Shown here: positions 1 to 64,000 of the stretch, one piece after another
Layout: each line of letters opens with the position of its first letter
Position numbering within the stretch: the stretch's first letter is position 1
NCBI GenBank assembly: GCA_016806715.1
Contig: CP060531.1
Span: 915,966 to 979,965 of the forward strand
Reading direction: 5' to 3'
DNA: 64,000 nt
Origin: Thermoplasmatales archaeon
GTDB lineage: Archaea; Thermoplasmatota; Thermoplasmata; Thermoplasmatales; Thermoplasmataceae
Notes under the pieces: model-generated
What the model saw: the letters and a program-made list of their open reading frames with translations, nothing else
The model's database searches: none
Told to the model about the DNA's origin: nothing
Made by a program: the position numbers and the translations under genes

Positions 1-772
1 TCTCCCTGAAATCAATGGATGTGTATTTCTTGATCTCGGAAACCACGTTCTTCAGGAAGCCAGGTGATGTGTTTATTCCAGTTCCGACTGCAGTGCCTCC
101 GATGTTAAGCTCAAGCACGTATTCAACCGATGCCTGAAATTCCTTCAGGTCCTTTTCCAGGGTATATGCGTACGCTGAGAATTCCATTCCAAGGGTTACA
201 GGTGCAGCATCCTGTAGGTGCGTCCTCCCTGCCTTCACAACATGCCTGAACTCCTCGGCCTTCTTCTTCAGTGATTCCACAAGGCTCCGTCCCTCTGCCA
301 TGTACTTCATTGCCTTGGTAACTGCTGTCAGCCTTATCATGGTAGGAAATACGTCATTGGTGGACTGGCTCATGTTCACATGGTCATTAGGGTGTATGAC
401 GGAGTAATCCCCCTTCTTCTTTCCCAGTATATCCAGCGCGACATTGGCTATGACTTCGTTGGCATTCATGTTGTATGATGTCCCAGCTCCCGCCTGGAAG
501 AGGTCAATAACGAACTGGTTGTGGAATTCACCGCCAATGATCCTGTCGCATGCCTTCTTTATTGCATCGGCCTTGTCCGCTGGCAGTTTGCCTCCCATGT
601 TGTTGGCAGCTGCGGCAGCTTTCTTGATGATGGCCATGGAATTTATGTGATCCGAGTCGGCAGTCAGGCCGGTTATCCTGAAATTGTCGATTGCCCTTAC
701 CGTGTTCACACCGTAATACAGCTTATCGTCTATGGAAACTTCGCCAAGAACGTCCTTCTCTTTTCTTTCCAT
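1..772 (-). CDS. aspA: Aspartate ammonia-lyase / class II fumarase family, C-terminal part off the window
   Basis: The enzyme would remove ammonia from aspartate to give fumarate in the cytoplasm, feeding the citrate cycle. Only the first 257 residues are here; the family is about 460-470 long. The N-terminus (LGEVSIDDKLYYGVNT) and the internal segments QAGAGTSYNMNANEV, HPNDHVNMSQSTND and GRTHLQDAAPVTLG match aspartate ammonia-lyase closely. Fumarase C is the alternative, since the family shares these motifs, but the YYGVxTxRAI start favours aspartase. The start at 772 follows an upstream in-frame ATG at 778. An A/T-rich TATA-like box near 795-802 lies about 25 bases upstream, so the message is probably leaderless. 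Confidence 0.85.
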   Translation of the reverse strand, partial: MERKEKDVLGEVSIDDKLYYGVNTVRAIDNFRITGLTADSDHINSMAIIKKAAAAANNMGGKLPADKADAIKKACDRIIGGEFHNQFVIDLFQAGAGTSYNMNANEVIANVALDILGKKKGDYSVIHPNDHVNMSQSTNDVFPTMIRLTAVTKAMKYMAEGRSLVESLKKKAEEFRHVVKAGRTHLQDAAPVTLGMEFSAYAYTLEKDLKEFQASVEYVLELNIGGTAVGTGINTSPGFLKNVVSEIKKYTSIDFRE

Positions 773-906
773 GATCATGATATGGCAAGACATTATATAG
801 CAATTTTCCGAGTGAAGAGACAGCCTGATATCCAAGCAATATACGGGAAAGGGGGTTCAGATCCTGGCTGAAGAAAGCTTAATTATAGGCAATTAAATCG
901 GATGCA

Positions 907-1251
907 ATGACAGGCAGGGCACTGATAATAATCTCCTCTGGTGAGGAAGCAAGAGAGAAAGCAATGACTGGAATAATGTACGCCGTTAATGCAAAGAAAA
1001 ACAACTGGCTGGATGATGTCAGGCTTATGTTCTTTGGCCCAAGTGAAAAGCTCATACTCAGCGAGGATGAGGAAATCAGGAATAGCATGGAAGCTATCAG
1101 AAAAGCTGGTCTGGTTCCAACGGCCTGCAAGGCCATTGCACGTAACGAGGATATTGAACCGAAACTGATCAAAAACGGAGTGAACGTTGAGTATGTTGGG
1201 ACCACAATAAGCAACCTTATCAGGGAAGGATACTCGGTCCTGACATTCTGA
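907..1251 (+). CDS. DsrE/DsrF-like small protein
   Basis: This 114-residue cytoplasmic protein has the layout of DsrE-like folds: a hydrophobic first strand (RALIIISSG), a helix, then the strand VRLMFFGPSEKLI and a late segment GLVPTACKAIA holding the only cysteine. DsrE relatives handle sulfur or act as small subunits of sulfur relay complexes. With only one Cys and no partners nearby, the exact role here is not evident. A TATA-like stretch (aattatag, about 880-887) lies roughly 24 bases before the ATG, which supports a leaderless start at 907. It stands alone between the aspartase-like gene and korA. Confidence 0.6.
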   Translation: MTGRALIIISSGEEAREKAMTGIMYAVNAKKNNWLDDVRLMFFGPSEKLILSEDEEIRNSMEAIRKAGLVPTACKAIARNEDIEPKLIKNGVNVEYVGTTISNLIREGYSVLTF

Positions 1252-1581
1252 CCGTACTGATTTCTAGCGGATCGTGAATATTCTGGCATATCTCTATGAG
1301 AAAGATTCTGCTTCTGAAGCAGTGCTACCACACTCCAAGAGGAAATTTCTTGAACATATAGCGTGAGTTGCCATGATTTTCAGGAAAAATGCGTGTAATA
1401 GAGAGAAATAAGAGAGATTCCAGTGTTTTCCGCGTAAAATGGGATTCCATGGGGAAATGAAGCCATTCCAGTTAAGCCCCTAAGTCATAGGGAATCCTCG
1501 AATGGCATTTTCCCGAGAATTATATAGAAACACTTCGAAGAAATTTAATACATTGTTTCGATTGTGTAAAAGGTAATTTGA
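1252..1581. other. Intergenic region upstream of korA
   Basis: I see no gene in these 330 bases. The right end contains the likely korA promoter: a TATA-like element (tttaatac, 1543-1550) about 36 bases before the ATG, and AAGGT shortly before the start, so korA may have a short leader with a weak ribosome binding site. Confidence 0.5.
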
Positions 1582-3318
1582 ATGAAAGATACCGAGGTAG
1601 TGGTTAGAGTCGCGGGCGCTGCAGGCGACGGTGTCCAGTCTGCCGGGCTCATAATCGCAAAAGCGTTTTCAAGAAGTGGATTGTACGTTAACACATACAA
1701 TTACTATCAGAGTTTGATAAGAGGGGGTCAGAGCTGGTATCAGATAAGAGCTGCACATGAGAAGGTAAGGAGCCAGGGCGACGGGCTGGATGTCCTCATT
1801 GCACTGAACAAGGATGGATTGACAAGACATACAAACCCCATGATCAACGAGGGTGGAGCATCTCCTCTCGAGGGTGTTGCAATATTTGACAAGGAAATAA
1901 CAGGGTACGAGAAGGGAAAAGCAACGTACTGTGAGATGCCGCTCGGAGAAATAGCCGCGAAGTACGGAAAGAACGCGCTGATGAAAAATACCGTTGCAAT
2001 AGGAGCCATGGCGGCTGCAGTTGGCCTTGATTTCAGCATACTGTCCGGCGTCATCGCCGACCAGTTTGGGAAGAAGGGCGACGTTGCTGACCAGAACGTG
2101 AAGGCAGCAAAGGAAGGATATGATTATTACTCTTCAAATTTCAAGAAACTCGGCAAGAAGATACAGTATGGCAAGACAAAGAGGTACCTTATGGCCGGAG
2201 GAGAGGCTGTCGGACTCGGTGCAGTGAGTGGCGGGCTGAAGATGTATGTTGGATACCCAATGACACCTGCGTCGTCTGTAATGCATTATCTGGCGTCACA
2301 CACTGAACAGTTCGGGCTATTTGTCAAGGTATCGGAGGATGAAATATCCGCAATCAACATGGCCATAGGTGCAAATTATGCAGGCGTGCGCGCCATGACC
2401 GGTTCCTCGGGAGGAGGTTTTGCACTGATGACCGAGGCTCTGGGAATGTCAGGCATGGTCGAGGTGCCACTTGTAGTTTACGAAGCACAGAGATCCGGCC
2501 CATCCACTGGATTGCCTACAAAGACGGAACAGGGCGACCTTATGCAGGTTATAGGCGCGTCCCAGGGTGACTACCCGAAAGTTGTTTTTGCGCCCAGGAA
2601 CGTCGAGGAAGCGTTCTACATGACAAGGGAGGCACTGAATCTGGCCGAGAAGCTGCAGATGCCGGTGATAGTCATGTCAGATCTTTACCTTGCTGAACAT
2701 TATGAGTCCGTTGAAAACCTGGACCTTAATTTCAAGATCGACAGGGGAAATTTTGCCAAGGACAACCAGCCGGATTTCAAGAGGTACCAGTACACGGACA
2801 GCGGAGTTTCGAGCCGTGCACTTCCAGGACAGGCCGGCCTCATGCACAACGAGGATTCCGATGAACACAATGAGTACGGCGCGGTGGTCAGCGATGCTGA
2901 AACAGATCCGACCCTCAGGCGCCTCTCCATGGAGAAGAGGATGAAGAAGATCAATATCTATCTCAAGGAAATGCCGCCAACAGACACGTACAGGTACAGT
3001 GACGCAGAATACGCAATCGTGCAGTGGGGATCGACCCAGGGAGTGGTTGAGGAAGCTGTTGACATGTTGAGAGAAAAGGGCATAAAGGCTGGTGCCGTGG
3101 AGATCAACAGAGTATATCCACTGAACCCGGACATGGGAAAGCTGTTCTCCGGAAAAAAGAAGATAATAGTTGTTGAAAACAACTATTCTGGACAGATAAA
3201 CAGGTTCCTGAGATCGGAGTTCCTGGTCAAGACAGAACTTATTACAAAATACGATGGGGAAAGCTTCTACCCCGGTGCTCTTGCGGAAGAGCTGGAAGCA
3301 GTTATAAGGAGGAATTGA
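1582..3318 (+). CDS. korA: 2-oxoacid:ferredoxin oxidoreductase, fused gamma-alpha subunit
   Basis: This is the large chain (578 aa) of an archaeal 2-oxoacid:ferredoxin oxidoreductase. It oxidatively decarboxylates pyruvate or 2-oxoglutarate to the acyl-CoA and passes electrons to ferredoxin in the cytoplasm. The first ~190 residues are the gamma domain (VAGAAGDGVQSAG, residues ~10-22). The alpha domain follows, with YPMTPASS at 225-232, the signature YPITP-type loop that contacts the partner's thiamine diphosphate. The C-terminal part (ENNYSGQINRFLR) is the usual alpha-chain end. The beta gene starts one base after the stop, so the two are co-translated. Substrate choice (pyruvate or 2-oxoglutarate) cannot be read from the sequence. 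Confidence 0.93.
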   Translation: MKDTEVVVRVAGAAGDGVQSAGLIIAKAFSRSGLYVNTYNYYQSLIRGGQSWYQIRAAHEKVRSQGDGLDVLIALNKDGLTRHTNPMINEGGASPLEGVAIFDKEITGYEKGKATYCEMPLGEIAAKYGKNALMKNTVAIGAMAAAVGLDFSILSGVIADQFGKKGDVADQNVKAAKEGYDYYSSNFKKLGKKIQYGKTKRYLMAGGEAVGLGAVSGGLKMYVGYPMTPASSVMHYLASHTEQFGLFVKVSEDEISAINMAIGANYAGVRAMTGSSGGGFALMTEALGMSGMVEVPLVVYEAQRSGPSTGLPTKTEQGDLMQVIGASQGDYPKVVFAPRNVEEAFYMTREALNLAEKLQMPVIVMSDLYLAEHYESVENLDLNFKIDRGNFAKDNQPDFKRYQYTDSGVSSRALPGQAGLMHNEDSDEHNEYGAVVSDAETDPTLRRLSMEKRMKKINIYLKEMPPTDTYRYSDAEYAIVQWGSTQGVVEEAVDMLREKGIKAGAVEINRVYPLNPDMGKLFSGKKKIIVVENNYSGQINRFLRSEFLVKTELITKYDGESFYPGALAEELEAVIRRN

Positions 3319-3319
3319 A

Positions 3320-4168
3320 ATGGTTACACTGGCAGATTATAAGGGTAAGGTAAAACCGGACTGGTGTCCGGGTTGCGGAAATTTTGCACAGCTTTCCGCA
3401 ATAGGTGGAGCGCTGACTGAACTGGGAATTGAGCCGAAGGATTCGGTTGTGGTTTCAGGAATTGGATGTTCAAGCAACATGCCTGAATTCATAAACATGT
3501 ACGGGTTCCACGGCCTTCATGGCAGGCTTCTTCCGGTGGCAGAGGCAATCAAGTGGGCAAACGACAAGCTGACCGTGATAGGATACGGGGGAGACGGCGA
3601 CGGATTCTTCGAGGGTACGCAGCACTTCTACCACACGTCGAAGAGAAACGTTGACATCACTTACATCGTCTCTGACAACCAGATCTTTGGCCTGACCACC
3701 GGCCAGGCTTCCCCAACGACTTCCATGGGCATGGTTACTAAGACAACCCCAAATGGGAATATAGAGAAACCTCTTAATCCGCTGGACTTTGCACTTACTG
3801 CAGGTGCTACTTTTGTGGCGAGGGCGTTCTCCGGCGATGCCAAACACCTTAAGGATGTTATCAAGGCAGGCATACAGCATCGTGGATTTTCGTTCATAGA
3901 CGTATTAAGCCCGTGTGTGACGTACAACAAGCTCAACACATACGATTTCTTCAGGAAGAGGGTATACCACATTGAAGGAAATGACCGGAAGGACTTAATG
4001 CAAGCTTACCGCATTGCCCAGGAATGGGGAGACAGGATACCAATAGGCATACTTTACGAGAACACAGACAAGACATATGAGGACTATGATCCAATCCTGT
4101 CGAAGGGGCCGCTCATAAATAACCCCGTTCATAAACTTGTGGAAGATGACCTGGAAGAGTTTGTGTAA
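3320..4168 (+). CDS. korB: 2-oxoacid:ferredoxin oxidoreductase, beta subunit
   Basis: This 282-residue partner of the preceding chain binds thiamine diphosphate and the [4Fe-4S] cluster. Visible marks are DWCPGCGN with Cys16 and Cys19, GIGCSS with Cys50, a fourth Cys near residue 199 (DVLSPCVTYN), and the diphosphate/Mg loop GYGGDGDG at 89-95. Length and order fit the Sulfolobus/Thermoplasma two-subunit type. No separate delta (ferredoxin-like) subunit is present, as is typical of this type. The gene is one base from korA and ends before a T-rich tract. Confidence 0.93.
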   Translation: MVTLADYKGKVKPDWCPGCGNFAQLSAIGGALTELGIEPKDSVVVSGIGCSSNMPEFINMYGFHGLHGRLLPVAEAIKWANDKLTVIGYGGDGDGFFEGTQHFYHTSKRNVDITYIVSDNQIFGLTTGQASPTTSMGMVTKTTPNGNIEKPLNPLDFALTAGATFVARAFSGDAKHLKDVIKAGIQHRGFSFIDVLSPCVTYNKLNTYDFFRKRVYHIEGNDRKDLMQAYRIAQEWGDRIPIGILYENTDKTYEDYDPILSKGPLINNPVHKLVEDDLEEFV

Positions 4169-4177
4169 TGATTCCGA

Positions 4178-4312
4178 TACCATTTTTAATTTTTTAGGTT
4201 CCTGAGAACAATTTACTGTTACGAAGTCGAGCCCAAAGTTTTCCGGATTTGTTCTTTCTCTCCTTCCATTTTCTTCTTTTGTTTCTTTGGTTCTTCTAAG
4301 TTTTTTGGGGCT
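4178..4312 (+). terminator. Oligo-T rich 3' end of the korAB operon
   Basis: Within 30 bases after the korB stop there are two T runs (4182-4186 and 4189-4194), followed by a longer pyrimidine-rich stretch to about 4312. Archaeal RNA polymerase terminates at such T tracts without needing a hairpin. I infer termination here; no clear hairpin is visible. Confidence 0.45.
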
Positions 4313-4619
4313 GAATCATGATTGTATTGCAAATCAGGAAACTAAGCTTCTGAATTCCGAAGGAGGATGCGATAGCATGTTCTTGATTTACGTCTGGATT
4401 ATGAAAATAGCGAGAAACATTGCTTTTCTAATCATTTGATTTTTATCTTACCTCCAATATTGTCGGAAGAGCTGTTTCTTTTTCATCAATTTCCTTACTG
4501 ATAGCTGCCCGTCAACCATTATATTGTTTTCCCCAAGTTTTGTCTACTTCCCGTATCGGAACCCGTTACTCCATATACTTTCCTGTACATAAGCGTGGAC
4601 CTGAGCGATCTTTCGACCT

Positions 4620-4696
4620 ATGTAGGGTAAAAGTCTGGGATACTCGAGACCCTTCCGCTTCGAAACATGCTTGACCTTCTCGGTCACACGGCTCTC
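4620..4696 (-). mobile_element. Candidate group II intron domains V-VI and 3' end
   Basis: On the minus strand, directly after the maturase relic, lies a GAGCCGTGTG start, a short GACC/GGTC hairpin closed by a GAGAA loop, and a return strand ending in GTTTCG. This resembles group II domain V, though the lower stem is imperfect. It is followed by a second small hairpin region and a TTTTACCCTAC run that looks like the usual 3' end of bacterial-type introns (intron end near 4626). The position after the reverse-transcriptase frame is as expected. Stem damage agrees with the decay of the protein. It needs a covariance-model search to be certain. Confidence 0.45.
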
Positions 4697-5665
4697 CTTG
4701 TGACTTCACGCAACGGCACTATACCGGATTTTGCCTCTCTTGGATTTAAGTTTCTTGCGGTGTACTCGATTATAGACATTATCGGAGATGGAGAGATGAC
4801 TCTTCCTGCACCTGTATGCCATGAACTTATAGAACAGCCAGTCTATGAATTTCTGTAATACATTGTATGTCCTGCTTGCGTATGTGTGGTTGAAGTAGTT
4901 AGTCCAGCCCATGATAAGGTAGTTTAATCCCCCCTCATGGCTCCCTTTTCATTGATGGCAAGATTCTTCCTGTTTAGTACCTGTTTTGCCTTTTCCCTGA
5001 AGTTCTTCACTCCTTTCCTTGGGGGCCTGGCATATGGTGACATCTTTCCTCTTCCTTGTTATGCATCTCTGGAAGAAGTGGAAGTCAATGAAGTCAAAGC
5101 CTTCCCTTGTTGTGGTTATCCTGCTCTTCTCTTCGTTAAGGGACAGCTTGAGTTTATCCAGCAGTTGCCTAATGATTGCCGCGATCGCCATGATTGTTTT
5201 AGGATTACTGAGTGATAATATCACCATGCCGTCCACCCATCGTATGAGGTGCGCATCGTATTCCTGTGCAGCGTACCTGCCCTCTTCATCCCAGAAACCG
5301 TCTATAAGGTTCAGGTATGTGTTCGCAAGAAGTGGTAATATGACACCGCCCTAGCGGTGTGCCGAGGGTGGGATATGTCGTTTACCCAGTATACGGCGCC
5401 TGCCCTGAGCCATCCCCTGAAACGGGGAAGAAAAAAGCTGTCCATTTTCCCCTTTTCTATCAGAGATATCATTCATTATCCTGCGATCAATGCTGTCTAA
5501 GAACGAGGATATGTCCATGTCCACGATCTCGGTGCATCCATAATTCGTGTATTTCCGTACCTCAAGCGATGCCTCCTTTGCCGACCTGTTCAGCCGGTAC
5601 CATAACTGCAGTCATGGAAATCGGCATCAGATCTTTTCCAGGATGAGTCAAACTTAACCTCTTTG
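4697..5665 (-). pseudogene. ltrA: Group II intron reverse transcriptase/maturase, decayed
   Basis: Reading the minus strand, successive pieces of a LtrA-type protein appear in order but in different frames. They are an RT2 block (DADFHDCSYG, then LNRSAKEASLEVRKY), the RT3 block EIVDMDISSFLDSIDRR, the RT4 block GTPxGGVI followed by PLLANTYLNLIDGFW, then LIRWVDGMVILS, LSLNEEKSRITTTREGFDFIDFHF, and finally a maturase-type end GWTNYFNHTYASRTYNVLQKFIDW. At least three frameshifts are needed. One is an extra T in the CAG of PQGG (the run ctag at about 5351-5354). The catalytic YADD is WVDG. RT0-RT1 are missing. It cannot code for an active enzyme. Confidence 0.82.
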
Positions 5666-5768
5666 ACGTACCATGGTTACTCTAGAGTCGGTGCTTATTG
5701 AATAATTCATTATTAACCATATTAAAGAAATGAGTTCGGATGTGTATACACCTATCGAAGATTGATTA

Positions 5769-5812
5769 GATCCAAAAAAAATAAATAAAAAAAATAAAAA
5801 ATGGGTAAAAAA
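5769..5812 (-). terminator. Oligo-T terminator after the peptide-binding protein gene
   Basis: On the minus strand the stop codon of the binding-protein gene is followed at once by three dense T runs (TTTTTT, then TTTTTTT-A-TTTTTTTT-type runs) up to about 5769. This is an almost ideal archaeal T-tract terminator. Confidence 0.65.
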
Positions 5813-8632
5813 TTAGCTGGTATAGGTCAGGAAATTATACAGTGTGTCAGCTCCGCCACCAATCATAACATTTTCCTGGTAGTTTTGTATGGAACTAGGT
5901 GTGATATGCGAGCTAACGACAAAGTATTGAACCTGTTGGAACAGTTCTACCTGGAATGTCAGGTTTATGAACATTCTGTCCATCTGTAATGCGTATGATT
6001 CCTGGGCCGACCCGGCACTGGCGAAGGTTTCGTTGTAAAGAGTGCTCATATTATGCATTTGTCCAGCTTCTGTTGCATTATGTATTGGGTTTGACGAACT
6101 TCCTATCCATGATGGGTACATTCCATCAGTTGCAGGATAAACTGACAGAGTAGAGCTGGGCAAAGCCATTGGTTTCAGATAATCCGTTGGGAACGGGTAA
6201 TCAGGGGCCCATCCAAGCAAGTATATTGGCATTGGGTTTGTGCCAGGTCCAGTACCATATTCATAGTTTATTAGCTGGTTGAAAGGCGTAGGTTCCTGCT
6301 GAATTGCGATGCCAGTTACTTGGAGTATATAGTTGGTCCAAGTGGATATTCCCGCCTGATCAACAGGATCAGGCGTGTTATAGAATATAGGAAGCGTTAC
6401 CTGTTTTCCGTTGTACATCAATTTTCCTCCGGACATTGTTAAGTTAAGTTTAGCCCCGCTGTGAGCCATAAAAGTATCCCAGTAATTTTTAGCTATGGTC
6501 AAGTCGAAGTATGGTACATGCCCACCAGTCGAAGCGTTTAGTTGAGCTGGTGTTTGATAGTATGCCATACCCTGAGGTATGATGCCAGCAAAGAACGCAC
6601 CAAATGAATATTGCGGATAGGCAGGATTACCAAGTTGGTCCTGAAGGTATTTTGTTTCATTGTACGCATATGCAAACGCAGCTCTTGCATTTGGGCTTGT
6701 GAACATGGCGGCTGGAACATTTGCGCTCGGATCAATATTTGCAAGAGTTGCAGTATTTACTAGTGCGTTGAAATTGTAGAAGAAAACTGACAGCGATGGG
6801 AATCCAAATATATTTGCCTTACCTGAGTCTTTAAGCGCTACTGCATTTCCCCACGACGATGTTGGTATTCCTCCCTGCTGGGCTGATCCACCCTGTAACT
6901 CTAGATACGGAGTATTTGTATTACTCAAATATTGTATTGCGACTGTTTTAATCGTCGGAGCAGGATACCAAGAGCCGGGCGCTTTGTAATATGGATTTGC
7001 CTGAAGCACTATCTCCTGTCCTGGTAGTATATACTCTATGGTATACGGACCATCAGCCATCACGTGATTCTGAATGTATGTATTGTATGACCCCGACTGC
7101 CCAAAAACTTTATATGCTTGGAACCCAGCAGGAGTGAATGTAATTGCCGCACCATTTGCTATAAACCAGGAAGCTTCGGAAACATAATCTCCCGATGCAG
7201 TGAGAACCTGGAATGCCAACGTTGGCGTCACTGGTTGCTGGAAGTGTATAGTTAAGGTATTCGAGGCATTGTTGTAGGTAATGTTGTCAGTAATATTGTG
7301 ATAGGTGTTCGTAACGTAATAGTTCCCAGGTAGTACATATTGACCAAGTATCCATCCAGGATCGTTAGCATTTATGAAAAGCAGGTCACGGACAAGAGAG
7401 TAGTATACATCATATGCCTTGACAGGTTGTCCATTGGCAAAGCTTGCGTTTGCTCGTATTGTAAACGTGTAGTTTTCGTAGGGCTGAAGAGCTGTAGAGT
7501 AGGTAACTGTTTGTCCTGCCTCATTGGTATAGCTGGATGTGTAAGTTTTGGAATAATTATTGATACCGCCGTTTGTAATGTTCGGAAGCTGAGTTGCTAG
7601 GAAAGGATTGAAAGAAATTGTGCTATTTCCATTATACACCAAGAGTCCGGGATTAGTGTTATCAAGTATCTCATTACTGACCGTATCATAAGCTATTGCT
7701 GGATCCAGTGTTCTGTATCCACCAGCGGCTAATTCTGCATTAGTGTATATTGCATTTGATGAACTTGGCACACTGACATGGTTGAAAATAGGTATGTTAA
7801 CGAATATGGAAGTAGTTGTTAGTGTTCCGTAATTAATCACACCTGTAGTAGTATTAACGACAGCACTAGAGGTGAACAGTTCAAGAGTGTAGTATCCACT
7901 GGTAAGTCCATTGAGATAATAGATCATATTTCCTGGTGCCTGATATAAATAAAACGGACTGGATGAATTTCCCAGATTGTTAGCAACAAACTGATAATTC
8001 TGCTGTTGAATCATGTTAGCTCCTTGATATACGTCCATTGACTGATTTACTGTTTGATAAGAACTATTAGCTGGAGAGCCTGCTCCCATGGAATATGTCA
8101 GATTAACACCTGGCGCAAAAATCAATGGGTTCAAAATAAGTGGAGCGCTTGAATTGCTATTAAGAAGCAAAGTACCGTATGATGCGTTGAAATCCTTTAA
8201 AGCTGACGTCGGATATCCAACGGTAAGCGGTATGAGATTGTTGCTTGATGTTGTACTACCATAATTAACGCTGTACATTATGAAATAATCTCCTGTTGTG
8301 TTATAAGTGTGGCTGATCTTCAAACTATTTCCCGTACTGTTAAATGTATTGTAAGTACCATCTCCAAACCAAACAGAAACATTCTTGAAACTGCTAGACT
8401 CGTTCACATAAAACGAGTAAGTCGATCCAAGTCCTACTGCTTCCTGCGTGGTTGTAACTACATTCGCACTGACACCACTGCTTGTTGATGGGTGGTAAAA
8501 AGCTAATACAGCAAAGGCCGCTAATATGACTACCAACACAACTATCACCGCATAAAATTTCACGTTAGTTGTTGGTTTCTTAGCAGGTCCCCTTGTTCTA
8601 TCTACTTTCGGTTCACTACTATTATTTTCCAT
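5813..8632 (-). CDS. ABC transporter peptide-binding protein (family 5) with PKD-like domain
   Basis: This 939-residue protein is the likely extracellular receptor of the peptide importer encoded just upstream. Residues ~25-47 form a single hydrophobic segment (FYAVIVVLVVILAAFAVLAF), acting as an uncleaved signal-anchor. Residues ~60-140 resemble a PKD fold (VWFGDGTYNTF ... HTYNTTGDYFIMYSV). From about residue 310 onward comes the solute-binding family 5 domain (dipeptide/oligopeptide type), with ATQLPNIT, FANGQPVKAYDVYYSLVR and LLGWAPDYPFPTDYL. It is rich in Asn, Ser and Thr, with many NxS/T sites, as in acidophile surface proteins. Unlike many neighbours it has a clear Shine-Dalgarno sequence (GGAGG) 6-7 bases before the ATG, with a TATA box at ~8668-8676. 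It lies in the AT-rich island and is separated from the operon by transposase relics. Confidence 0.88.
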   Translation of the reverse strand: MENNSSEPKVDRTRGPAKKPTTNVKFYAVIVVLVVILAAFAVLAFYHPSTSSGVSANVVTTTQEAVGLGSTYSFYVNESSSFKNVSVWFGDGTYNTFNSTGNSLKISHTYNTTGDYFIMYSVNYGSTTSSNNLIPLTVGYPTSALKDFNASYGTLLLNSNSSAPLILNPLIFAPGVNLTYSMGAGSPANSSYQTVNQSMDVYQGANMIQQQNYQFVANNLGNSSSPFYLYQAPGNMIYYLNGLTSGYYTLELFTSSAVVNTTTGVINYGTLTTTSIFVNIPIFNHVSVPSSSNAIYTNAELAAGGYRTLDPAIAYDTVSNEILDNTNPGLLVYNGNSTISFNPFLATQLPNITNGGINNYSKTYTSSYTNEAGQTVTYSTALQPYENYTFTIRANASFANGQPVKAYDVYYSLVRDLLFINANDPGWILGQYVLPGNYYVTNTYHNITDNITYNNASNTLTIHFQQPVTPTLAFQVLTASGDYVSEASWFIANGAAITFTPAGFQAYKVFGQSGSYNTYIQNHVMADGPYTIEYILPGQEIVLQANPYYKAPGSWYPAPTIKTVAIQYLSNTNTPYLELQGGSAQQGGIPTSSWGNAVALKDSGKANIFGFPSLSVFFYNFNALVNTATLANIDPSANVPAAMFTSPNARAAFAYAYNETKYLQDQLGNPAYPQYSFGAFFAGIIPQGMAYYQTPAQLNASTGGHVPYFDLTIAKNYWDTFMAHSGAKLNLTMSGGKLMYNGKQVTLPIFYNTPDPVDQAGISTWTNYILQVTGIAIQQEPTPFNQLINYEYGTGPGTNPMPIYLLGWAPDYPFPTDYLKPMALPSSTLSVYPATDGMYPSWIGSSSNPIHNATEAGQMHNMSTLYNETFASAGSAQESYALQMDRMFINLTFQVELFQQVQYFVVSSHITPSSIQNYQENVMIGGGADTLYNFLTYTS

Positions 8633-8719
8633 TTTGTTCCTCCAAAGAGTTGTGCGTCTATATTCAAATTTATGTATATAAACCCTTTTGTCGTTGCAAA
8701 TGTGTTTGCTAATTCATTA

Positions 8720-9003
8720 TGCCTCCGTCATTCGCCTCATTTAGTTGAAGCAGATGACCTTCATGGAGATTCCCCTTGCCATGTTTTCAGGCTTTATGGC
8801 CTTGATTATTTCTCCCATGGTTCTTTTCAGGCCAGAGAAATAGATTACAACGATCCACCTTTAACCGTATTCATTGTCCTTTTTCCACTGCTTCTCACCG
8901 ATCTTCCTGACCCGTCTGACGCCTATTGCCCTGGAAGGTGATCCTCTCGACTGCGTGAATGCATTCTCCCTCGTAGGAATCGCCGCTTTACTGCCAAGGA
9001 AGC
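8720..9003 (-). pseudogene. Transposase C-terminal relic (DDE, IS5/ISL-like)
   Basis: The minus strand encodes, with stops, PTRENAFTQSRGSPSRAIG, VRKIGEKQWKKDNEYG, RWIVVIYFSGLKRTMGE and a degraded tail KVICFN. The pattern RWI(V/A)EIxFSxLKRxxGE is the C-terminal end of archaeal DDE transposases, including the catalytic Glu region. A TAA interrupts it between NEYG and RWIV. I infer a dead insertion-sequence fragment. The exact IS family is uncertain. Confidence 0.6.
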
Positions 9004-9087
9004 TATGTGTATAACCCTATTGTCTCGAAGTCGGGCGTCAAACTACACAATAACCACATGACACCATTTTACAATGGCCTTCAGGCA

Positions 9088-9264
9088 CCCTCTTTCAGTA
9101 TAGGGAAATTGAAACCGAGATCATGTAGATCGATGCCATCAATGAAAGCATCCATGAACCTGGCTGGATTATCCTGTCCTATATAGTTTTCAATCATGTC
9201 AGGAAGCAACAAGAGCTGTCTTCTGCCTGCTCCAGAAACGTAAGACCCACTCATCACGCTGTAT
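9088..9264 (-). pseudogene. IS1182-like transposase N-terminal relic
   Basis: The minus strand reads SYVSGAGRRQLLLLPDMIENYIG then NPARFMDAFIDGIDLHDLGF, followed by a stop where IS1182-type transposases continue with the K-x-T-GRPPY motif. The match to that N-terminal domain is good, but only about 58 codons remain. It may be one end of the same dead element as the relic at 8720-9003 or a second insertion. No intact inverted repeats were found. Confidence 0.6.
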
Positions 9265-9506
9265 ATTACTGAGTCATGAATATATCTATAGCTTCTAAAA
9301 GTCGTACAATTCAGGGTCTAATAATTTTCACACAGTCTCGTGGATGATTAAGAATTCAGGGAAGCGAAAGGACATTTTTGAGTCTATAAGCTCATGCCGT
9401 GGTGGTAAATATAGGGGGATTTGGTCAATATAGGACTTAGTATTACAGCGGTTCGCAATTATTACTAAAGTGAAATCTGGAAGCTAGATAAACCTATACT
9501 GAGCAA
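9265..9506. other. Intergenic, nothing recognised
   Basis: These 242 AT-rich bases between the transposase relic and the end of the transporter operon show no gene, RNA or clear repeat. Confidence 0.4.
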
Positions 9507-9863
9507 TTATTTTCGTTTCTTGTAATACCAAGGGACTACTCCTCTCCCCCAAAATTTACTGTATACGACTATTTCCATGTAAATAAATAATGATTCCGAA
9601 AAAAATATTAGGATAAGTACGTACACAGACAGCAACTGAACCCCGCCAAAATAAAATGATAAAACATAATTCTCAGCATGGAATCCAGATACAAAAGTAT
9701 AGGGTTCAGGAAGAAGTAGGATATCTATAATTAATGAAACTACGATAAATCCTCCTTTAACGAAATCTGCAAAAATATAGCCTAATAATTGAGTTTTTGT
9801 AAGATCTTTTGATGAAATTTCGCGCTCATTTTTATCCTTTAATTCAGGTAGGTATCTCGACAT
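9507..9863 (-). CDS. Small membrane protein at the end of the peptide transporter operon
   Basis: I do not recognise the family. The product (118 aa from this start) begins with a charged stretch (MSRYLPELKDKNEREISSK) and has two long hydrophobic spans, about FVKGGFIVVSLIIDILLL and FYFGGVQLLSVYVLILIFFSE, with a basic tail VPWYYKKRK. Two membrane helices are likely, with a positively charged cytoplasmic end. The start overlaps the end of the ATPase gene by 20 bases. An earlier in-frame ATG at 9902 would make 131 residues and a 59-base overlap. The overlap means translational coupling, so it may belong to the transporter, but this is inference from position alone. Confidence 0.6.
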   Translation of the reverse strand: MSRYLPELKDKNEREISSKDLTKTQLLGYIFADFVKGGFIVVSLIIDILLLPEPYTFVSGFHAENYVLSFYFGGVQLLSVYVLILIFFSESLFIYMEIVVYSKFWGRGVVPWYYKKRK

Positions 9864-11295
9864 CAGGAATCTCTTCGTCTTTGGGTTGACTTTTGTCCTC
9901 ATAGATTAGACATGAAACAAAATGTCCCGTAGTAACCTCTTTAAGTCTAGGGATATCATACTTTATGAAAGTTATCACAACTTTATCTGCAGACAGGAGT
10001 TCAACTTCAGCTATGGCTAAAAATTTTACCCCGCCTTTCAGTTCGCTCTCCTTCCGTATAAGATTTTTCATAAATCTCACAGATTCTTGAGTGTCAGATA
10101 ACGGAGACTCAAAATGAATTTCAATTTCATTTTTTTCGGTGTCGCTTATTATACTCACAATTCTTGGAAACATCTTCGCTTCTGGATTCCTGAATGGATC
10201 AAGCATATCTCTTATTGGTTCGGCAAGATCGGAAGCCGACCATCCGCAATTCTTCATAGCCACTGGGCACCTAGGGTGAAAATAGCAGCCAGTAGGCGGG
10301 TTTGATGGGCTAGGAATTTCACCCTCAAGTATAATTCTATTAATTTTTGTTTTTGGATCCGGAATAGGTATAGCAGATAAAAGAGCTTTAGTATACGGAT
10401 GTAACATCTTCGTAAACAAGGCGTTCGTTTCAGCCAATTCAACGACTTTACCGAGATACATGACTGCAACCTTATCCGCCATCATTCTGATGACGCTAAG
10501 GTGGTGAGATATAAATATAAAGCTTATGTTTCGCTCCTGCTGAATACTTCTCAATAGATTTAATATTTGAGCTTGGACTGAAACATCAAGAGCCGACGTC
10601 GGTTCATCTAATATCAATACTTTTGGATTTATAACTAAAGATCGTGCGATCCCTATTCTCTGCCGCTGACCTCCACTGAATTCGTGGGGAAATCTATATA
10701 GATGATCTTCGCTGAGTCCTATCTTTTGAATAATATCTAAAGTTTCTTTGAAAATATCACTTGCATTCATTTTGGTCAGAAGTTTCATCGGTTCTGCTAT
10801 AATATCCTTTACTAACATTCTTGGATCCAGAGAACTATAAGGGTCCTGAAATACCGGTTGTATTAGTTTTCTATATTCTTTCATATCTCTCTTAGGTATT
10901 TTTGTAAGAGAATATTTTTTTCTGAGCGGCTCCAGTTCTTTCATTACCTCTCTTACTCCAGGGTCTTTGTCACTGGAACCGGCATTTCTCAACTTAATTT
11001 CAGTCAATTTCTGTTCAAGTGTAATTATATTATTCATTATTTCTGATGGAAGGTTCAAGTACACGTTTCCAGCTGTAGGCTCAATAAGCCTCAAGACGCT
11101 TCTTCCAAGGGTTGTTTTACCACATCCTGTCTCCCCTACTATACCTATTGTCTCTCCCTCTCTCAGAGAGAACGAGATATCATCTAGGGCTCTAACCTGA
11201 CCCTTAGACTTCCTTAATCCTGAAGAAACATCAAAATACTTTTTTATATGCGATACGTAGAGTACCGTATTGTTTTGTTCGCTATTCTCACTCAT
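9844..11295 (-). CDS. oppF: Oligopeptide ABC transporter ATPase, OppF/DppF type
   Basis: This is one of two ATPases driving peptide import on the cytoplasmic face. Motifs in order are Walker A GETGCGKTT, Q-loop FQDPYSSLDPRM, signature FSGGQRQRIGIARSL, Walker B VLILDEPTSALD and switch His ISHHLSV. The oligopeptide-type tail with PTGCYFHPRCPVA follows. It is 483 residues, well above the usual ~330: there is an extra helical stretch of ~50 residues between Walker A and the Q-loop, and a C-terminal extension of ~110 residues. The ATG at 11295 sits in ATGAGTGA, overlapping the upstream ATPase gene by 8 bases. A longer reading from 11352 exists but would overlap that gene by 65 bases. Confidence 0.9.
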   Translation of the reverse strand: MSENSEQNNTVLYVSHIKKYFDVSSGLRKSKGQVRALDDISFSLREGETIGIVGETGCGKTTLGRSVLRLIEPTAGNVYLNLPSEIMNNIITLEQKLTEIKLRNAGSSDKDPGVREVMKELEPLRKKYSLTKIPKRDMKEYRKLIQPVFQDPYSSLDPRMLVKDIIAEPMKLLTKMNASDIFKETLDIIQKIGLSEDHLYRFPHEFSGGQRQRIGIARSLVINPKVLILDEPTSALDVSVQAQILNLLRSIQQERNISFIFISHHLSVIRMMADKVAVMYLGKVVELAETNALFTKMLHPYTKALLSAIPIPDPKTKINRIILEGEIPSPSNPPTGCYFHPRCPVAMKNCGWSASDLAEPIRDMLDPFRNPEAKMFPRIVSIISDTEKNEIEIHFESPLSDTQESVRFMKNLIRKESELKGGVKFLAIAEVELLSADKVVITFIKYDIPRLKEVTTGHFVSCLIYEDKSQPKDEEIPDVEIPT

Positions 11296-12856
11296 CCGAT
11301 TCCACCTCATTTGAAAACAGGAAACACGCAACTTTTTGATTCTTGTTATCATTTAGCGCCAGTAATTTAGGTTTATCAGTTTCACAAATGTTCATCCTGA
11401 ATGTACATCTAGGATGAAATCTGCATCCACTTGGTGGTGCTATTAGATTAGGAACAGATCCTGGGATGGATTCAAGAATGTCAGCACGCTTAACATCAGC
11501 CCTTGGAATTGACTTTAACAGACCGATAGTGTACGGATGTTTGGGGTTATAAAAAATATCATTAACGGGTGCTTCCTCAACTAGATTACCTGCGTACATA
11601 ATACCTATTTTGTCACACATCTCCGCAACGACTCCTAAGTCATGTGTAATGAATAATATAGATGTGCCAGTAACTACTTTTAAATCTTTAATAAGTTCCA
11701 GTATTTGTGCTTGAGTTGTTACGTCTAGTGCAGTAGTTGGCTCATCCGCTATCAGTATTTTTGGATTTGAAGATAGTGCCATCGCTATCATCACTCGTTG
11801 TTGCATACCCCCGCTCAGTTCATGGGGATAGGAGTCTATAACCCGTTCCGCACCTGCGATATTTACCAACTTCAATAATTCTAAAGTTCTTCTTCGTGCT
11901 TCTTTTACATACGGGATATCTATACGTTTTTTGAGTAATTTATACTTGACTCTAAACCAAAATAGTCTTTTGTTTGATTCCTTATATAAACTTCTAATTC
12001 TTTCTGACGTTTTTTGTATTAAGGCCAGATCTTTCTCTTCTTCGGCAGTTAATAGATTGGTGTGTAGTTTAAACGCCTCTTCTTCGGTCTTATAGTAGTC
12101 TCTAACTTTTTCTATACCTTTGAGATCTATCCCCTCTACCTGTTCAAATAGGAAATCCTCAAGATCTTTTTCTATTTGGTTTGAGGGAGCCGAAGAATTT
12201 AACAACTCCAATATAGAGTCTTGCGACTCCGCAACTCCGAACATACTTATCCACTGTGTTACATATTTTCTTTTCTCTGTATCGTCGTTTATTTTTGAAG
12301 CTTCCGTATAAAATGTCTTGATTTGCTCCTCTGTTATAGTTTCTCTCCGTATGATCGAATTTGAAATCTCTATTCTATTATGTAGCAAAATTGGTTCCAT
12401 TATTTGTCTTCCTACCGTTAATACAGGATTTAAGGAAAGTGCAGGTTCCTGGAAGATCATTGAGACGGTTCTACCTCTTATTTTAGACAAAATAAAATTA
12501 TGTCTCTTAATCATTTTCCTATTTCTCTTTACGATCACGTTTTTCTCTGAGATTATTTTTATTTTAGCTAATTTATCAAGATCCCCCATAATGTTAAAAC
12601 CGTCAATGAATACTTTCCCTTTTACGATTCTACCGGGTGGATCTGGAATCAAGTCCATAACTGAAGTAGCTGTAACACTCTTACCACAGCCACTCTCGCC
12701 CACGAGACCCATTACTTCTCCTTTATCAATAGAGAAAGTTACTCTATCCAGTGCTTTTACTATGCCACCGGATGTAAAAAATTGAGTGGTAAGTCCTTCA
12801 ACTTTAAGGTATGAATTATCCTTTATTCTTCTGATGTTTTCTTCTCCACTAATCAT
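11288..12856 (-). CDS. oppD: Oligopeptide ABC transporter ATPase, OppD/DppD type, with large insertion
   Basis: This is the second ATPase of the peptide importer, 522 residues. It has Walker A GESGCGKS (~residue 50), Q-loop FQEPALSLNPVL, signature LSGGMQQRVMIAMAL, Walker B LIADEPTTALD, switch ITHDLGVV, and the zinc/iron-type tail PPSGCRFHPRC. Between the Q-loop and signature there are about 165 extra residues, strongly helical and charged (for example TEEEAFKLHTNLLTAEEEKDLAL), where normal OppD has a short helical subdomain. It is five bases from oppC. The large insertion would lie in the helical domain that touches the permeases. Confidence 0.92.
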   Translation of the reverse strand: MISGEENIRRIKDNSYLKVEGLTTQFFTSGGIVKALDRVTFSIDKGEVMGLVGESGCGKSVTATSVMDLIPDPPGRIVKGKVFIDGFNIMGDLDKLAKIKIISEKNVIVKRNRKMIKRHNFILSKIRGRTVSMIFQEPALSLNPVLTVGRQIMEPILLHNRIEISNSIIRRETITEEQIKTFYTEASKINDDTEKRKYVTQWISMFGVAESQDSILELLNSSAPSNQIEKDLEDFLFEQVEGIDLKGIEKVRDYYKTEEEAFKLHTNLLTAEEEKDLALIQKTSERIRSLYKESNKRLFWFRVKYKLLKKRIDIPYVKEARRRTLELLKLVNIAGAERVIDSYPHELSGGMQQRVMIAMALSSNPKILIADEPTTALDVTTQAQILELIKDLKVVTGTSILFITHDLGVVAEMCDKIGIMYAGNLVEEAPVNDIFYNPKHPYTIGLLKSIPRADVKRADILESIPGSVPNLIAPPSGCRFHPRCTFRMNICETDKPKLLALNDNKNQKVACFLFSNEVESDE

Positions 12857-12861
12857 AATAC

Positions 12862-13803
12862 CTATCTCCTCAATTTTGGATCAAGCACATCTCTAAGGCC
12901 GTCGCCTAAAAGATTTACTGCTATGACAAAAACAAACAAGAATATCCCTGGGAAAAGTACGGCCCACCAAGCTCCCACCGCCGTAAATTCACTTTCCCCT
13001 ATTACTATTATATTACCCAATTCTGGTATATACGGGTTTGGAAGATGCATGAACCCTATGAAAACTAGGGTCGCAAATACGCCGACAATAGAACCAAGAT
13101 CTAGCGACAACTGCACCATAACAGGAGACAGAACGTTTGGCATTAGATGCAGAAAAACGTTTCTTAACCCAGATGACCCAGATGCTGTAGATGCCTCAAC
13201 ATATTTCATAGACTTAAGAGATAGTGCCTGTCCTCTACTTATCCTAGCATAAGTAGGCCACCAGATTATAATTAGTGCATAAACAATATCCAACAAAGAC
13301 GATGCTTGTAGAGCGAAGATTATTGCAAGAGCAAGCACCAAGGTAGGAACAGAGAAGAATATATCTGTTATCCTCATAACAATCTCGTCTAAGTAGCCGC
13401 CATAATAACCAGATATTGTTCCTAAAATAACGCCTATAGACGCCCCCACCCCTACAATAAATACGGTATATGTCAGATCCACCTTTAGAGAATATAGTAT
13501 ATATGGAAAAATCGGCATATTGTATTCTGTTTCTCCAAGAATATATGCCCACCCATGCGAGAATCCGGGACTCAGAGGCAGAAAGAAAGATTGACTACCT
13601 CCAGACAAAATATAATTTAGATATGGCTGCAAATATTGTGGGTCGACATAATCCAATATTGCGATTAAAAAGTATATAATAACTATAATTCCTCCAGCTG
13701 TAGCTAGTCTATTTTTTCCCAGTAATTTGAGAGTATACTTATAATCTTGCAACTTCGGGTGCTTTCTCTGTTTTATCACAATGTTTTCGTTAAGACTTTC
13801 CAA
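12862..13803 (-). CDS. oppC: Peptide ABC transporter permease, OppC type
   Basis: This 313-residue inner membrane permease has an N-terminal helix (TAGGIIVIIYFLIAILDYV), a long external loop, and then the binding-protein-dependent permease core. The coupling segment that docks to the ATPase is visible as EASTASGSSGLRNVFLHLMPNVLSP (around residue 205-230; the usual EAA loop EAAxxxGxsxxxIxxxHxLPN). It sits 11 bases after oppB and 5 before oppD, in one operon. Confidence 0.92.
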   Translation of the reverse strand: MESLNENIVIKQRKHPKLQDYKYTLKLLGKNRLATAGGIIVIIYFLIAILDYVDPQYLQPYLNYILSGGSQSFFLPLSPGFSHGWAYILGETEYNMPIFPYILYSLKVDLTYTVFIVGVGASIGVILGTISGYYGGYLDEIVMRITDIFFSVPTLVLALAIIFALQASSLLDIVYALIIIWWPTYARISRGQALSLKSMKYVEASTASGSSGLRNVFLHLMPNVLSPVMVQLSLDLGSIVGVFATLVFIGFMHLPNPYIPELGNIIVIGESEFTAVGAWWAVLFPGIFLFVFVIAVNLLGDGLRDVLDPKLRR

Positions 13804-13814
13804 TCATATCACCT

Positions 13815-14918
13815 TTAGTACCTTATCCTTGGATCGATTAATGCGTATACTACATCAACAATTAGATTCGCAAGTACTAGGATCAGCCCAAAAACAAGGG
13901 TTGTTCCAAGAACTCCATAAACTTGAGTTTGTACCGCAGCTTGTACAGTTAGAAGCCCCATACCTGGATAACTAAAAACTTCTTCTACTACGACGACTCC
14001 TCCCAAGAGAGAGGCTATGATTAGACCCATGACGGTGATCGTCGGTATTAATGCATTTTTTCTAATGTGCTCTCTAATAATAATTTTTTCTGGAACACCT
14101 TCAGACCGCGCAGTTTTAACATATTCTTGTCTTGCAGAATCGACCATGCCAGCTCTTATGAATCTCATGATTCCAGCAAGTAATCCATACGTTAATGTCA
14201 ATACCGGAAGTATAGTATGCATCAAAGTGTTGAATGCCAGTTCTAGGTCCCCATGCAGAAGTGCATCGACTAAGACAATATGGGTTGGAGTTGTGATAAA
14301 CAGATCTCCTGAAGAAAGCATCCACGCTGGTGGTGGATTTGGAATCGCGCTTGCAGAAAAGGCATTAGCTGACGGAAAGATTGGAATTAAACCTCCTTTA
14401 GCGAATATAGCCAAAAGAAAAGTCCCTAACACAAAAGCTGGAATAGCATATCCAATAAAAGTAAATATTCTTCCAAAGTGATCCGAAATAGTATTTGGTC
14501 TGGCACCAATGAAAGTGCCAAGTGGTATTGAAATAACTACAGCTAGTATACTAGCGATGATCACTAGTTGAGCAGTATTAGGGAAAAAAGTTGTAATAGC
14601 TCCGATCACCGACCCTGAATAAATTGGCACCACCATATAGCCCCAGTTCCCTTGAAGTAATCTAATGACATATTTACCAAACTGAAGTGGAAGAGGTAAA
14701 CCGGGATGGTAAACTCCGTTTAGAGTGTAGGAGAGCCCTAAAATTTTTGCTCCCTCTGCCTCTTCTAACGGAGCATTGTGTGGTATTCCTGGAAATAGAC
14801 TTAATTCAAGTAGAGAGTGCGGTAGAGACATGAAGAGTGCAAATACTAAAATTAATAAACCAGCCAATGTCGGTATAAGTAATAAAACTCTTCTTATAAT
14901 GAAATATCTCAATTCCAT
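13815..14918 (-). CDS. oppB: Peptide ABC transporter permease, OppB type
   Basis: This is the first gene of the transporter operon, 367 residues. It begins MELRYFIIRRVLLLIPTLAGLLILVF, a typical OppB N-terminal helix, and carries the coupling loop EYVKTARSEGVPEKIIIREHIRKNALIP near residues 275-302. Length is a little above the usual ~320 because of an extended first external loop. A TATA-rich element at about 14945-14958 lies roughly 30 bases upstream and should serve the whole oppBCDF-small-protein operon. Base composition here is visibly more AT-rich than korAB or the genes after 18 kb. Confidence 0.92.
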   Translation of the reverse strand: MELRYFIIRRVLLLIPTLAGLLILVFALFMSLPHSLLELSLFPGIPHNAPLEEAEGAKILGLSYTLNGVYHPGLPLPLQFGKYVIRLLQGNWGYMVVPIYSGSVIGAITTFFPNTAQLVIIASILAVVISIPLGTFIGARPNTISDHFGRIFTFIGYAIPAFVLGTFLLAIFAKGGLIPIFPSANAFSASAIPNPPPAWMLSSGDLFITTPTHIVLVDALLHGDLELAFNTLMHTILPVLTLTYGLLAGIMRFIRAGMVDSARQEYVKTARSEGVPEKIIIREHIRKNALIPTITVMGLIIASLLGGVVVVEEVFSYPGMGLLTVQAAVQTQVYGVLGTTLVFGLILVLANLIVDVVYALIDPRIRY

Positions 14919-14942
14919 ACTACAACGTTCTCTTATATCAAA

Positions 14943-14960
14943 ATGTAATATTTAATATTT
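14943..14960 (-). promoter_or_regulatory. TATA box of the peptide transporter operon
   Basis: The minus strand carries TAAATATTAAATATT here, an archaeal BoxA-like stretch centred about 33 bases before the oppB ATG. A transcript starting ~25 bases downstream would have a leader of under 10 bases. Confidence 0.5.
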
Positions 14961-15009
14961 AACTCTTCACGGGCTTTGTGACAATATTATTTTGAGTGGA
15001 GTCCCCTAT

Positions 15010-15711
15010 AATCTTTAATCATGCCTGGGTTTGTATGTCTCAGGTTGTAAATGTTCATCTTCAGGCTCTCTTCCGTCTATTTTCTCTGAGGTATCTTCTT
15101 CCTAATCTTTGCAGGTATCTTTCTCTTGATCATTGAATTCACGGATTCGGATTTGGATCGCATGTGATAGCCCTCCAACCATGTCTGCGTGTTATCAACG
15201 AACTCGTATAACATCCTCTTCCATGATGCCACGCCTCTTGCACTGAATGTTGCATTTGTCTTAGGAAGGAAATATGGCGCTATGCTATATTCATCCACTA
15301 TTGAACAGATCTTCCTTTTTGCATACAGTGAATCTCCCAGAATGACCTCAATCTGCGGGCACAGACCGACAGCTCTCTTATGGAGTGATCATCAGTGGTG
15401 GAAAAACAAGACATTATCTTTGTACGAACTCCCGCCGAGAAGGAAAAGTACTGGAAGTCATGCTTTCCCTTCGTGTGTAGGAAAGCATAGGATTCCTTCC
15501 TTTTCGGGTTATTCTCCTTCTCCATGCGTTGCTGGTTCCGCTTTGATTCGTAGTTGGCCTTCATTGTGTTTGGATCGCCTGCGCCATCGATGGAGAGTAT
15601 CCTCTCAAGGGAACTGCCGGATTCGTTTATGATCCTGAGAACCTCATCCAGCAGCTTCTCTGTTCTTTCCAGATCGTAACCACACCCTATGGTCTTGTAC
15701 GAGAATTCCAA
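15010..15711 (-). pseudogene. DDE transposase, frameshifted relic
   Basis: Two minus-strand pieces in different frames make one transposase. The upstream piece (15298-15711) holds LSIDGAGDPNTMKANYESKRN with the first catalytic Asp. The second (15077-15298) holds EYSIAPYFLPKTNATFSARG and YHMRSKSESVNSMIKRK with the catalytic Glu region. A third frame after 15077 continues SLKMNIYNLRHTNPGM. Frameshifts near 15298 and a stop at 15077 make it dead. The fold is the IS4/IS5-like DDE type; I cannot fix the subgroup. Confidence 0.72.
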
Positions 15712-15875
15712 AGAAATACCGAGCTTTTCACCGAACAGTCTTAAGAATCCCTGACGTATTCCCTTTATTTAATAGCCAGTTATAAGAGAGATAATATATT
15801 GTTAGAAAGATATAATGGGAGTCCAGGGGGGGTTTTACGAAATTCCCGCACTCTCCCCGGAGAATTGGTGGTCAG

Positions 15876-17290
15876 GATGCCTGAGAAATTTACTATTGAG
15901 CAAAATGAACAGACCGTCATTGAATCGTTCACTGCAACAAACATAGCAGAGCTGTGCAGAAGGCATGGTGTATCTGTTGCACAGTTCCACAGGTGGAAGG
16001 AACGGTTCCTGGAAGGTGCAAGGAAGGGTCTTGGTGAATCATCAAAGGGGAACGAGTACCAGAAGGAGATCAAGGATCTCAAGCGGCTTGCCGGTTACCG
16101 GACCCTTGCAATAGCCGCATTAAAAAAAGTGTACTTGTATAGCTTCGCCGTAATATCGCTGCGACACTGTTTTTCGTGGTATCCCTTAACAAAGTTCGGT
16201 ATGGGTTTCTATCAATACTACTCCCAGCACCTCCTTTCTTCATATTTCAACTGAAGCCGGAAAATATGTGTTCTGCATCAAATTTATTCAGTGAATAGAA
16301 TGTTTGTGACCGCACGACAAACAGTCATCGGAAAAATATCCCAAGTGAGTGAAAGCCTCTGTAACACGAGCTGGGAAGGCAATAGCCCCTGAGCTATACA
16401 AATACAAAAAAGTCAACAGGGGAGGAAATAATGATGGCTGTAAGTAAACTGAATGAAATCATATCTGTTTCAAGGATTTCTTGGATACTTGACGCACAAA
16501 GACCAACCATATACTGCTGGATGGACAGAAAGAATGATATGAAAGCAACAAGGAAGCCACGCATAGCTGGAAGTGCGAAATCCCAGATTCTAAATCTTTC
16601 AGAGGAGAATACGACATACAGAAATAGGAGAATTTGGGCACTTCTCAGGAACAGCGGTATCCATGTGAGCATAAAGACAGTCAGTAGAGTGATGAGGAGA
16701 AACAATCTCTCGCTTCCATATGCAAGGCACAGGAACCGCACAAGAGCGAAGTATTTAAGAAAACCTGAAGACATGAACATCCTCTGGGAGACTAACATAC
16801 ATTATATCGGCACATACAGTGAATGGATGGTCTATCTTATGAGCATAAAGGACTGTTTTTCAAAGAGGCGGTTTTCCTATGAACTTTCAAGATCATGCAC
16901 TGCATAAGGGCTGTCGAAAAGGCATATGCAGCGAGATTTCCAGTGTAATCCACAGTAACCTTGTCCTGAGGACAGACAACTGTTCATAGTATATATCTAG
17001 GGAATTCAGCGACACCGTGAAGGTCCTTGGAATAACATCGAAATACATACAGAAGTATACGCCTGAGGATGATGGCTATATAGAAACATTCCTCAACTGA
17101 CTGAAGACCGATTATATATGGTTGAATGACATCGAAACATTTCAGGATGCAGAGAACCTGATGAGATATGCCTTCACTGATTACGACACTGTGAGGCCAC
17201 ATTCATCCATCGATTTCATTCCGCCTGAGGAGTTCGAGAAGGGATGGATTGAAAATGAGAATTCCAGGAATGAATTCCCGGATGAGAGAA
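15876..17290 (+). pseudogene. IS3-family element, orfA and orfB remnants
   Basis: The orfA part (15876-16134) encodes a helix-turn-helix of the IS3 kind (TNIAELCRRHGVSVAQFHRWKERFLEGARKGL), then loses frame after about IAALKK. The orfB part starts near 16434 and shows HTH-like YRNRRIWALLRNSGIHVSIKTVSRVMRRNNL and the integrase core WMVYLMSIKDCFSKR, with a frameshift near 16900. After that come RTDNCSYISREF, an in-frame TGA at 17098-17100 before LKTDYIWLND, and YDTVRPHSSIDFIPPEEF. The first catalytic Asp appears as Asn (TNIHYI instead of TDIxY). Several independent lesions show it is not functional. Confidence 0.75.
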
Positions 17291-17438
17291 AAAGATAGGA
17301 AGAGAAAATGGTGAATAACAGAAACGAAAAGAAAAGGAGGTTGATGGAAAATGTCTCGTTGGAAGACGGAATATCTGTCCAGAATTAAGGGGACAGAACA
17401 ATCACCATGCATGACTAATCACGGATTATGCATTTCTC

Positions 17439-17639
17439 ACTGGTATTGATCTGATATTTCTTCCTCCGTACTCACCGGAATTGAACCCTATAGAAAGGGT
17501 GTGTTAGCTTTTAAAGAAGCATGCAACACACAACAGGTATTTCCGATTGCTGAGCGAGCTGAAGAATGCCATCTCTGACGAATTCAGTAAATATTTCAGA
17601 CCAAATGAGGAGTTGAGAAAGCTATGCGTAATCAATTAA
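17439..17639 (+). pseudogene. IS630-family transposase C-terminal fragment
   Basis: One frame reads TGIDLIFLPPYSPELNPIERVC, a stop, then LLKKHATHNRYFRLLSELKNAISDEFSKYF. The LPPYSPELNPIERVW motif is diagnostic of the IS630/Tc1 DDE end, including its last catalytic acidic residue. W has become C plus TAG. Only the last ~65 codons remain, so this is a truncated insertion sequence. Confidence 0.78.
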
Positions 17640-17678
17640 GTCGCTAAGTGTAAAACACTATCGCTGGAATTCCATCCG

Positions 17679-18293
17679 TTACCTGTTCTCCAGAAACGAC
17701 TTTATGATCTTCTTCGTGCCGCGCCTGAGAACATCAGAAATCGATGATGTTGAAATCCCGAACTTCTGGGCCAGCTCCGTCATGGATATGCCTCTGTCAA
17801 TATCATAGTAACCAAGGCTGAAAGCACTCTTTATTATGTCCATCTCCCTCTTGGTCAGCTCCTCGTCCTCATTGTCGAAGAATTCAATCACTCTTGGCTC
17901 AAGACCTGATTTCTCCAACTCTCCCTTCAGGTGGTACAGGCTTCTCTTTGATGGTACTACTATCCGGTAAACGATTGTATCAGTACCTATGGATCTCGTG
18001 CTCAGTATCGCAGCTTCCGATAACGCTATTTCCCGGCACGCGGAGCAGCTCCTGCTCTCTGCCCATATTGTGTTGTTACCGGCTTGCGTGAACTTTATGG
18101 ACGCTTTCCTCAATTCTGTAACAATGGGCACCTGATCATCTGATTCCACGCGGTGAAGAGTGAGTTCAGAGGATATTTTCAGTCTTGACACCGAGGCTTT
18201 GAGGTTCAGCTGTCTAATAAGATTCGTAATACTGCAGTCATTTCGCTTCAGCTCGACCTCAGCCTGAATCGAGCTGTCACCACTCCTTGACAC
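17679..18293 (-). CDS. HTH-10 (Bat-type) transcription regulator
   Basis: The 204-residue protein ends with the bacterio-opsin-activator helix-turn-helix: LTKREMDIIKSAFSLGYYDIDRGISMTELAQKFGISTSSISDVLRRGTKKII (~residues 145-198). The N-terminal half has a strand-rich sensor part with a CSAC pair (ESRSCSACREIAL), which could bind metal or sense redox; that is inference. The start is GTG. A TATA box (tttataa, ~18313-18319) is about 24 bases upstream, so the transcript is probably leaderless. The gene is divergent from the cupredoxin gene at 18408 and probably regulates it. Confidence 0.82.
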   Translation of the reverse strand: MSRSGDSSIQAEVELKRNDCSITNLIRQLNLKASVSRLKISSELTLHRVESDDQVPIVTELRKASIKFTQAGNNTIWAESRSCSACREIALSEAAILSTRSIGTDTIVYRIVVPSKRSLYHLKGELEKSGLEPRVIEFFDNEDEELTKREMDIIKSAFSLGYYDIDRGISMTELAQKFGISTSSISDVLRRGTKKIIKSFLENR

Positions 18294-18348
18294 GATGCTT
18301 AATTCCCGGAAGCTTTATAACTATTTTGACCCCTATAAATACTTTAGA

Positions 18349-18362
18349 CCTGATAATTCAGG
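18349..18362. promoter_or_regulatory. Palindrome between divergent HTH-10 regulator and cupredoxin genes
   Basis: CCTGATAATTCAGG is an inverted repeat with 5-base arms and a 4-base spacer. It lies between the two divergent TATA boxes (about 18313-18319 on the minus side and 18378-18390 on the plus side). It is a candidate operator for the regulator encoded at 17679-18293. This is inference from position and symmetry. Confidence 0.4.
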
Positions 18363-18407
18363 CTGGAGCTTTAAATTTCATATATTTATTCATTACTAAG
18401 TGGAAAT

Positions 18408-19040
18408 ATGGATAAATCACATAATATACTCATGATAGCTCTTGTGGTCGTAGTCCTGGCATCAGGAGTGAGCCTCGGATACGCAGCTACCCACATCAAT
18501 GCGACGCCAGCAAGCAAGGCGGTTTCCCTGACTCTTGTAATCAACCCGGACAGGTTCTTCAACAGTTCTGTCGGAACCCAACCTTCTTACTTCATACTCA
18601 ACAACGGAACACTGCAGTCTGCGGAATACATATATCTCCCGCAATACAGTACAATAGCCCTCACCATAATTGACTGGGACAGCGGCTCTTCCTATGTCTC
18701 AGCGCAGTATGCCAATGTTTCGGGAACTTCAAACAACCAGGTGGCAATATACAACAGTACGGCGGTGAATGATACTTCAATGCCGCAAGCAAATGAAAGT
18801 CCATGGATGACTTCATTCGTGAATGTCTCCAACATAGCACATACATTCACGGTTTCAGGGAACGGGATGAATGTCAACATACCTGTTCAGGGTCTGTCTA
18901 CCGAACTGGCAACATTCCAGACATCGGCACCCGGGCAGTATATCTGGGTCTGTAATGCCATGTGCGGGACCGGCCCTGGCGGAGCAGGCGGAGCAATGGC
19001 TACTGCAGGCTGGATGTGGGGATACATCAACGTGATGTAA
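18408..19040 (+). CDS. Membrane-anchored CuA-like cupredoxin
   Basis: The 210-residue protein has one N-terminal membrane anchor (residues ~7-27) and an extracytoplasmic domain of cupredoxin type. Candidate copper ligands are His145 (NIAHTF), Cys182, Cys186, Met197 and Met203, in CNAMCGTGPGGAGGAMATAGWM. The Cys-x3-Cys-G-x-G part is that of cytochrome oxidase subunit II (CxExCGxGHxxM), but the His is Pro189-Pro190 territory (CGTGP) and the Glu is missing. It would carry electrons on the outer face. A TATA box at ~18378-18388 gives a leaderless start. It shares the ligand spacing with the protein at 25795-26448. Sulfocyanin-like proteins are the alternative label. Confidence 0.75.
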   Translation: MDKSHNILMIALVVVVLASGVSLGYAATHINATPASKAVSLTLVINPDRFFNSSVGTQPSYFILNNGTLQSAEYIYLPQYSTIALTIIDWDSGSSYVSAQYANVSGTSNNQVAIYNSTAVNDTSMPQANESPWMTSFVNVSNIAHTFTVSGNGMNVNIPVQGLSTELATFQTSAPGQYIWVCNAMCGTGPGGAGGAMATAGWMWGYINVM

Positions 19041-19361
19041 ATCACCCTACCCTTTTTTGACAAAAATTGATCAACTCATTCTGATTGGCTGATTCCCTTC
19101 AAGATGAGACAAATAAGCTTTTCTGGGGTTTGTAAACCCGGATTGCTCCATATGCCGATCCACTTATGGACCTTTGCTCCCTACAAACTCCCCTCAACGG
19201 GCAGGATAGAAGGTGGCCTGCTCATACATCCCAGGCTTTGTCCAATAGATAATCCTCGGGTATTTTGCAACATTGTAGTTTCTATATCATGACAATAGAT
19301 TGATGTCGCATTCACACCCCCGCGGTCTCATTTTTATTCTGAATCTAAGAGAAAGACAAGC
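19041..19361. other. Intergenic region after the cupredoxin gene
   Basis: I see no gene in these 321 bases. A perfect inverted repeat GGGTTTGTAAACCC occurs at 19126-19139, and T runs directly follow the cupredoxin stop (ttttttg near 19051-19057), where transcription could end. Confidence 0.4.
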
Positions 19362-20108
19362 TTATAGCAAATCGGAGATTGCATCCACGCTTTCCCCTAT
19401 GACACCGCCCAGGAGTTCGGTACCAATTATGCGCTGCATAAAGGACCTCTGCGGAGGGATCTTCCTCAACTTCACCTTCATTTTCAGCTCCGATGCCAGA
19501 TCCTTCACGACCTGGTCGTAGGGCTTGATTCCATCTATAAGCTTCATGCCCAGGGCTGCAGAAGGCGTGAAGACCTCTCCTGTCGAAGCCTTTTCCATTT
19601 CCTCGCTGGATAGTTTCCTCTTCCTGCCAACCTCTGACCTGAATGTTTCAAAGATGTCGTTCAGGAGTGCCTGGTACTGATTCCTCTCTTCCTCATCCAT
19701 GGCCCTGAACGGAGAAAGCATGTCCTTGTGTGCCCCAACCTTCATTATTGATACTTCAACCCCTATTTTTCTCAGCATGCCGGAAACATTAGGCATCATG
19801 CTTATGACACCTATGGAACCAACAAGGGATGTATGCATGCAGTATATTTTTCCTGCCGCGCATGCCATCCAGTAAGCCCCTGATGCCGCCATGCCCTCAA
19901 CGTATGCATACACGGGCTTGCTTTCCGCAACTTCAAGCAGCTTGTTGTAGAGAATCTCTGTGGCATTGGCATCTCCGCCACCTGAGTCTATGGTGAGAAC
20001 AAGGCCCCTTGCCTTCCTTGATCGCTTAACGTAATCCAGTGCCGGCAAATATTCAGCCGCCTTCTGCCGGGTTATCCTTCCCCGGAATTCTATTTCAGCT
20101 ATAAACAT
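19362..20108 (-). CDS. sppA: S49-family serine peptidase (SppA-like), apparently soluble
   Basis: This 248-residue protein matches the catalytic half of signal peptide peptidase A/ClpP-like S49 enzymes. It has LVLTIDSGGGDANATEILYN, the nucleophile Ser region VEGMAASGAYWMACAA, SLVGSIGVI and a following Lys (MKVGAHKDMLSPFR) that fits the Ser/Lys dyad. Unlike usual SppA there is no membrane segment from this start. The start at 20108 is chosen because MFIAEIEF begins the domain and a TATA box (tataaat, ~20128-20135) lies 24 bases upstream. A longer reading from 20186 adds a Cys-rich, unlikely leader. Substrates are unknown. It diverges from the acetyl-CoA synthetase gene. Confidence 0.85.
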   Translation of the reverse strand: MFIAEIEFRGRITRQKAAEYLPALDYVKRSRKARGLVLTIDSGGGDANATEILYNKLLEVAESKPVYAYVEGMAASGAYWMACAAGKIYCMHTSLVGSIGVISMMPNVSGMLRKIGVEVSIMKVGAHKDMLSPFRAMDEEERNQYQALLNDIFETFRSEVGRKRKLSSEEMEKASTGEVFTPSAALGMKLIDGIKPYDQVVKDLASELKMKVKLRKIPPQRSFMQRIIGTELLGGVIGESVDAISDLL

Positions 20109-20250
20109 GATTTCACAGGCTGTCCGGAAATTTATACATTTGCAAAGATACATGGTTGAACCGCATCGCCTTAGATTTGAGGTCAATGTTTATTTATGTA
20201 TGCGGCAATACAAAAGAGAACCTGTAAGCGGTTCAAAGAGTTGATTCATT

Positions 20251-22374
20251 ATGCAGAATGATCCGGCAAATGCTGAGAAAGAATTGAACACTGATCTGAA
20301 TGTTATATTCAAGCCAAAGACCGTGGCTGTCATAGGTGCCTCGAGAGACCCGGACAAGATAGGTTACCAGATTGTCCTTAACCTGAAGGACGGCGGGTAT
20401 ACGGGCAGAATTGTCCCCATAAACCCGAAGGCTGAGGAAATCCTTGGAATAAAGTGCTATCCATCACTGAAGGATGTTGAGGGAGACATAGAGCTGGCGA
20501 TCATCTCAATACCGGCCAAATACACACCGGCTGCTGCGAAAGAGTGCGGAGAGCGGGGAGTGAAGGGCATAATCATTGTCGCCTCCGGGTTTTCCGAGGT
20601 TGGAAACCACCAGCTTGAGGCTGACTTGGTGAACGCCCTGAAGGGTTACAGTACCAGGCTCCTTGGACCCAACGTAGTGGGCCTGATGAACAATACTATA
20701 AGGCTTAACGCTTCCTTCGGCCCATACCTGCCTTATCCTGGAAAGATAGGAATGGTATCCCAGAGCGGTGCCATGATCATCGCGCTGGATGCAAGGACAT
20801 GGGTGGACAGGATTGGAATGAGTTACTTGGTGAGCATCGGGAACATGGCTGACCTGAATTTCTCGGACCTTGTGAATTTCCTTGTCAATGATGACGACAC
20901 GTCATGCATATCCCTTTACGTGGAGGGAATAAAGGACGGCAGAAGTTTCCTTGATGCCGTTAAAGTGTCAAAGAAACCCATAGTCATGCTGAAATCCGGC
21001 CGGTCCATGCACGGTTCCATAGCGGCTTCGTCCCATACAGGATCGCTGGCCGGATCAGACAAGGTATATGATGGTGCGATGAAACAGGCTGGAATACTCA
21101 GGGCAAATACAATAGACGACCTGTTCGACAAGTCTCTTGCCCTGTCACTGCAGCCAACAATGAAAGGCCCGAATATGCTTATTATAACAAACGGTGGAGG
21201 AATAGGTGTACTTGCCACAGATGCGGGAGAAATGTATGGTGTTCCCGTCGACACTCCAGGCGACGCCCTCAGGCAGAAACTTTCCAAGTTCATGCCGGAA
21301 TTCGGAAGCACAAAGAACCCCATAGACCTCACGGCAATGGCGACCGGCAGTTCTTATCAGGATGCTGTCAGGACTGCGCTGGATGACGACGGAGTCGATG
21401 GGCTGGTGGTCCTTTATTGCGAGGTCTCGAACCTTGACCCGCAGATTGCTGCCAAGTCCATCCTTAAGGGAAAGATGGAGGCAAGAAACGACAAGCCGAT
21501 CTGTGTCGGGTTCGTTGGCGGAGAGCAGTCAAGAAGAGCAATAGAATGGCTGCAGAAGAACGAGATACCATCGTATCCTTCACCGGAAAAGGCTGTAATG
21601 TCCATGTCGACACTCAGGCAGCATGAGATCCTGAACCGGAGTATCTGCCTGGCAAACAGCGAGATAGATGGCCTAGACAGAACCGGGGTATCAGGGATAC
21701 TCGCCGACCTGAAGAAATCGGGAACAACGGTGCTGAATGAGCTCGATTCCAAGAAGATTTTTTCAATGTATGGAATACCGGTAAACCGCATGGAGCTTGC
21801 AAAGAATGAGGGCGACCTGAAAAACGTAGCAGGGAAGTTCAAGTTCCCGGTTGCAATGAAGATACAGAGCCCTGACATTACGCACAAGTTCGACGTTGGA
21901 GGAGTAAGGCTGAACGTGAAATCCCAGGATGAAATGACAGCCGCCTTCAGGGATATTATGTCCACTGTAAAGGAAAAGGCTCCGGATGCAAGAATAGATG
22001 GAATCGTGGTAGAGGACATGCTCAAGCCGGGGCTTGAAACAATCGTGGGCACGCTGAAGGATCCAAGTTTTGGCCCGACCGTTATGTTCGGTATGGGCGG
22101 CACCAACGTAGAGGTTCTCGGTGACGTGTCCTTCAGGGTTGCACCGGTATGCCGCGAAGATGCATCTGCGATGATATCTGAAACCATGATATCAAAGCTG
22201 TTCAAGGGAACGCGCGGAAGACCTGACCTGGATTCTGAGGCAGTTATAGAAATCCTGATGAGAATCTCATGGCTTGCAAGGAATCATCCTGAAATCAAGG
22301 AGATTGACGCAAACCCCGTAATGGTGTATGATAAAGGCGCAGTGGCGGTTGACGCCAGGATAATACTGCAGTAA
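20251..22374 (+). CDS. Acetyl-CoA synthetase (ADP-forming), fused alpha-beta
   Basis: The enzyme converts acetyl-CoA (or another acyl-CoA) plus ADP and phosphate into the acid, CoA and ATP, the main substrate-level ATP step of peptide- and sugar-fermenting archaea. It is one chain of 707 residues: a CoA-binding Rossmann domain (FKPKTVAVIGASRDPDKIGY), a ligase domain with the phosphorylated His262 in SSHTGSLAGSD, and an ATP-grasp domain from ~residue 490 (FPVAMKIQSPDITHKFDVGGV). It starts at an ATG with a TATA-like stretch at ~20189-20196. It is the natural partner of korAB for acetate formation. Confidence 0.93.
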   Translation: MQNDPANAEKELNTDLNVIFKPKTVAVIGASRDPDKIGYQIVLNLKDGGYTGRIVPINPKAEEILGIKCYPSLKDVEGDIELAIISIPAKYTPAAAKECGERGVKGIIIVASGFSEVGNHQLEADLVNALKGYSTRLLGPNVVGLMNNTIRLNASFGPYLPYPGKIGMVSQSGAMIIALDARTWVDRIGMSYLVSIGNMADLNFSDLVNFLVNDDDTSCISLYVEGIKDGRSFLDAVKVSKKPIVMLKSGRSMHGSIAASSHTGSLAGSDKVYDGAMKQAGILRANTIDDLFDKSLALSLQPTMKGPNMLIITNGGGIGVLATDAGEMYGVPVDTPGDALRQKLSKFMPEFGSTKNPIDLTAMATGSSYQDAVRTALDDDGVDGLVVLYCEVSNLDPQIAAKSILKGKMEARNDKPICVGFVGGEQSRRAIEWLQKNEIPSYPSPEKAVMSMSTLRQHEILNRSICLANSEIDGLDRTGVSGILADLKKSGTTVLNELDSKKIFSMYGIPVNRMELAKNEGDLKNVAGKFKFPVAMKIQSPDITHKFDVGGVRLNVKSQDEMTAAFRDIMSTVKEKAPDARIDGIVVEDMLKPGLETIVGTLKDPSFGPTVMFGMGGTNVEVLGDVSFRVAPVCREDASAMISETMISKLFKGTRGRPDLDSEAVIEILMRISWLARNHPEIKEIDANPVMVYDKGAVAVDARIILQ

Positions 22375-22402
22375 CGGATGAAAGCAATGTGTCAGGTGCT
22401 GC

Positions 22403-22750
22403 CTATTTTTCCCACCTGACGATCCAGTTGTCCAGATCGCCCAGTATTGCTCGCAACTCCCTCCCTTTCTCGGAGAACGCGTAATGCACAGCAGGAGGTG
22501 CGCCCTGCGTAACAGTCCTGGCAATGATGCCTGCATCCACAAGGTCAGAAAGCCTGTCCGAAAGACTGCTTGAACTGATATTAGGTATCCTCCTCTTCAA
22601 CTCATTGAACCTGACCGGTTCGCCAAGGGTTATTCCGTGCAGCACCGACAGAGTCCACGCCTTGAATAGCCTGTTGTAACCGTTCGTGATAATCTTGCAG
22701 TAACTCATTGTCTGTTGGTCAATGGCTTCGTACTTAGTAGTAACTTCCAT
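22403..22750 (-). CDS. HxlR-family winged-helix regulator
   Basis: This 115-residue DNA-binding protein has the HxlR pattern: a Cys near the N-terminus (MSYCKII), KAWTLSVLHGI, VRFNELKRRIPNISSSSLSDRLSDLVDAGIIARTV (recognition helix), and a wing ending VHYAFSEKGRELRAIL. HxlR proteins often respond to oxidants or electrophiles. The first Cys could take part, but this is inference. It is divergent from the YceI-like gene, its likely target. Confidence 0.88.
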   Translation of the reverse strand: MEVTTKYEAIDQQTMSYCKIITNGYNRLFKAWTLSVLHGITLGEPVRFNELKRRIPNISSSSLSDRLSDLVDAGIIARTVTQGAPPAVHYAFSEKGRELRAILGDLDNWIVRWEK

Positions 22751-22786
22751 ACTATCTCAATAGGATAATACTACTTAGTTTAATAA
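22731..22786. promoter_or_regulatory. Divergent hxlR/yceI promoter with repeated TACTTAGT boxes
   Basis: The octamer TACTTAGT occurs at 22731-22738 (inside the first codons of the HxlR gene) and at 22772-22779, 41 bases apart, or about four helical turns. The second copy directly precedes the TATA box tttaataa (~22779-22786) that serves the leaderless YceI gene. A dimer bridging both boxes could repress both genes. Confidence 0.4.
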
Positions 22787-22806
22787 TCATATTGGTATTT
22801 CCACAC

Positions 22807-23355
22807 ATGGTTGATACAGAACAACAGAGGAACTGGACAGTAGACCAGTCACATACGACGGTGGAATTTTCGGTCAGGCACATGATGATATCAAGTGTCA
22901 AGGGATTTTTCGAGAAAGTTGAAGGCGAGATAACAGGAAGCCCGGAAAAATTACAGGATGGACATGCACATATCAGGATACTGACGGGTAGCGTCAGCAC
23001 CAGGGACCAGACCAGGGACGGACACCTGAAGTCGCCGGATTTCTTCTATTCAGAGAAATACCCCTCAATGGACTTCGTGACAACTGAGATTACCGGGAAA
23101 ACCGGCAATGAATACCTGATCAAGGGAAAACTCACCATAAGGGATGTCACGAAGGAAGTAACCCTTGACGGAGAGATGGAGGGCACCATAAAGGACCCGT
23201 ACGGAAACAACAGGTTCGGCTTCTCGGCGGAGGGGGAAATCAACCGCGAAGACTTCGGGCTCAAGTGGAACTCAGTCCTTGAAACCGGCGGCGTGATGGT
23301 TGGAACAAAAGTAAAGATATCCATCCACATAGAAGCAGTAGAAAAGAAAAACTGA
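22807..23355 (+). CDS. YceI-like lipid-binding protein
   Basis: The 182-residue protein fits the YceI lipocalin-like family, which binds isoprenoid or quinone-type lipids. Marks are WTVDQSHTTVEFSVRHMMISSVKGFFEKVEGEI, SVSTRDQTRDGHLKSPDFFYSEKYP and the end strand GVMVGTKVKISIHIEAV. No signal peptide is seen, so it is probably cytoplasmic. The ATG at 22807 is preferred over a TTG at 22792 because a TATA box lies ~24 bases upstream. It is divergent from the HxlR regulator. Confidence 0.88.
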   Translation: MVDTEQQRNWTVDQSHTTVEFSVRHMMISSVKGFFEKVEGEITGSPEKLQDGHAHIRILTGSVSTRDQTRDGHLKSPDFFYSEKYPSMDFVTTEITGKTGNEYLIKGKLTIRDVTKEVTLDGEMEGTIKDPYGNNRFGFSAEGEINREDFGLKWNSVLETGGVMVGTKVKISIHIEAVEKKN

Positions 23356-23396
23356 TTGAAAAATTATTTACGCCTGCCACAAGGCAGGCAATTACT

Positions 23397-25010
23397 TTAT
23401 TCCCCGTATTCCGTTGTCCGGTATATTTTTACCAGTGTCCCGCTAATGAATAGCATAAGCCCGATGCCTATTCCATAACCGGCTTCCTGAGACACAATAG
23501 AGGGGTTGAGTGGCATGATTATGAAGAGGATCACGATCGCACAGAAAACAAGGAATGCAGAGATCAGGGTGTATGTGACCGGTTTCATCTTTACGTCCTT
23601 CTTCTCGAGAGGTGTCAAGATCTCCCTCCGGTGGATGTGAGTGAAATCCAGCAGGACAAGATACGCCGTCAGCATGGCGAGCAATATTGCTGAGATTCCA
23701 ACTGTCGGATTGAATGATATAATAGACGGGATTGCCAGTGAACCGGTGCCGAAAGCGGATATTCCCGTAAATGCCAGTAGTATGTAGACCATTCCCGGAT
23801 TATTGAGCTTGGTCTTCCTGTATTTTATTGACCAGATTGCGGCCTCGACGACAACAAATATGGACAACCCTACAACCACGAAAAACAGTAAGACATCCAT
23901 GTCAGGTATGAACATCGCAGGGGTAAGGGCTCCCCAGATAGACAATCCCACAAGATACGCAATGCCTATGATACCGAGTGAAACTGTCACAGGCCTGTCG
24001 ATCATTGAGAGGCTGTTGTTCCGGTCAAGAACCGGAAGTGCGAGAAGATATAGAAGCGGGGCACCGGCAAAAATTACCGTCGCCCAGAAAGGATCGATTA
24101 TGGATGAAACCTGGAAATCCATGGCCTTGTAAACGAACAGCAGGAACCACGGAGGGTACAGGGGACCGGAGAATGCCGTGCCCGCTGCAACCTGCGGAAA
24201 TGGGCTGAAAAGGGTTGGAACGTTAGGCAGCGCGACCACGACGGATGGGATCAGGACGATGGCAGAAAATGTGTAAAGTGCTATCTGTACCATGAATAAC
24301 ATATTGTATGGATACCATGGCTTGTATTCGGATGTCTCCACATCCACTAGCGGTGCCCTGTATTTTGATTCACCCCTTCGGGGCATTATTGTGTTGTATT
24401 CTGCAAGGAAAAAATGCCCAAGGAATAGGATCCCTATTACTGCTACCAGAATTATGTGCCATCCCAACATCCTCTGAAACAGGGATGCTGTGGTACCATT
24501 GCCAAAGAATATGCCTTCAAGGTATGTCCCGATAACAGGGGTTTCAGCCGCTATACCCTTCCCGACTCCAGTCGCATTTGCGGCAAGGACATCCCCACTC
24601 ATAGAATATCCAAAGAACCCAACTGCCAGCGTTGTCAGGAGCAGAAGGACTCCGGTAAACCACTGATTCTTTCTTGGTTTCTTGTAAGCACCGACAAAAA
24701 GGTTTCTCAAGAGATGCAGGTACAGCAGTGCTATCATTGCGTAAGCACCGTAAAGGTGTGTTGTGAGGATTATGGAACCAAATGGGGTGGAATTAAGAAA
24801 ATTCTCGGTGCTCGTATAGGCTGAAGTTGGCTGGTAGTAGAATAGTATGACCAGCCCTGTTATGACCTCATACAGGAAAGCGAACATAACCATTGCTCCT
24901 GTCCAGTACCACATTCCACCCCTCTTTCTCATGTAATCCGGAACTTTTCTCGGAAGCGGTTGTGGATTGTTCATTATACGTATTATTTCATTATTTTCTC
25001 GTTCTGTCAT
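23397..25010 (-). CDS. Cytochrome b of a bc-type quinol-oxidising complex
   Basis: This 537-residue membrane protein carries two heme b ligand pairs: His85/His99 (THLYGAYAMIALLYLH) and His185/His199 (GWHIILVAVIGILFLGH), each with the 13-residue spacing of bc1-type cytochrome b. The quinol-site motif, normally PEWY, is PPWF at 286-289. There are about five more membrane segments after the standard b core. It would oxidise quinol and pass electrons to the Rieske protein encoded 13 bases upstream. It is the last gene of the cupredoxin-Rieske-cytochrome b operon. Confidence 0.92.
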   Translation of the reverse strand: MTERENNEIIRIMNNPQPLPRKVPDYMRKRGGMWYWTGAMVMFAFLYEVITGLVILFYYQPTSAYTSTENFLNSTPFGSIILTTHLYGAYAMIALLYLHLLRNLFVGAYKKPRKNQWFTGVLLLLTTLAVGFFGYSMSGDVLAANATGVGKGIAAETPVIGTYLEGIFFGNGTTASLFQRMLGWHIILVAVIGILFLGHFFLAEYNTIMPRRGESKYRAPLVDVETSEYKPWYPYNMLFMVQIALYTFSAIVLIPSVVVALPNVPTLFSPFPQVAAGTAFSGPLYPPWFLLFVYKAMDFQVSSIIDPFWATVIFAGAPLLYLLALPVLDRNNSLSMIDRPVTVSLGIIGIAYLVGLSIWGALTPAMFIPDMDVLLFFVVVGLSIFVVVEAAIWSIKYRKTKLNNPGMVYILLAFTGISAFGTGSLAIPSIISFNPTVGISAILLAMLTAYLVLLDFTHIHRREILTPLEKKDVKMKPVTYTLISAFLVFCAIVILFIIMPLNPSIVSQEAGYGIGIGLMLFISGTLVKIYRTTEYGE

Positions 25011-25023
25011 TTTTGCACCAATT

Positions 25024-25779
25024 TCAGTCGTTTATTGTTGTAACATCGGTCTGGCTGGATGAAGATACCGGGTTCCCGCCACTGAGATCACTTGTGTGAC
25101 CGAAGATTGTAGGACCTGCAAGAGATTTCACGGTGTATGTGTCGCTGCTGCTTTCCCAGCTCAGGATAACATTCGGCAATGGACTCTTGGTGGGTCCCGT
25201 TACCACGGAGAAACCCTTGTACGGATCGTATGTGCTCCCGTGGCAGTTGCAGTTTATGAAACCTGTGTTGCTGGCTCCAGAATGGCCGGGATGGTTTGGT
25301 ATTGCTGTTCCCGGCTTGTAGAAGTGAATGGAGGGGGGAGTGCATCCAAGATGCTGGCATATCGCACTTGATGAAACAACAGATTTGTATGGCCCGGCAC
25401 CGCCGGGGGATCTGAATGATCCTCCAGTTGCGGGTATCTGTACGTTGTAGGGGCTTATGGAAACGTCATTACCGCTTGAGTCACCCAGCCTGAGCAGGAA
25501 ATTTGGTTCATTCTGGAGCGGGTAGTCAAAAACGACTGCTGCCGGGTTGTTCACCGTGAGGTCACTTGTCTTTATTGGCTTTCCCGTTGAAGCATTCACA
25601 AGCGTAAGTGTGGGGTATGTGGATATCCCGACACTTCCGGGTATCAGATTCTGGATTGCACCACGAGCGGCTCCTATTGTCACCGCACCCACCCCCAGCG
25701 CCATCATCACTTTCAGGAAATTGCGCCTGGATATATCCGGCGGTGTGCTATTCTTCGGTTCCTTCCTGACCTCAACCAT
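25024..25779 (-). CDS. Rieske iron-sulfur protein
   Basis: The protein (251 aa) binds a [2Fe-2S] cluster through Cys141 and His143 (CQHLGC, with Cys146) and Cys177/His180 (CNCHGSTYD, with Cys179), the two classic Rieske boxes. The N-terminus has a twin-arginine signal-anchor (SRRNFLKVMMALGVGAV), so it is exported folded and stays bound by that helix. It links cytochrome b to the copper protein encoded just upstream. Confidence 0.95.
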   Translation of the reverse strand: MVEVRKEPKNSTPPDISRRNFLKVMMALGVGAVTIGAARGAIQNLIPGSVGISTYPTLTLVNASTGKPIKTSDLTVNNPAAVVFDYPLQNEPNFLLRLGDSSGNDVSISPYNVQIPATGGSFRSPGGAGPYKSVVSSSAICQHLGCTPPSIHFYKPGTAIPNHPGHSGASNTGFINCNCHGSTYDPYKGFSVVTGPTKSPLPNVILSWESSSDTYTVKSLAGPTIFGHTSDLSGGNPVSSSSQTDVTTIND

Positions 25780-25794
25780 CTCTTCACGACCAGA

Positions 25795-26448
25795 TCATGA
25801 AACCGTGACTGAACCCATCATCCAGCCAGGAGTGGTCATTGCACCGGAGAGACTGCCGGGACCGCTGCCGCATGGGACATTGCACATCCAGTTATAACTC
25901 CCTGTGGTATTTGCATAAAACTGTGCAAACTCCACCATCTGGGTTCCCACAGGCACATTCAGGTCCTGGGCACTTCCAAATAAGTTCGGGATAGTGAATG
26001 TATGCGAGATATTGGCCTCTGACATGTTCTTCACAGCCATGGAATTATGGATTATGTTTATGGCGCTAGTGCCTGCGTTTGTTGCATTTATCATTGTACT
26101 GTTAAGTACATACACAACCCCCCCGATTGTTCCGGAGACGTTGGTGTAAGTTGCTGGAGTACCATAGCCAGGACCGGAGTCGTAATTAAATATTGTCAGA
26201 TCTATGAGCCTGCCAGCCGGGATTGTGATGTTTGCCGAGGAATGCAGCGTGCCATTTTCAAGTACGAAATATGCAGGCTGGCTGGTCACCGTGCTGTTGA
26301 AATAGAGCCCGGGGATTATTACAAGATTCAGGTTGTACGGGCCGATGCTCACGGGAGTTCCTCCCTGATGGTTATACGCTATGCCGACGCCAATTCCGCC
26401 AACTACAACGATTGCAATCACTATTGAGTAGAATACCTTCTCGTTCAT
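25795..26448 (-). CDS. CuA-like cupredoxin of the bc-complex operon
   Basis: This 217-residue protein has an N-terminal membrane helix (residues ~7-25) and an external cupredoxin domain. Candidate copper ligands His149 (NISHTF), Cys189, Cys193, Met204 and Met210 lie in CNVPCGSGPGSLSGAMTTPGWM, with exactly the same spacing as its paralogue at 18408-19040. In both, the CuA His is replaced by Pro. It is the first gene of the operon, 15 bases before the Rieske gene, and should accept electrons from that complex. A TATA-like element (attatatcc on the minus strand, ~26478-26486) lies upstream. Confidence 0.78.
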   Translation of the reverse strand: MNEKVFYSIVIAIVVVGGIGVGIAYNHQGGTPVSIGPYNLNLVIIPGLYFNSTVTSQPAYFVLENGTLHSSANITIPAGRLIDLTIFNYDSGPGYGTPATYTNVSGTIGGVVYVLNSTMINATNAGTSAINIIHNSMAVKNMSEANISHTFTIPNLFGSAQDLNVPVGTQMVEFAQFYANTTGSYNWMCNVPCGSGPGSLSGAMTTPGWMMGSVTVS

Positions 26449-26557
26449 CTATTATCTAAAATCGTCATAATCTGCAGGATATAATTGAGTGACCTAATAT
26501 ATAAGGTGAATATCAAATAAGTAAATACGGGCAGATCACAGCTGATTCGGGGCGGTT

Positions 26558-26920
26558 TCATTCTCCAAGTATTTCTTTTGCTGCCTTGATGGGAACTATA
26601 CAGATCATCTTCATGTCAGTTTCCGCTTTCATCCCGTGGTAAATGTTTGGAGGAATGAATATGAAACTGTCTGGTTTTGACTTGAAGACCCTGTCCCCGA
26701 TGGTCACCTCGCCGTTTCCGGAAATCATGTAAATCTCGTGCTCGTAATCGTGCACATGATACGGCGTATTTTTGCCCTTCTCAACAGTTATCAAGCGCAT
26801 GGAGAATGTGGGAGCACAGTCCCTGTGCGTGATGAGCCACCTTATCTTGGCTCCACCTGGCATGCTCATTTCCTGTACTTCCTTATGGTCTTTCACAAAA
26901 CCCTTGACCTCGGACTGCAT
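26558..26920 (-). CDS. Cupin-domain protein
   Basis: This 120-residue single-domain cupin shows the two motifs: GKNTPYHVHDYEHEIYMISG (His-x-His ... Glu metal ligands) and PDSFIFIPPNIYHGMK (second His). It probably binds a divalent metal and may be an isomerase, dioxygenase or ligand sensor; the substrate is not evident. It is a single gene on the minus strand. Confidence 0.82.
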   Translation of the reverse strand: MQSEVKGFVKDHKEVQEMSMPGGAKIRWLITHRDCAPTFSMRLITVEKGKNTPYHVHDYEHEIYMISGNGEVTIGDRVFKSKPDSFIFIPPNIYHGMKAETDMKMICIVPIKAAKEILGE

Positions 26921-27080
26921 GGTTTGCCATGGTCTTACGCGAAATAAATGTTACCCTTCCTGACAAAATCCTGACGAAATAATTTCCTAATTAGAGAGCG
27001 AATAGAACGTTCCTGTAGAGGCATTCAGCATTCACGGAAAAGAGGCAAAATCCTTTAATGTGATACCCAATTGAACCTTC

Positions 27081-27842
27081 GTGCTTAGCAGGAGCGTCCC
27101 GAAAACCCCGGAAAAGGTTCATCACGAGCCGAAGTTTACCGCCACAGATTTACTGAGGGCAGATAGTGGGGGATGGCATAACCTTCCGCAAAGAGCAATC
27201 ATTGTGTATTCAAAGCATCTTTACCAGATCATTTCTGAAAAACTCGGGCTGCTTCCCATAGATTACCCATACGATGGTTTCTTTGATCAATGTAAGGACG
27301 AGAGAGACAGGATGAGCCTCGTGCGGTTGTATCCAGGGGCACCGTTGACTGCTGCCACTGTGGAAGAAATGGCTGCTTTGGGCGCCAGAAAGTTCCTGAT
27401 CCTGGGTACAGCCGGTTCAATCAGCGGAAAAGCGCATTTCAACGACATAGTGTTCTGTACCAGAGCCCTGAGAGATGAGGGGACCTCCTATCATTATTTG
27501 AAACCGTCGGTTTTCGCTTATCCGTCCGGTGATCTTACCGCGAATCTCCATAAGAAATCACTGGAATCAGGCATCAAGGCTCTGCGCGGACCAAGCTGGA
27601 CCACGGATGCCCCGTACATGGAAACTGTCCTTGAGATTAAGGAATACAGAAGACGTGGCATTTTGACCGTAGAGATGGAAGCCTCAGCCCTGTTTGCTGT
27701 TACACGCTCGAAAGGACTCGAAGCTGCTGCGATCTTCTCCGTTTCCGACGAGCTCAATGAAGAAAACTGGACTGGAATGAAGCGTCCATTAGAAGGATTT
27801 GAAAAACTCTCCACTATCGCTGAGCTCTTCCAGGACTTATGA
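27081..27842 (+). CDS. Nucleoside phosphorylase (uridine phosphorylase-like)
   Basis: The product (253 aa) fits the PNP/UDP phosphorylase superfamily: ARKFLILGTAGSIS (phosphate/ribose strand), DEGTSYHYLKP, and ILTVEMEASALFAVTRSKGL, whose VEMEAS segment contacts the ribose. It cleaves a nucleoside with phosphate to base and ribose-1-phosphate. The start is GTG. A TATA box (tttaatg, 27054-27060) is ~24 bases upstream, so the message is probably leaderless. Confidence 0.87.
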   Translation: MLSRSVPKTPEKVHHEPKFTATDLLRADSGGWHNLPQRAIIVYSKHLYQIISEKLGLLPIDYPYDGFFDQCKDERDRMSLVRLYPGAPLTAATVEEMAALGARKFLILGTAGSISGKAHFNDIVFCTRALRDEGTSYHYLKPSVFAYPSGDLTANLHKKSLESGIKALRGPSWTTDAPYMETVLEIKEYRRRGILTVEMEASALFAVTRSKGLEAAAIFSVSDELNEENWTGMKRPLEGFEKLSTIAELFQDL

Positions 27843-27863
27843 TTGCATGGAAAAACAGGAAAG

Positions 27864-27946
27864 CGCTGGGAGGGAGATTCGAACTCCCGAGCTACGAGAG
27901 CACAAGCTTTCCAGACTTGCGCCTTACCAGGCTAGGCTATCCCAGC
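27864..27946 (-). tRNA. tRNA-Ser (anticodon GGA)
   Basis: The minus strand folds into a class II tRNA: acceptor GCTGGGA/TCCCAGC, D arm, anticodon stem CAAGT/GCTTG with loop CTGGAAA (GGA anticodon), a long variable arm (GCT...AGC), T arm GGGAG-TTCGAAT-CTCCC, and G discriminator. No intron and no encoded CCA. It reads UCC/UCU. Confidence 0.95.
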
Positions 27947-27998
27947 TCAAAGCGATTCCGATCCCATGAGCGTATATATAACTTGACCTCTCCCACGA

Positions 27999-28445
27999 TC
28001 AGTCCTTTATGGAGTCAAACACCGTAATTGTGTGTGTCTTCTCAATGCCGTCCATGAGCCTCAGCCTTTCAAGGACAAAATGGGACAGATCCTTCATGCT
28101 CTGGCTCACCACGAGTATGATTATGTCCCATCCACCTGATATTATTGATACTGACAGCACATTCTCGAACCTTGACAGTTCCATGGCGAGAGTCTTCTGG
28201 TCAGTACGTGATTTAGAGTCGAAGTTTATGAGTATATAGGCCATAACGCTGAAGCCGATCTTCTCATAGTCAAGGTTCACGGTATAATTCCGGATTATTC
28301 CCTCACTACGAAGCTTCTTCATCCTTTCGAATACGGTAGCTCTTGGCATATCCAGTTTCGATGATATTGAGGATATCTTGTCTCTTCCGTTTTCTTTCAG
28401 GTATTCTATTAATCTTAAATCCATTTTGTCAACTTGTTTTGCCAT
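27999..28445 (-). CDS. Lrp/AsnC-family regulator
   Basis: This 148-residue regulator has an N-terminal helix-turn-helix (LIEYLKENGRDKISSISSKLDMPRATVFERMKKLRSEGII) and a C-terminal RAM ligand-binding domain. It is divergent from the asparagine-synthetase-like gene, mirroring the classical asnC-asnA arrangement, so control by asparagine is a reasonable guess. The shared promoter region is 28446-28541. Confidence 0.92.
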   Translation of the reverse strand: MAKQVDKMDLRLIEYLKENGRDKISSISSKLDMPRATVFERMKKLRSEGIIRNYTVNLDYEKIGFSVMAYILINFDSKSRTDQKTLAMELSRFENVLSVSIISGGWDIIILVVSQSMKDLSHFVLERLRLMDGIEKTHTITVFDSIKD

Positions 28446-28541
28446 ATTCAGTTATTTGCATAAGTGCTATATATATTAATATGTTGTTTATCCGGATTTT
28501 TGTCTATAATTATTATTAAGTGTAAATTGTTAGCCTTCACT

Positions 28542-29495
28542 ATGCAGAAAAGCGAATTTGAATATGTAAGGAATGAGGTGCAGAAATCAAGGGAGCACCT
28601 ATCTGATGAGACAGTGATAAGGGCAGTGAAGATTCAGTCAGACATCAGGAACTATGCGGCCAGATTCCTCAGGGACTCCGGTTATGTTGAAATACCGCCA
28701 GTGATAATTTCGCCGCTTACCGATCCCCTTAACCATCCGGTGGTAGATCCAAAAATAGGCTCATACGGCGGCTATTTCTGGCTTACCAAGAGCATGATTT
28801 TTCACAAGCAGATAGCAGTGCAGACGCTGAAAAAGATATTCATAATGTCCCCGAACATCAGGCTGGAAATGGAGGAAAAACAGCTCACCGGCAGGCACCT
28901 CTATGAATTCACCCAGATAGATATTGAGGCGCTGGAGCATTCAAGGGAGGAGATGATTACGCTTGCGGAAAACATGATCAGGCATGTCATGAAACTACTT
29001 GGCAAGGAGAGCGCACAGGATCTTAAGTTTTTTGGCAGAACGCCGCCAGACTTCAGGGATAAATTCAGGCAGGTAAAGTACCTAGATGCCCAGCGGGAAT
29101 ATGGGGATCAGTTCGAGAAGGCAATATCGGAGTCTTCCACAGAGCCGGTATGGCTAGTTGACATACCACTTTCTGCCAGGGAATTCTATGACAGGGAATA
29201 TGATGACCAACCCGGGATACTCAAGGACATGGACCTGCTGTGGCCGGAAGGTTTTGAGGAGGCGATATCCGGCGGGGAGAGGGAATTCAAGCTGGACAGG
29301 ATCCTGGAAAGGGTGAGGAAAAAGGGGCAGACGGAAGATCAGTTCAAGTGGTTCATAGAACTTGCAAGAATGGGCATAAAGCCATCAGCAGGTTTTGGAA
29401 TTGGTGTAGAGAGATTTGCCAGGTATGTTTGCGGGCTTGACAGGATTGAAATGGTTACACCTTTCCCGAAAGTTCCCGGGAAAGTATCGCTCTGA
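28542..29495 (+). CDS. Archaeal asparagine synthetase-related protein (AsnRS-like catalytic core)
   Basis: This 317-residue protein is a class II aminoacyl-tRNA synthetase core without an anticodon-binding domain. It has the motif 2-like RLEMEEKQLTGRHLYEFTQIDIEA and motif 3-like GIKPSAGFGIGVERFARYVCGL. In Pyrococcus such a protein makes asparagine from aspartate using ATP, so this is probably an asparagine synthetase rather than a tRNA synthetase. The ATG at 28542 is chosen because a TATA box (attattaag, ~28510-28519) lies 24 bases upstream and the domain begins there. A longer frame from 28464 is unlikely. Confidence 0.82.
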   Translation: MQKSEFEYVRNEVQKSREHLSDETVIRAVKIQSDIRNYAARFLRDSGYVEIPPVIISPLTDPLNHPVVDPKIGSYGGYFWLTKSMIFHKQIAVQTLKKIFIMSPNIRLEMEEKQLTGRHLYEFTQIDIEALEHSREEMITLAENMIRHVMKLLGKESAQDLKFFGRTPPDFRDKFRQVKYLDAQREYGDQFEKAISESSTEPVWLVDIPLSAREFYDREYDDQPGILKDMDLLWPEGFEEAISGGEREFKLDRILERVRKKGQTEDQFKWFIELARMGIKPSAGFGIGVERFARYVCGLDRIEMVTPFPKVPGKVSL

Positions 29496-29500
29496 AATGG

Positions 29501-29583
29501 CGCCGGGGGGGAGATTCGAACTCCCGAGCTACAAGAGCAATAGATCTCGAATCTATCGCCTTACCGGGCTAGGCTACCCCGGC
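29501..29583 (-). tRNA. tRNA-Ser (anticodon CGA)
   Basis: This is a class II tRNA on the minus strand: acceptor GCCGGGG/CCCCGGC, anticodon stem ATAGA/TCTAT with loop TTCGAGA (CGA), a long variable arm, T arm GGGAG/CTCCC, and G discriminator. It reads UCG. It is closely similar to the tRNA-Ser(GGA) 1.6 kb away outside the anticodon and acceptor arms. Confidence 0.95.
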
Positions 29584-29731
29584 CGTGATGCCCAGAATAT
29601 GCAAGAGCAACGGCATATTTTACCATTTTCTTTTTGGAATGGTTTCCTCAGTTCGGACCGGCTGGATGCCCTTTGACCCGTGAAACCCAGGCTAAAGGGA
29701 AATGTGTATTGTTATGAAATGCCAGCTAAGG

Positions 29732-31198
29732 TCAGTTCAATTTATTTTCCTGGTCCTTTGATGCCTTGTTTCCCTCTGTCCATGAGTCACTGACCTTTTC
29801 CATGTCGTGCTTTCCACTCACCATTGAACTCAAGCCGGCTAAAATTAGAATTACAAAACTGGCTAACAGGGCTGCGTGTATGCCAGTAATGAATTTCTGT
29901 GAAACGCCGCCCTGCAGCTTGGTTACGCCCAGGAAGACCTCAAAGGCAACGTATCTTGGAACTGAAATTGCTGCAATTGATAATGCAATCACATAGCTGA
30001 ACAATGTGCCTATGTTTGACAGTGTCCTCAGGAGCCCGGATACCGACCCGTACAGTTCTCTCGGGGCTGCGGACATAACCGCACTGTTGTTTGAGGGCCA
30101 GAACATCGATCCTCCGAAGCCGGTTATAATTGACCCGATTACCACGATATATATGGAACTGGATGAGGTAAGCAGCAGGTACACAAGCACTCCGCCCGCC
30201 ATGAGAAAAATGCCTGTGCTTGCCACTATTCTCGATCCAATCCGGTCGGACATCCTGCCCATATAGGGTGAAAAGAAGCTCGACACGATATACCCTGGAA
30301 CCAGAATCAGCGAGGAATATAGAGGGCTGAATCCAAGTATTCCCTGCAGGTACATTATCAGGATAAACAGCACCGAAAGATAGCCCACTGCCTGGAGGGT
30401 GGCTGCAAGAAGCGAGAAGCTCAATACCTTTTCCTTGAATGCCCCTATGACTATGACCGGGTCACGTACCCTCCTTTCAATGATTATGAAGGGTATGAGG
30501 AGCAATACACCAACGAGCATGAGCAAGCCATTGGTTGCATCAAGGCCATTTCCGGCTAACTCTATTGCGCCGTATGAAGTCAGGCTGAGAAGAACAACCA
30601 GCAGTGCTGTGCCTGCAAAGTCAATGCCTGCCTTTGACCTCTTGTTGTCCCTGATGAATCGCGTACCTATGAAGAGTCCGATGATCCCTATAGGGACGTT
30701 AATGTAGAATATGTATCTCCACCCTATGAGAGTGGTGATTATTCCGCCAAGCACTATTCCCAGAGCTCCTCCAATAGTCCAGCCCATGCTCGTTATGCCG
30801 AATGCCCTCCCTCTCTCCTTAGGAGGGAAATAGTCAGCCACGATGGCGCTGCTGTTCCCCTGCAGTAATACTGCACCGAATCCTTGGAAAGCCCTCGCAG
30901 AAATGAGGAAAGTCACATTGGGCGAATAACCGGAAAGGGCTGAACCGGCTATGAATACGGCAAAGCCAAGATTAAACATCCTTCCCCGCCCAAATATGTC
31001 TCCAAGCCTTCCAAGCTGCGTTGTGAATGCCGCGAGAACCAGGAGATAGATGAGTATGACCCAGATTGTATCAAGAAACGGTGCATTTAGTTCATCTGTT
31101 ATGGTGGGCAGGGCCAGTATTACAATTGTTGTGTCAATTGCCGACATCAGCATTCCAATGAGCACGCTGACAAGTATCAGGTTCTTTTTTTCAACCAT
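29732..31198 (-). CDS. MFS efflux transporter, DHA2/EmrB-QacA type
   Basis: This 488-residue protein has about 14 membrane helices, the layout of proton-driven drug exporters. Motif C is present in helix 5 (GWTIGGALGIVLGG), and the helix 2-3 loop has motif A (LGRLGDIFGRGRMF). It begins MVEKKNLILVSVLIGMLMSAIDTTIVILALPTI, where the conserved D in helix 1 is seen. The physiological substrate is unknown. A charged tail of ~25 residues follows the last helix. Confidence 0.9.
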   Translation of the reverse strand: MVEKKNLILVSVLIGMLMSAIDTTIVILALPTITDELNAPFLDTIWVILIYLLVLAAFTTQLGRLGDIFGRGRMFNLGFAVFIAGSALSGYSPNVTFLISARAFQGFGAVLLQGNSSAIVADYFPPKERGRAFGITSMGWTIGGALGIVLGGIITTLIGWRYIFYINVPIGIIGLFIGTRFIRDNKRSKAGIDFAGTALLVVLLSLTSYGAIELAGNGLDATNGLLMLVGVLLLIPFIIIERRVRDPVIVIGAFKEKVLSFSLLAATLQAVGYLSVLFILIMYLQGILGFSPLYSSLILVPGYIVSSFFSPYMGRMSDRIGSRIVASTGIFLMAGGVLVYLLLTSSSSIYIVVIGSIITGFGGSMFWPSNNSAVMSAAPRELYGSVSGLLRTLSNIGTLFSYVIALSIAAISVPRYVAFEVFLGVTKLQGGVSQKFITGIHAALLASFVILILAGLSSMVSGKHDMEKVSDSWTEGNKASKDQENKLN

Positions 31199-31403
31199 TT
31201 TTTATCATGCCTTTGGAGTCGGTTCACTCCCGCGAGGTCGGAACACCCCAGCACCGGAAAACCGTCGGTAGAAAGTATGCTCGAATCCTAACGGCTATCG
31301 GCTCTGGAAAATGGCTAGCATTTATTTAATTATTAGCAGAGATCGGAAGCTACACTTTTGCGTATGTCATGAAACTACGCCTTCCCGCGGACAACCGCTC
31401 GCA

Positions 31404-34148
31404 TTAGTTTTCGGGCTTTTTGTTGCCGGTGTTCAAAACTGTCTTGATTCTCTGGTATAAGCTGTCAGGCTCATCCTCAGCCAGCAGGTCGTCTATGAAG
31501 CTGTCAGGGTTCTTCCTGTACTCCAGATACTTCCTGAGATCCACTAAAAAGCGATCCAGATACTTTGTGCTGAATGGAGAATCTGCCATGTCGCACTCCA
31601 CCCTGCCCAGGTTTATCTTTCCCCTGAGGCCTATGTATCCAACTGCGACGGAGACACTCTCCTCTTTCAGCTCATGTTTCGCCGCATACAGCCTGGCGTA
31701 AACGGAAAGTTGCTGCAGGTGCTCCGTAAGATAATCACGGGTCTTGTCGGTCTTGTAATCCAGGATGATTGTCTTGCCGGTTTTCTCGGAATTGAATACG
31801 GCATCAAGTTTTCCGGTGAACAGGACATCCTTTTCGGCACTAAGCGACGGAAAGAGCATTGATACTGGCAAAGTTATGGATTCTTCCGATCCTGTCTGGA
31901 CTGCGTCATATTTGCTTGAGATCCTATCATTCACGGTCCTAGTGTTCTCAAGAAAAACTTTCTCATCGTCCTCCAGTTCACTCTCTTCCAGCTCTTTGAG
32001 GAAGTCACGCTGTGCATTCTCGTGCACCCTTGAACCGAGTTTCATGGCATCGCTTCCGTAAAACATTGCTATTATGTAACTTTTAAGGAAACGATAAGGT
32101 TCTTTTGTCGACTTGACAAGTGAGTATGAAAGCCTAGTCTTGCTTGAGAAGAATGAAGCGATCGATTCCCTGAGCCATGACGCATCGGCGTTAAGGATGG
32201 CCGAAGACTTTTCATAATGACCGTTCACAAAACTTGAATATGCCTCGTCGAAGTTCATGGGCGCAGGCTGAATGTCCTCCGCAGTGTTTGACAGTTTCTT
32301 TTCGCAGTAGCCTGGAACATAATACCTTTTCAGTGCACTTTCGTTTGCAACAATCGCGAGCGTCTTCTCCGCTCTCGTGAAAGCCACGAAATCTATCCGC
32401 TCGGATTCATCGTATATTTCCTCACGAACATCCACGCCTTTTACTGACTTTATAATTGAGTATGATACCGCGTCAATGAAACTCAGGGTCTTTCTCGAAT
32501 CTTTCGGCACATAGAGCACATTCGTGAACTCCATCCCCTTTGCCTTGTGTACCGTGGTGAGGATTAACCTGCTTTTCTTTTCCGGCAAGTCGAAGGTTTC
32601 GTCGGTGGTGGAAAGATAATCCATGAATGCATCCAGGGTGAGTTCCGGGGATGTCTCAAAGAACTCCTTGACGTTTGCGTATATTGCCATTGCAGTTGAG
32701 AAATACTCCCTGCTGATGGATACCGATATTGGAATTATGATCTTTGTGAATGCACCGTAGAGGTCCTCCCTGGAGAATGATTTTCCAGCCATCTGTGGGA
32801 ATCCGGAAAGTTCACTGTCAAGTTCCTCCTTTGCCCAGATCTTACGCCTTGTCCTCTCAGATATTTCAAACGCATTCTTCAGGGAAATGCCTGAGAATGG
32901 AGTGAATATGGCCCTTAATTTTGCCTCCGGGTCATCCGAAAATATGGATGTGATGTAATCCATTACATCGTTCCTTGCGATTATGTGGGAACTGTATCCA
33001 TTTGTAGAAGAATACTGTACACCCTTCCTGTCGAGAATCTTTGATATCTGCGTGAGCTGCCCGTTGGTTCTTGTTATTATTGCCACATTATCCCTATCAC
33101 CCAGGGAGGGAATCATTGAAACTGCAAGCGATGCAGCCTCTGCTTCGGGATCGTTTGATGCCACGAGGCTCACCTTCTCCCCATCTACGCTGGAGGAACT
33201 CCTGAATTCTTTCAGCTCAGAGTAAATTTCAGGGTTCCTTACGCTCCCAAGGAAAACCTCCTTTGAATATCCTATGATGTTTTCGGTGCTGCGGTGGTTT
33301 TCACCCATTGTGAGCCTGCGTGCCCCCTCTATATTCCTTATCCTGTCAAAATTCTTGAGACTGCCACCCTGGAACCCGAATATGGACTGTTTCCTGTCCC
33401 CCACAGCGAAAATCTTCACCCCGGACCTCAGGGCGATTTCAGCCTCGATTTCGCTGACATCCTGCAGTTCATCCACCAGGACGTACTTATACACCGGCCC
33501 CGTGAAATTCTTCAGGAACATAAGTAGCAGGTCGTTGTGATCGGCAACATTGCTGCGTTCCTTCTTCATTTTCTCATAGTGCGAGTATGCATTGACAAAA
33601 TATTCCAGGAATTTTGTGTTCTCTTCCTCCGTTATATTCCTGATAGTCATTTCAGAATAGAGCCTGTGGAGTTCAGAACTTACTCTCCCCATATTTATGT
33701 CAACCGGCAGTATGCCAAATGCCTTCACATATCGTATCGCATTCTCCACTTTTGGGATGATCTCGGAAAGGATGTAGTCCTGAGAGTAGTTAAGCGCCTT
33801 TTCCTTCTTGAAGCTGCGATAGATTGCATACCTGATCAGGTTGTTGGAAGCCATTGTCAGGTTAATTCCCTTCGAGGCAAGATATCGGAATGCGTAGCTG
33901 TGAAAGGTGGAAATTTCCATGTTGTAAGCCCTGTATGGTTCGATGCCGTTCTTCAGCATTTTCTCGGAAATTCTCGACAACATCTCGTCCGCGGCCTTGT
34001 TGGTGAATGTCAGGCACAGTATCTCATTCTCCCCGACACCATTCCTGATGAGATCAACAGCATAGTTGGCTAGTTCCTCAGTTTTTCCCGTCCCAGGGTT
34101 TGCAACAATAATTACGTTATTTCCCATTGCCTCTTCTGCCGACACCAT
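31404..34148 (-). CDS. UvrD-type superfamily 1 helicase fused to a PD-(D/E)xK nuclease
   Basis: The 914-residue protein has SF1A helicase motifs: Walker A ANPGTGKTEE (residues ~16-25), motif Ia LTFTNKAADEM, Walker B VDELQDVSEIE, motif III GDRKQSIFGFQG, motif IV-V TVHKAKGMEFTNV and motif VI VAFTRAEKTLA. The C-terminus adds a nuclease of AddA/RecB style (GKLDAVFNSEKTG, ILDYKTDK, QLSVYARLYA). It likely unwinds and trims broken DNA. No AddB partner is present nearby. A TATA box (tttttaatgg, minus strand ~34170-34179) lies 24 bases before the ATG. Confidence 0.9.
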   Translation of the reverse strand: MVSAEEAMGNNVIIVANPGTGKTEELANYAVDLIRNGVGENEILCLTFTNKAADEMLSRISEKMLKNGIEPYRAYNMEISTFHSYAFRYLASKGINLTMASNNLIRYAIYRSFKKEKALNYSQDYILSEIIPKVENAIRYVKAFGILPVDINMGRVSSELHRLYSEMTIRNITEEENTKFLEYFVNAYSHYEKMKKERSNVADHNDLLLMFLKNFTGPVYKYVLVDELQDVSEIEAEIALRSGVKIFAVGDRKQSIFGFQGGSLKNFDRIRNIEGARRLTMGENHRSTENIIGYSKEVFLGSVRNPEIYSELKEFRSSSSVDGEKVSLVASNDPEAEAASLAVSMIPSLGDRDNVAIITRTNGQLTQISKILDRKGVQYSSTNGYSSHIIARNDVMDYITSIFSDDPEAKLRAIFTPFSGISLKNAFEISERTRRKIWAKEELDSELSGFPQMAGKSFSREDLYGAFTKIIIPISVSISREYFSTAMAIYANVKEFFETSPELTLDAFMDYLSTTDETFDLPEKKSRLILTTVHKAKGMEFTNVLYVPKDSRKTLSFIDAVSYSIIKSVKGVDVREEIYDESERIDFVAFTRAEKTLAIVANESALKRYYVPGYCEKKLSNTAEDIQPAPMNFDEAYSSFVNGHYEKSSAILNADASWLRESIASFFSSKTRLSYSLVKSTKEPYRFLKSYIIAMFYGSDAMKLGSRVHENAQRDFLKELEESELEDDEKVFLENTRTVNDRISSKYDAVQTGSEESITLPVSMLFPSLSAEKDVLFTGKLDAVFNSEKTGKTIILDYKTDKTRDYLTEHLQQLSVYARLYAAKHELKEESVSVAVGYIGLRGKINLGRVECDMADSPFSTKYLDRFLVDLRKYLEYRKNPDSFIDDLLAEDEPDSLYQRIKTVLNTGNKKPEN

Positions 34149-34525
34149 TACCTGTGGCTAACTGCAAAAACCATTAAAAAGGTTGTCTATTCAGTTTCAA
34201 GAAGAGGTTCGGGTAATCTCTGATGTGTTTGCATAAACCTTTGGGCACAAAAACCATGCCAGTCTTGATGGCACGTTGCCTCCAGTTTCCTGTGCAACTG
34301 ATTTAAGGGTTACACCGCCAAAACCGATGAGAGCAGGAAGAGAGGTAATAATATAACCAGAAACACAGGAGAAAGAGCCTTAGATAGCAAGATAAAATGC
34401 CAGAATAATAATATTTGGCAATAGTACAATATCTCACTTGCGGAATGCCCTGAATACTGCCAGAGGTAAAAAAAAGGCTTACGGTTGCATTGGAGCAGAG
34501 ACCTTGAACTCTATCCTGTCATCAC
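34149..34525. other. Intergenic region, nothing recognised
   Basis: These 377 bases between the helicase promoter and the next minus-strand gene hold no gene that I can support. The left edge contains the helicase TATA box. Confidence 0.4.
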
Positions 34526-34906
34526 TCATTTCTTATATTCCTCAAATTTTTTGAGAGAATCCCAAATACCACGCTTCCTGATGTATTCCAATGTAGTTCC
34601 ATATTCGCGTTTCAATCTCGGATCAACTACATGGGGGAGATATAAACCTATACCCGCAAACACGAGAACGGTCAATGCAACGGCAGACATCATTAGCGCA
34701 TCTGTCGGCCTGAGAGCTAGAAGAAGGTAGAGTAAACTAATCAAGAACGCGTATATAGGGACAAAAGAGATTGAAAAGAATAACCACATCTTTCTGGCCT
34801 CATTGGCAGTCATTTTCAATGATTTGATGTCCACCCTAACGTAAATGAAAATAAAAAGAGCGAGAAGGATCGTCGTTATTGACCAAACGATTGTTCGGTA
34901 ATCCAT
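34526..34906 (-). CDS. Small multi-helix membrane protein, family not recognised
   Basis: This product (126 aa) has four hydrophobic stretches: IVWSITTILLALFIFIYV, WLFFSISFVPIYAFLISLLYLLLA, and MMSAVALTVLVFAGIGLYLP, the second long enough for one helix plus a turn. A soluble, basic tail follows (PRLKREYGTTLEYIRKRGIWDSLKKFEEYKK). The ATG at 34906 is preferred to a TTG at 34912. It begins two bases after the stop of the small gene upstream, so the two are probably translated together. Confidence 0.6.
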   Translation of the reverse strand: MDYRTIVWSITTILLALFIFIYVRVDIKSLKMTANEARKMWLFFSISFVPIYAFLISLLYLLLALRPTDALMMSAVALTVLVFAGIGLYLPHVVDPRLKREYGTTLEYIRKRGIWDSLKKFEEYKK

Positions 34907-34908
34907 TT

Positions 34909-35082
34909 TCAATCGTACCTCACGTTTATAGAAGACAGCGACACAGAAGGTGAAACACTAGTTTGCATTTGATTGAGGTGATTCAAGGCAACCGAGGAAG
35001 AGGGCAAAACAAAAACGACCACTATCACCGACGATGTAAGGACCACCACTGCGTTTCCTGGCTCTTTTTCGCCAAGTCCCAT
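34909..35082 (-). CDS. 57-residue membrane peptide upstream of the membrane protein gene
   Basis: This short frame reads MGLGEKEPGNAVVVLTSS, then a strongly hydrophobic stretch VIVVVFVLP and a polar Ser-rich outer tail ending SSINVRYD, like a signal-anchor peptide. Its ATG lies ~24 bases after a TATA box (tttaatatt on the minus strand, ~35100-35109), a spacing repeated for leaderless genes in this window. Its stop is two bases before the next ATG. I infer a real gene from promoter spacing and coupling; no family is recognised. Confidence 0.5.
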   Translation of the reverse strand: MGLGEKEPGNAVVVLTSSVIVVVFVLPSSSVALNHLNQMQTSVSPSVSLSSINVRYD

Positions 35083-35322
35083 GGTTAACCTTACCTGTTT
35101 CCAATATTAAAGTCATGGCATGGAGAATACTGCGGAAGTTTCATCACCATTTTGGCCGTAGACATGATAATTTTTATCACAGATTGGCGAAACCCATATT
35201 ATTGAGGTCAAATATCCCTTGAACGGGTGTAGAAAAGTTTATTTTCAGGAGAAGGAACCATAATATGCTCTTGCAATACGGAGTAAGGGTCTTCCATGGA
35301 GGATCAGGCTATTTAATTCCGG

Positions 35323-35520
35323 TTATACCTTAACGGAAACTGTGCCCGCTTCATTGATCCTCAAGGGCAGGCTTATCCCATGCCTTGCGCGACGTATCAT
35401 GTCCGGAATGCCCATCCTCCACGAAAGCAGGGACTGGATCATCATCAGGACATTATACGCAACCATGGCGGTGAATATCTGTACCATTATACCGTTTAGC
35501 TTCTTCGAGATGAGGTGATC
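35323..35520 (-). pseudogene. DDE transposase C-terminal relic
   Basis: The minus strand reads DHLISKKLNGIMVQIFTAMVAYNVLMMIQSLL, typical of the last helix of archaeal IS4-type transposases (HxISKxLNAIMVQIFTAxxAY), then a short tail to a stop at 35323. The remainder of the element is absent. It marks the left edge of the unknown two-gene cassette. Confidence 0.62.
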
Positions 35521-35576
35521 GATCTTCCCCGGTTGGGATTGGAGATGATGGTTATTTATGTGAACGTTAATATACA

Positions 35577-36521
35577 ATGTTCCGTTATTTATATATGTTA
35601 TGGAAAGATGTGGATTATAAGGTAGCGACAAGATGCATAATATCTTTCTCTGGAAGTTCTTCGCTATTTGATTATTCACGTGAGCATGACCTGTACGCTC
35701 CTGTAATAATTAAAAAGATAGACAGTTCCTTTTTTCTGACCCTGCTAATCAAGGGAGACATTCCCATTAACAATTCCGCAGGTTTCTTTCTGAAAAAATT
35801 CGGCGGCAAAGAGGGGGGTGGATTCTGGTATGTAAAATTTCCTCTGGAGTCATTCATTGGTAATGAGATCATAGAGCAGATAAATGAGATGCCGTCAGCG
35901 GTAATGGGATATCTTTATCTAAAAAATGGAAGGTTGTTTGCTGATTTCAGGTTTCATCAATCCAAATCCACAGAGGTTTCAGGTCTTTTGATGACTCACT
36001 TGGAAAAAGATGAGGAAACCGCTATTGAATCCATTTTTCCCGGTTCTGGAGAAATATCATTCCTCTCGGGAATGAATGCGCTGATTCCACTCTCCATGAT
36101 CAAGTACTCCATTCCTGCCGTGAACGATGATCCACTGGAGAAGTGCCTCTCCATGAACGGTGGAATTGCACAGGTGGAGAAAAAGGCAGGAGTAAAATAT
36201 CGTGCGTTGATCTACCTAAACTCTCATCCGATCGAAATGGATGGTATCAGGACGATTTCGGACGAAGATCATGTATACGAGGCGGAAGGGGACAATTCTC
36301 TGCTTCAGGAGATAAGAAGAATAGGAAACGATAACGTCATTTTCCGTGCGTCCCAGTTTGCAAGGGTTGTTCAAGAGAGACTGACGACTTCAGTTTTCCT
36401 TCCATCGTATCAGACCGGGGATTTTCTTAAGATACTTGCAAGAGTGGAGTGCGAGACGGAGAGTGCTCTGTTTTTACACTGCGTCCTGCCATTCTCGCCC
36501 GATTTATTCGAGATCATCTAG
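35577..36521 (+). CDS. Protein of unknown function, first gene of a pair
   Basis: I do not recognise this 314-residue protein. It has no membrane segment, no obvious catalytic motif and no Cys cluster. The sequence alternates strands and helices (YAPVIIKKIDSSFFLTLLIKG; AVMGYLYLKNGRLFADFRF; VIFRASQFARVVQERL). The ATG at 35577 lies ~22 bases after a TATA-like tttat (35553-35558), suggesting a leaderless start. The stop is 13 bases before the next gene, whose ribosome site overlaps this stop, so the two form an operon. A DNA-binding or sensor role like the HTH-10 proteins is possible but no helix-turn-helix is visible. Confidence 0.55.
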   Translation: MFRYLYMLWKDVDYKVATRCIISFSGSSSLFDYSREHDLYAPVIIKKIDSSFFLTLLIKGDIPINNSAGFFLKKFGGKEGGGFWYVKFPLESFIGNEIIEQINEMPSAVMGYLYLKNGRLFADFRFHQSKSTEVSGLLMTHLEKDEETAIESIFPGSGEISFLSGMNALIPLSMIKYSIPAVNDDPLEKCLSMNGGIAQVEKKAGVKYRALIYLNSHPIEMDGIRTISDEDHVYEAEGDNSLLQEIRRIGNDNVIFRASQFARVVQERLTTSVFLPSYQTGDFLKILARVECETESALFLHCVLPFSPDLFEII

Positions 36522-36534
36522 GAGATTTGACAAG

Positions 36535-37512
36535 ATGATGTTGAAAAATTGTGCAGTCTTAAAGCTTCATGCTGTTAACCCGAGATTCCTGAATGTTGGG
36601 GAGATGAAGATAGGAGAGAAAGATCATTTTCACGTGATAGGAAGGGAAAGGGGAGAGTGGTTCTTTTACAGGCGTATCGACCAGAAACTGACCGAGAAAG
36701 AGTTGAAATCTCTCCGCGATTACAACTGGAAAATCGATGTGACCTACGACGTAACCCCCTCAACCAATATTATAAGAGCGGAAATACCGAAATTTCAGGG
36801 AAAGTTCTACAACGAAATCAACAACATAACCGGTGTCAGGGTGTTTCCTGTTACATTCCAGAGCGGTGGGGATGTATACATTAGTGTTGAATTTACTGAA
36901 AATAAGATTGCGGAAATTTCAGATAAAATCCTGGATTTTGTCAACAAAGACTATTCTTACAAAAGAAGCGTAATTTACATGGGGCCACAACAAGGCGGGA
37001 AACCATATCTGCTGAATCTTTATTTATCCATGGGAAACAGCCCACACGATCTAACGTTCGTTAAAACCAGATGGTCTTTCAATGGAAATGAAGCGACAAT
37101 GGAAAACGAAGGGGTCTTCCAGAACATGGGAGAATTTGTCCCAAAACAATTCGTGGACGATAAAACCGATGAACTAATATGGAAGATGAGGTCCGAAGAA
37201 ATTAAGGGGCGAGCTCAGGCCGACATCATAGATAAGAAAAATCTCATTGTGGAGATGAAAGTGAGATCAAGATTTTTTTCTGATTTCTACCAGAGTGTAA
37301 TAAAGGAATACTGTGGAACAATTTTCTCCGGGTTCAAGTGCGAGGAAGGCGGATTGACCAGCTATTATATCGTGGAAAAACGTGCCCAGCAGACTTTCCT
37401 GCGTGGATTACAGAGACACTGGAATCTCGAGGGTCGCAAGTATCACTCTAACTGCCTGCTGGAGGTCAGCGACTTCGGACTTTACGAAAATATTGCCGAC
37501 CTACCATTCTGA
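36535..37512 (+). CDS. Protein of unknown function, second gene of a pair
   Basis: This 325-residue protein is also unfamiliar. It starts with a strand-rich part (CAVLKLHAVNPRFLNVGEMKIGEKDHFHVIGRERGEWFFYRRID), then alternates helices and strands (VRVFPVTFQSGGDVYISVEF; KKNLIVEMKVRSRFFSDF), and ends in a Cys-containing part (IKEYCGTIFSGFKCEEGG; SNCLLEVSDFGLYEN). It has roughly the size and alternation of its neighbour, so the two may be distant paralogues. GGAG at 36521-36524 overlaps the neighbour's stop and can serve the ATG at 36535 (or 36538). No membrane segments or known motifs are seen. Confidence 0.55.
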   Translation: MMLKNCAVLKLHAVNPRFLNVGEMKIGEKDHFHVIGRERGEWFFYRRIDQKLTEKELKSLRDYNWKIDVTYDVTPSTNIIRAEIPKFQGKFYNEINNITGVRVFPVTFQSGGDVYISVEFTENKIAEISDKILDFVNKDYSYKRSVIYMGPQQGGKPYLLNLYLSMGNSPHDLTFVKTRWSFNGNEATMENEGVFQNMGEFVPKQFVDDKTDELIWKMRSEEIKGRAQADIIDKKNLIVEMKVRSRFFSDFYQSVIKEYCGTIFSGFKCEEGGLTSYYIVEKRAQQTFLRGLQRHWNLEGRKYHSNCLLEVSDFGLYENIADLPF

Positions 37513-37784
37513 CAAGTATCGATTATGTTTTTTAACGGAAGTTCCGAGCTGTGCTCTCGATGCGGAAACATGAAGCACGCCCTGAAACTCTCCGACAGGA
37601 TGTATCACGCAATGTCTGCGGCCTGACAATGGACAGGGATCTCAACGCTGCAAGAAACATTGGGGTACTTGGTAAATCTGAGTACTTCAGGCTGCAGTCA
37701 ACCAGCCAATCGTCGCGGTTCAATGATCTGCCCGTAGGCAGAGGGGAGACCAGCGACAAGCTCCGAAGCCTTAGCGAGGAGTAG
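37513..37784 (+). pseudogene. tnpB: TnpB (IS605-type) C-terminal relic
   Basis: The first frame reads FNGSSELCSRCGNMKHALKLSDRMYH and the next frame NVCGLTMDRDLNAARNIGVLG. Together they form the zinc ribbon and last RuvC motif (D-x-DxNAARNI) of TnpB. A frameshift near 37597 separates them and the upstream RuvC domain is missing, so it is dead. It marks the right edge of the unknown cassette. Confidence 0.75.
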
Positions 37785-38000
37785 TTGACGTGTCTACATT
37801 GTCATTCTCATTTTGAAATAGAATTCAACAAATATCAATCCGGCAAGTTATGAAGTACCATATTCCGGCCTACTCTCCATGCTGAAGTAATGGAGATTCC
37901 TGCTTCATTGACCGTTGCCTCCTTCATGGAGACGGGATGTTTTACCGCTTCCTTCGTCTCCCTGACATGATAATAAAATACGCCTTCACATTGCAGGAGC

Positions 38001-38741
38001 ATGGATGTATCGGAATTCTTTGGAAAGAATGCTGAAAAATATGCAAAAAGTCTTTCGCATGCGAAGGGTGAGGATCTTTCTATCCTGGTTTCACACCTGC
38101 CTCTGAATGAGGGTATGTCCGCGCTTGATGTTGCCGCGGGCACTGGCTTTACATCGCTCGCCTTATCGGAGCACGTAGGCGTTATTACTGCATTTGACAG
38201 GACCGTTCAGATGCTCGAGGAGGCAAAGAAGCTGTTTGAGAAAGAGGGCAGAAAAAATGCTGTTTTCGTAAGGGGAGACGTCAGCGAGATGCCTTTCCTG
38301 GATAGATCGTTCGACGTAGTGACATGCAGGAGAGCAGCCCATCATTTCCACAACAAGATTCAATTCCTCGGGGAGGCAAATCGTGTGCTCAAGAGCGGCG
38401 GATATTTGGGGCTTGTTGACATGGTATCCCCGGAAAATGATGAAATGGACATGTTCAACAACCTGGAGCGGTTAAGAGATCATTCACACGCTTCTGCGGG
38501 GAGTGCAAAATTCTGGAAAAGAGCTGTGGAAGGAATGGGGATGGAGATAACCTTTGTAGAGGAGTTCCCTGAGAGGGTAAGCTTCGAGAAATGGCTCTAT
38601 CCCGTTGACACGAAATCCAGTGAAGGGAAGGAGTGCATAGACTATCTGGAGAATAACCGCGTGAAATTCAGTAACCTGATAAACTATGATGGTGAGGGAT
38701 TCATAAAGTCACGAATCGTACTGGTGGCCAGGAAAGCTTGA
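38001..38741 (+). CDS. SAM-dependent methyltransferase (UbiE/class I type)
   Basis: This 246-residue enzyme has motif I ALDVAAGTGFTSLAL (SAM-binding), the acidic ITAFDRTVQMLEEA, and GDVSEMPFLDRSFDVVTCRRAAHHF (post-I and motif II), as in UbiE-like methyltransferases. The substrate is not clear. Quinone or small-molecule methylation is plausible. A TATA box (aataaaata, ~37972-37980) is 24 bases before the ATG. Confidence 0.85.
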   Translation: MDVSEFFGKNAEKYAKSLSHAKGEDLSILVSHLPLNEGMSALDVAAGTGFTSLALSEHVGVITAFDRTVQMLEEAKKLFEKEGRKNAVFVRGDVSEMPFLDRSFDVVTCRRAAHHFHNKIQFLGEANRVLKSGGYLGLVDMVSPENDEMDMFNNLERLRDHSHASAGSAKFWKRAVEGMGMEITFVEEFPERVSFEKWLYPVDTKSSEGKECIDYLENNRVKFSNLINYDGEGFIKSRIVLVARKA

Positions 38742-38815
38742 TCATGTTTTGAGCCGTCCTATTTTTAGAGCCATTTGCTCACTTTTATTCCACACAAAAA
38801 ACCTTTTCACCAAAA

Positions 38816-39031
38816 ATGAGATGGTCACTTGTGAACATGGAAAATGATATCCAGTTTCCGGAAGCAATTCATGAGAATATTTTATTCGAGAATCTCAGGA
38901 CTTTATTTGTTGTCCTTGGCCTCGTTTCTGTCATGGCGGCAGGAGTTGTGATATACCAATCCCCGATGTTGAGTTACCTTCTTTTAAGCTATGCGTTCTT
39001 CATAATCATCGTTGCTCTCTTTAGAAGATGA
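38816..39031 (+). CDS. Small membrane protein (two helices)
   Basis: This 71-residue protein has hydrophobic segments LFVVLGLVSVMAAGVVIY and LSYLLLSYAFFIIIVALF separated by a short turn, and an acidic N-terminus. No family is recognised. A start at the later ATG (38837) is possible. It is short but its hydrophobic pattern is consistent with a real gene. Confidence 0.5.
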   Translation: MRWSLVNMENDIQFPEAIHENILFENLRTLFVVLGLVSVMAAGVVIYQSPMLSYLLLSYAFFIIIVALFRR

Positions 39032-39056
39032 GCGGTATGCAAAGAGTGCATGGGTC

Positions 39057-39818
39057 TCAGAGTATTTTGAACAACTCCACGAATATCACTATAACAAAGA
39101 CTGTACCGATTGCCAGGTAGATTTTTTTCTCATCCACCCTGTGTGCAAGTATAGAGAAGAAGTAACCAGATACAAGCGAGGTTACGCCGATGAGAAATGC
39201 GGCTATTAGATCAATCCTCCCGAAGTATACATAACCGGTGACTCCACTTATTGCGGAGAACATCATTGCTAGTGTAGCGGTTCCCACCATCTCCTGGGCT
39301 GACATGGAGAAAAGGACCATTATAATCCCGATGAACATAACTCCGCCACTCGTCCCGAGCGTCCCCGTCAGTATACCAACCGGTATGCTCAGGGAAAATG
39401 CCAGCGGGAGAATATATCTGCCGTCAACATTGATCCTGTGAGGCACTGGTGCTCTCTTACGTAATGATCTTCTGTACATCTGGAAAGCAAGAACCGCTGT
39501 AAGAACCACAAATGCTATTTCCAGGGGTTTTTCCGGCACGGAAACGGCTATTCTCGTCCCTATCTGCGCACCGATAACCGCCCCCAGGCCCATTGATACT
39601 GCCTTGTTCACGGAAGTGCTTCCTTTCCTGATGTAGACAAAGATCACCGCACTTGTCGTGATCACGTCAACCAGAAGACTTGTTCCCACGGATTCCTGGA
39701 ATGACAGCCCCATTATGCTGAGAGCTGGTACTACGATCAGGACACCACTGCTGCCCGTCATCCCTGTGAGCACGCCGACAGCAATGCCTATGACCAGCAG
39801 TATGAGAATAGGGAGCAA
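39057..39818 (-). CDS. TauE/SafE-family sulfite/anion exporter-like membrane protein
   Basis: The 253-residue protein has about eight membrane helices in two repeats. Each repeat begins with the family glycine motif: GVLTGMTGSSGVLIVVPAL (residues ~15-33) and ILTGTLGTSGGVMFIGIIM (~153-171). TauE/SafE proteins move sulfite, sulfonates or other small organic acids across the membrane. The substrate is not evident. Confidence 0.9.
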   Translation of the reverse strand: MLPILILLVIGIAVGVLTGMTGSSGVLIVVPALSIMGLSFQESVGTSLLVDVITTSAVIFVYIRKGSTSVNKAVSMGLGAVIGAQIGTRIAVSVPEKPLEIAFVVLTAVLAFQMYRRSLRKRAPVPHRINVDGRYILPLAFSLSIPVGILTGTLGTSGGVMFIGIIMVLFSMSAQEMVGTATLAMMFSAISGVTGYVYFGRIDLIAAFLIGVTSLVSGYFFSILAHRVDEKKIYLAIGTVFVIVIFVELFKIL

Positions 39819-39899
39819 TTTCCCTTAATGCCGTAACGAGATAATAACATTGGGAAACAAAGATAGAAAACATAATAAGATCAATAACAATGATTTTCA

Positions 39900-41048
39900 A
39901 TGGTCGCCACCAGGCTAAAGAATATATCGCAATCCGCAACAATATCCATGAATCTCAAGGCAGAAGAACTGAGGAAAACTGGAAAAAGAGTATACAATTT
40001 TTCCCTTGGAGAACCTGATTTTAATACCCCGGATGGTATAATTGATTTTGCTTTCAATGCAGCCAGGAATGGAAAGACACATTACACTCCATCAAAAGGA
40101 GTACCTGAACTGCGGGAAAAGATTGTGAAAAAGTTCAGGGAAATTAACAATATCAATGCAGACCCTGCCAACATAATAGTCACACCAACAAAATTTTCCG
40201 TCTCGCTCGCCATGATGTCACTTCTCGAGAATGGTGATAATGTCCTGCTTCCCGAGCCCTATTATGTCTCATATCCAGACATCGTGAAACTGTACGGAGG
40301 TATACCTAGAGGTGTGAGAACCAGAGAAGATTACAGCTTCGATTATGAAGCGATCGAAAAATCCATTGACGGTAGAACAAAGGCGCTTATTTTCAGTAAC
40401 CCATGCAATCCCACGGGAAAAGTATACGGAGAAAAGGAGATCAGGAAGCTCTGCGACATTGTCCTGGACCATGGCCTTTACCTTATCTCAGATGAAATCT
40501 ATGAAGATATCTCATATGAAAAGAGACCTTTCTCGCCAGCATCCATACCGGAGATGGCTGAAAAAACAATCACCCTCAGTGGATTCTCAAAGAGTTATGC
40601 AATGACCGGATGGAGAATAGGCTACATGCTGGCCAATCCTGAAATAATAAAAGCTTCTGACACAATCCAGCAGCAGACCATGACCTGTGCGACCTCCGTT
40701 TCACAGTACGCTGCCATTGCTGCACTGGATGACCGGGAGACCCCCAGGAAATTCAGGGATGCTTTCATGAAGAGAAGGGATCTTCTGATAAAATCGCTGT
40801 CAGGCATAAACGGATTGAGTTTTGTGAAACCTGAAGGTGCTTTTTACCTCTTTCCGGAATATGACATCAGCATGCCGTCCGAGGAACTATCAATGAAACT
40901 GCTTGAAGACCAACAGGTCACAGTCACTCCGGGATCGGCATTCGGGGACCAAGGAGAGAGGCATTTCAGGATATCCTATGCAACCAGCGATGAGAACATA
41001 ATTGAGGGATCGCGGAGAATAGGGGAATTCATGAGAAAGACAAGATGA
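39900..41048 (+). CDS. Class I/II aminotransferase (aspartate-type)
   Basis: This 382-residue PLP enzyme has the features of aspartate-type aminotransferases: NFSLGEPDFNTPDGII, ALIFSNPCNPTGKVY, SDEIYEDISYE (the Asp that binds the pyridine ring), and the PLP lysine in SGFSKSYAMTGWRIGY. The late FRISYA contains the substrate carboxylate Arg. It transfers amino groups between aspartate or aromatic amino acids and 2-oxoglutarate. A TATA-like cataataag (~39871-39879) precedes the ATG by ~24 bases. Confidence 0.92.
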   Translation: MVATRLKNISQSATISMNLKAEELRKTGKRVYNFSLGEPDFNTPDGIIDFAFNAARNGKTHYTPSKGVPELREKIVKKFREINNINADPANIIVTPTKFSVSLAMMSLLENGDNVLLPEPYYVSYPDIVKLYGGIPRGVRTREDYSFDYEAIEKSIDGRTKALIFSNPCNPTGKVYGEKEIRKLCDIVLDHGLYLISDEIYEDISYEKRPFSPASIPEMAEKTITLSGFSKSYAMTGWRIGYMLANPEIIKASDTIQQQTMTCATSVSQYAAIAALDDRETPRKFRDAFMKRRDLLIKSLSGINGLSFVKPEGAFYLFPEYDISMPSEELSMKLLEDQQVTVTPGSAFGDQGERHFRISYATSDENIIEGSRRIGEFMRKTR

Positions 41049-41102
41049 AATTTCTCTCTCAGCACTAAAAAAGATTGAATTACAATACAGTGATATTCCT
41101 GT

Positions 41103-41483
41103 ATGTACAGCTATGAAAAAGATTATGATGCTGACGTCGATGAGATGTATGGAAGAATATCCAGGACATTGAAATCCAAGGGTTACATTATTCTTTCCTA
41201 TGTTGACATGAAGCAGATTCTCGAAACAAATTTTAAGGAAAGTTTTGCAAAATATTACATACTCAATGTATGCAAGCCAATAGCTGCAAAGGAGATAATG
41301 GCACAGGATGAGAGAATGGGACTCTTTATCCCCTGCAAGATCACGTTATCGGAGACAAAGTCTGGTACCCACGTGAGCATGCTTCGAGTCTCTGTTCTTG
41401 CAAAAGATTACCTGAAAGAAGATAGCGTGGCGAAGAAATACGAGGATGAACTCGTATCAGCAATCGATTCTCTTACGCAATGA
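41103..41483 (+). CDS. DUF302-family protein
   Basis: This 126-residue protein shows the DUF302 layout: an opening DADVDEMYGRISRTLKSKGYIILSYVDM (usually FDEALERLKEALAEEGFGVLTEIDV), the motif ILNVCKPIAAKEIM (the family CNPxxA box), and LFIPCKITLSETKSGTHVSM. Function unknown; such proteins are thought to be heme or small-ligand binders in some lineages. A broken second copy lies at 41962. Confidence 0.8.
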   Translation: MYSYEKDYDADVDEMYGRISRTLKSKGYIILSYVDMKQILETNFKESFAKYYILNVCKPIAAKEIMAQDERMGLFIPCKITLSETKSGTHVSMLRVSVLAKDYLKEDSVAKKYEDELVSAIDSLTQ

Positions 41484-41497
41484 ATTAGTAAGCTATT

Positions 41498-41845
41498 TCA
41501 TTTCCTGAATTCTTCAATTGCTTTCTTCAACGGGATCATGTGCATCAATGCCGGTGATCCATACATGAGTACTGCCACCATTCCCGCCTCAAGGATCTCG
41601 TCCTCGGTGGCACCATTCTGCAAAGCCATTCTGGTGTGGTATGGGATGCACCACTCACACTGGGAACTTATCGAGAGTGCTATGGAAATCAGTTCCTTTA
41701 CCTTGAGAGACAGCTTTCCGTCTTTTTGGACACTCTGGATGAACCCTCCGAATGCGCTCATGTTCTCCGGAACCCCGTTTCCAAGATACTTCATCAGATC
41801 CTGGATTTCCTGTAGTTTATCCGACTCCTTTCTCTCCTGCGACAT
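41498..41845 (-). CDS. AhpD/carboxymuconolactone decarboxylase-like protein
   Basis: This 115-residue helical protein has the AhpD-like motif with SSQCEWCIPYHTRMALQNGATEDEI: Cys-x2-Cys plus His three residues later, the proton-relay redox site of this family. It may act as an alkylhydroperoxide reductase or a redox-active decarboxylase-fold protein. The thioredoxin system lies downstream on the same strand. Confidence 0.88.
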   Translation of the reverse strand: MSQERKESDKLQEIQDLMKYLGNGVPENMSAFGGFIQSVQKDGKLSLKVKELISIALSISSQCEWCIPYHTRMALQNGATEDEILEAGMVAVLMYGSPALMHMIPLKKAIEEFRK

Positions 41846-41961
41846 TTATACCCATCCAGAAATAGCCCGTGATATAAATAGCTCTGACATACGTGCAATT
41901 TTTGCACCTATGGATAAGTAGATTATCAACTTCCCTGAGCTTTAATACTGACGGGGAGGCA

Positions 41962-42144
41962 ATGCTCGAGTTCCGTCACCCAGTACTTGCCAACGAGGTT
42001 TTTGGTACAGACCCGAGAGCAGGTATAGTCCCACCGGTCAGAACGTATATCTATGAGGTTTAAGGCAAAACATACATTGTAACACAGTGTGCAACCGGAC
42101 TCCTCTTAAAATTCAGCGGCTTCATGATCCTGGAAAAAGAGTAG
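41962..42144 (+). pseudogene. DUF302 C-terminal half with a premature stop
   Basis: Read in one frame, this region gives EFRHPVLANEVFGTDPRAG, then IVPPVRTYIYEV, a TAA at 42061-42063, then GKTYIVTQ before a later stop. The segment matches the typical end of DUF302 proteins (FRNPVLGxxxxxxxPxxGLxLPxxxLVYExxGKTYV). Only the second half is present and it is broken by the stop, so I call it a relic. The complete DUF302 gene lies 500 bases upstream. Confidence 0.55.
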
Positions 42145-42260
42145 ATAATATGCAGTCCATGATAATCAAAAAAATTGAGATAAAAGGGAAAGTGCTTTAC
42201 GTTCTGATTCACCATAACAGGTTCCAGAGTGAAAAACTCCAGATTTTCCCGGCTTCTGGC

Positions 42261-43238
42261 TCAGGACCTTTTTATTCCTTTCCAGTCCGTCCTGACAGGT
42301 ATAAGTCCCCTCTTCTCCTGAATGTGATTATATGCCGATAGTGCGGCAACTGCGCCCTGGCCTGCAGATATAACGACCTGTTTGTATGGCATGTTGGTTA
42401 CATCCCCACAGGCGAATATCCCCTCGACCGAGGTTCGGCAGAGATCGTCGATTATGATCTCATTGCTCCTGTTCAGGTTTAAAAAACCCTTCAGGAATCC
42501 GGCCTTCGAGATGTACCCATTCTCAATGAAAACGCCATCAACTTCTAAGCTGCTGCTTTTCCCATGTTCCCCTATCTTACCGTATGCGATGGAAATTCCG
42601 GATTCACGTTCCTCAAACCCGTCCACTTTTACTGAATCCACGAATTGCACATTTTTTCTGGCCTCCAGCGATTTCACCGACTCTGCATCGCCGGTGGATT
42701 TCGTGGATGTCCGTAATATGTACAGTTCAGATGCAATGTCGACCAGATAAATCGCAGCCTCGATAAGCTGGGGACCGGTGCCAATAACGGCAACCTTCTT
42801 GCCCTTATACAGCGGGCCATCGCATACAGCGCAATATGAAATGCCTCGTCCGGACATTTCTTTCTCCCCGGGGACGCCAAGCTCCCTTGGCGTTTTTCCG
42901 AAAGCAAGTATCAATGATTCTGCATGATAGGTTTCGAGACCTGTTTCAACGGAAAAACCATGTCGGTCCTTTGTTATCTTCCTTGCCTCGTCATATTCGA
43001 ATTCAGTGCCATAGCTTCTTGACTGTTCCTGAAATTTTGTCATGAGTTCAAAGCCCTTGATCTCGCCAAAACCAGGATAGTTCTGTATGTCATTGGTAAG
43101 GAGAGCCTGCCCGCCTATGTCCTTGGTAATGACAAGTGTTTTCAGCTGTTGCCGGCTGCAGTAAAGCGAAGCTGTCAGGCCAGCGGATGCCCCGCCGATA
43201 ACTATGACATCGTAGTGGTCCTTCCCCTCTTCAGCCAT
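42261..43238 (-). CDS. trxB: Thioredoxin reductase
   Basis: This 325-residue flavoprotein has an FAD site VIVIGGASAGLTASLYCSRQ, the redox-active CAVCDGPLYKGKKVAVIGTG (CxxC, residues ~136-139, followed by the second nucleotide site), and the late FAD motif GIFACGDVTNMPYKQVVISAGQGAVAA. It reduces thioredoxin with NADPH or a related donor. The C-terminus is short. It lies nine bases after trxA in the same operon. Confidence 0.95.
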   Translation of the reverse strand: MAEEGKDHYDVIVIGGASAGLTASLYCSRQQLKTLVITKDIGGQALLTNDIQNYPGFGEIKGFELMTKFQEQSRSYGTEFEYDEARKITKDRHGFSVETGLETYHAESLILAFGKTPRELGVPGEKEMSGRGISYCAVCDGPLYKGKKVAVIGTGPQLIEAAIYLVDIASELYILRTSTKSTGDAESVKSLEARKNVQFVDSVKVDGFEERESGISIAYGKIGEHGKSSSLEVDGVFIENGYISKAGFLKGFLNLNRSNEIIIDDLCRTSVEGIFACGDVTNMPYKQVVISAGQGAVAALSAYNHIQEKRGLIPVRTDWKGIKRS

Positions 43239-43247
43239 ATTATCTCA

Positions 43248-43673
43248 CTACTGCGCGCTCATAACGGATTTTATCTTGGATTCGAGCATCTTCTTTGGTA
43301 CAGCCCCTATTACACCATCTGCAACTTTTCCGTTCTTGAATATCAGGATAGTTGGTATGCTTCGGACCCTGAATGCAGCGGAGGTTGCCTGGTTATCGTC
43401 AACATTCAGCCTGCCAAAGGTTACTTTCCCTGCATATTCTCTTGCCAGTTCCTCAATGATGGGGTGTACCATCTGGCAAGGGCCGCACCAAGGTGCCCAG
43501 AAGTCCACGACCATTATGTTCTGCTTCATCAGTTCCGCGGAAAAATTCCGGTCATTGAGATCGATGGGTGTTCCTGTTGATCCGGAGGCCGCGTTCTTCT
43601 CTCCCCTTATTGATTTCATGAGATCATCCATCTGTTTCATCCTTATCTTTTCTATTTCATCGTCACTGTTCAT
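43248..43673 (-). CDS. trxA: Thioredoxin
   Basis: This 141-residue thioredoxin has the active site VVDFWAPWCGPCQMVHPIIEELA and the cis-proline loop RSIPTILIFKNGKVAD. An extra N-terminal ~35 residues (DDEIEKIRMKQMDDLMKSIRGEKN) form a charged helix of unknown purpose. It is the first gene of the trxA-trxB operon and likely controlled by the divergent HTH gene. Confidence 0.95.
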   Translation of the reverse strand: MNSDDEIEKIRMKQMDDLMKSIRGEKNAASGSTGTPIDLNDRNFSAELMKQNIMVVDFWAPWCGPCQMVHPIIEELAREYAGKVTFGRLNVDDNQATSAAFRVRSIPTILIFKNGKVADGVIGAVPKKMLESKIKSVMSAQ

Positions 43674-43772
43674 TTAATTCATCCCCGACCTTCAGGATTT
43701 ATCTAATATTTCGGTCACCTCGGAATGCCCTTTTCAATTTTATATTTTACGGTATTGCATTGACCATGCAAA

Positions 43773-44201
43773 GTGTTTAATCCCTCCTTTAGTTATGGTA
43801 TTGTGAGTGTTTCGCCTCTTGGAAAGTTGATAAGAGGGAGTGCAAGCTGTTCAGATCTCATAAGCTGCCTGTATGCCTTAAACTCAACGGAAATTGACAT
43901 TTTTTTCTCACTTTATGGCATGGAAGAAATAACGCTGGAGAGACTCTCCACTGCAGCCGGCCGTGATAAAAGCACCATACACAGGATTCTTGAGAAACTT
44001 GTGAGTGCAGGACTCTGCTTCAAGGATACAAAGGCGATGGAGAAAGGAGGATTCCGGAACATATATTACACAATTAGTCCGGAGAAACTGATTGAAAAAA
44101 TCACCTATGACGCCGAAAAGATCAGTGAAGGCCTCAACTCTGCCCTGAAGCAGTTCCCTGAAAATTTCGCTTCAAGAACCGGCTTGCGAAAGGTTATCTA
44201 A
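43773..44201 (+). CDS. Winged-helix regulator (TrmB/MarR-like), divergent from trxA
   Basis: The 142-residue protein has a winged-helix DNA-binding domain: ALNSTEIDIFFSLYGMEEITLERLSTAAGRDKSTIHRILEKLVSAGLCF, then a wing RNIYYTISPEKLI. Two GTG starts are possible: 43773 (TATA-like tatattttac at ~43741-43749) or 43803 (TATA-like tttaatc at ~43776-43782, ~25 bases upstream). The latter spacing is typical here. The C-terminal helix may dimerise. Being divergent from the thioredoxin operon, it may regulate it. Confidence 0.8.
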   Translation: MFNPSFSYGIVSVSPLGKLIRGSASCSDLISCLYALNSTEIDIFFSLYGMEEITLERLSTAAGRDKSTIHRILEKLVSAGLCFKDTKAMEKGGFRNIYYTISPEKLIEKITYDAEKISEGLNSALKQFPENFASRTGLRKVI

Positions 44202-44227
44202 ACAATGAGAGCCAGAAGCTCTATCAA

Positions 44228-44250
44228 CCGTTTAAACGGATGTTTTTGTT
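44228..44250 (+). terminator. Hairpin plus T-run after the winged-helix gene
   Basis: CCGTTTAAACGG (44228-44239) is a perfect palindrome, followed closely by a T-rich stretch (tgtttttgttctt). A termination site for the upstream gene is likely. Confidence 0.45.
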
Positions 44251-44412
44251 CTTCTGATCTTCACAGCAGGGGACAATAAACCCTCTTTCCTCCTGAATTT
44301 ACTCTTCATTATAAAAAATCAAGATGCACATTGGCATGGAAGAATTAATCCGAATATGGAATGGGAAAAAAGATTGCATCAATCAGTCAGGAGGTCGGGA
44401 ATCATCACACAT

Positions 44413-44886
44413 CTAATACGCTTTAACCATGGAATACTGTTCATCTTTGGTTCCGGTGATTCTGAAACCGAAACTTTCATAGAATGATATAGCACGAGTA
44501 TTTTTGCAATTCACCTCGAGAAAGCATTTTTTAACGTTGTGTCTCCATAAAAAGTTCTCTGCATACTGAAGCAGATCCTTGCCATTTCCTTGACCCACTT
44601 TCTCAGGGATAAGGTATAACCGCAACAATTCAGCCTCTGCTCCAGAGAATTTACACTCAATGAAACCGATGCACACAGAGTCCGAAAAGGCACCCAAGAA
44701 AAGTAATCCGTCATCATTGAGCGATTTTCTAATGTCTTTCTTAATCCCCTCGATACTGTAGTGATCAGATAGCCACTGTTCAATATATTCAGAATCGTAT
44801 ATTTCCTTGTATGTGGAATTCCAGGAAGCTACGGCTACCTCTCGAACAGCTTCGGCATCGTCTTCAGTAAGTTTCCTTATTTTCAT
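44413..44886 (-). CDS. GNAT-family acetyltransferase
   Basis: This 157-residue protein follows the GNAT fold: RKLTEDDAEAVREVAVASW, LFLGAFSDSVCIGFIEC, LLRLYLIPEKVGQGNGKDLLQYAENFL (acetyl-CoA binding motif A, Q/RxxGxG/A) and CFLEVNCKNTRAISFYESFGFRITG (motif B). It would acetylate an amino group on an unknown substrate. ATG at 44886 is chosen because it starts the domain. A longer in-frame start at 44958 adds an unlikely leader, and the TATA element at ~44964-44972 then implies a ~57-base untranslated leader. Confidence 0.8.
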   Translation of the reverse strand: MKIRKLTEDDAEAVREVAVASWNSTYKEIYDSEYIEQWLSDHYSIEGIKKDIRKSLNDDGLLFLGAFSDSVCIGFIECKFSGAEAELLRLYLIPEKVGQGNGKDLLQYAENFLWRHNVKKCFLEVNCKNTRAISFYESFGFRITGTKDEQYSMVKAY

Positions 44887-45190
44887 AGTCACTTCCGACC
44901 CTCTAGTGGGAAATGATGTCAAACCCAGTAAAAGGCTTATCACGGTTTTCATCGTCAAAACATTTATAAATAGTTACCCTAATATCAATCTAAAAGGGTC
45001 GATAAAATTACAATAGGAATTGTTGATGTTAGTTCTATTGAAGTTGTAGTCCTGCCGGGTACTGCCAAGAGGAAGAGTATAGAAACGCGCTTCTTGGGAT
45101 TGGTATTTTCTTGATGTTTATGGGAGCTGTGGGTTTTGGGGAACTGACATGTGATATAGTAGCTAATTCCGATAACGGTGCGGGATTAAA

Positions 45191-45409
45191 ATGATGAAAC
45201 CAATTGTTCGAATGCTGATCAAATTCGGGATCATAGTTCCGGTTATATGTGGTCTGGCGTTAGGGCTCATTTTTTATTTTGTTCTACCGCCACCTTCTGT
45301 CCCAACAACTAACTTTATTATTGGGTTTATGGCTGGTTATGTCTTCAGCATGGGTATAGGTTTAATGGCCGATTCAGCCTATGGCGCAAGGAAGGCAAGA
45401 AGGAATTAG
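45191..45409 (+). CDS. Small two-helix membrane protein
   Basis: The protein (72 aa) has hydrophobic segments FGIIVPVICGLALGLIFYFVLPP and IIGFMAGYVFSMGIGLMADS, then a basic tail GARKARRN. Family unknown. It precedes another membrane protein and the signal-peptidase-like gene, so it may belong to a small export cluster. A short upstream frame ending at 45193 overlaps its ATGATG, but has no visible start. Confidence 0.5.
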   Translation: MMKPIVRMLIKFGIIVPVICGLALGLIFYFVLPPPSVPTTNFIIGFMAGYVFSMGIGLMADSAYGARKARRN

Positions 45410-45479
45410 GAGTTGGTCAAGTTTCGATCTCCGGATATAGTATTGGCCTCAGATACACATAGGTCATGGTGGGGATTTA

Positions 45480-45926
45480 GTGTTTAATTCGTATTTGATA
45501 TACACTCTTACTGCAGTCTCCATAGCATGTGCGTTGGCCTTTGTTTATTTCTTTCTTCTTTCAATAGTGCACATGAAATCAATCATGCACGAGGCAAAGG
45601 ATATGCTTTTCGTTAGGTCAACAAATTTTTATGTTGAATCTTCAAAAATATTATTACTTTATTCCTTATATTTTTCCCTGATCACTTTACTTTCAGGGTT
45701 TATAGCAAGTGTTACATCCACCGGTTCACTTGGTTTGATTTTGGGATTGACTGCCTTAATTGAGGTCTTTGTTGTCTTGCTAATTTCTCTAATTCTCTCC
45801 CTCTCTGTTCTCGCAAGATTCATGTCTACCAGGTTTTTACCCAACCTGGAGATTATCTTTTTTTTCCGGCCTGTTTCTGTTGTCAGTATCAGCCAAATCA
45901 TCAAACCTTTTTGTGTACGTATTTGA
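45480..45926 (+). CDS. Membrane protein upstream of the signal-peptidase-like gene
   Basis: This 148-residue protein has three or four strongly hydrophobic spans (YLIYTLTAVSIACALAFVYFFLLSIV; KILLLYSLYFSLITLLSGFIA; LGLILGLTALIEVFVVLLISLILSLSVLA). It starts with GTG preceded by GGTGGGGA, a fair ribosome site. Its end overlaps the next gene by 47 bases. I do not recognise the family. Confidence 0.55.
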   Translation: MFNSYLIYTLTAVSIACALAFVYFFLLSIVHMKSIMHEAKDMLFVRSTNFYVESSKILLLYSLYFSLITLLSGFIASVTSTGSLGLILGLTALIEVFVVLLISLILSLSVLARFMSTRFLPNLEIIFFFRPVSVVSISQIIKPFCVRI

Positions 45927-46461
45927 GTTTGGCTTCCTGTGGTTATTCTTCAAGGAATTTGTTTTTGTAAACAGGAAGAATCAGATTCGAGACAACACAT
46001 TTTTAACAATCGAGGCGGAAGGGAAAAGCATGGAGCCCATTCTTCAGGGAGGTGACACACTTGTCGTACTCACCCCAACAAAGGAGGTATTCCTCAACGA
46101 AGGGGATATTGTAATTTATTCCAGGCTTAACATTAACACCCTGGAAAGAATGCTCATATCCCATAGACTAATCAACATTACCGGATATCACTGTACATTG
46201 AAAGGAGATAATTCGACTAACGTTGAGAAAATCTCAGTTCTTGCCATGCGAGGCATATTGGCCTTAGCTTTTCGGGACGGAGAGATAATCTACGAAAATA
46301 GGAGGGTGCAAATCGATCAAAGAATTCTTTCCTGGAAATATGCTAACACCTTAAACATGTGGCCACCAGCTATCAGGAGCTGGAACAGATTTGAGCCTAT
46401 GGGATACATCAAGGTGTTGCTTTTCACCGTTGTCTTTACAGCATTATTCTTTTTATTATAA
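45880..46461 (+). CDS. Signal peptidase I-like (S26) membrane protein
   Basis: The 193-residue protein has an N-terminal helix (LFVYVFEFGFLWLFFKEFVFV), a catalytic-type domain with GKSMEPILQGGDTLVVL (Ser nucleophile in SM), RLNINTLERMLISHRLI (His in place of bacterial Lys, as in archaeal/ER type), and CTLKGDNSTNV (box E, GDN). A C-terminal helix IKVLLFTVVFTALFFLL follows. It would cleave exported protein signals on the outer face. The TTG start at 45880 overlaps the previous gene by 47 bases; a later in-frame GTG at 45913 is possible. As the frame is tight, the start is uncertain. Confidence 0.72.
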   Translation: MSVSAKSSNLFVYVFEFGFLWLFFKEFVFVNRKNQIRDNTFLTIEAEGKSMEPILQGGDTLVVLTPTKEVFLNEGDIVIYSRLNINTLERMLISHRLINITGYHCTLKGDNSTNVEKISVLAMRGILALAFRDGEIIYENRRVQIDQRILSWKYANTLNMWPPAIRSWNRFEPMGYIKVLLFTVVFTALFFLL

Positions 46462-46684
46462 AGTGCCCCTTGATGATCTTGTTGAAAAAGGTGACTGTAA
46501 GCACAACAACACTTTCAGGCTGGAAAAGGTGGTAAAATACAATTCGACTGGTTATTAGCCATAAATTGTGAAACGGAACTGGGATGAGTATATGAAGAAA
46601 TCCTAATGTAATGTGAACAACTCAAGCCTAAACTCCTCAGCTTTAGGTGCATGGAGCTGACTGGAGACCTTGCAGGTTGTCACT

Positions 46685-46832
46685 TTAGATTCTGGCTCTC
46701 TTCCTTTCTACCATTCTGCCTTCGATCTCGATCATCTTCTGTTTCTCCAGTTCAAGGAATATCTTGTTCGCGGAGTATTTCCTGATTAAGATCTTCGATG
46801 GCCATAATTTGACATCCATTGAAGTCACTTTT
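46685..46832 (-). pseudogene. Transposase C-terminal scrap
   Basis: The minus strand gives LWPSKILIRKYSANKIFLELEKQKMIEIEGRMVERKRARI and a stop. This resembles the closing helices of IS4-type archaeal transposases, where KILIRKYAANKIFLELE-type phrases are common. It is too short for a sure family. Confidence 0.4.
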
Positions 46833-47044
46833 TAAAGGCGTCTATGACTGGACATTGGACTCTTACGGTCTTCCTGAGCCTTAGTCCACTCGTCCATGAA
46901 ATCACAATTCCTTCTCCTGACAAGCGAAAACCTGTGGAGGACAACACAGATTGTGGCGAGGCATATTCCTTCCAGTTACTAATACCAGCCACATGTTGAA
47001 TAGAGACATGAGAAGACCAAATCCGTATACTGGGTAAGACGGGA

Positions 47045-47240
47045 CATGCTCAAGAAGTGGGCAGGATAGCGAGTCTCATCTTTGTATATTTCATAGCTCT
47101 GCTCATAGAGAACTCTATTGAGCGTGAGATTAGGAACTCGATACTGATATATCCTGAATTCAGGTAATTAGAATCCAAACAACCGATCGGATCATGGACA
47201 ACTTCTCCATGGTGCAGGTGCACTGGATGAGGCAGGTGGA
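47045..47240 (+). pseudogene. IS1634-like transposase C-terminal relic
   Basis: One frame reads VGRIASLIFVYFIALLIENSIEREIRNSILIYPEF and stops. The following frame reads DRIMDNFSMVQVHWMRQVEG. Both parts match the end of IS1634-type DDE transposases (IFVYFxALLIxxLIEREIR ... DRIxxxFxxIQVHxxR). A frameshift and stop between them show it is dead. Confidence 0.55.
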
Positions 47241-47745
47241 AGGATAGTTAAGAAATTGCTGAGTCAAGATAGCGTTCCCCCAGGCTTCTGCCGTTCGGGC
47301 CGGAATACCCCCGGGCGCTTCAGAAATTCTGACGATAGCGATCCAAATTGATGCGGAAAGTGAGCTACCTCTAACCTTTGTTTAAGCCGTTTCATCACCG
47401 ATGTAATGCCTAGTGACACATTTTGGCATGTTTGTGCACAATTCATACACCCTAATACAAATTCTTGTTCTATTCAGGGAGGCAACCAGTCTTCCGGCGA
47501 ATCATATTTCAGGGATATGAACAAACTACGAAATTTGTATGGATGTATAATCCAGACGCAGAACAGGTGGCTCCATTAGAGCTATCTATTTTAAGGCTAA
47601 ATCCCATGATCACTTCTCCAAAATCATGACAAGCCTCAGCCGTAAGAAGATCCGAGCATAATTCATCATAAATTTATGTGTGCACAATGATGCTTGATGA
47701 TAATTTTTCCTTTTCAAATATTTGTATGAATTTAACCATAATAAA

Positions 47746-47771
47746 GTATGTTTAATAACATACGAATGTAT
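47746..47771. promoter_or_regulatory. Overlapping palindromic operator at the abiE promoter
   Basis: GTATGTTTAATAACATAC (47746-47763) is a perfect inverted repeat with 7-base arms, and it contains the TATA-like tttaata. It is followed by a second repeat ATAC-GAAT-GTAT (47760-47771), which shares its right arm. The two centres are 11 bases apart, one helical turn. The pair lies 9 bases before the GTG start of the AbiEi-like antitoxin, which in known systems represses its own promoter. Confidence 0.65.
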
Positions 47772-47779
47772 AGCCATAA

Positions 47780-48454
47780 GTGAAGAGGGAAGAATTCATG
47801 GATTATCTGGCTTCTAACAGAATCCGGGTGTTTAACATCCATGATGCCTCAAAGATCTTTGGAAAATCCGAAAAATACGTCTCTATGAGACTCGCTGCAA
47901 TGCCTAAAATTAAAAGGGCCATAAGGGGAATTTACTACATCTATGGCACAGACATAAGTGAGATTGCCACAAATATAGTTGTCCCGTCATATATAAGCCT
48001 CTTTTCGGCTTTTGCACTTCACAATGTCACTACACAAATGCCTTTTGAAATCCAGGTCATATCACCTATTCAACACAAAATACTCGACCTGGAAGACTAC
48101 AAAATCAGGTTCATTAAATTTAAGAAAGACAGGATTTTTGGCTATTCCAGGGTCAATGGAAGTATGGTGGCAACTTTGGAAAAAGCAATTGTTGACTCTC
48201 TTTATCTTAACCTGTACGTAAATGAGACTTTGGAAGTGGTAATGGAAAACCCGTCTCTTTTCGATGGAGCAAAATTGATGGATTACGGGTTAAGAATGAA
48301 ATCCGGAGCCACTATAAACCGTCTCGGGTTCCTTCTGGAGAAGACAGGATATGACACAAATAAACTGGAGAAATTCCGATCTGGAAGATATGTATCCTTT
48401 GGCGAAAGGGGATATTCCAGAAATGAGAAATGGAGGGTAATCTTTGCTGAATAG
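47780..48454 (+). CDS. abiEi: AbiEi-like antitoxin/autorepressor
   Basis: This 224-residue protein is the antitoxin partner of an AbiE system. It has an N-terminal helix-turn-helix (FNIHDASKIFGKSEKYVSMRLAAMPKIKRAIRGIYYI) and an AbiEi-type C-terminal part (VVPSYISLFSAFALHNVTTQMPFEIQVISP; ATLEKAIVDSLYL). It starts at GTG. The toxin gene overlaps its end by 11 bases. The adjoining palindromes suit autorepression. Confidence 0.85.
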   Translation: MKREEFMDYLASNRIRVFNIHDASKIFGKSEKYVSMRLAAMPKIKRAIRGIYYIYGTDISEIATNIVVPSYISLFSAFALHNVTTQMPFEIQVISPIQHKILDLEDYKIRFIKFKKDRIFGYSRVNGSMVATLEKAIVDSLYLNLYVNETLEVVMENPSLFDGAKLMDYGLRMKSGATINRLGFLLEKTGYDTNKLEKFRSGRYVSFGERGYSRNEKWRVIFAE

Positions 48455-49184
48455 GGAAGATCTCAGCAAGACTCCAATAGATTTCAACCTATACCAGAAG
48501 GAGAAGGATTATCTCCAGCATATTGTCCTTTCAAGAGTTTTCTCCAGGACAGGCCTTGGTCTCACCTTCAAAGGAGGAACTGCCCTTCAGAAATGCCTTG
48601 GACTTAACAGGTTTTCTGAAGACCTGGACTTCACTGCATCAGAAAATTTTAGCAGAGAAAAACTTGAACGGGGACTGAAAGAGGTGGATAGGTTCTATCC
48701 GAGTTCTTTTACGAAATCAGAAAATGATATTTCACTTGGTTACAAGCTGAAGATAGAGGGGCCTTTATTTCATGGTCAACTCTCTACACAAACTATACGA
48801 ATAGATATAAGCTTAAGGGAAAAGGTTCTGCTTTCCCCTATTAATCGCATGATAACTCCCCTTTACAGCGACCTCCAACCATACATGGTCGCGTTCATGG
48901 ATCCGAGCGAGATTATGTCCGAAAAGATCAGGGCCCTGATGACACGAACTAAAGCGAGGGATCTATACGACATGTATTTCCTTATTCTTAAGAGCGTAAG
49001 GCTTGACCTGGAATTAATATCTAGGAAACTTGAATTTTACTCTATTAAATTTGACAAGAATACATTAAATGAAAGAGTAGGCAGATTAAGACCACAATGG
49101 GAAAAGGAAATTCCTGGATTAGTAAGAGACGCACCGAATTTTGATCTTGTAATTTCCACTTTGACTAAGTTTGTTGGAAGCTGA
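48444..49184 (+). CDS. abiEii: AbiEii nucleotidyltransferase toxin
   Basis: This 246-residue DNA polymerase beta-like nucleotidyltransferase has GGTALQK (Gly44-Gly45) followed by RFSEDLDF (Asp60/Asp62), the family's GSx..DxD motif, and a late EKIRALMTRTKARDLYDMYFL that matches the AbiEii motif with K and RD. In other systems it is a bacteriostatic toxin that modifies tRNA or NTPs. The TTG start at 48444 is backed by a strong GGAGGG ribosome site seven bases upstream. It is translated through the antitoxin stop. Confidence 0.9.
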   Translation: MLNREDLSKTPIDFNLYQKEKDYLQHIVLSRVFSRTGLGLTFKGGTALQKCLGLNRFSEDLDFTASENFSREKLERGLKEVDRFYPSSFTKSENDISLGYKLKIEGPLFHGQLSTQTIRIDISLREKVLLSPINRMITPLYSDLQPYMVAFMDPSEIMSEKIRALMTRTKARDLYDMYFLILKSVRLDLELISRKLEFYSIKFDKNTLNERVGRLRPQWEKEIPGLVRDAPNFDLVISTLTKFVGS

Positions 49185-49310
49185 AGGGACTTTATGGGAT
49201 TTCATCATTTGGCCCATAGATGTCTTGGCAATCGATTAGAATATTGTATCTGAACGAAGTGAAAAAATGGCAGAATTGGTATGGATGCATGACTCCCAAC
49301 ATAGACAAGA

Positions 49311-49383
49311 TGGGGCTGCCCGGATTTGAACCGGGGTCTCAGGCTCCCAAAGCCCGTAGGATACCAAGCTACCCCACAGCCCC
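49311..49383 (-). tRNA. tRNA-Pro (anticodon TGG)
   Basis: The minus strand folds as a class I tRNA: acceptor GGGGCTG/CAGCCCC, anticodon stem CGGGC/GCCTG with loop TTTGGGA (TGG), T arm CCGGG/CCCGG-type with TTCAAAT, A discriminator, no intron, no encoded CCA. It reads CCA and other Pro codons. Confidence 0.95.
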
Positions 49384-49530
49384 CTATTCCCGGTCACATC
49401 GGAAAGGGATATATTTATTTTCGTGGAATCGCGCATTATGAAATCTCATTTGCTTTTACTGTATGGCCTGGTTTTGCAAATTCTATAGTGAAATGGAGAG
49501 TTAATTATATGCCTCTTCCATATAATATTC

Positions 49531-50400
49531 ATGTTCTCACCAAGTGTACTCAAGGACAAGGTTATTCTGGTGACCGGTGGAGGTACCGGTATCGGTCGCG
49601 CAATGTGTGAAAAATTCGCATCACTTGGTGCAAGTATCTCTATACTTGGAAGACGGCCTGAGGTCCTTGAAAAAGCTGTTGACGATATGAAGAACCTTGG
49701 CTACAATGCGTTTTCCGTGAAATGCGATGTGCGATCGCCTGTTGAAATATCTGCCGCTGTTGACAAGATCATAGATCATTTTGGCAGGATAGACGTACTG
49801 GTAAACAATGCCGCTGGAAATTTCGTCTCACCAACGGAACGACTCTCTGCGCATGCCGTGGATTCCGTACTGAACATAGTTCTTCATGGTACAATGTATG
49901 CAACTATTGACATAGGGAAAAGGTGGATAGAGCGTGGTCAGAAAGGAGTGGTGCTCAATATAGTCACCACATACGCGTGGACCGGGTCTGCATTCGTTGT
50001 GCCTTCTGCTGCAGCAAAGGCCGGTGTTCTGGCAGTGACCCGATCACTTGCAGTTGAATGGGCACGGTATGGCATAAGGCATGTCGCAATCGCACCAGGT
50101 CCGTTCCCAACTGAAGCCACCCGGAAAAACCTGTATCCCCTGGAGGAGATGGCGGATATGCTTAAGGAACGGGTTCCGCTTGGCAGGTTCGGTAACATGG
50201 ATGAGATATCAAACCTGGCAGCTTTCCTTGTGTCGGATTACGCCTCTTTCATCAACGGTGAGGTCATAACAATTGATGGCGGGGAATGGCTAAAGGGCGC
50301 TGGGCAGTTTAGCGGCCTGCTTGCGCTCAGGAAAGAGCACTGGGACATGATAAGGGAGATGTCAAGGAAGAAACCTGAAAATAGCTCTGGAAAGGATTAA
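49531..50400 (+). CDS. Short-chain dehydrogenase resembling 2,4-dienoyl-CoA reductase
   Basis: This 289-residue SDR has the NAD(P) site LVTGGGTGIGRAM, VNNAAGNF, and GSAFVVPSAAAKAGVLAVTRSLAVEWARYGIRHVAIAPGPF, which is strikingly like mitochondrial 2,4-dienoyl-CoA reductase (DECR1). The usual catalytic Tyr of YxxxK is Ser here (SAAAK), as in DECR. It may help degrade unsaturated fatty acids or isoprenoids. A TATA-like ttaattatat (~49501-49510) lies ~24 bases before the ATG. Confidence 0.82.
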   Translation: MFSPSVLKDKVILVTGGGTGIGRAMCEKFASLGASISILGRRPEVLEKAVDDMKNLGYNAFSVKCDVRSPVEISAAVDKIIDHFGRIDVLVNNAAGNFVSPTERLSAHAVDSVLNIVLHGTMYATIDIGKRWIERGQKGVVLNIVTTYAWTGSAFVVPSAAAKAGVLAVTRSLAVEWARYGIRHVAIAPGPFPTEATRKNLYPLEEMADMLKERVPLGRFGNMDEISNLAAFLVSDYASFINGEVITIDGGEWLKGAGQFSGLLALRKEHWDMIREMSRKKPENSSGKD

Positions 50401-50417
50401 TAATTAAAGATCAATTT

Positions 50418-50490
50418 CAAGAGAGGCCACGATGATGAATTCAGCCTAGACTGATTATGATGACTGACGGGCAGACTGAGTGGTCTTACT
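50418..50490 (+). ncRNA. C/D box guide RNA (2'-O-methylation)
   Basis: Directly after the SDR stop lies a full C/D guide RNA. It has C box ATGATGA (50432-50438), guide ATTCAGCCTAGA (50439-50450), D' box CTGA (50451-50454), a 2-base spacer, C' box ATGATGA (50457-50463), guide CTGACGGGCAGA (50464-50475), D box CTGA (50476-50479), all matching consensus. Flanking strands GAGGCCAC and GTGGTCTT form a terminal stem. Both guides are 12 bases, the archaeal norm. By the D+5 rule they would direct 2'-O-methylation in rRNA or tRNA containing UCUAGGCUGAAU and UCUGCCCGUCAG. Targets are not checked. A TATA-like stretch (ttaataattaaa, ~50397-50408) overlaps the SDR stop and could drive it. Confidence 0.82.
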
Positions 50491-50589
50491 TTAATTGTAT
50501 CGGGTATTATGGGATGTGCGATAATCTCCACACCCGGGTTTTGTACAGCGAGAGCAACAAATGAGACCCAAATAATACAGTAACCGCCT

Positions 50590-51273
50590 CTAAGTCTCCT
50601 TGCCTGCAGGCTTGACTCCTTCTATCCCATGGGAAGAAATGGAATACACAATAAGGAAAAATACGATAAACAGTGGTATGAGCAACAGGTCATCGACAAT
50701 TATCACGGACTCAACATACCAGAATGCTGAAAACGTCAAGAGTAGTGCAGATACTGAGACTTTCATCACCGCCTGTTTCACCTTCCTGATCTGTGAATGC
50801 AGGATGAACGAAAAAACAAGAACGGCTACTATTCCAAAAAAAATACCCAGAAGTGTGGAATCAAAATTATTCGGAAAGAGGGCAACTAGCACTATTGCTG
50901 CCTCAAAAGCTTCCACGGACCCAACGGACAGCGAAGTAACCATGAAGCTCTTTTCCTGCTTACCCTCATTATTTCCCGTGAATCCCTCTCTCTGGTATCT
51001 GAAGGACCTCCTGGCGCTTCTCATGAGGCGTAATCCGAAGTACAGCAATAACGTGGCAGAGAATACCCTGACATAATTCAGCGGGAATATCGACAGAAGG
51101 CGTCCTGCGAGTGCAGTAGGTACCAGGATTATTATAACTCCAACGGCAACAGCGATAAAAACCAGCTTTCTCCTGGATTCAGCGTATAACGCAATTCCTA
51201 CTGCCGAAGCTTCCGCCAACTCCAGGGTGGTAATGCCTAACGCAGCGAGGAAGATGCCTGGATTAAGATACAT
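50590..51273 (-). CDS. Predicted membrane protein with paired acidic helices
   Basis: This 227-residue membrane protein has about six helices. Two half-repeats carry acidic residues inside hydrophobic helices: LGITTLELAEASAVGIALYAESRRK (residues ~12-36) and SLSVGSVEAFEAAIVLVALFPNNF. That is the pattern of small cation transporters of the GDT1/UPF0016 type, but the family motif is not exact. A role in metal or proton transport is inference. The function is unknown. Confidence 0.6.
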   Translation of the reverse strand: MYLNPGIFLAALGITTLELAEASAVGIALYAESRRKLVFIAVAVGVIIILVPTALAGRLLSIFPLNYVRVFSATLLLYFGLRLMRSARRSFRYQREGFTGNNEGKQEKSFMVTSLSVGSVEAFEAAIVLVALFPNNFDSTLLGIFFGIVAVLVFSFILHSQIRKVKQAVMKVSVSALLLTFSAFWYVESVIIVDDLLLIPLFIVFFLIVYSISSHGIEGVKPAGKET

Positions 51274-51449
51274 ATTGCATTACAGTATAGTTCTATGGCT
51301 TTAATTTTTTGCAGCAACATGTAAAAAGCACACTCTTTAGGCTATTAATTGAACCTTTGCCATAGACGAGAAACTAAATAACTCACAGCAACTGCAAACA
51401 CGGCAAGCCAAGGAAAAATGAAAAAATTATGTTTTGGTACCTTTATTAT

Positions 51450-51659
51450 TCACGGATTCTGATAAAATGACTGTATTTTTACCCTTCCGCCCTTCGTGTC
51501 GTAAATGAACACGTCTGCTTTTTCGTCAACAGTCTTTGTGTGCGTGCCATCACAGTATGGCTTGTTCGCCGATAATCCGCAACCACACAGATGCAGCTCC
51601 TGGTCTCCGACCTTGATCATGTAAGGCCTGTTTCTCTCGTGCAAAACTAGTCTGCTCAT
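51450..51659 (-). CDS. CDGSH iron-sulfur domain protein
   Basis: This 69-residue protein has the CDGSH motif CGCGLSANKPYCDGTH: three Cys and one His that bind a [2Fe-2S] cluster in a mitoNEET-like fold. It is probably an electron carrier or iron-sulfur storage protein in the cytoplasm. It stands alone on the minus strand. Confidence 0.92.
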   Translation of the reverse strand: MSRLVLHERNRPYMIKVGDQELHLCGCGLSANKPYCDGTHTKTVDEKADVFIYDTKGGRVKIQSFYQNP

Positions 51660-51714
51660 TTGTTATCCTGAAATCATGCGTTTCTTGTTTAAAAAGTTGA
51701 GCTAACCTGTGCAG

Positions 51715-52635
51715 CTACCTGACCTTTTCAAGTGAGAACGAGCCCAGGTTGAATCCATGCTCCTCCGGATAGATATCGATCCATTCCCTTGACCTTGTCT
51801 TTCCCAGCCCCATCACCCTGAGAAAATTCCTGGTTGACCCCATCCTGAATTCCACTGCGCCGTCCATAAGGTAACTTATAGCCTCGTAAACTCTCTTCTC
51901 GAAGAGCCCCTCTTCAAGCAGAAACATGGAGACTGCGTTCTCCGATTTCCTCTTCTGTGAGAACTGCTGCGTGAACCTTATGAAAGTCTTGTCCTCCAGC
52001 AGTGTAACGTAGGTAGTGAGAGAAGAGAATAGCAACCGGTAATATGGGTGGGTCTTCTTTATTTCTGCCGCAATCTGGTCCACTGCCTTCATCAGGGCGC
52101 TGATATTCATGGGACTATCCAGTGTCATGGCATATCTGGACGCACTTTCAATCTGAATTGACTTGGAGTATACGTCTATGAATCTGAGCATTCCCCTCTG
52201 TTCAGAACCATTTATTTTCTCCGTTATTTTCCCGACCTCGTACATGATTTCCCTGATATTCTTGTCAGCGGTAACCACTATTATTGGTATATCTTCATCA
52301 AGAGACCTGGCTATGAAATTATAGGCCATTATATACTTCTCGGAAAACGGCGGACCGTACAGAACGAGGTTTGTGCCGGGCTGGAGGCCGCCATAGGCAA
52401 GATCATCAAACTTCTTGATTCCGGTTGATATCCTGCCTGGTTCGGCCTTGATTTCAGTCTTGAGTTGCGGGTCACTCTTTACAACTGCCTTCTCAGGTTC
52501 TGATCCAATTGAATCCAGCATGGACGAGAGTTCTCTTTCCCTTGTCCTTGCCCTGGCAAGCTCTTCCCTGATCTCACCTATCGTCTTTCGCAAATCTTCC
52601 GTACTACTCGTTCTTTTTGACCCGCTTTCCGCCAT
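51715..52635 (-). CDS. RecA/KaiC-like protein with degenerate ATP-binding motifs
   Basis: This 306-residue protein begins with a ~45-residue charged coiled coil (SSTEDLRKTIGEIREELARARTRERELSSMLDSI) and continues as a RecA/KaiC-type domain (ISTGIKKFDDLAYGGLQPGTNLVLYG). The Walker A GxPGSGKT site reads GPPFSEKY (Gly94-Tyr101): Lys100 remains but two Gly and the Thr are lost. The Walker B strand RLLFSSLT lacks its Asp. It is unlikely to hydrolyse ATP and may be a scaffold or regulator. It follows gnaD by 13 bases with a strong GAGGTGA site. Confidence 0.72.
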   Translation of the reverse strand: MAESGSKRTSSTEDLRKTIGEIREELARARTRERELSSMLDSIGSEPEKAVVKSDPQLKTEIKAEPGRISTGIKKFDDLAYGGLQPGTNLVLYGPPFSEKYIMAYNFIARSLDEDIPIIVVTADKNIREIMYEVGKITEKINGSEQRGMLRFIDVYSKSIQIESASRYAMTLDSPMNISALMKAVDQIAAEIKKTHPYYRLLFSSLTTYVTLLEDKTFIRFTQQFSQKRKSENAVSMFLLEEGLFEKRVYEAISYLMDGAVEFRMGSTRNFLRVMGLGKTRSREWIDIYPEEHGFNLGSFSLEKVR

Positions 52636-52648
52636 TTCGTCACCTCAT

Positions 52649-53836
52649 TTACTGCCTGTATGTTCCGGACACGACCCATGGAGGTTCAACCTTGTCGAAT
52701 GGCTCCATTCCGTCTATCCTGAAATCTGAAAGTATTTTTTCATCGATTTCGATCCCGATCCCGGGTTTTCCGGAAAGTTTGAAATAACCGTTCTCAAGCT
52801 TGTATCCGGACTTAACGAGGTTCTTCTTCCAGTCCGGCCAGAACGCCTCGAAGCTCTCCTGGATGAGGAAGTTTGGTATTGTATAATCCACGTTCAGTGT
52901 TGCCGCTGTCTGGATCGGTCCGAATGCATTGTGGAATGCCACAGGTATGCCAAACGCCTCGGCTATGGCAGCTATCTTCTTCGCTTCCAGTATACCAAGT
53001 GAATTTGTGATATCCGGCTGTATCACATCGACAAGACCCGTGGAGATGAATCTTGCAAAATCAACCTTGTTTAGAAGCCTCTCTCCAAGCGCGACCGGTA
53101 CCCTGACTGATTTCTTGAATTCCGCTAGCCCGAATTCCTGTTCCGGATGGAGTGGTTCCTCCATGAAGAAGGGATGGAGATCCTCGAGTGCTTTTCCCGC
53201 TTCAATAGCAGCCCTCGTAGAGAATCTTCCGTGGCATTCTATGAGCAGGTCGATCTTGTCCCCGAGAGCATCCCTCATTCCTGATACTATATTGCGTGCG
53301 TTGACCAGTCCTTCGCGTGTAATTGTATCAAAATTGGGGCCAAAGGGATCGAATTTCATGGCAGTGAATCCATGTGAAACCAGGTCCTTCGCCTTCTTTA
53401 TGAAATCGTCCGGCGTAACACAATTGGAATACCATCCATTTGCATATGCCCTTATTGAATTCCTGAACTGTCCACCCAGCAGGTTGTATACCGGCGATCC
53501 AAGCTCCTTGCCTATGAGATCCCAGCTTGCAATTTCAAATGCACTGAGTGCAGAGGTTGCTTCCATTGACTTGGATAGATAAAAAGAGTGTCTGTAAAAT
53601 TCCTTCACGTTTTTCTCAACGTCAAAGAAATTTGCGCCGGAGAATACTCTCTGGACTTCTTTCATGCTCTCCTTAACGGGCAGGGTCATCAACGTTGTCG
53701 GTGCCTCCCCGAACCCAACCTTTCCATCAGAAGAAGTCAGCTTGACAAGTAATATTGTTGAGCTCCATGGTGAGGAAACCTCCCTCCCTTTCTCGCCCAA
53801 CTCGATTATGTCGATATCTTTTATTATAGAATCCAT
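52649..53836 (-). CDS. gnaD: Gluconate/galactonate dehydratase (enolase superfamily)
   Basis: This 395-residue enzyme matches the Sulfolobus gluconate/galactonate dehydratase in length and nearly all along its chain: SFYLSKSMEATSALSAFEIASWDLIGKELG, YANGWYSNCVTPDDFIKKAKD, MKFDPFGPNFD, IECHGRFSTRAAIEAGKAL, EEPLHPEQEFG, ALGERLL, HNAFGPIQ. The Glu/Asp and His residues there are the metal and catalytic groups of the enolase superfamily. It makes 2-keto-3-deoxy sugar acid in the non-phosphorylating Entner-Doudoroff path. A TATA box lies ~25 bases upstream, so the start is probably leaderless. The KaiC-like gene follows it in an operon. Confidence 0.93.
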   Translation of the reverse strand: MDSIIKDIDIIELGEKGREVSSPWSSTILLVKLTSSDGKVGFGEAPTTLMTLPVKESMKEVQRVFSGANFFDVEKNVKEFYRHSFYLSKSMEATSALSAFEIASWDLIGKELGSPVYNLLGGQFRNSIRAYANGWYSNCVTPDDFIKKAKDLVSHGFTAMKFDPFGPNFDTITREGLVNARNIVSGMRDALGDKIDLLIECHGRFSTRAAIEAGKALEDLHPFFMEEPLHPEQEFGLAEFKKSVRVPVALGERLLNKVDFARFISTGLVDVIQPDITNSLGILEAKKIAAIAEAFGIPVAFHNAFGPIQTAATLNVDYTIPNFLIQESFEAFWPDWKKNLVKSGYKLENGYFKLSGKPGIGIEIDEKILSDFRIDGMEPFDKVEPPWVVSGTYRQ

Positions 53837-53979
53837 ACTTCTAAATTCACTATATCATACTTAAATTTATCAGACAGTGCATGAATTTTTGCTTGCATGC
53901 CCCAAGTGGTCATGGCAACAAAAAATTTTAGCGCGCAACAATTGGAAAAAATAATTAGAGTTGTCCATATTTCTACCCT

Positions 53980-56676
53980 ATGTCAATGGAGTCAAAATTC
54001 AGGATCGAAAAAACTTTTGAAGCTGGCGGAAAGACATATCATTATTTCTCACTTCCGGAACTCGATAAGGCGGGCCATGCGGTATCTAAGCTCCCCCTGT
54101 CAATCAGGATAGTGCTTGAGTCCCTTATAAGGAACCTTGACGGGAAATCCGTCAGGGAGGAGGACGTAAAAAACCTGTTGAACTGGGACCCGATGAACCC
54201 TCCCGAAGTTGAGATACCTTTCAAGGTTGCAAGAGTCATAATGCAGGATTTCACCGGAGTACCGGCTATTGTCGATCTTGCTTCCATGAGAGAGAAGGCA
54301 AAGGAACTGGGAAAAAATCCAGAAATAATACAGCCGCAGATACCCGTGGATCTTGTGATTGATCACTCCGTGCAGGTCGATTTTTATGGGGATGATGAAT
54401 CCCTTGCCAGGAACAGGGAGAAGGAGTTTCAGAGGAATTCCGAAAGATACAGGTTTCTCAAGTGGGCCCAGAAATCATTCAAGAACCTGAAGATTGTGCC
54501 TCCTTCCGTCGGGATAGTCCACCAGGTGAATCTTGAATACCTGGCGAGGGTCGTGATGTCGTCCACTTCAGGGTCAAAGATATATGCGTATCCCGACACC
54601 CTTGTGGGAACGGACTCACATACTACCATGATAAATGGACTTGGAGTAGTCGGATGGGGTGTCGGCGGCATAGAAGCCGAGGCAGCTATGCTTGACCAGC
54701 CCGTTACAATCCTTGCGCCAAAGGTCGTTGGAGTCAATGTGCATGGAAAACTCAGGACGGGCATTAATGCAACTGACGCGGTTCTGACACTGACCGAACT
54801 CCTGAGAAAACACAACGTAGTTGGAAAGTTTGTTGAATTCTACGGTGATGGAATCAGCCAGCTCCCGCTTCCAGACAGGGCAACTCTCTCAAACATGTGT
54901 CCTGAGTATGGAGCAACCCTTGCTCTTTTCCCGGTTGATGAAGAAACACTGAATTACCTGAGAATGACCGGCAGGCCGGAGGATCAGGTACAGATGATCA
55001 GGAAGTATCTGCAGGAGCAGGGATTCTTCGGCACGCAGAAGGGGATGCAGTTCAGCGAAATAATCGACCTGGACCTTTCCAGGGTTGAGACCAGCGTATC
55101 TGGACCAAAACTGCCACAACAGCGGTCCAACCTGAGAGACATAGGGAGGAGTTTCATGCAGTTCATGGAACAGGCTTCAGGCACACCCGCAGGTAAAGCA
55201 TCCCAGCATGAGGTTTACCTGAAGAGCGCAAAGATCAGCCTGAAGGGGAAGGAGACAACAATTTCCGATGGGGATGTTGTTATTGCCGCAATCACGAGCT
55301 GCACAAACACAAGCAACCCGAGGGTCATGGTCGGAGCCGGACTCCTGGCAAAGAATGCCGTGGAAAAGGGACTGACTGTCAACCCAAAGGTCAAGACGAG
55401 CCTCGCACCCGGGTCAAGAGTTGTCAGTGAATACCTGGACAGGTCTGGTCTTCAGGCGTATCTGGACGAGCTCGGCTTTTACCTGGTAGGATTCGGATGC
55501 ACCACTTGCATAGGGAACAGCGGCCCTCTTGATCCGGCCATAGAAAGTGCCATCACGGGATCTTCACTGAGCACTGCTGCAGTGCTTTCTGGAAACAGGA
55601 ACTTTGAAGCGCGCATTCACAAGAGCGTCAGGGCAAATTACCTTATGTCGCCGCCCCTGGTCGTGGCACTTGCAATTGCTGGAAAAATAACCATAGACCC
55701 TGAAAAGGAACCTCTTGGAAATGGCAGGGATGGAAAACCGGTTTTCCTGAAGGACATCTGGCCGGACGAATCTGAGATTACGAAGGTTATCCAGGATACA
55801 ATCAAGCCGGGCATGTTCATAGAGAAATACTCCAACCTGGACAGCTATAATGAGGACTGGGTGAAGATAGACGTGCCAGGGTCCATGATATATCCGTGGG
55901 ACGGGAACAGCACCTATATCAGGAATCCTCCATTCTTTGATTCCTTCGTACCCGGGAAGAAAGCTGCCTTTGGTGATATCAGGAATGCTTTGCCGCTGCT
56001 TGTCCTCGGGGACTCTGTTACAACAGATCATATCTCTCCGGCCGGATCAATTTCCAGGGACAGCCCTGCGGGCAAGTACCTCATTGAGCATGGAATAGAT
56101 CCTGCTGATTTCAATTCATTCGGATCAAGGAGAGGAAACCATGAGGTGATGATGAGGGGTACATTCGGAAACAACCGGATAAGAAATCTTATGGTAAACA
56201 GTGAGGGGGGATACACAATGCATGTCCCGTCGTCAACGGATGGTACGGTTTACGACGTGGCAATGAAATATGCAGGTGAGAAAAGGGATTTAATAGTGTT
56301 TGCAGGCAAAGAGTATGGAACCGGCAGCTCAAGAGACTGGGCCGCAAAGGGGACGTACCTGCTTGGCGTCAGGGCAGTCATTGCGAAGAGCTATGAGAGA
56401 ATCCACAGGAGTAACCTGATCGGCATGGGAGTGATTCCACTGGAGTTCCAGGATGGAAAGGGCTTTGAAAACCTCAATGCCGACATTTCCAGGGGATTTG
56501 ACCTGGTATTCCCGCAGCATCTCACTCCCTCGTGCAAGGCATCCCTCTCCTTTACCACAAAAGAAGGGAGGAAAGAGAGGATAGAACTCCTGGCCAGGCT
56601 TGATACGCCAATTGAGGTTGAATATTTCCAGATGGGCGGAATACTTCAGTACGTGATGGACAGGATAATGTCCTGA
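53980..56676 (+). CDS. acnA: Aconitate hydratase
   Basis: The 898-residue enzyme isomerises citrate and isocitrate through a [4Fe-4S] cluster. The cluster Cys residues are in ITSCTNTSNP and GFGCTTCIGNSGPL, and the substrate-binding ends FGSRRGNHEVMMRGTF and GKEYGTGSSRDWAAKGTYLLGVRAVIAKSYERIHRSNL are of AcnA/IRP1 type. Length is standard. A TATA-like aataattag (~53950-53958) lies ~26 bases before the ATG. It is divergent from gnaD. Confidence 0.96.
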   Translation: MSMESKFRIEKTFEAGGKTYHYFSLPELDKAGHAVSKLPLSIRIVLESLIRNLDGKSVREEDVKNLLNWDPMNPPEVEIPFKVARVIMQDFTGVPAIVDLASMREKAKELGKNPEIIQPQIPVDLVIDHSVQVDFYGDDESLARNREKEFQRNSERYRFLKWAQKSFKNLKIVPPSVGIVHQVNLEYLARVVMSSTSGSKIYAYPDTLVGTDSHTTMINGLGVVGWGVGGIEAEAAMLDQPVTILAPKVVGVNVHGKLRTGINATDAVLTLTELLRKHNVVGKFVEFYGDGISQLPLPDRATLSNMCPEYGATLALFPVDEETLNYLRMTGRPEDQVQMIRKYLQEQGFFGTQKGMQFSEIIDLDLSRVETSVSGPKLPQQRSNLRDIGRSFMQFMEQASGTPAGKASQHEVYLKSAKISLKGKETTISDGDVVIAAITSCTNTSNPRVMVGAGLLAKNAVEKGLTVNPKVKTSLAPGSRVVSEYLDRSGLQAYLDELGFYLVGFGCTTCIGNSGPLDPAIESAITGSSLSTAAVLSGNRNFEARIHKSVRANYLMSPPLVVALAIAGKITIDPEKEPLGNGRDGKPVFLKDIWPDESEITKVIQDTIKPGMFIEKYSNLDSYNEDWVKIDVPGSMIYPWDGNSTYIRNPPFFDSFVPGKKAAFGDIRNALPLLVLGDSVTTDHISPAGSISRDSPAGKYLIEHGIDPADFNSFGSRRGNHEVMMRGTFGNNRIRNLMVNSEGGYTMHVPSSTDGTVYDVAMKYAGEKRDLIVFAGKEYGTGSSRDWAAKGTYLLGVRAVIAKSYERIHRSNLIGMGVIPLEFQDGKGFENLNADISRGFDLVFPQHLTPSCKASLSFTTKEGRKERIELLARLDTPIEVEYFQMGGILQYVMDRIMS

Positions 56677-56826
56677 GCATCCTTTTCTTCACCCAGGATA
56701 ATAACCGGCTTATCTGAATAGGGTGACCTTACAACCCGCAAGTCTGTCCGTGCTTTCTATCCCGATATGTTTTATATTTTCCGGTGATGTTCTGGAACGA
56801 ACATTTCATCTCTAAAGACAAGGCTG

Positions 56827-58032
56827 ATGATGGGAAACAAGACGCTCTGGGCAGTGAGCGTTTCCGGGTCCATAAGGTCAATCGGCTTTGGAGCGACCTG
56901 GCCATTCATGGCGATATTCTTCAATCGTGACCTAGGAGTACCCATATTCCTCGTTGGGATAATATTCACGTTTCTGGCCATTTCATCGATACTTTTCAGC
57001 GTAGTTGGCGGATGGCTGGCAGATAAGTTTGGAAGGAGGGCAACGCTGCTGATTGGAGGATTTAACGGGATTGTCATATATTCGCTCATTGCGGTATTCA
57101 TAGCTGCACATGTTTCGATACTGTACATCGCAATGGGCTTCGTACTCTCATCATCGTCCGGGTCATTGATATTCCCATCGTCCACCGCACTGGTATCGGA
57201 CGTCACAACCCAGGAAGACAGGACAATAGCTTACGGAATATACAGGATACTCACGAATATTGGCTGGGCAATTGGGCCAATAATGGGTGCGTACATATAC
57301 AATCTGGGAATGCAGTGGATCTTTGCCATTGTGGCATTATCCACACTGATCCAGTTCATCGTCATACTGTTCTACGTGCATGACAGGCGTATCTACACAA
57401 GGAGGTCGGGAATAAAGGTGAGCGTGATATCCTACGACCGGTATCTCCTGCTTTTCAGTGTAGGGACATTCTTCATAATGATGGTTTCCACACAGTTTTC
57501 TGTCACGCTGCCAACCTTCGCTGCTAACCACGTGGGAATACCCGTTTCAGACATCGGGTACATATTTGCAGTAAACGGGGCAGTGGTAGTTCTCGGGCAG
57601 TATCCCTTGAATGCCCTGTTTTCAAGGGTCTCTGACGTGACCACTATGATTGCAGGATCACTTTTTTACAGTGCAGGATACCTCCTCGTCGGATTTTCCG
57701 GGAACCTGCTCCAGTTGATGCTGGACATGATAGTCATCACCGTTGGTGAAGACCTGGTATCTCCGTCGCTCAACTCAATTGTGTCCAAGATAGCTCCGGA
57801 GGATAAAGTTGCCAGGTATATGGGGTTCAATGGCATGGTTAACTCTGCGGCTAGAGCACTGGGACCGTCAATCGGGACCATTTTCCTCTCCCTGTATCTC
57901 TACAATGGTCCTGAAGTGTGGGGAACAATAGACATATTTGGCATAACATCCATAGCTATACTCCTGGTATTCGGAAGAATGATTGGCCATAGGCCGGCGA
58001 ATGAATCTGCCTCAGATTCCCAGAGTGTATAA
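56827..58032 (+). CDS. MFS transporter (12 helices)
   Basis: This 401-residue protein has 12 membrane helices with the motif A of helix 2-3 (GWLADKFGRRATL) and the helix 5 motif YRILTNIGWAIGPIMGAYI. It opens LWAVSVSGSIRSIGFGATWPFMAIFF, as in sugar or drug antiporters of Thermoplasmatales. Substrate unknown. Its 3' end overlaps the tail of the converging ubiA gene by 21 bases. Confidence 0.87.
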   Translation: MMGNKTLWAVSVSGSIRSIGFGATWPFMAIFFNRDLGVPIFLVGIIFTFLAISSILFSVVGGWLADKFGRRATLLIGGFNGIVIYSLIAVFIAAHVSILYIAMGFVLSSSSGSLIFPSSTALVSDVTTQEDRTIAYGIYRILTNIGWAIGPIMGAYIYNLGMQWIFAIVALSTLIQFIVILFYVHDRRIYTRRSGIKVSVISYDRYLLLFSVGTFFIMMVSTQFSVTLPTFAANHVGIPVSDIGYIFAVNGAVVVLGQYPLNALFSRVSDVTTMIAGSLFYSAGYLLVGFSGNLLQLMLDMIVITVGEDLVSPSLNSIVSKIAPEDKVARYMGFNGMVNSAARALGPSIGTIFLSLYLYNGPEVWGTIDIFGITSIAILLVFGRMIGHRPANESASDSQSV

Positions 58033-58872
58033 GATCACCGCAATGAGGAAGATGAAGCCGATGAAGGAGTTGGCGCCGAGGAATGACCTCCGTATTGTTG
58101 CCGGATCATCGGGGTCGACGATCAGATGTTCAAGCACTATAAGGGCAGCAATTGGGATCATAAGGACCTCAAATATCACGGATCGCAACAGTATGCCCAT
58201 CAAGAGGAAGAGGGCGATTGTCAGGATGTGTACTGCCCAGGATATCCTCAGACCGTTCCCTGTGCCGTATTCAGTCATTACGGTCTTCAGGCCATTGATC
58301 CGGTCAAAGGGTATGTCCGGGATAACATAGATCATGTCAAAACCGGCTATCCACAGCGATGCTGCTGCAAACAACACATAGAGCTCGGGAGTAGATGGAA
58401 ACACAGGTTTTACTGACAGGTATCCGGCAAGGACACCAACCCCGATTACCGATCCCATGTAGATATGCCTCCACTGTGTCACCCTTTTCAGCAATGGATC
58501 GGTGATAAACAGGAAAAGCACCACAGGGGATAAAATGAAGACAAAGCGGTTAAGGAAAAACGAGGATGCCTCAAAAACGAGGGCAGAAAATATGGTTATC
58601 GCCAGGGCCTTCCTGAGTGACATTGTCCCCTTGACCAGCGACCACTGCTTTTTTCTCGGGTTGATCTCGTCATATCTCCTTCCAAGAAGCCTGTTTATGG
58701 ACATTCCTGTAGCCCGTGCAGTCGTAGCGGCAAGAAGGATCAGTATATACTTTACAGGGAGGAAGACGGGCCCGGAGGCAAGCAGCGCGCCGCTTACCAC
58801 GAAGGGAAGATCAAAAATTGTATGTTCAAGCTTTATGAAATCCGTGATTTCCCTTAACCTACTCGATGGCAT
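58012..58872 (-). CDS. ubiA: UbiA-family prenyltransferase
   Basis: This 286-residue membrane enzyme joins a prenyl chain to an aromatic acid in quinone synthesis. The first Asp-rich site reads ARATGMSINRLLGRRYDEINPRK (N-x3-R-x2-D-x-I), and the second GFDMIYVIPDIPFDRINGLKTVMTEYG (D-x-IPD-x3-D). About eight helices surround these. The start overlaps the end of the UbiD gene by 14 bases, so they form an operon. It probably supplies the quinone of the bc complex. Confidence 0.9.
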   Translation of the reverse strand: MPSSRLREITDFIKLEHTIFDLPFVVSGALLASGPVFLPVKYILILLAATTARATGMSINRLLGRRYDEINPRKKQWSLVKGTMSLRKALAITIFSALVFEASSFFLNRFVFILSPVVLFLFITDPLLKRVTQWRHIYMGSVIGVGVLAGYLSVKPVFPSTPELYVLFAAASLWIAGFDMIYVIPDIPFDRINGLKTVMTEYGTGNGLRISWAVHILTIALFLLMGILLRSVIFEVLMIPIAALIVLEHLIVDPDDPATIRRSFLGANSFIGFIFLIAVILYTLGI

Positions 58873-60301
58873 ACTTCTTCATTTTCTCCCTGACTAGAGA
58901 GTCGATATCATCAGACATTTTCAAAACATCCGGCCATCTTCTGCCGTAACCCTCGGATGCATCTTTCCTGGTAGCATCGATGCCCATCTTTGAACCATAA
59001 TTGAAGAGCGGCGATGCGTGATCCAGGCTATCGGTCACTGTACCGGGTATTATGGTTACGTCCCTGTCGGGATCGATTCTCGTCGACAATGCCCAAATAA
59101 CAGACCTCCTGTCATGTACGTCAATATCGCTGTCAACGATTACGACTATCTTGGAGAACATAAGCTGCCCCATGCCCCATATTGCAAACATTACCTTCTT
59201 TGCATGGCCAGGATAACGCTTCTTTATTGAAACTATGACCATGTTATGGAAAACAGCTTCTTCCATGGTATTGATGTCCACGATCTCTGGAACCTGCATC
59301 TGGATCAGCGGCAAGAACATTCTCTCAATGGCCTTTCCTATTATGACGTCTTCCTGCCACAGTTTCCCCACGATGGTTGTGGGATAAACCGGATTCTTTC
59401 TTTCTATTATCTTCTTTATATGAAATACCGGGAATTCCTCCTCCAGCGAATAGTAACCCGTATGATCGCCAAATGGCCCCTCCACCCTTGTCTCAGCAGG
59501 ATCTATGTAACCTTCAAGGACTATCTCGGCATTTCGTGGATATTCCAGATCGACAGTTGTTCCCTTTACCAGATCAAGACGCTTTTTTGATATTATACCC
59601 TGGAAGGAGAATTCGTCAATTCCTTCAGGAAGCGGAGCCACTGCCGAGAACATCGTAAGCGGGTCGGTGCCTATCACCACAGCGACATCCATCTGGGTTC
59701 CGGATTTCTTAGCCCCGGAAAAATGCCCTGCTCCCCCCTTGTGAATGTGCCAGTGCATACCTGTTGTTTCGGAGTCGTATACCTGCATCCTGTACATTCC
59801 AACATTTCGCTGGCCCGTCTCCCTGTCCCTGGTCACAACTACAGGCAAAGTTATGAATGGGGCAGCATCCTCCGGCCATGTCCTGCAGATGGGGTATCTT
59901 CCAAGGTCAACCTTGTCAAGAGCCTCGTGATCAGAACCGAATGACTGGTGCACCTTCGGTTTCGCCCCGCCAAGTTCACGGTACATCTCCATGCCCCTGG
60001 AAATCATGGATTCTGTATCGTCGGGGATCCTGATCAGGTTCCTCAGTCCCTGCCCTATTTCTGTGGGTGTGGATCCAAGTATGGCGTTCATCTTTTCGTT
60101 TGTTGAGAAGATGTTACCAACCGCAGGCACTCCTGAACCCTTCACCTTGTTGAAAAGAATTGTCCTGCCTTTTCCAGTGCGTTGCTCCTCACTGAGAATG
60201 TGCGTGAGTTCAAGATCAGGACTGACCTCCTCGTCAATACTGATCAGGGATTTGTTCTTGATCGAGAACTGAATGAATTGCTGCAGATCTTCAAATGACA
60301 T
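58859..60301 (-). CDS. ubiD: UbiD-family decarboxylase
   Basis: This 480-residue enzyme fits the prenylated-FMN-dependent UbiD decarboxylases: PAVGNIFSTNEKM, GHYMLQ-like VYDSETTGMHWHIHKGGAGHF, EGPFGDHTGYYSLEEEFPVF (Glu-rich catalytic part), and RVDPDRDVTIIPGTVTDSLDHASP-type end. It would decarboxylate an aromatic acid in quinone biosynthesis together with UbiA, whose gene overlaps it by 14 bases. No UbiX is seen in the window. Confidence 0.9.
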   Translation of the reverse strand: MSFEDLQQFIQFSIKNKSLISIDEEVSPDLELTHILSEEQRTGKGRTILFNKVKGSGVPAVGNIFSTNEKMNAILGSTPTEIGQGLRNLIRIPDDTESMISRGMEMYRELGGAKPKVHQSFGSDHEALDKVDLGRYPICRTWPEDAAPFITLPVVVTRDRETGQRNVGMYRMQVYDSETTGMHWHIHKGGAGHFSGAKKSGTQMDVAVVIGTDPLTMFSAVAPLPEGIDEFSFQGIISKKRLDLVKGTTVDLEYPRNAEIVLEGYIDPAETRVEGPFGDHTGYYSLEEEFPVFHIKKIIERKNPVYPTTIVGKLWQEDVIIGKAIERMFLPLIQMQVPEIVDINTMEEAVFHNMVIVSIKKRYPGHAKKVMFAIWGMGQLMFSKIVVIVDSDIDVHDRRSVIWALSTRIDPDRDVTIIPGTVTDSLDHASPLFNYGSKMGIDATRKDASEGYGRRWPDVLKMSDDIDSLVREKMKKYAIE

Positions 60302-60456
60302 GCTATACCTTAATCCAGCAGGGTTTATCGTTTTTGCTGTTTTTAAGTACCGGAGGCAACTCCTGGCTAGGATAGCTTCCTGTGAAGGCTTTCGTTCCCC
60401 AAACTTCCATCATCACCAGGGTTGAAAATTGGTATTTTCCTTTATGCCTTTATTGC

Positions 60457-60945
60457 CTATCGCTCTCCCCTTTTTCTCACAATACTGAAGAGGTCGGACA
60501 GGCTGAGAACACAGAAAACCAGCCCCATGAGAAGCGAAAAGAAGAAGAATATCTCTATGTCCAGGAAGAACTCTATGTTATAATATGGAATGACACCGTT
60601 TGTGAAATCTATGATCATGAGCAATATTCCATCCATTATGGTAAAGACATAGAGCCTGTTGACCTGCCCAAAAATTGGCTGCTTCAGGCTGTCAGCGTGG
60701 AAATTTGGTATCATGGTTATCAGGACTGAATATGATGCAAGCAGCAAGCCAATAAGGCTTCCGTACACAGTGATCAGGGACGGGTTTGCAAAGAAGGCGA
60801 CAAAATTTGAAACATACGTACTGGAATACTGAAACACCCGGATATATTTATTCATCAGCAGGAACGTGACGATGAATGAAATTCCAAGAACTGTCCTGAT
60901 CTTGTAAAGACTCGTTATTCTTCCTTTGAGCTTTATCTGGGCCAT
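60457..60945 (-). CDS. Four-helix membrane protein, family not recognised
   Basis: This 162-residue protein has four hydrophobic segments (VLGISFIVTFLLMNKYI; LITVYGSLIGLLLASYSVLITMI; LYVFTIMDGILLMIIDF; FLDIEIFFFFSLLMGLVFCVLSLSDLF). It begins MAQIKLKGRITSLYKIRT, mildly basic, and ends basic (FSIVRKRGER). The start at 60945 is preferred to 60954 as it follows a TATA-like ctaaatt ~20 bases upstream. Function unknown. Confidence 0.55.
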   Translation of the reverse strand: MAQIKLKGRITSLYKIRTVLGISFIVTFLLMNKYIRVFQYSSTYVSNFVAFFANPSLITVYGSLIGLLLASYSVLITMIPNFHADSLKQPIFGQVNRLYVFTIMDGILLMIIDFTNGVIPYYNIEFFLDIEIFFFFSLLMGLVFCVLSLSDLFSIVRKRGER

Positions 60946-61007
60946 TGTTAGCAATACCTGAATTTAGCTCCGGATATAGGTCTTTGCCTCAGTCCCACAG
61001 TACTGAT

Positions 61008-61334
61008 TCAGGAGATACCAAGAATCCTGGAAAAAACCCTCGGAATGGATATTATTTCATAGAGCAATCCAGCGAGAAGGATCCAAAGGTAAAACCCGGT
61101 GATCCTGAAGACCCACTTGAGCTTGATCTGCCCTGTAGAAGATACAAGCGCGACAAGCACTATGCCGAGCAGAAGCATGGCAACTGAACCAAACTTGTTG
61201 ACATTCTCCTCGTTGTTAAATACGCCGTGAAGCAGGTGAATTCTTGACCCGAGTCCCATGCATTCGTTACAGATTTCCCGGTTATTCTCTACAGAAAGAC
61301 CGGTACCATTGCATTTCTTGCAAATATCATTCAC
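61008..61334 (-). CDS. Zinc-ribbon membrane protein with DnaJ-like Cys motif
   Basis: The N-terminal domain has two CxxCxGxG motifs (CKKCNGTGLSVENNREICNECMGLGS), as in the DnaJ central zinc domain, followed by two helices (GSVAMLLLGIVLVALVSSTG and ITGFYLWILLAGLLYEIISI). From the GTG start at 61334 it is 108 residues; a TATA run (tatatata, ~61364-61371) ~30 bases upstream supports this start. A longer GTG frame from 61436 adds an unlikely N-terminus. It may bind zinc and act as a membrane-associated chaperone partner, but this is inference. Confidence 0.6.
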   Translation of the reverse strand: MNDICKKCNGTGLSVENNREICNECMGLGSRIHLLHGVFNNEENVNKFGSVAMLLLGIVLVALVSSTGQIKLKWVFRITGFYLWILLAGLLYEIISIPRVFSRILGIS

Positions 61335-61529
61335 GTTATACAATACACCATGGGAATTCAGCAGTATATATATTGTCACATAGGAGATGTTCGTTGTATT
61401 TCTGATAAGCCAATTGCTGCTTTGAGTGACAAACACCTGATTTTTACCGCGCTGGACTGAGCCAACGCAATATTGTGTTGTAGCAGCTGAACAGTTTATC
61501 GATAACTATTTAACAAAAGCGAAAATGAA

Positions 61530-61886
61530 GTGGAAGTGCCAGAAAGAGAAATGACAGATGAGAGAATACTCCATGGACTCATCAGCCTTTATATACTTGG
61601 GGAACTCTTGAAGGAACCCTTGCATGGTTATGAGATGGGAAAGAGAATCGCATCTGTCATGGGCAGGCCAATGCCTCAGGGATCCATATATGTGTTGCTT
61701 AAATCGCTGAAGAACAGGAATTTTGTCACCATGGAGCATGTCACAAACGAGAAGGGGCAGGTGCTATGCAGATACCATATAACTGAAGATGGCAGGGAAT
61801 TCCTGAAAATGCACGCTGAACCTTTGAAAAGTGTAAGAGTGATGGTTGATGACCTTATATTAACCGTCGAAGCCATCGATAAATAA
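61530..61886 (+). CDS. PadR-family winged-helix regulator
   Basis: This 118-residue regulator shows the PadR pattern: ILHGLISLYILGELLKEPLHGYEMGKRIASVMGRPMPQGSIYVLLKSLKNRNFVTMEHVTNEKGQVLCRYHITEDGREFLKM. It starts at a GTG (61530), with nearby GTG/ATG alternatives at 61536 and 61551. A TATA-like tatttaac (~61506-61513) lies 20-28 bases upstream. It may control the downstream DUF3834/MFS pair. Confidence 0.85.
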   Translation: MEVPEREMTDERILHGLISLYILGELLKEPLHGYEMGKRIASVMGRPMPQGSIYVLLKSLKNRNFVTMEHVTNEKGQVLCRYHITEDGREFLKMHAEPLKSVRVMVDDLILTVEAIDK

Positions 61887-61923
61887 GACCAAACTACTTA
61901 TAGATAATTAACATACCTATTCC

Positions 61924-62586
61924 ATGGAAAAGATAAAAGTACTGGCCGCGCCTGGTCCGGTTTCGTACCCAATAATAGCAGCAAGAGACGAACGCTTTGA
62001 CATAGTTTTCTCGAAAGAAGGGGACGCCGACATAGTACTGGATTCATCGGTATCGATGATAAAACGGGGATTGAAGCCAAACTATTCCCTGATATCCGGA
62101 CTGTCGGGATTCATGCCAGGCGTTGGAAATAAAATAGCCATATGGAGAAAGGGTAGCGCTGGAGACGTTCTTGCAAGGGCCGTTACTGCCCTGAAGGGAA
62201 TGAAACCAGAAATTATATACGTCGATGAACAGCCAGGCATAAAGGAAATGCTGTCTTCAGGAAAGGCCGATTCAGCAGTTGTTGCTGCCCCAAATGGCAG
62301 GATCATAACGTTTGAGGAGCTGCTCGCGGAGCATGGCATCAAAATGCCCGGGAGTTGTGTTGCAAAGGTCAGCGACTCCGTAAAGAACGATTTTCTCGAG
62401 GCACACAATGCGGGGTTGAAAAGGTTCAGGGAGGATCCGGAAGGGACTTCCAATTTTGTCGCCTCGGTTCTGCCGGTAAAAACAGGCGTTGGATTTATCA
62501 GGGACGCGATTCTGAAAGCCAGAACTGAAGTCAGTGAAATCAAGGATGACGAGGACTTCACGCTACTTGTGAAAAAATTCTCCTGA
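61924..62586 (+). CDS. DUF3834-like periplasmic-binding-fold protein
   Basis: This 220-residue protein resembles the Thermoplasmatales family DUF3834, which is related to solute-binding proteins. It opens KIKVLAAPGPVSYPIIAARDERFDIVFS, has DADIVLDSSVSMIKRGLKPNYSLISGLSGF and KADSAVVAAPNGRIITFEELLAEHGIKMPGS. It lacks a signal peptide, so it is probably cytoplasmic. An enzyme of the MqnA/MqnD fold is an alternative; the UbiD/UbiA genes nearby make a quinone link possible but unproven. A TATA box (cttatagat, ~61896-61904) precedes it. Confidence 0.6.
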   Translation: MEKIKVLAAPGPVSYPIIAARDERFDIVFSKEGDADIVLDSSVSMIKRGLKPNYSLISGLSGFMPGVGNKIAIWRKGSAGDVLARAVTALKGMKPEIIYVDEQPGIKEMLSSGKADSAVVAAPNGRIITFEELLAEHGIKMPGSCVAKVSDSVKNDFLEAHNAGLKRFREDPEGTSNFVASVLPVKTGVGFIRDAILKARTEVSEIKDDEDFTLLVKKFS

Positions 62587-62595
62587 AGCCGGCAT

Positions 62596-63774
62596 ATGAT
62601 CAGCAAGAGACCGTACATTGTGGTGTTGACTGTCATCGTTTCAATGACCTTTGCAGTAAGGTCGAGCAACAACATGTTCAGCACCACTGTACCGCTCCTG
62701 GCAATGTATAACTTTCATTTCACCGATCTCATGGTTGGATTGCTCTCTGCAGTTGGAGCGGGGGCAACTTTCATCATGAGTGCCATGATTAACTCAAGGC
62801 TGCATTCAGGACCCAGAAGATTGCTCTTTCTTGTCTCATCGTTCACCTACATGGTCATTTATCCATTATTTTACTTCTCAAACTATATCCTGATATGGCC
62901 ACTTGTTATCATAGCTGGTTTTGTCCTTGGTTCATTGATGCCGAACATCATTACATCTGCAAGCCTTCTCGACAATAAGACACAGAGAGAAAGATTACTG
63001 TCAATTTACACTCTGACACTGAGCCTTTCCCTGATAGCGGGCCCTACAATTGAATCCGAAATCCTCCTGAAGTTCAGCCTCATTCAATCTTTCCTCTTCT
63101 TCACAGCATTACCTGTCGTGGCATTCATTTCGTCCTTTTATATCCAGTTTCCAGAAGATAAAAGCGCGGAGAAGATTCCGTATTACACTATATTCAAGGC
63201 TCATGGTTTCAAGGCGGCAACCCTGAATATCCTTACCTACAACATTCCATTTGCCCTGATCCTTACGTTTGGGGGTATTTATGCAAAGGATCAGTTTGGT
63301 GTTTCCTATTCCGTGATCACGCTCATATTCAGCCTGTTTTTCACATCATCGTTCCTGTCAAGGCTGCTCCTGACAATATATGTCCCGACGAAGATATTCA
63401 GGCTCATGACACTTTCGGTGATTGTAACAACAATAGGGCTCATTGCTCTTTCATTTTCTCCAAACATATACCTATTCGCTGTGAGTTTCCTCATTCTGGG
63501 GCTTCCCCATGGGTTCACGTACCCCCTCTCCATAATATCCATATCAAGAGGCTTTGAACAAACCATGAGAAGCGTTGCCAACAGCTACTTTTTCTCCCTT
63601 ATGATGATCGTAGGAGCATTGATGCCGGTCATATCTGGATTTATTGTTGGCTCAGTAGGCTTCAGGATCGGTTTTGTATCCATAGTCCCGGTGGTGGTAA
63701 TACTCTATATCCTCCTGAGGAAGGAGGCAGGATATCTTGAACTGCCGGAAAAAGCAATCGGGACAGTTGAATGA
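62596..63774 (+). CDS. MFS transporter
   Basis: This 392-residue protein has about 12 membrane helices. It starts MISKRPYIVVLTVIVSMTFAVRSSNNMFSTTVPLLAMYNF, with typical helix 2 (LMVGLLSAVGAGATFIMSAMI) and a mid-protein loop (FPEDKSAEKIPYYTIFKAHGFK) between the two halves. Its substrate is unknown. It starts nine bases after the DUF3834 stop, so the two are probably one operon. Confidence 0.82.
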   Translation: MISKRPYIVVLTVIVSMTFAVRSSNNMFSTTVPLLAMYNFHFTDLMVGLLSAVGAGATFIMSAMINSRLHSGPRRLLFLVSSFTYMVIYPLFYFSNYILIWPLVIIAGFVLGSLMPNIITSASLLDNKTQRERLLSIYTLTLSLSLIAGPTIESEILLKFSLIQSFLFFTALPVVAFISSFYIQFPEDKSAEKIPYYTIFKAHGFKAATLNILTYNIPFALILTFGGIYAKDQFGVSYSVITLIFSLFFTSSFLSRLLLTIYVPTKIFRLMTLSVIVTTIGLIALSFSPNIYLFAVSFLILGLPHGFTYPLSIISISRGFEQTMRSVANSYFFSLMMIVGALMPVISGFIVGSVGFRIGFVSIVPVVVILYILLRKEAGYLELPEKAIGTVE

Positions 63775-64000
63775 GCCCTGGAAGTCTGGAGAAATATCTG
63801 TTCAGAACCTATGGCGAAAATCGAGCTTAGGGGAAAGCCTTTGTCAATTCCTGTTTTCCTTTGTCATCGTTTAGTTCCAGCAATTATTCCTCCCGTATAC
63901 TCATTTTCATCCCGCAGCTGAATTCTATTGTCTTTCTGGGATTTTACGACGTTTGCCTACATTGATTGTGACTGATTCCTGGCAATGGATTTCCGCCAAA
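63775..64000. other. Window end, nothing recognised
   Basis: In these last 226 bases I see no complete gene. They may be the start of an intergenic region or of a relic. Confidence 0.35.

Follow-up and report, generated by a model that had tools for sequence, protein, structure and literature searches.

Analysis of the window, i.e. the whole stretch of 64,000 nucleotides examined here, revealed a complete archaeal C/D box sRNA on the plus strand at 50424-50486, read directly from the sequence. Its left neighbour is an SDR gene (Pfam adh_short) ending in a TAA stop codon at 50398-50400, and its right neighbour is a convergent iron-permease-like gene on the minus strand (50590-51273; Pfam OFeT_1). 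The SDR stop codon is found 31 nt upstream of the C box, so that the reading frame and the sRNA do not overlap, and the placement of the sRNA just after this stop codon, as put forward in the original prediction, is correct. The elements follow one another in the order stem, C box, 12-nt guide, D' box, 2-nt spacer, C' box, 12-nt guide, D box and stem:

50391-50412, plus strand: AT-rich TATA/BRE-like element aaaggattaataattaaagatc, a putative promoter of the sRNA, overlapping the SDR stop codon
50424-50430, plus strand: 5' arm (AGGCCAC) of the 7-bp terminal stem, pairing with 50480-50486
50432-50438, plus strand: C box ATGATGA, from the sequence; TGATG invariant in alignment A1
50439-50450, plus strand: D' guide ATTCAGCCTAGA, 12 nt; its best 16S match is the organism's own 16S AGGCUGAA in h27
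50451-50454, plus strand: D' box CTGA, from the sequence; CTG invariant in alignment A1
50455-50456, plus strand: TT spacer between the D' box and the C' box
50457-50463, plus strand: C' box ATGATGA, from the sequence; TGATG invariant in alignment A1
50464-50475, plus strand: D guide CTGACGGGCAGA, 12 nt; its best 16S match is the organism's own 16S GCCCGUCA in h44
50476-50479, plus strand: D box CTGA, invariant in alignment A1
50480-50486, plus strand: 3' arm (GTGGTCT) of the terminal stem, from its pairing with the 5' arm and from stem covariation

Thus every element originally described, namely the ordered boxes, two guides of 12 bases and a terminal stem, was found, and together they carry the features of archaeal C/D sRNAs: correctly ordered C/C' (RUGAUGA) and D/D' (CUGA) boxes, a pair of guides each about 10-12 nt long (here 12 and 12) and a terminal stem closing the C/D k-turn. 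There is one copy of the full box pattern in the window and none in 60 simulated 64-kb windows, with a rough analytic expectation of about 5e-5 per window, in agreement with the earlier statement that such a pattern is very unlikely to arise by chance. A slightly looser C-D'-C' pattern has a single occurrence in the 1.96-Mb genome, at the sRNA locus. In the same window, two overlapping ORFs adjoin a tRNA gene (47780-49184, plus strand); the second is a clear AbiEii nucleotidyltransferase toxin (Pfam E 6.8e-34) and the first, a 224-aa protein without a match, occupies the position of the AbiEi antitoxin, making this a likely type IV toxin-antitoxin pair.

Rfam did not report the sRNA at gathering scores, a cut-off at which only tRNAs were found. 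Its best Rfam match was sR60 (RF01309), with 38.2 bits and an E-value of 3e-8, below the gathering score of 50 bits. The two RNAs are built alike and have almost identical D' guides (UUCAGCCUA in sR60), whereas their D guides differ and the C1402 target described below is not common to the sR60 consensus. A match to SNORD43 in Rfam (14.2 bits) was judged to be noise. We concluded that the RNA is a genuine further archaeal C/D sRNA missed by Rfam thresholds and not a categorically new one; the kind is well known, while the conservation of this sRNA and the support for its target are unusual.

By BLAST alone the sRNA was detected in 23 of 61 related genomes, counting the one it comes from. A covariance model gave matches in 99 of the 117 genomes of the order (96 strong, with E < 1e-7, and three weak), distributed over 31 of 33 genera with the three weak matches counted, and in 47 of 51 near-complete genomes, indicating that the boxes are conserved in relatives as anticipated. 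The model was built from 29 sequences, partly those searched, and E-values of the training members are therefore not independent; most of the matches lie outside the training set. The terminal stem is paired in 98.6% of cells in relatives, with compensatory changes in four of its five pairs, and its covariation exceeded that of all 500 shuffles (0/500 as good) and of all slid controls. Named records with exact-pattern matches include Thermoplasma sp., Aciduliprofundum sp. and DHVE2 archaea, and the same list holds some bacterial records, apparently chance matches. Four records, with Diapherotrites, Micrarchaeota (two) and Heimdallarchaeota in their titles, also contain C/D-like sRNAs whose D guide is of the C1402 type; misbinning of these MAGs is possible. 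In one genome, which may be a mixed bin, there are two strong copies of the sRNA, each on a different contig.

The SDR gene lies beside the sRNA only within the genus, while the sRNA persists elsewhere. In 53 related loci, the region between -34 and -27 relative to the C box is AT-rich (A+T of 0.79-0.92), and further upstream, between -40 and -36, lies a purine/A-rich block. Given that the SDR neighbour is limited to the genus and that the TATA-like block recurs in these loci, the sRNA seems to form a separate transcription unit, probably with its own promoter downstream of the SDR gene. A scan for bacterial-type promoters and terminators found nothing; its models are bacterial and ill-suited to archaea.

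The D guide pairs with positions 1337-1348 of the organism's own 16S rRNA (GCCCGUCA, h44), in a run of 8 bp covering the N+5 nucleotide, C1341. Aligned with the 16S of one E. coli strain this base falls at 1401; in the h44 region, numbering in that strain runs one base behind the standard, and taking the landmark GUCA as 1405-1408 we assign the N+5 base to E. coli C1402. The D' guide pairs with positions 837-848 (AGGCUGAA, h27), likewise in an 8-bp run including N+5, which is G841, corresponding to G902 in an alignment with E. coli 16S. The original prediction had placed the methylated bases five nucleotides from each D box, and the best 16S match of each guide is indeed Watson-Crick paired over N+5 (C1402 and G902). 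The scan of 16S, 23S and tRNA for complementarity that it had proposed thus returned 16S targets for both guides, that of the D' guide in h27, each with only 8 contiguous pairs, against 9-10 in relatives, and with position 3 from the D box mismatched. A run of 8 bp is one short of the usual 9-bp cut (PMC4644070), and the proposal that a complement below 9 bases refutes the guide RNA would here have been misleading. Moreover, 53 of 300 shuffled guides (18%) reached at least 8 contiguous pairs over 16S and 23S, and, when G-U pairs are included, the D guide scores about as well on one 23S stretch. Taken by itself, complementarity in this single genome is not significant and was therefore not used as proof of the target.

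The evidence for the D guide comes from its relatives. We typed 16S position 1404, which faces position 7 of the D guide, in genomes of the order, 70 of 117 giving a match. A C at 1404 is accompanied by a G in the guide in 39 genomes and a U by an A in 21, with no exception among the 60. At the genus level the comparison of guide base with 16S 1404 stands at 20 against 7 (Fisher p about 1e-6, ignoring relatedness), and a 16S tree of 25 genomes with 1404 masked requires at least five independent base changes, each followed by the guide. The N+5 base facing the D guide is always C1402 and always Watson-Crick paired in the genomes of the order compared. On this comparative evidence the predicted target in 16S h44 is real, proven by guide-target covariation, and the sRNA almost certainly directs a methyl group onto the decoding-site C1402. 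A resemblance to the 16S decoding region had been seen earlier and left unclaimed as incomplete; the match is indeed incomplete, at 8 pairs, but the caution proved unnecessary given covariation in 60 of 60 genomes.

Support for the D' guide is more uneven. Many genera carry the D' guide TTCAGCCTTG, a 10-bp complement of 16S CAAGGCUGAA, and TTCAGCC is kept in most. In several genera, however, the guide is lost or retargeted, making the D' target less secure; searches within 16S found no convincing target for the retargeted guides. In three genera (g10, g18 and g19), 16S has GACUG in place of GGCUG in h27 and the D' guide is lost altogether. The loci of these genera (L214-L229) have a degenerate D' box, an AT-rich D' guide and an intact D half, i.e. 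they are single-guide forms that coincide with the change in h27. As the D' guide is lost in other genera, the D guide is, across the genomes compared, the constant function of the sRNA.

The genome encodes both fibrillarin (PF01269, E 1.8e-55) and a Nop-domain protein (PF01798, E 2.2e-33), supplying the fibrillarin and Nop5 components. Genes for the two are often adjacent in archaea; here they lie far apart (C1:38716-39309 and C1:1429346-1429768, respectively). With both proteins present, established C/D biochemistry predicts 2'-O-methylation of C1402 and probably of G902. The C/D and C'/D' motifs would form k-turns binding L7Ae, Nop5 and fibrillarin; the D guide on h44 would then direct 2'-O-methylation of C1402 at the P-site/decoding centre and the D' guide on h27 that of G902. 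In addition, by holding h27 and h44 at once the sRNA may help 16S to fold, a bridging or chaperone role that is plausible because the two helices are neighbours in the folded subunit. Taken as a whole, the locus very probably encodes a dual-guide archaeal C/D sRNA, likely transcribed from its own promoter, that guides methylation of C1402 and G902.

A narrower interpretation is that, of the two guides of a real sRNA, the D guide alone has a functional target, with the D' guide being a relic or serving as a chaperone only. The mismatch next to the D' box in this genome, the genera in which the D' guide is unrelated to h27 despite an unchanged h27, and the absence of the guide where GACUG replaces GGCUG all point this way, while the retention of TTCAGCC in most genera and the full 10-bp complement in many argue for a function in h27; we regard this interpretation as possible though doubtful. 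That the guides act instead on non-rRNA such as tRNA or mRNA is very unlikely. Two tRNAs do contain, on the sense strand, 8 bases of the D-guide complement, but the D guide follows 16S 1404 in all 60 genomes, and the D' guide finds its best tRNA match on the antisense strand. The tRNA targets were rejected, as the two sense matches are not tracked by the guides of relatives and the D' match is antisense. Finally, the folding energy of the sRNA is ordinary (z = -0.73), as might be the case for a chance arrangement of boxes in an untranscribed intergenic region; an ordinary value is also expected of a C/D RNA, because its fold depends on k-turn proteins, and order-wide conservation, compensatory stem changes and guide-target covariation refute a chance origin, leaving it a negligible probability.

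Several known systems are close to the dual-guide C/D sRNA favoured here. The eukaryotic U43-type snoRNA AtU43 guides Cm1645 of Arabidopsis 18S, the equivalent of E. coli C1402 (PMC11542601); the predicted site is identical to that of the sRNA, while U43/SNORD43 is a eukaryotic form and common descent is a possibility only. In bacteria, the ribose of 16S C1402 receives the same methylation from RsmI (with RsmH; PMC5053481), but these are stand-alone protein enzymes working without a guide RNA. Within archaea, sR17 of Nanoarchaeum equitans is a dual guide that connects two widely separated 16S sites close to the decoding centre (h28), and for which a bridging or chaperone role was proposed (PMC4644070); its sites (A915/U1370-1371) and guides differ from those described here. 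In Pyrococcus abyssi Cm1376 pairs with m6A1469 at the P site (PMC7005279), which we take as the C1402-A1500 pair, and in a review a Pyrococcus Cm with a different number is given as the equivalent of Cm1402 (PMC11542601). For H. volcanii, the C1402 position is reported as unmodified (PMC2584109). A survey of seven archaea gave sparse predictions in h44 (PMC4644070), and archaeal C/D sRNA guides have been described as fast-evolving, with no site common to all seven surveyed species (PMC7994747). A single vertically inherited C1402 guide, present early in archaea, ancestral to the eukaryotic U43 snoRNA and among the few C/D sRNAs kept as Thermoplasma-like lineages shed most of theirs, is a conceivable but rather improbable history, suggested in part by the matches in the Micrarchaeota, Diapherotrites and Heimdallarchaeota records. 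Together, the data describe one guide that is retained across an order and has kept pace with at least five independent changes in its target. This order-wide tracking is strong evolutionary evidence that methylation of the decoding-site C1402 matters, and it provides a guide for a position methylated in bacteria, in at least one archaeon and in eukaryotes.
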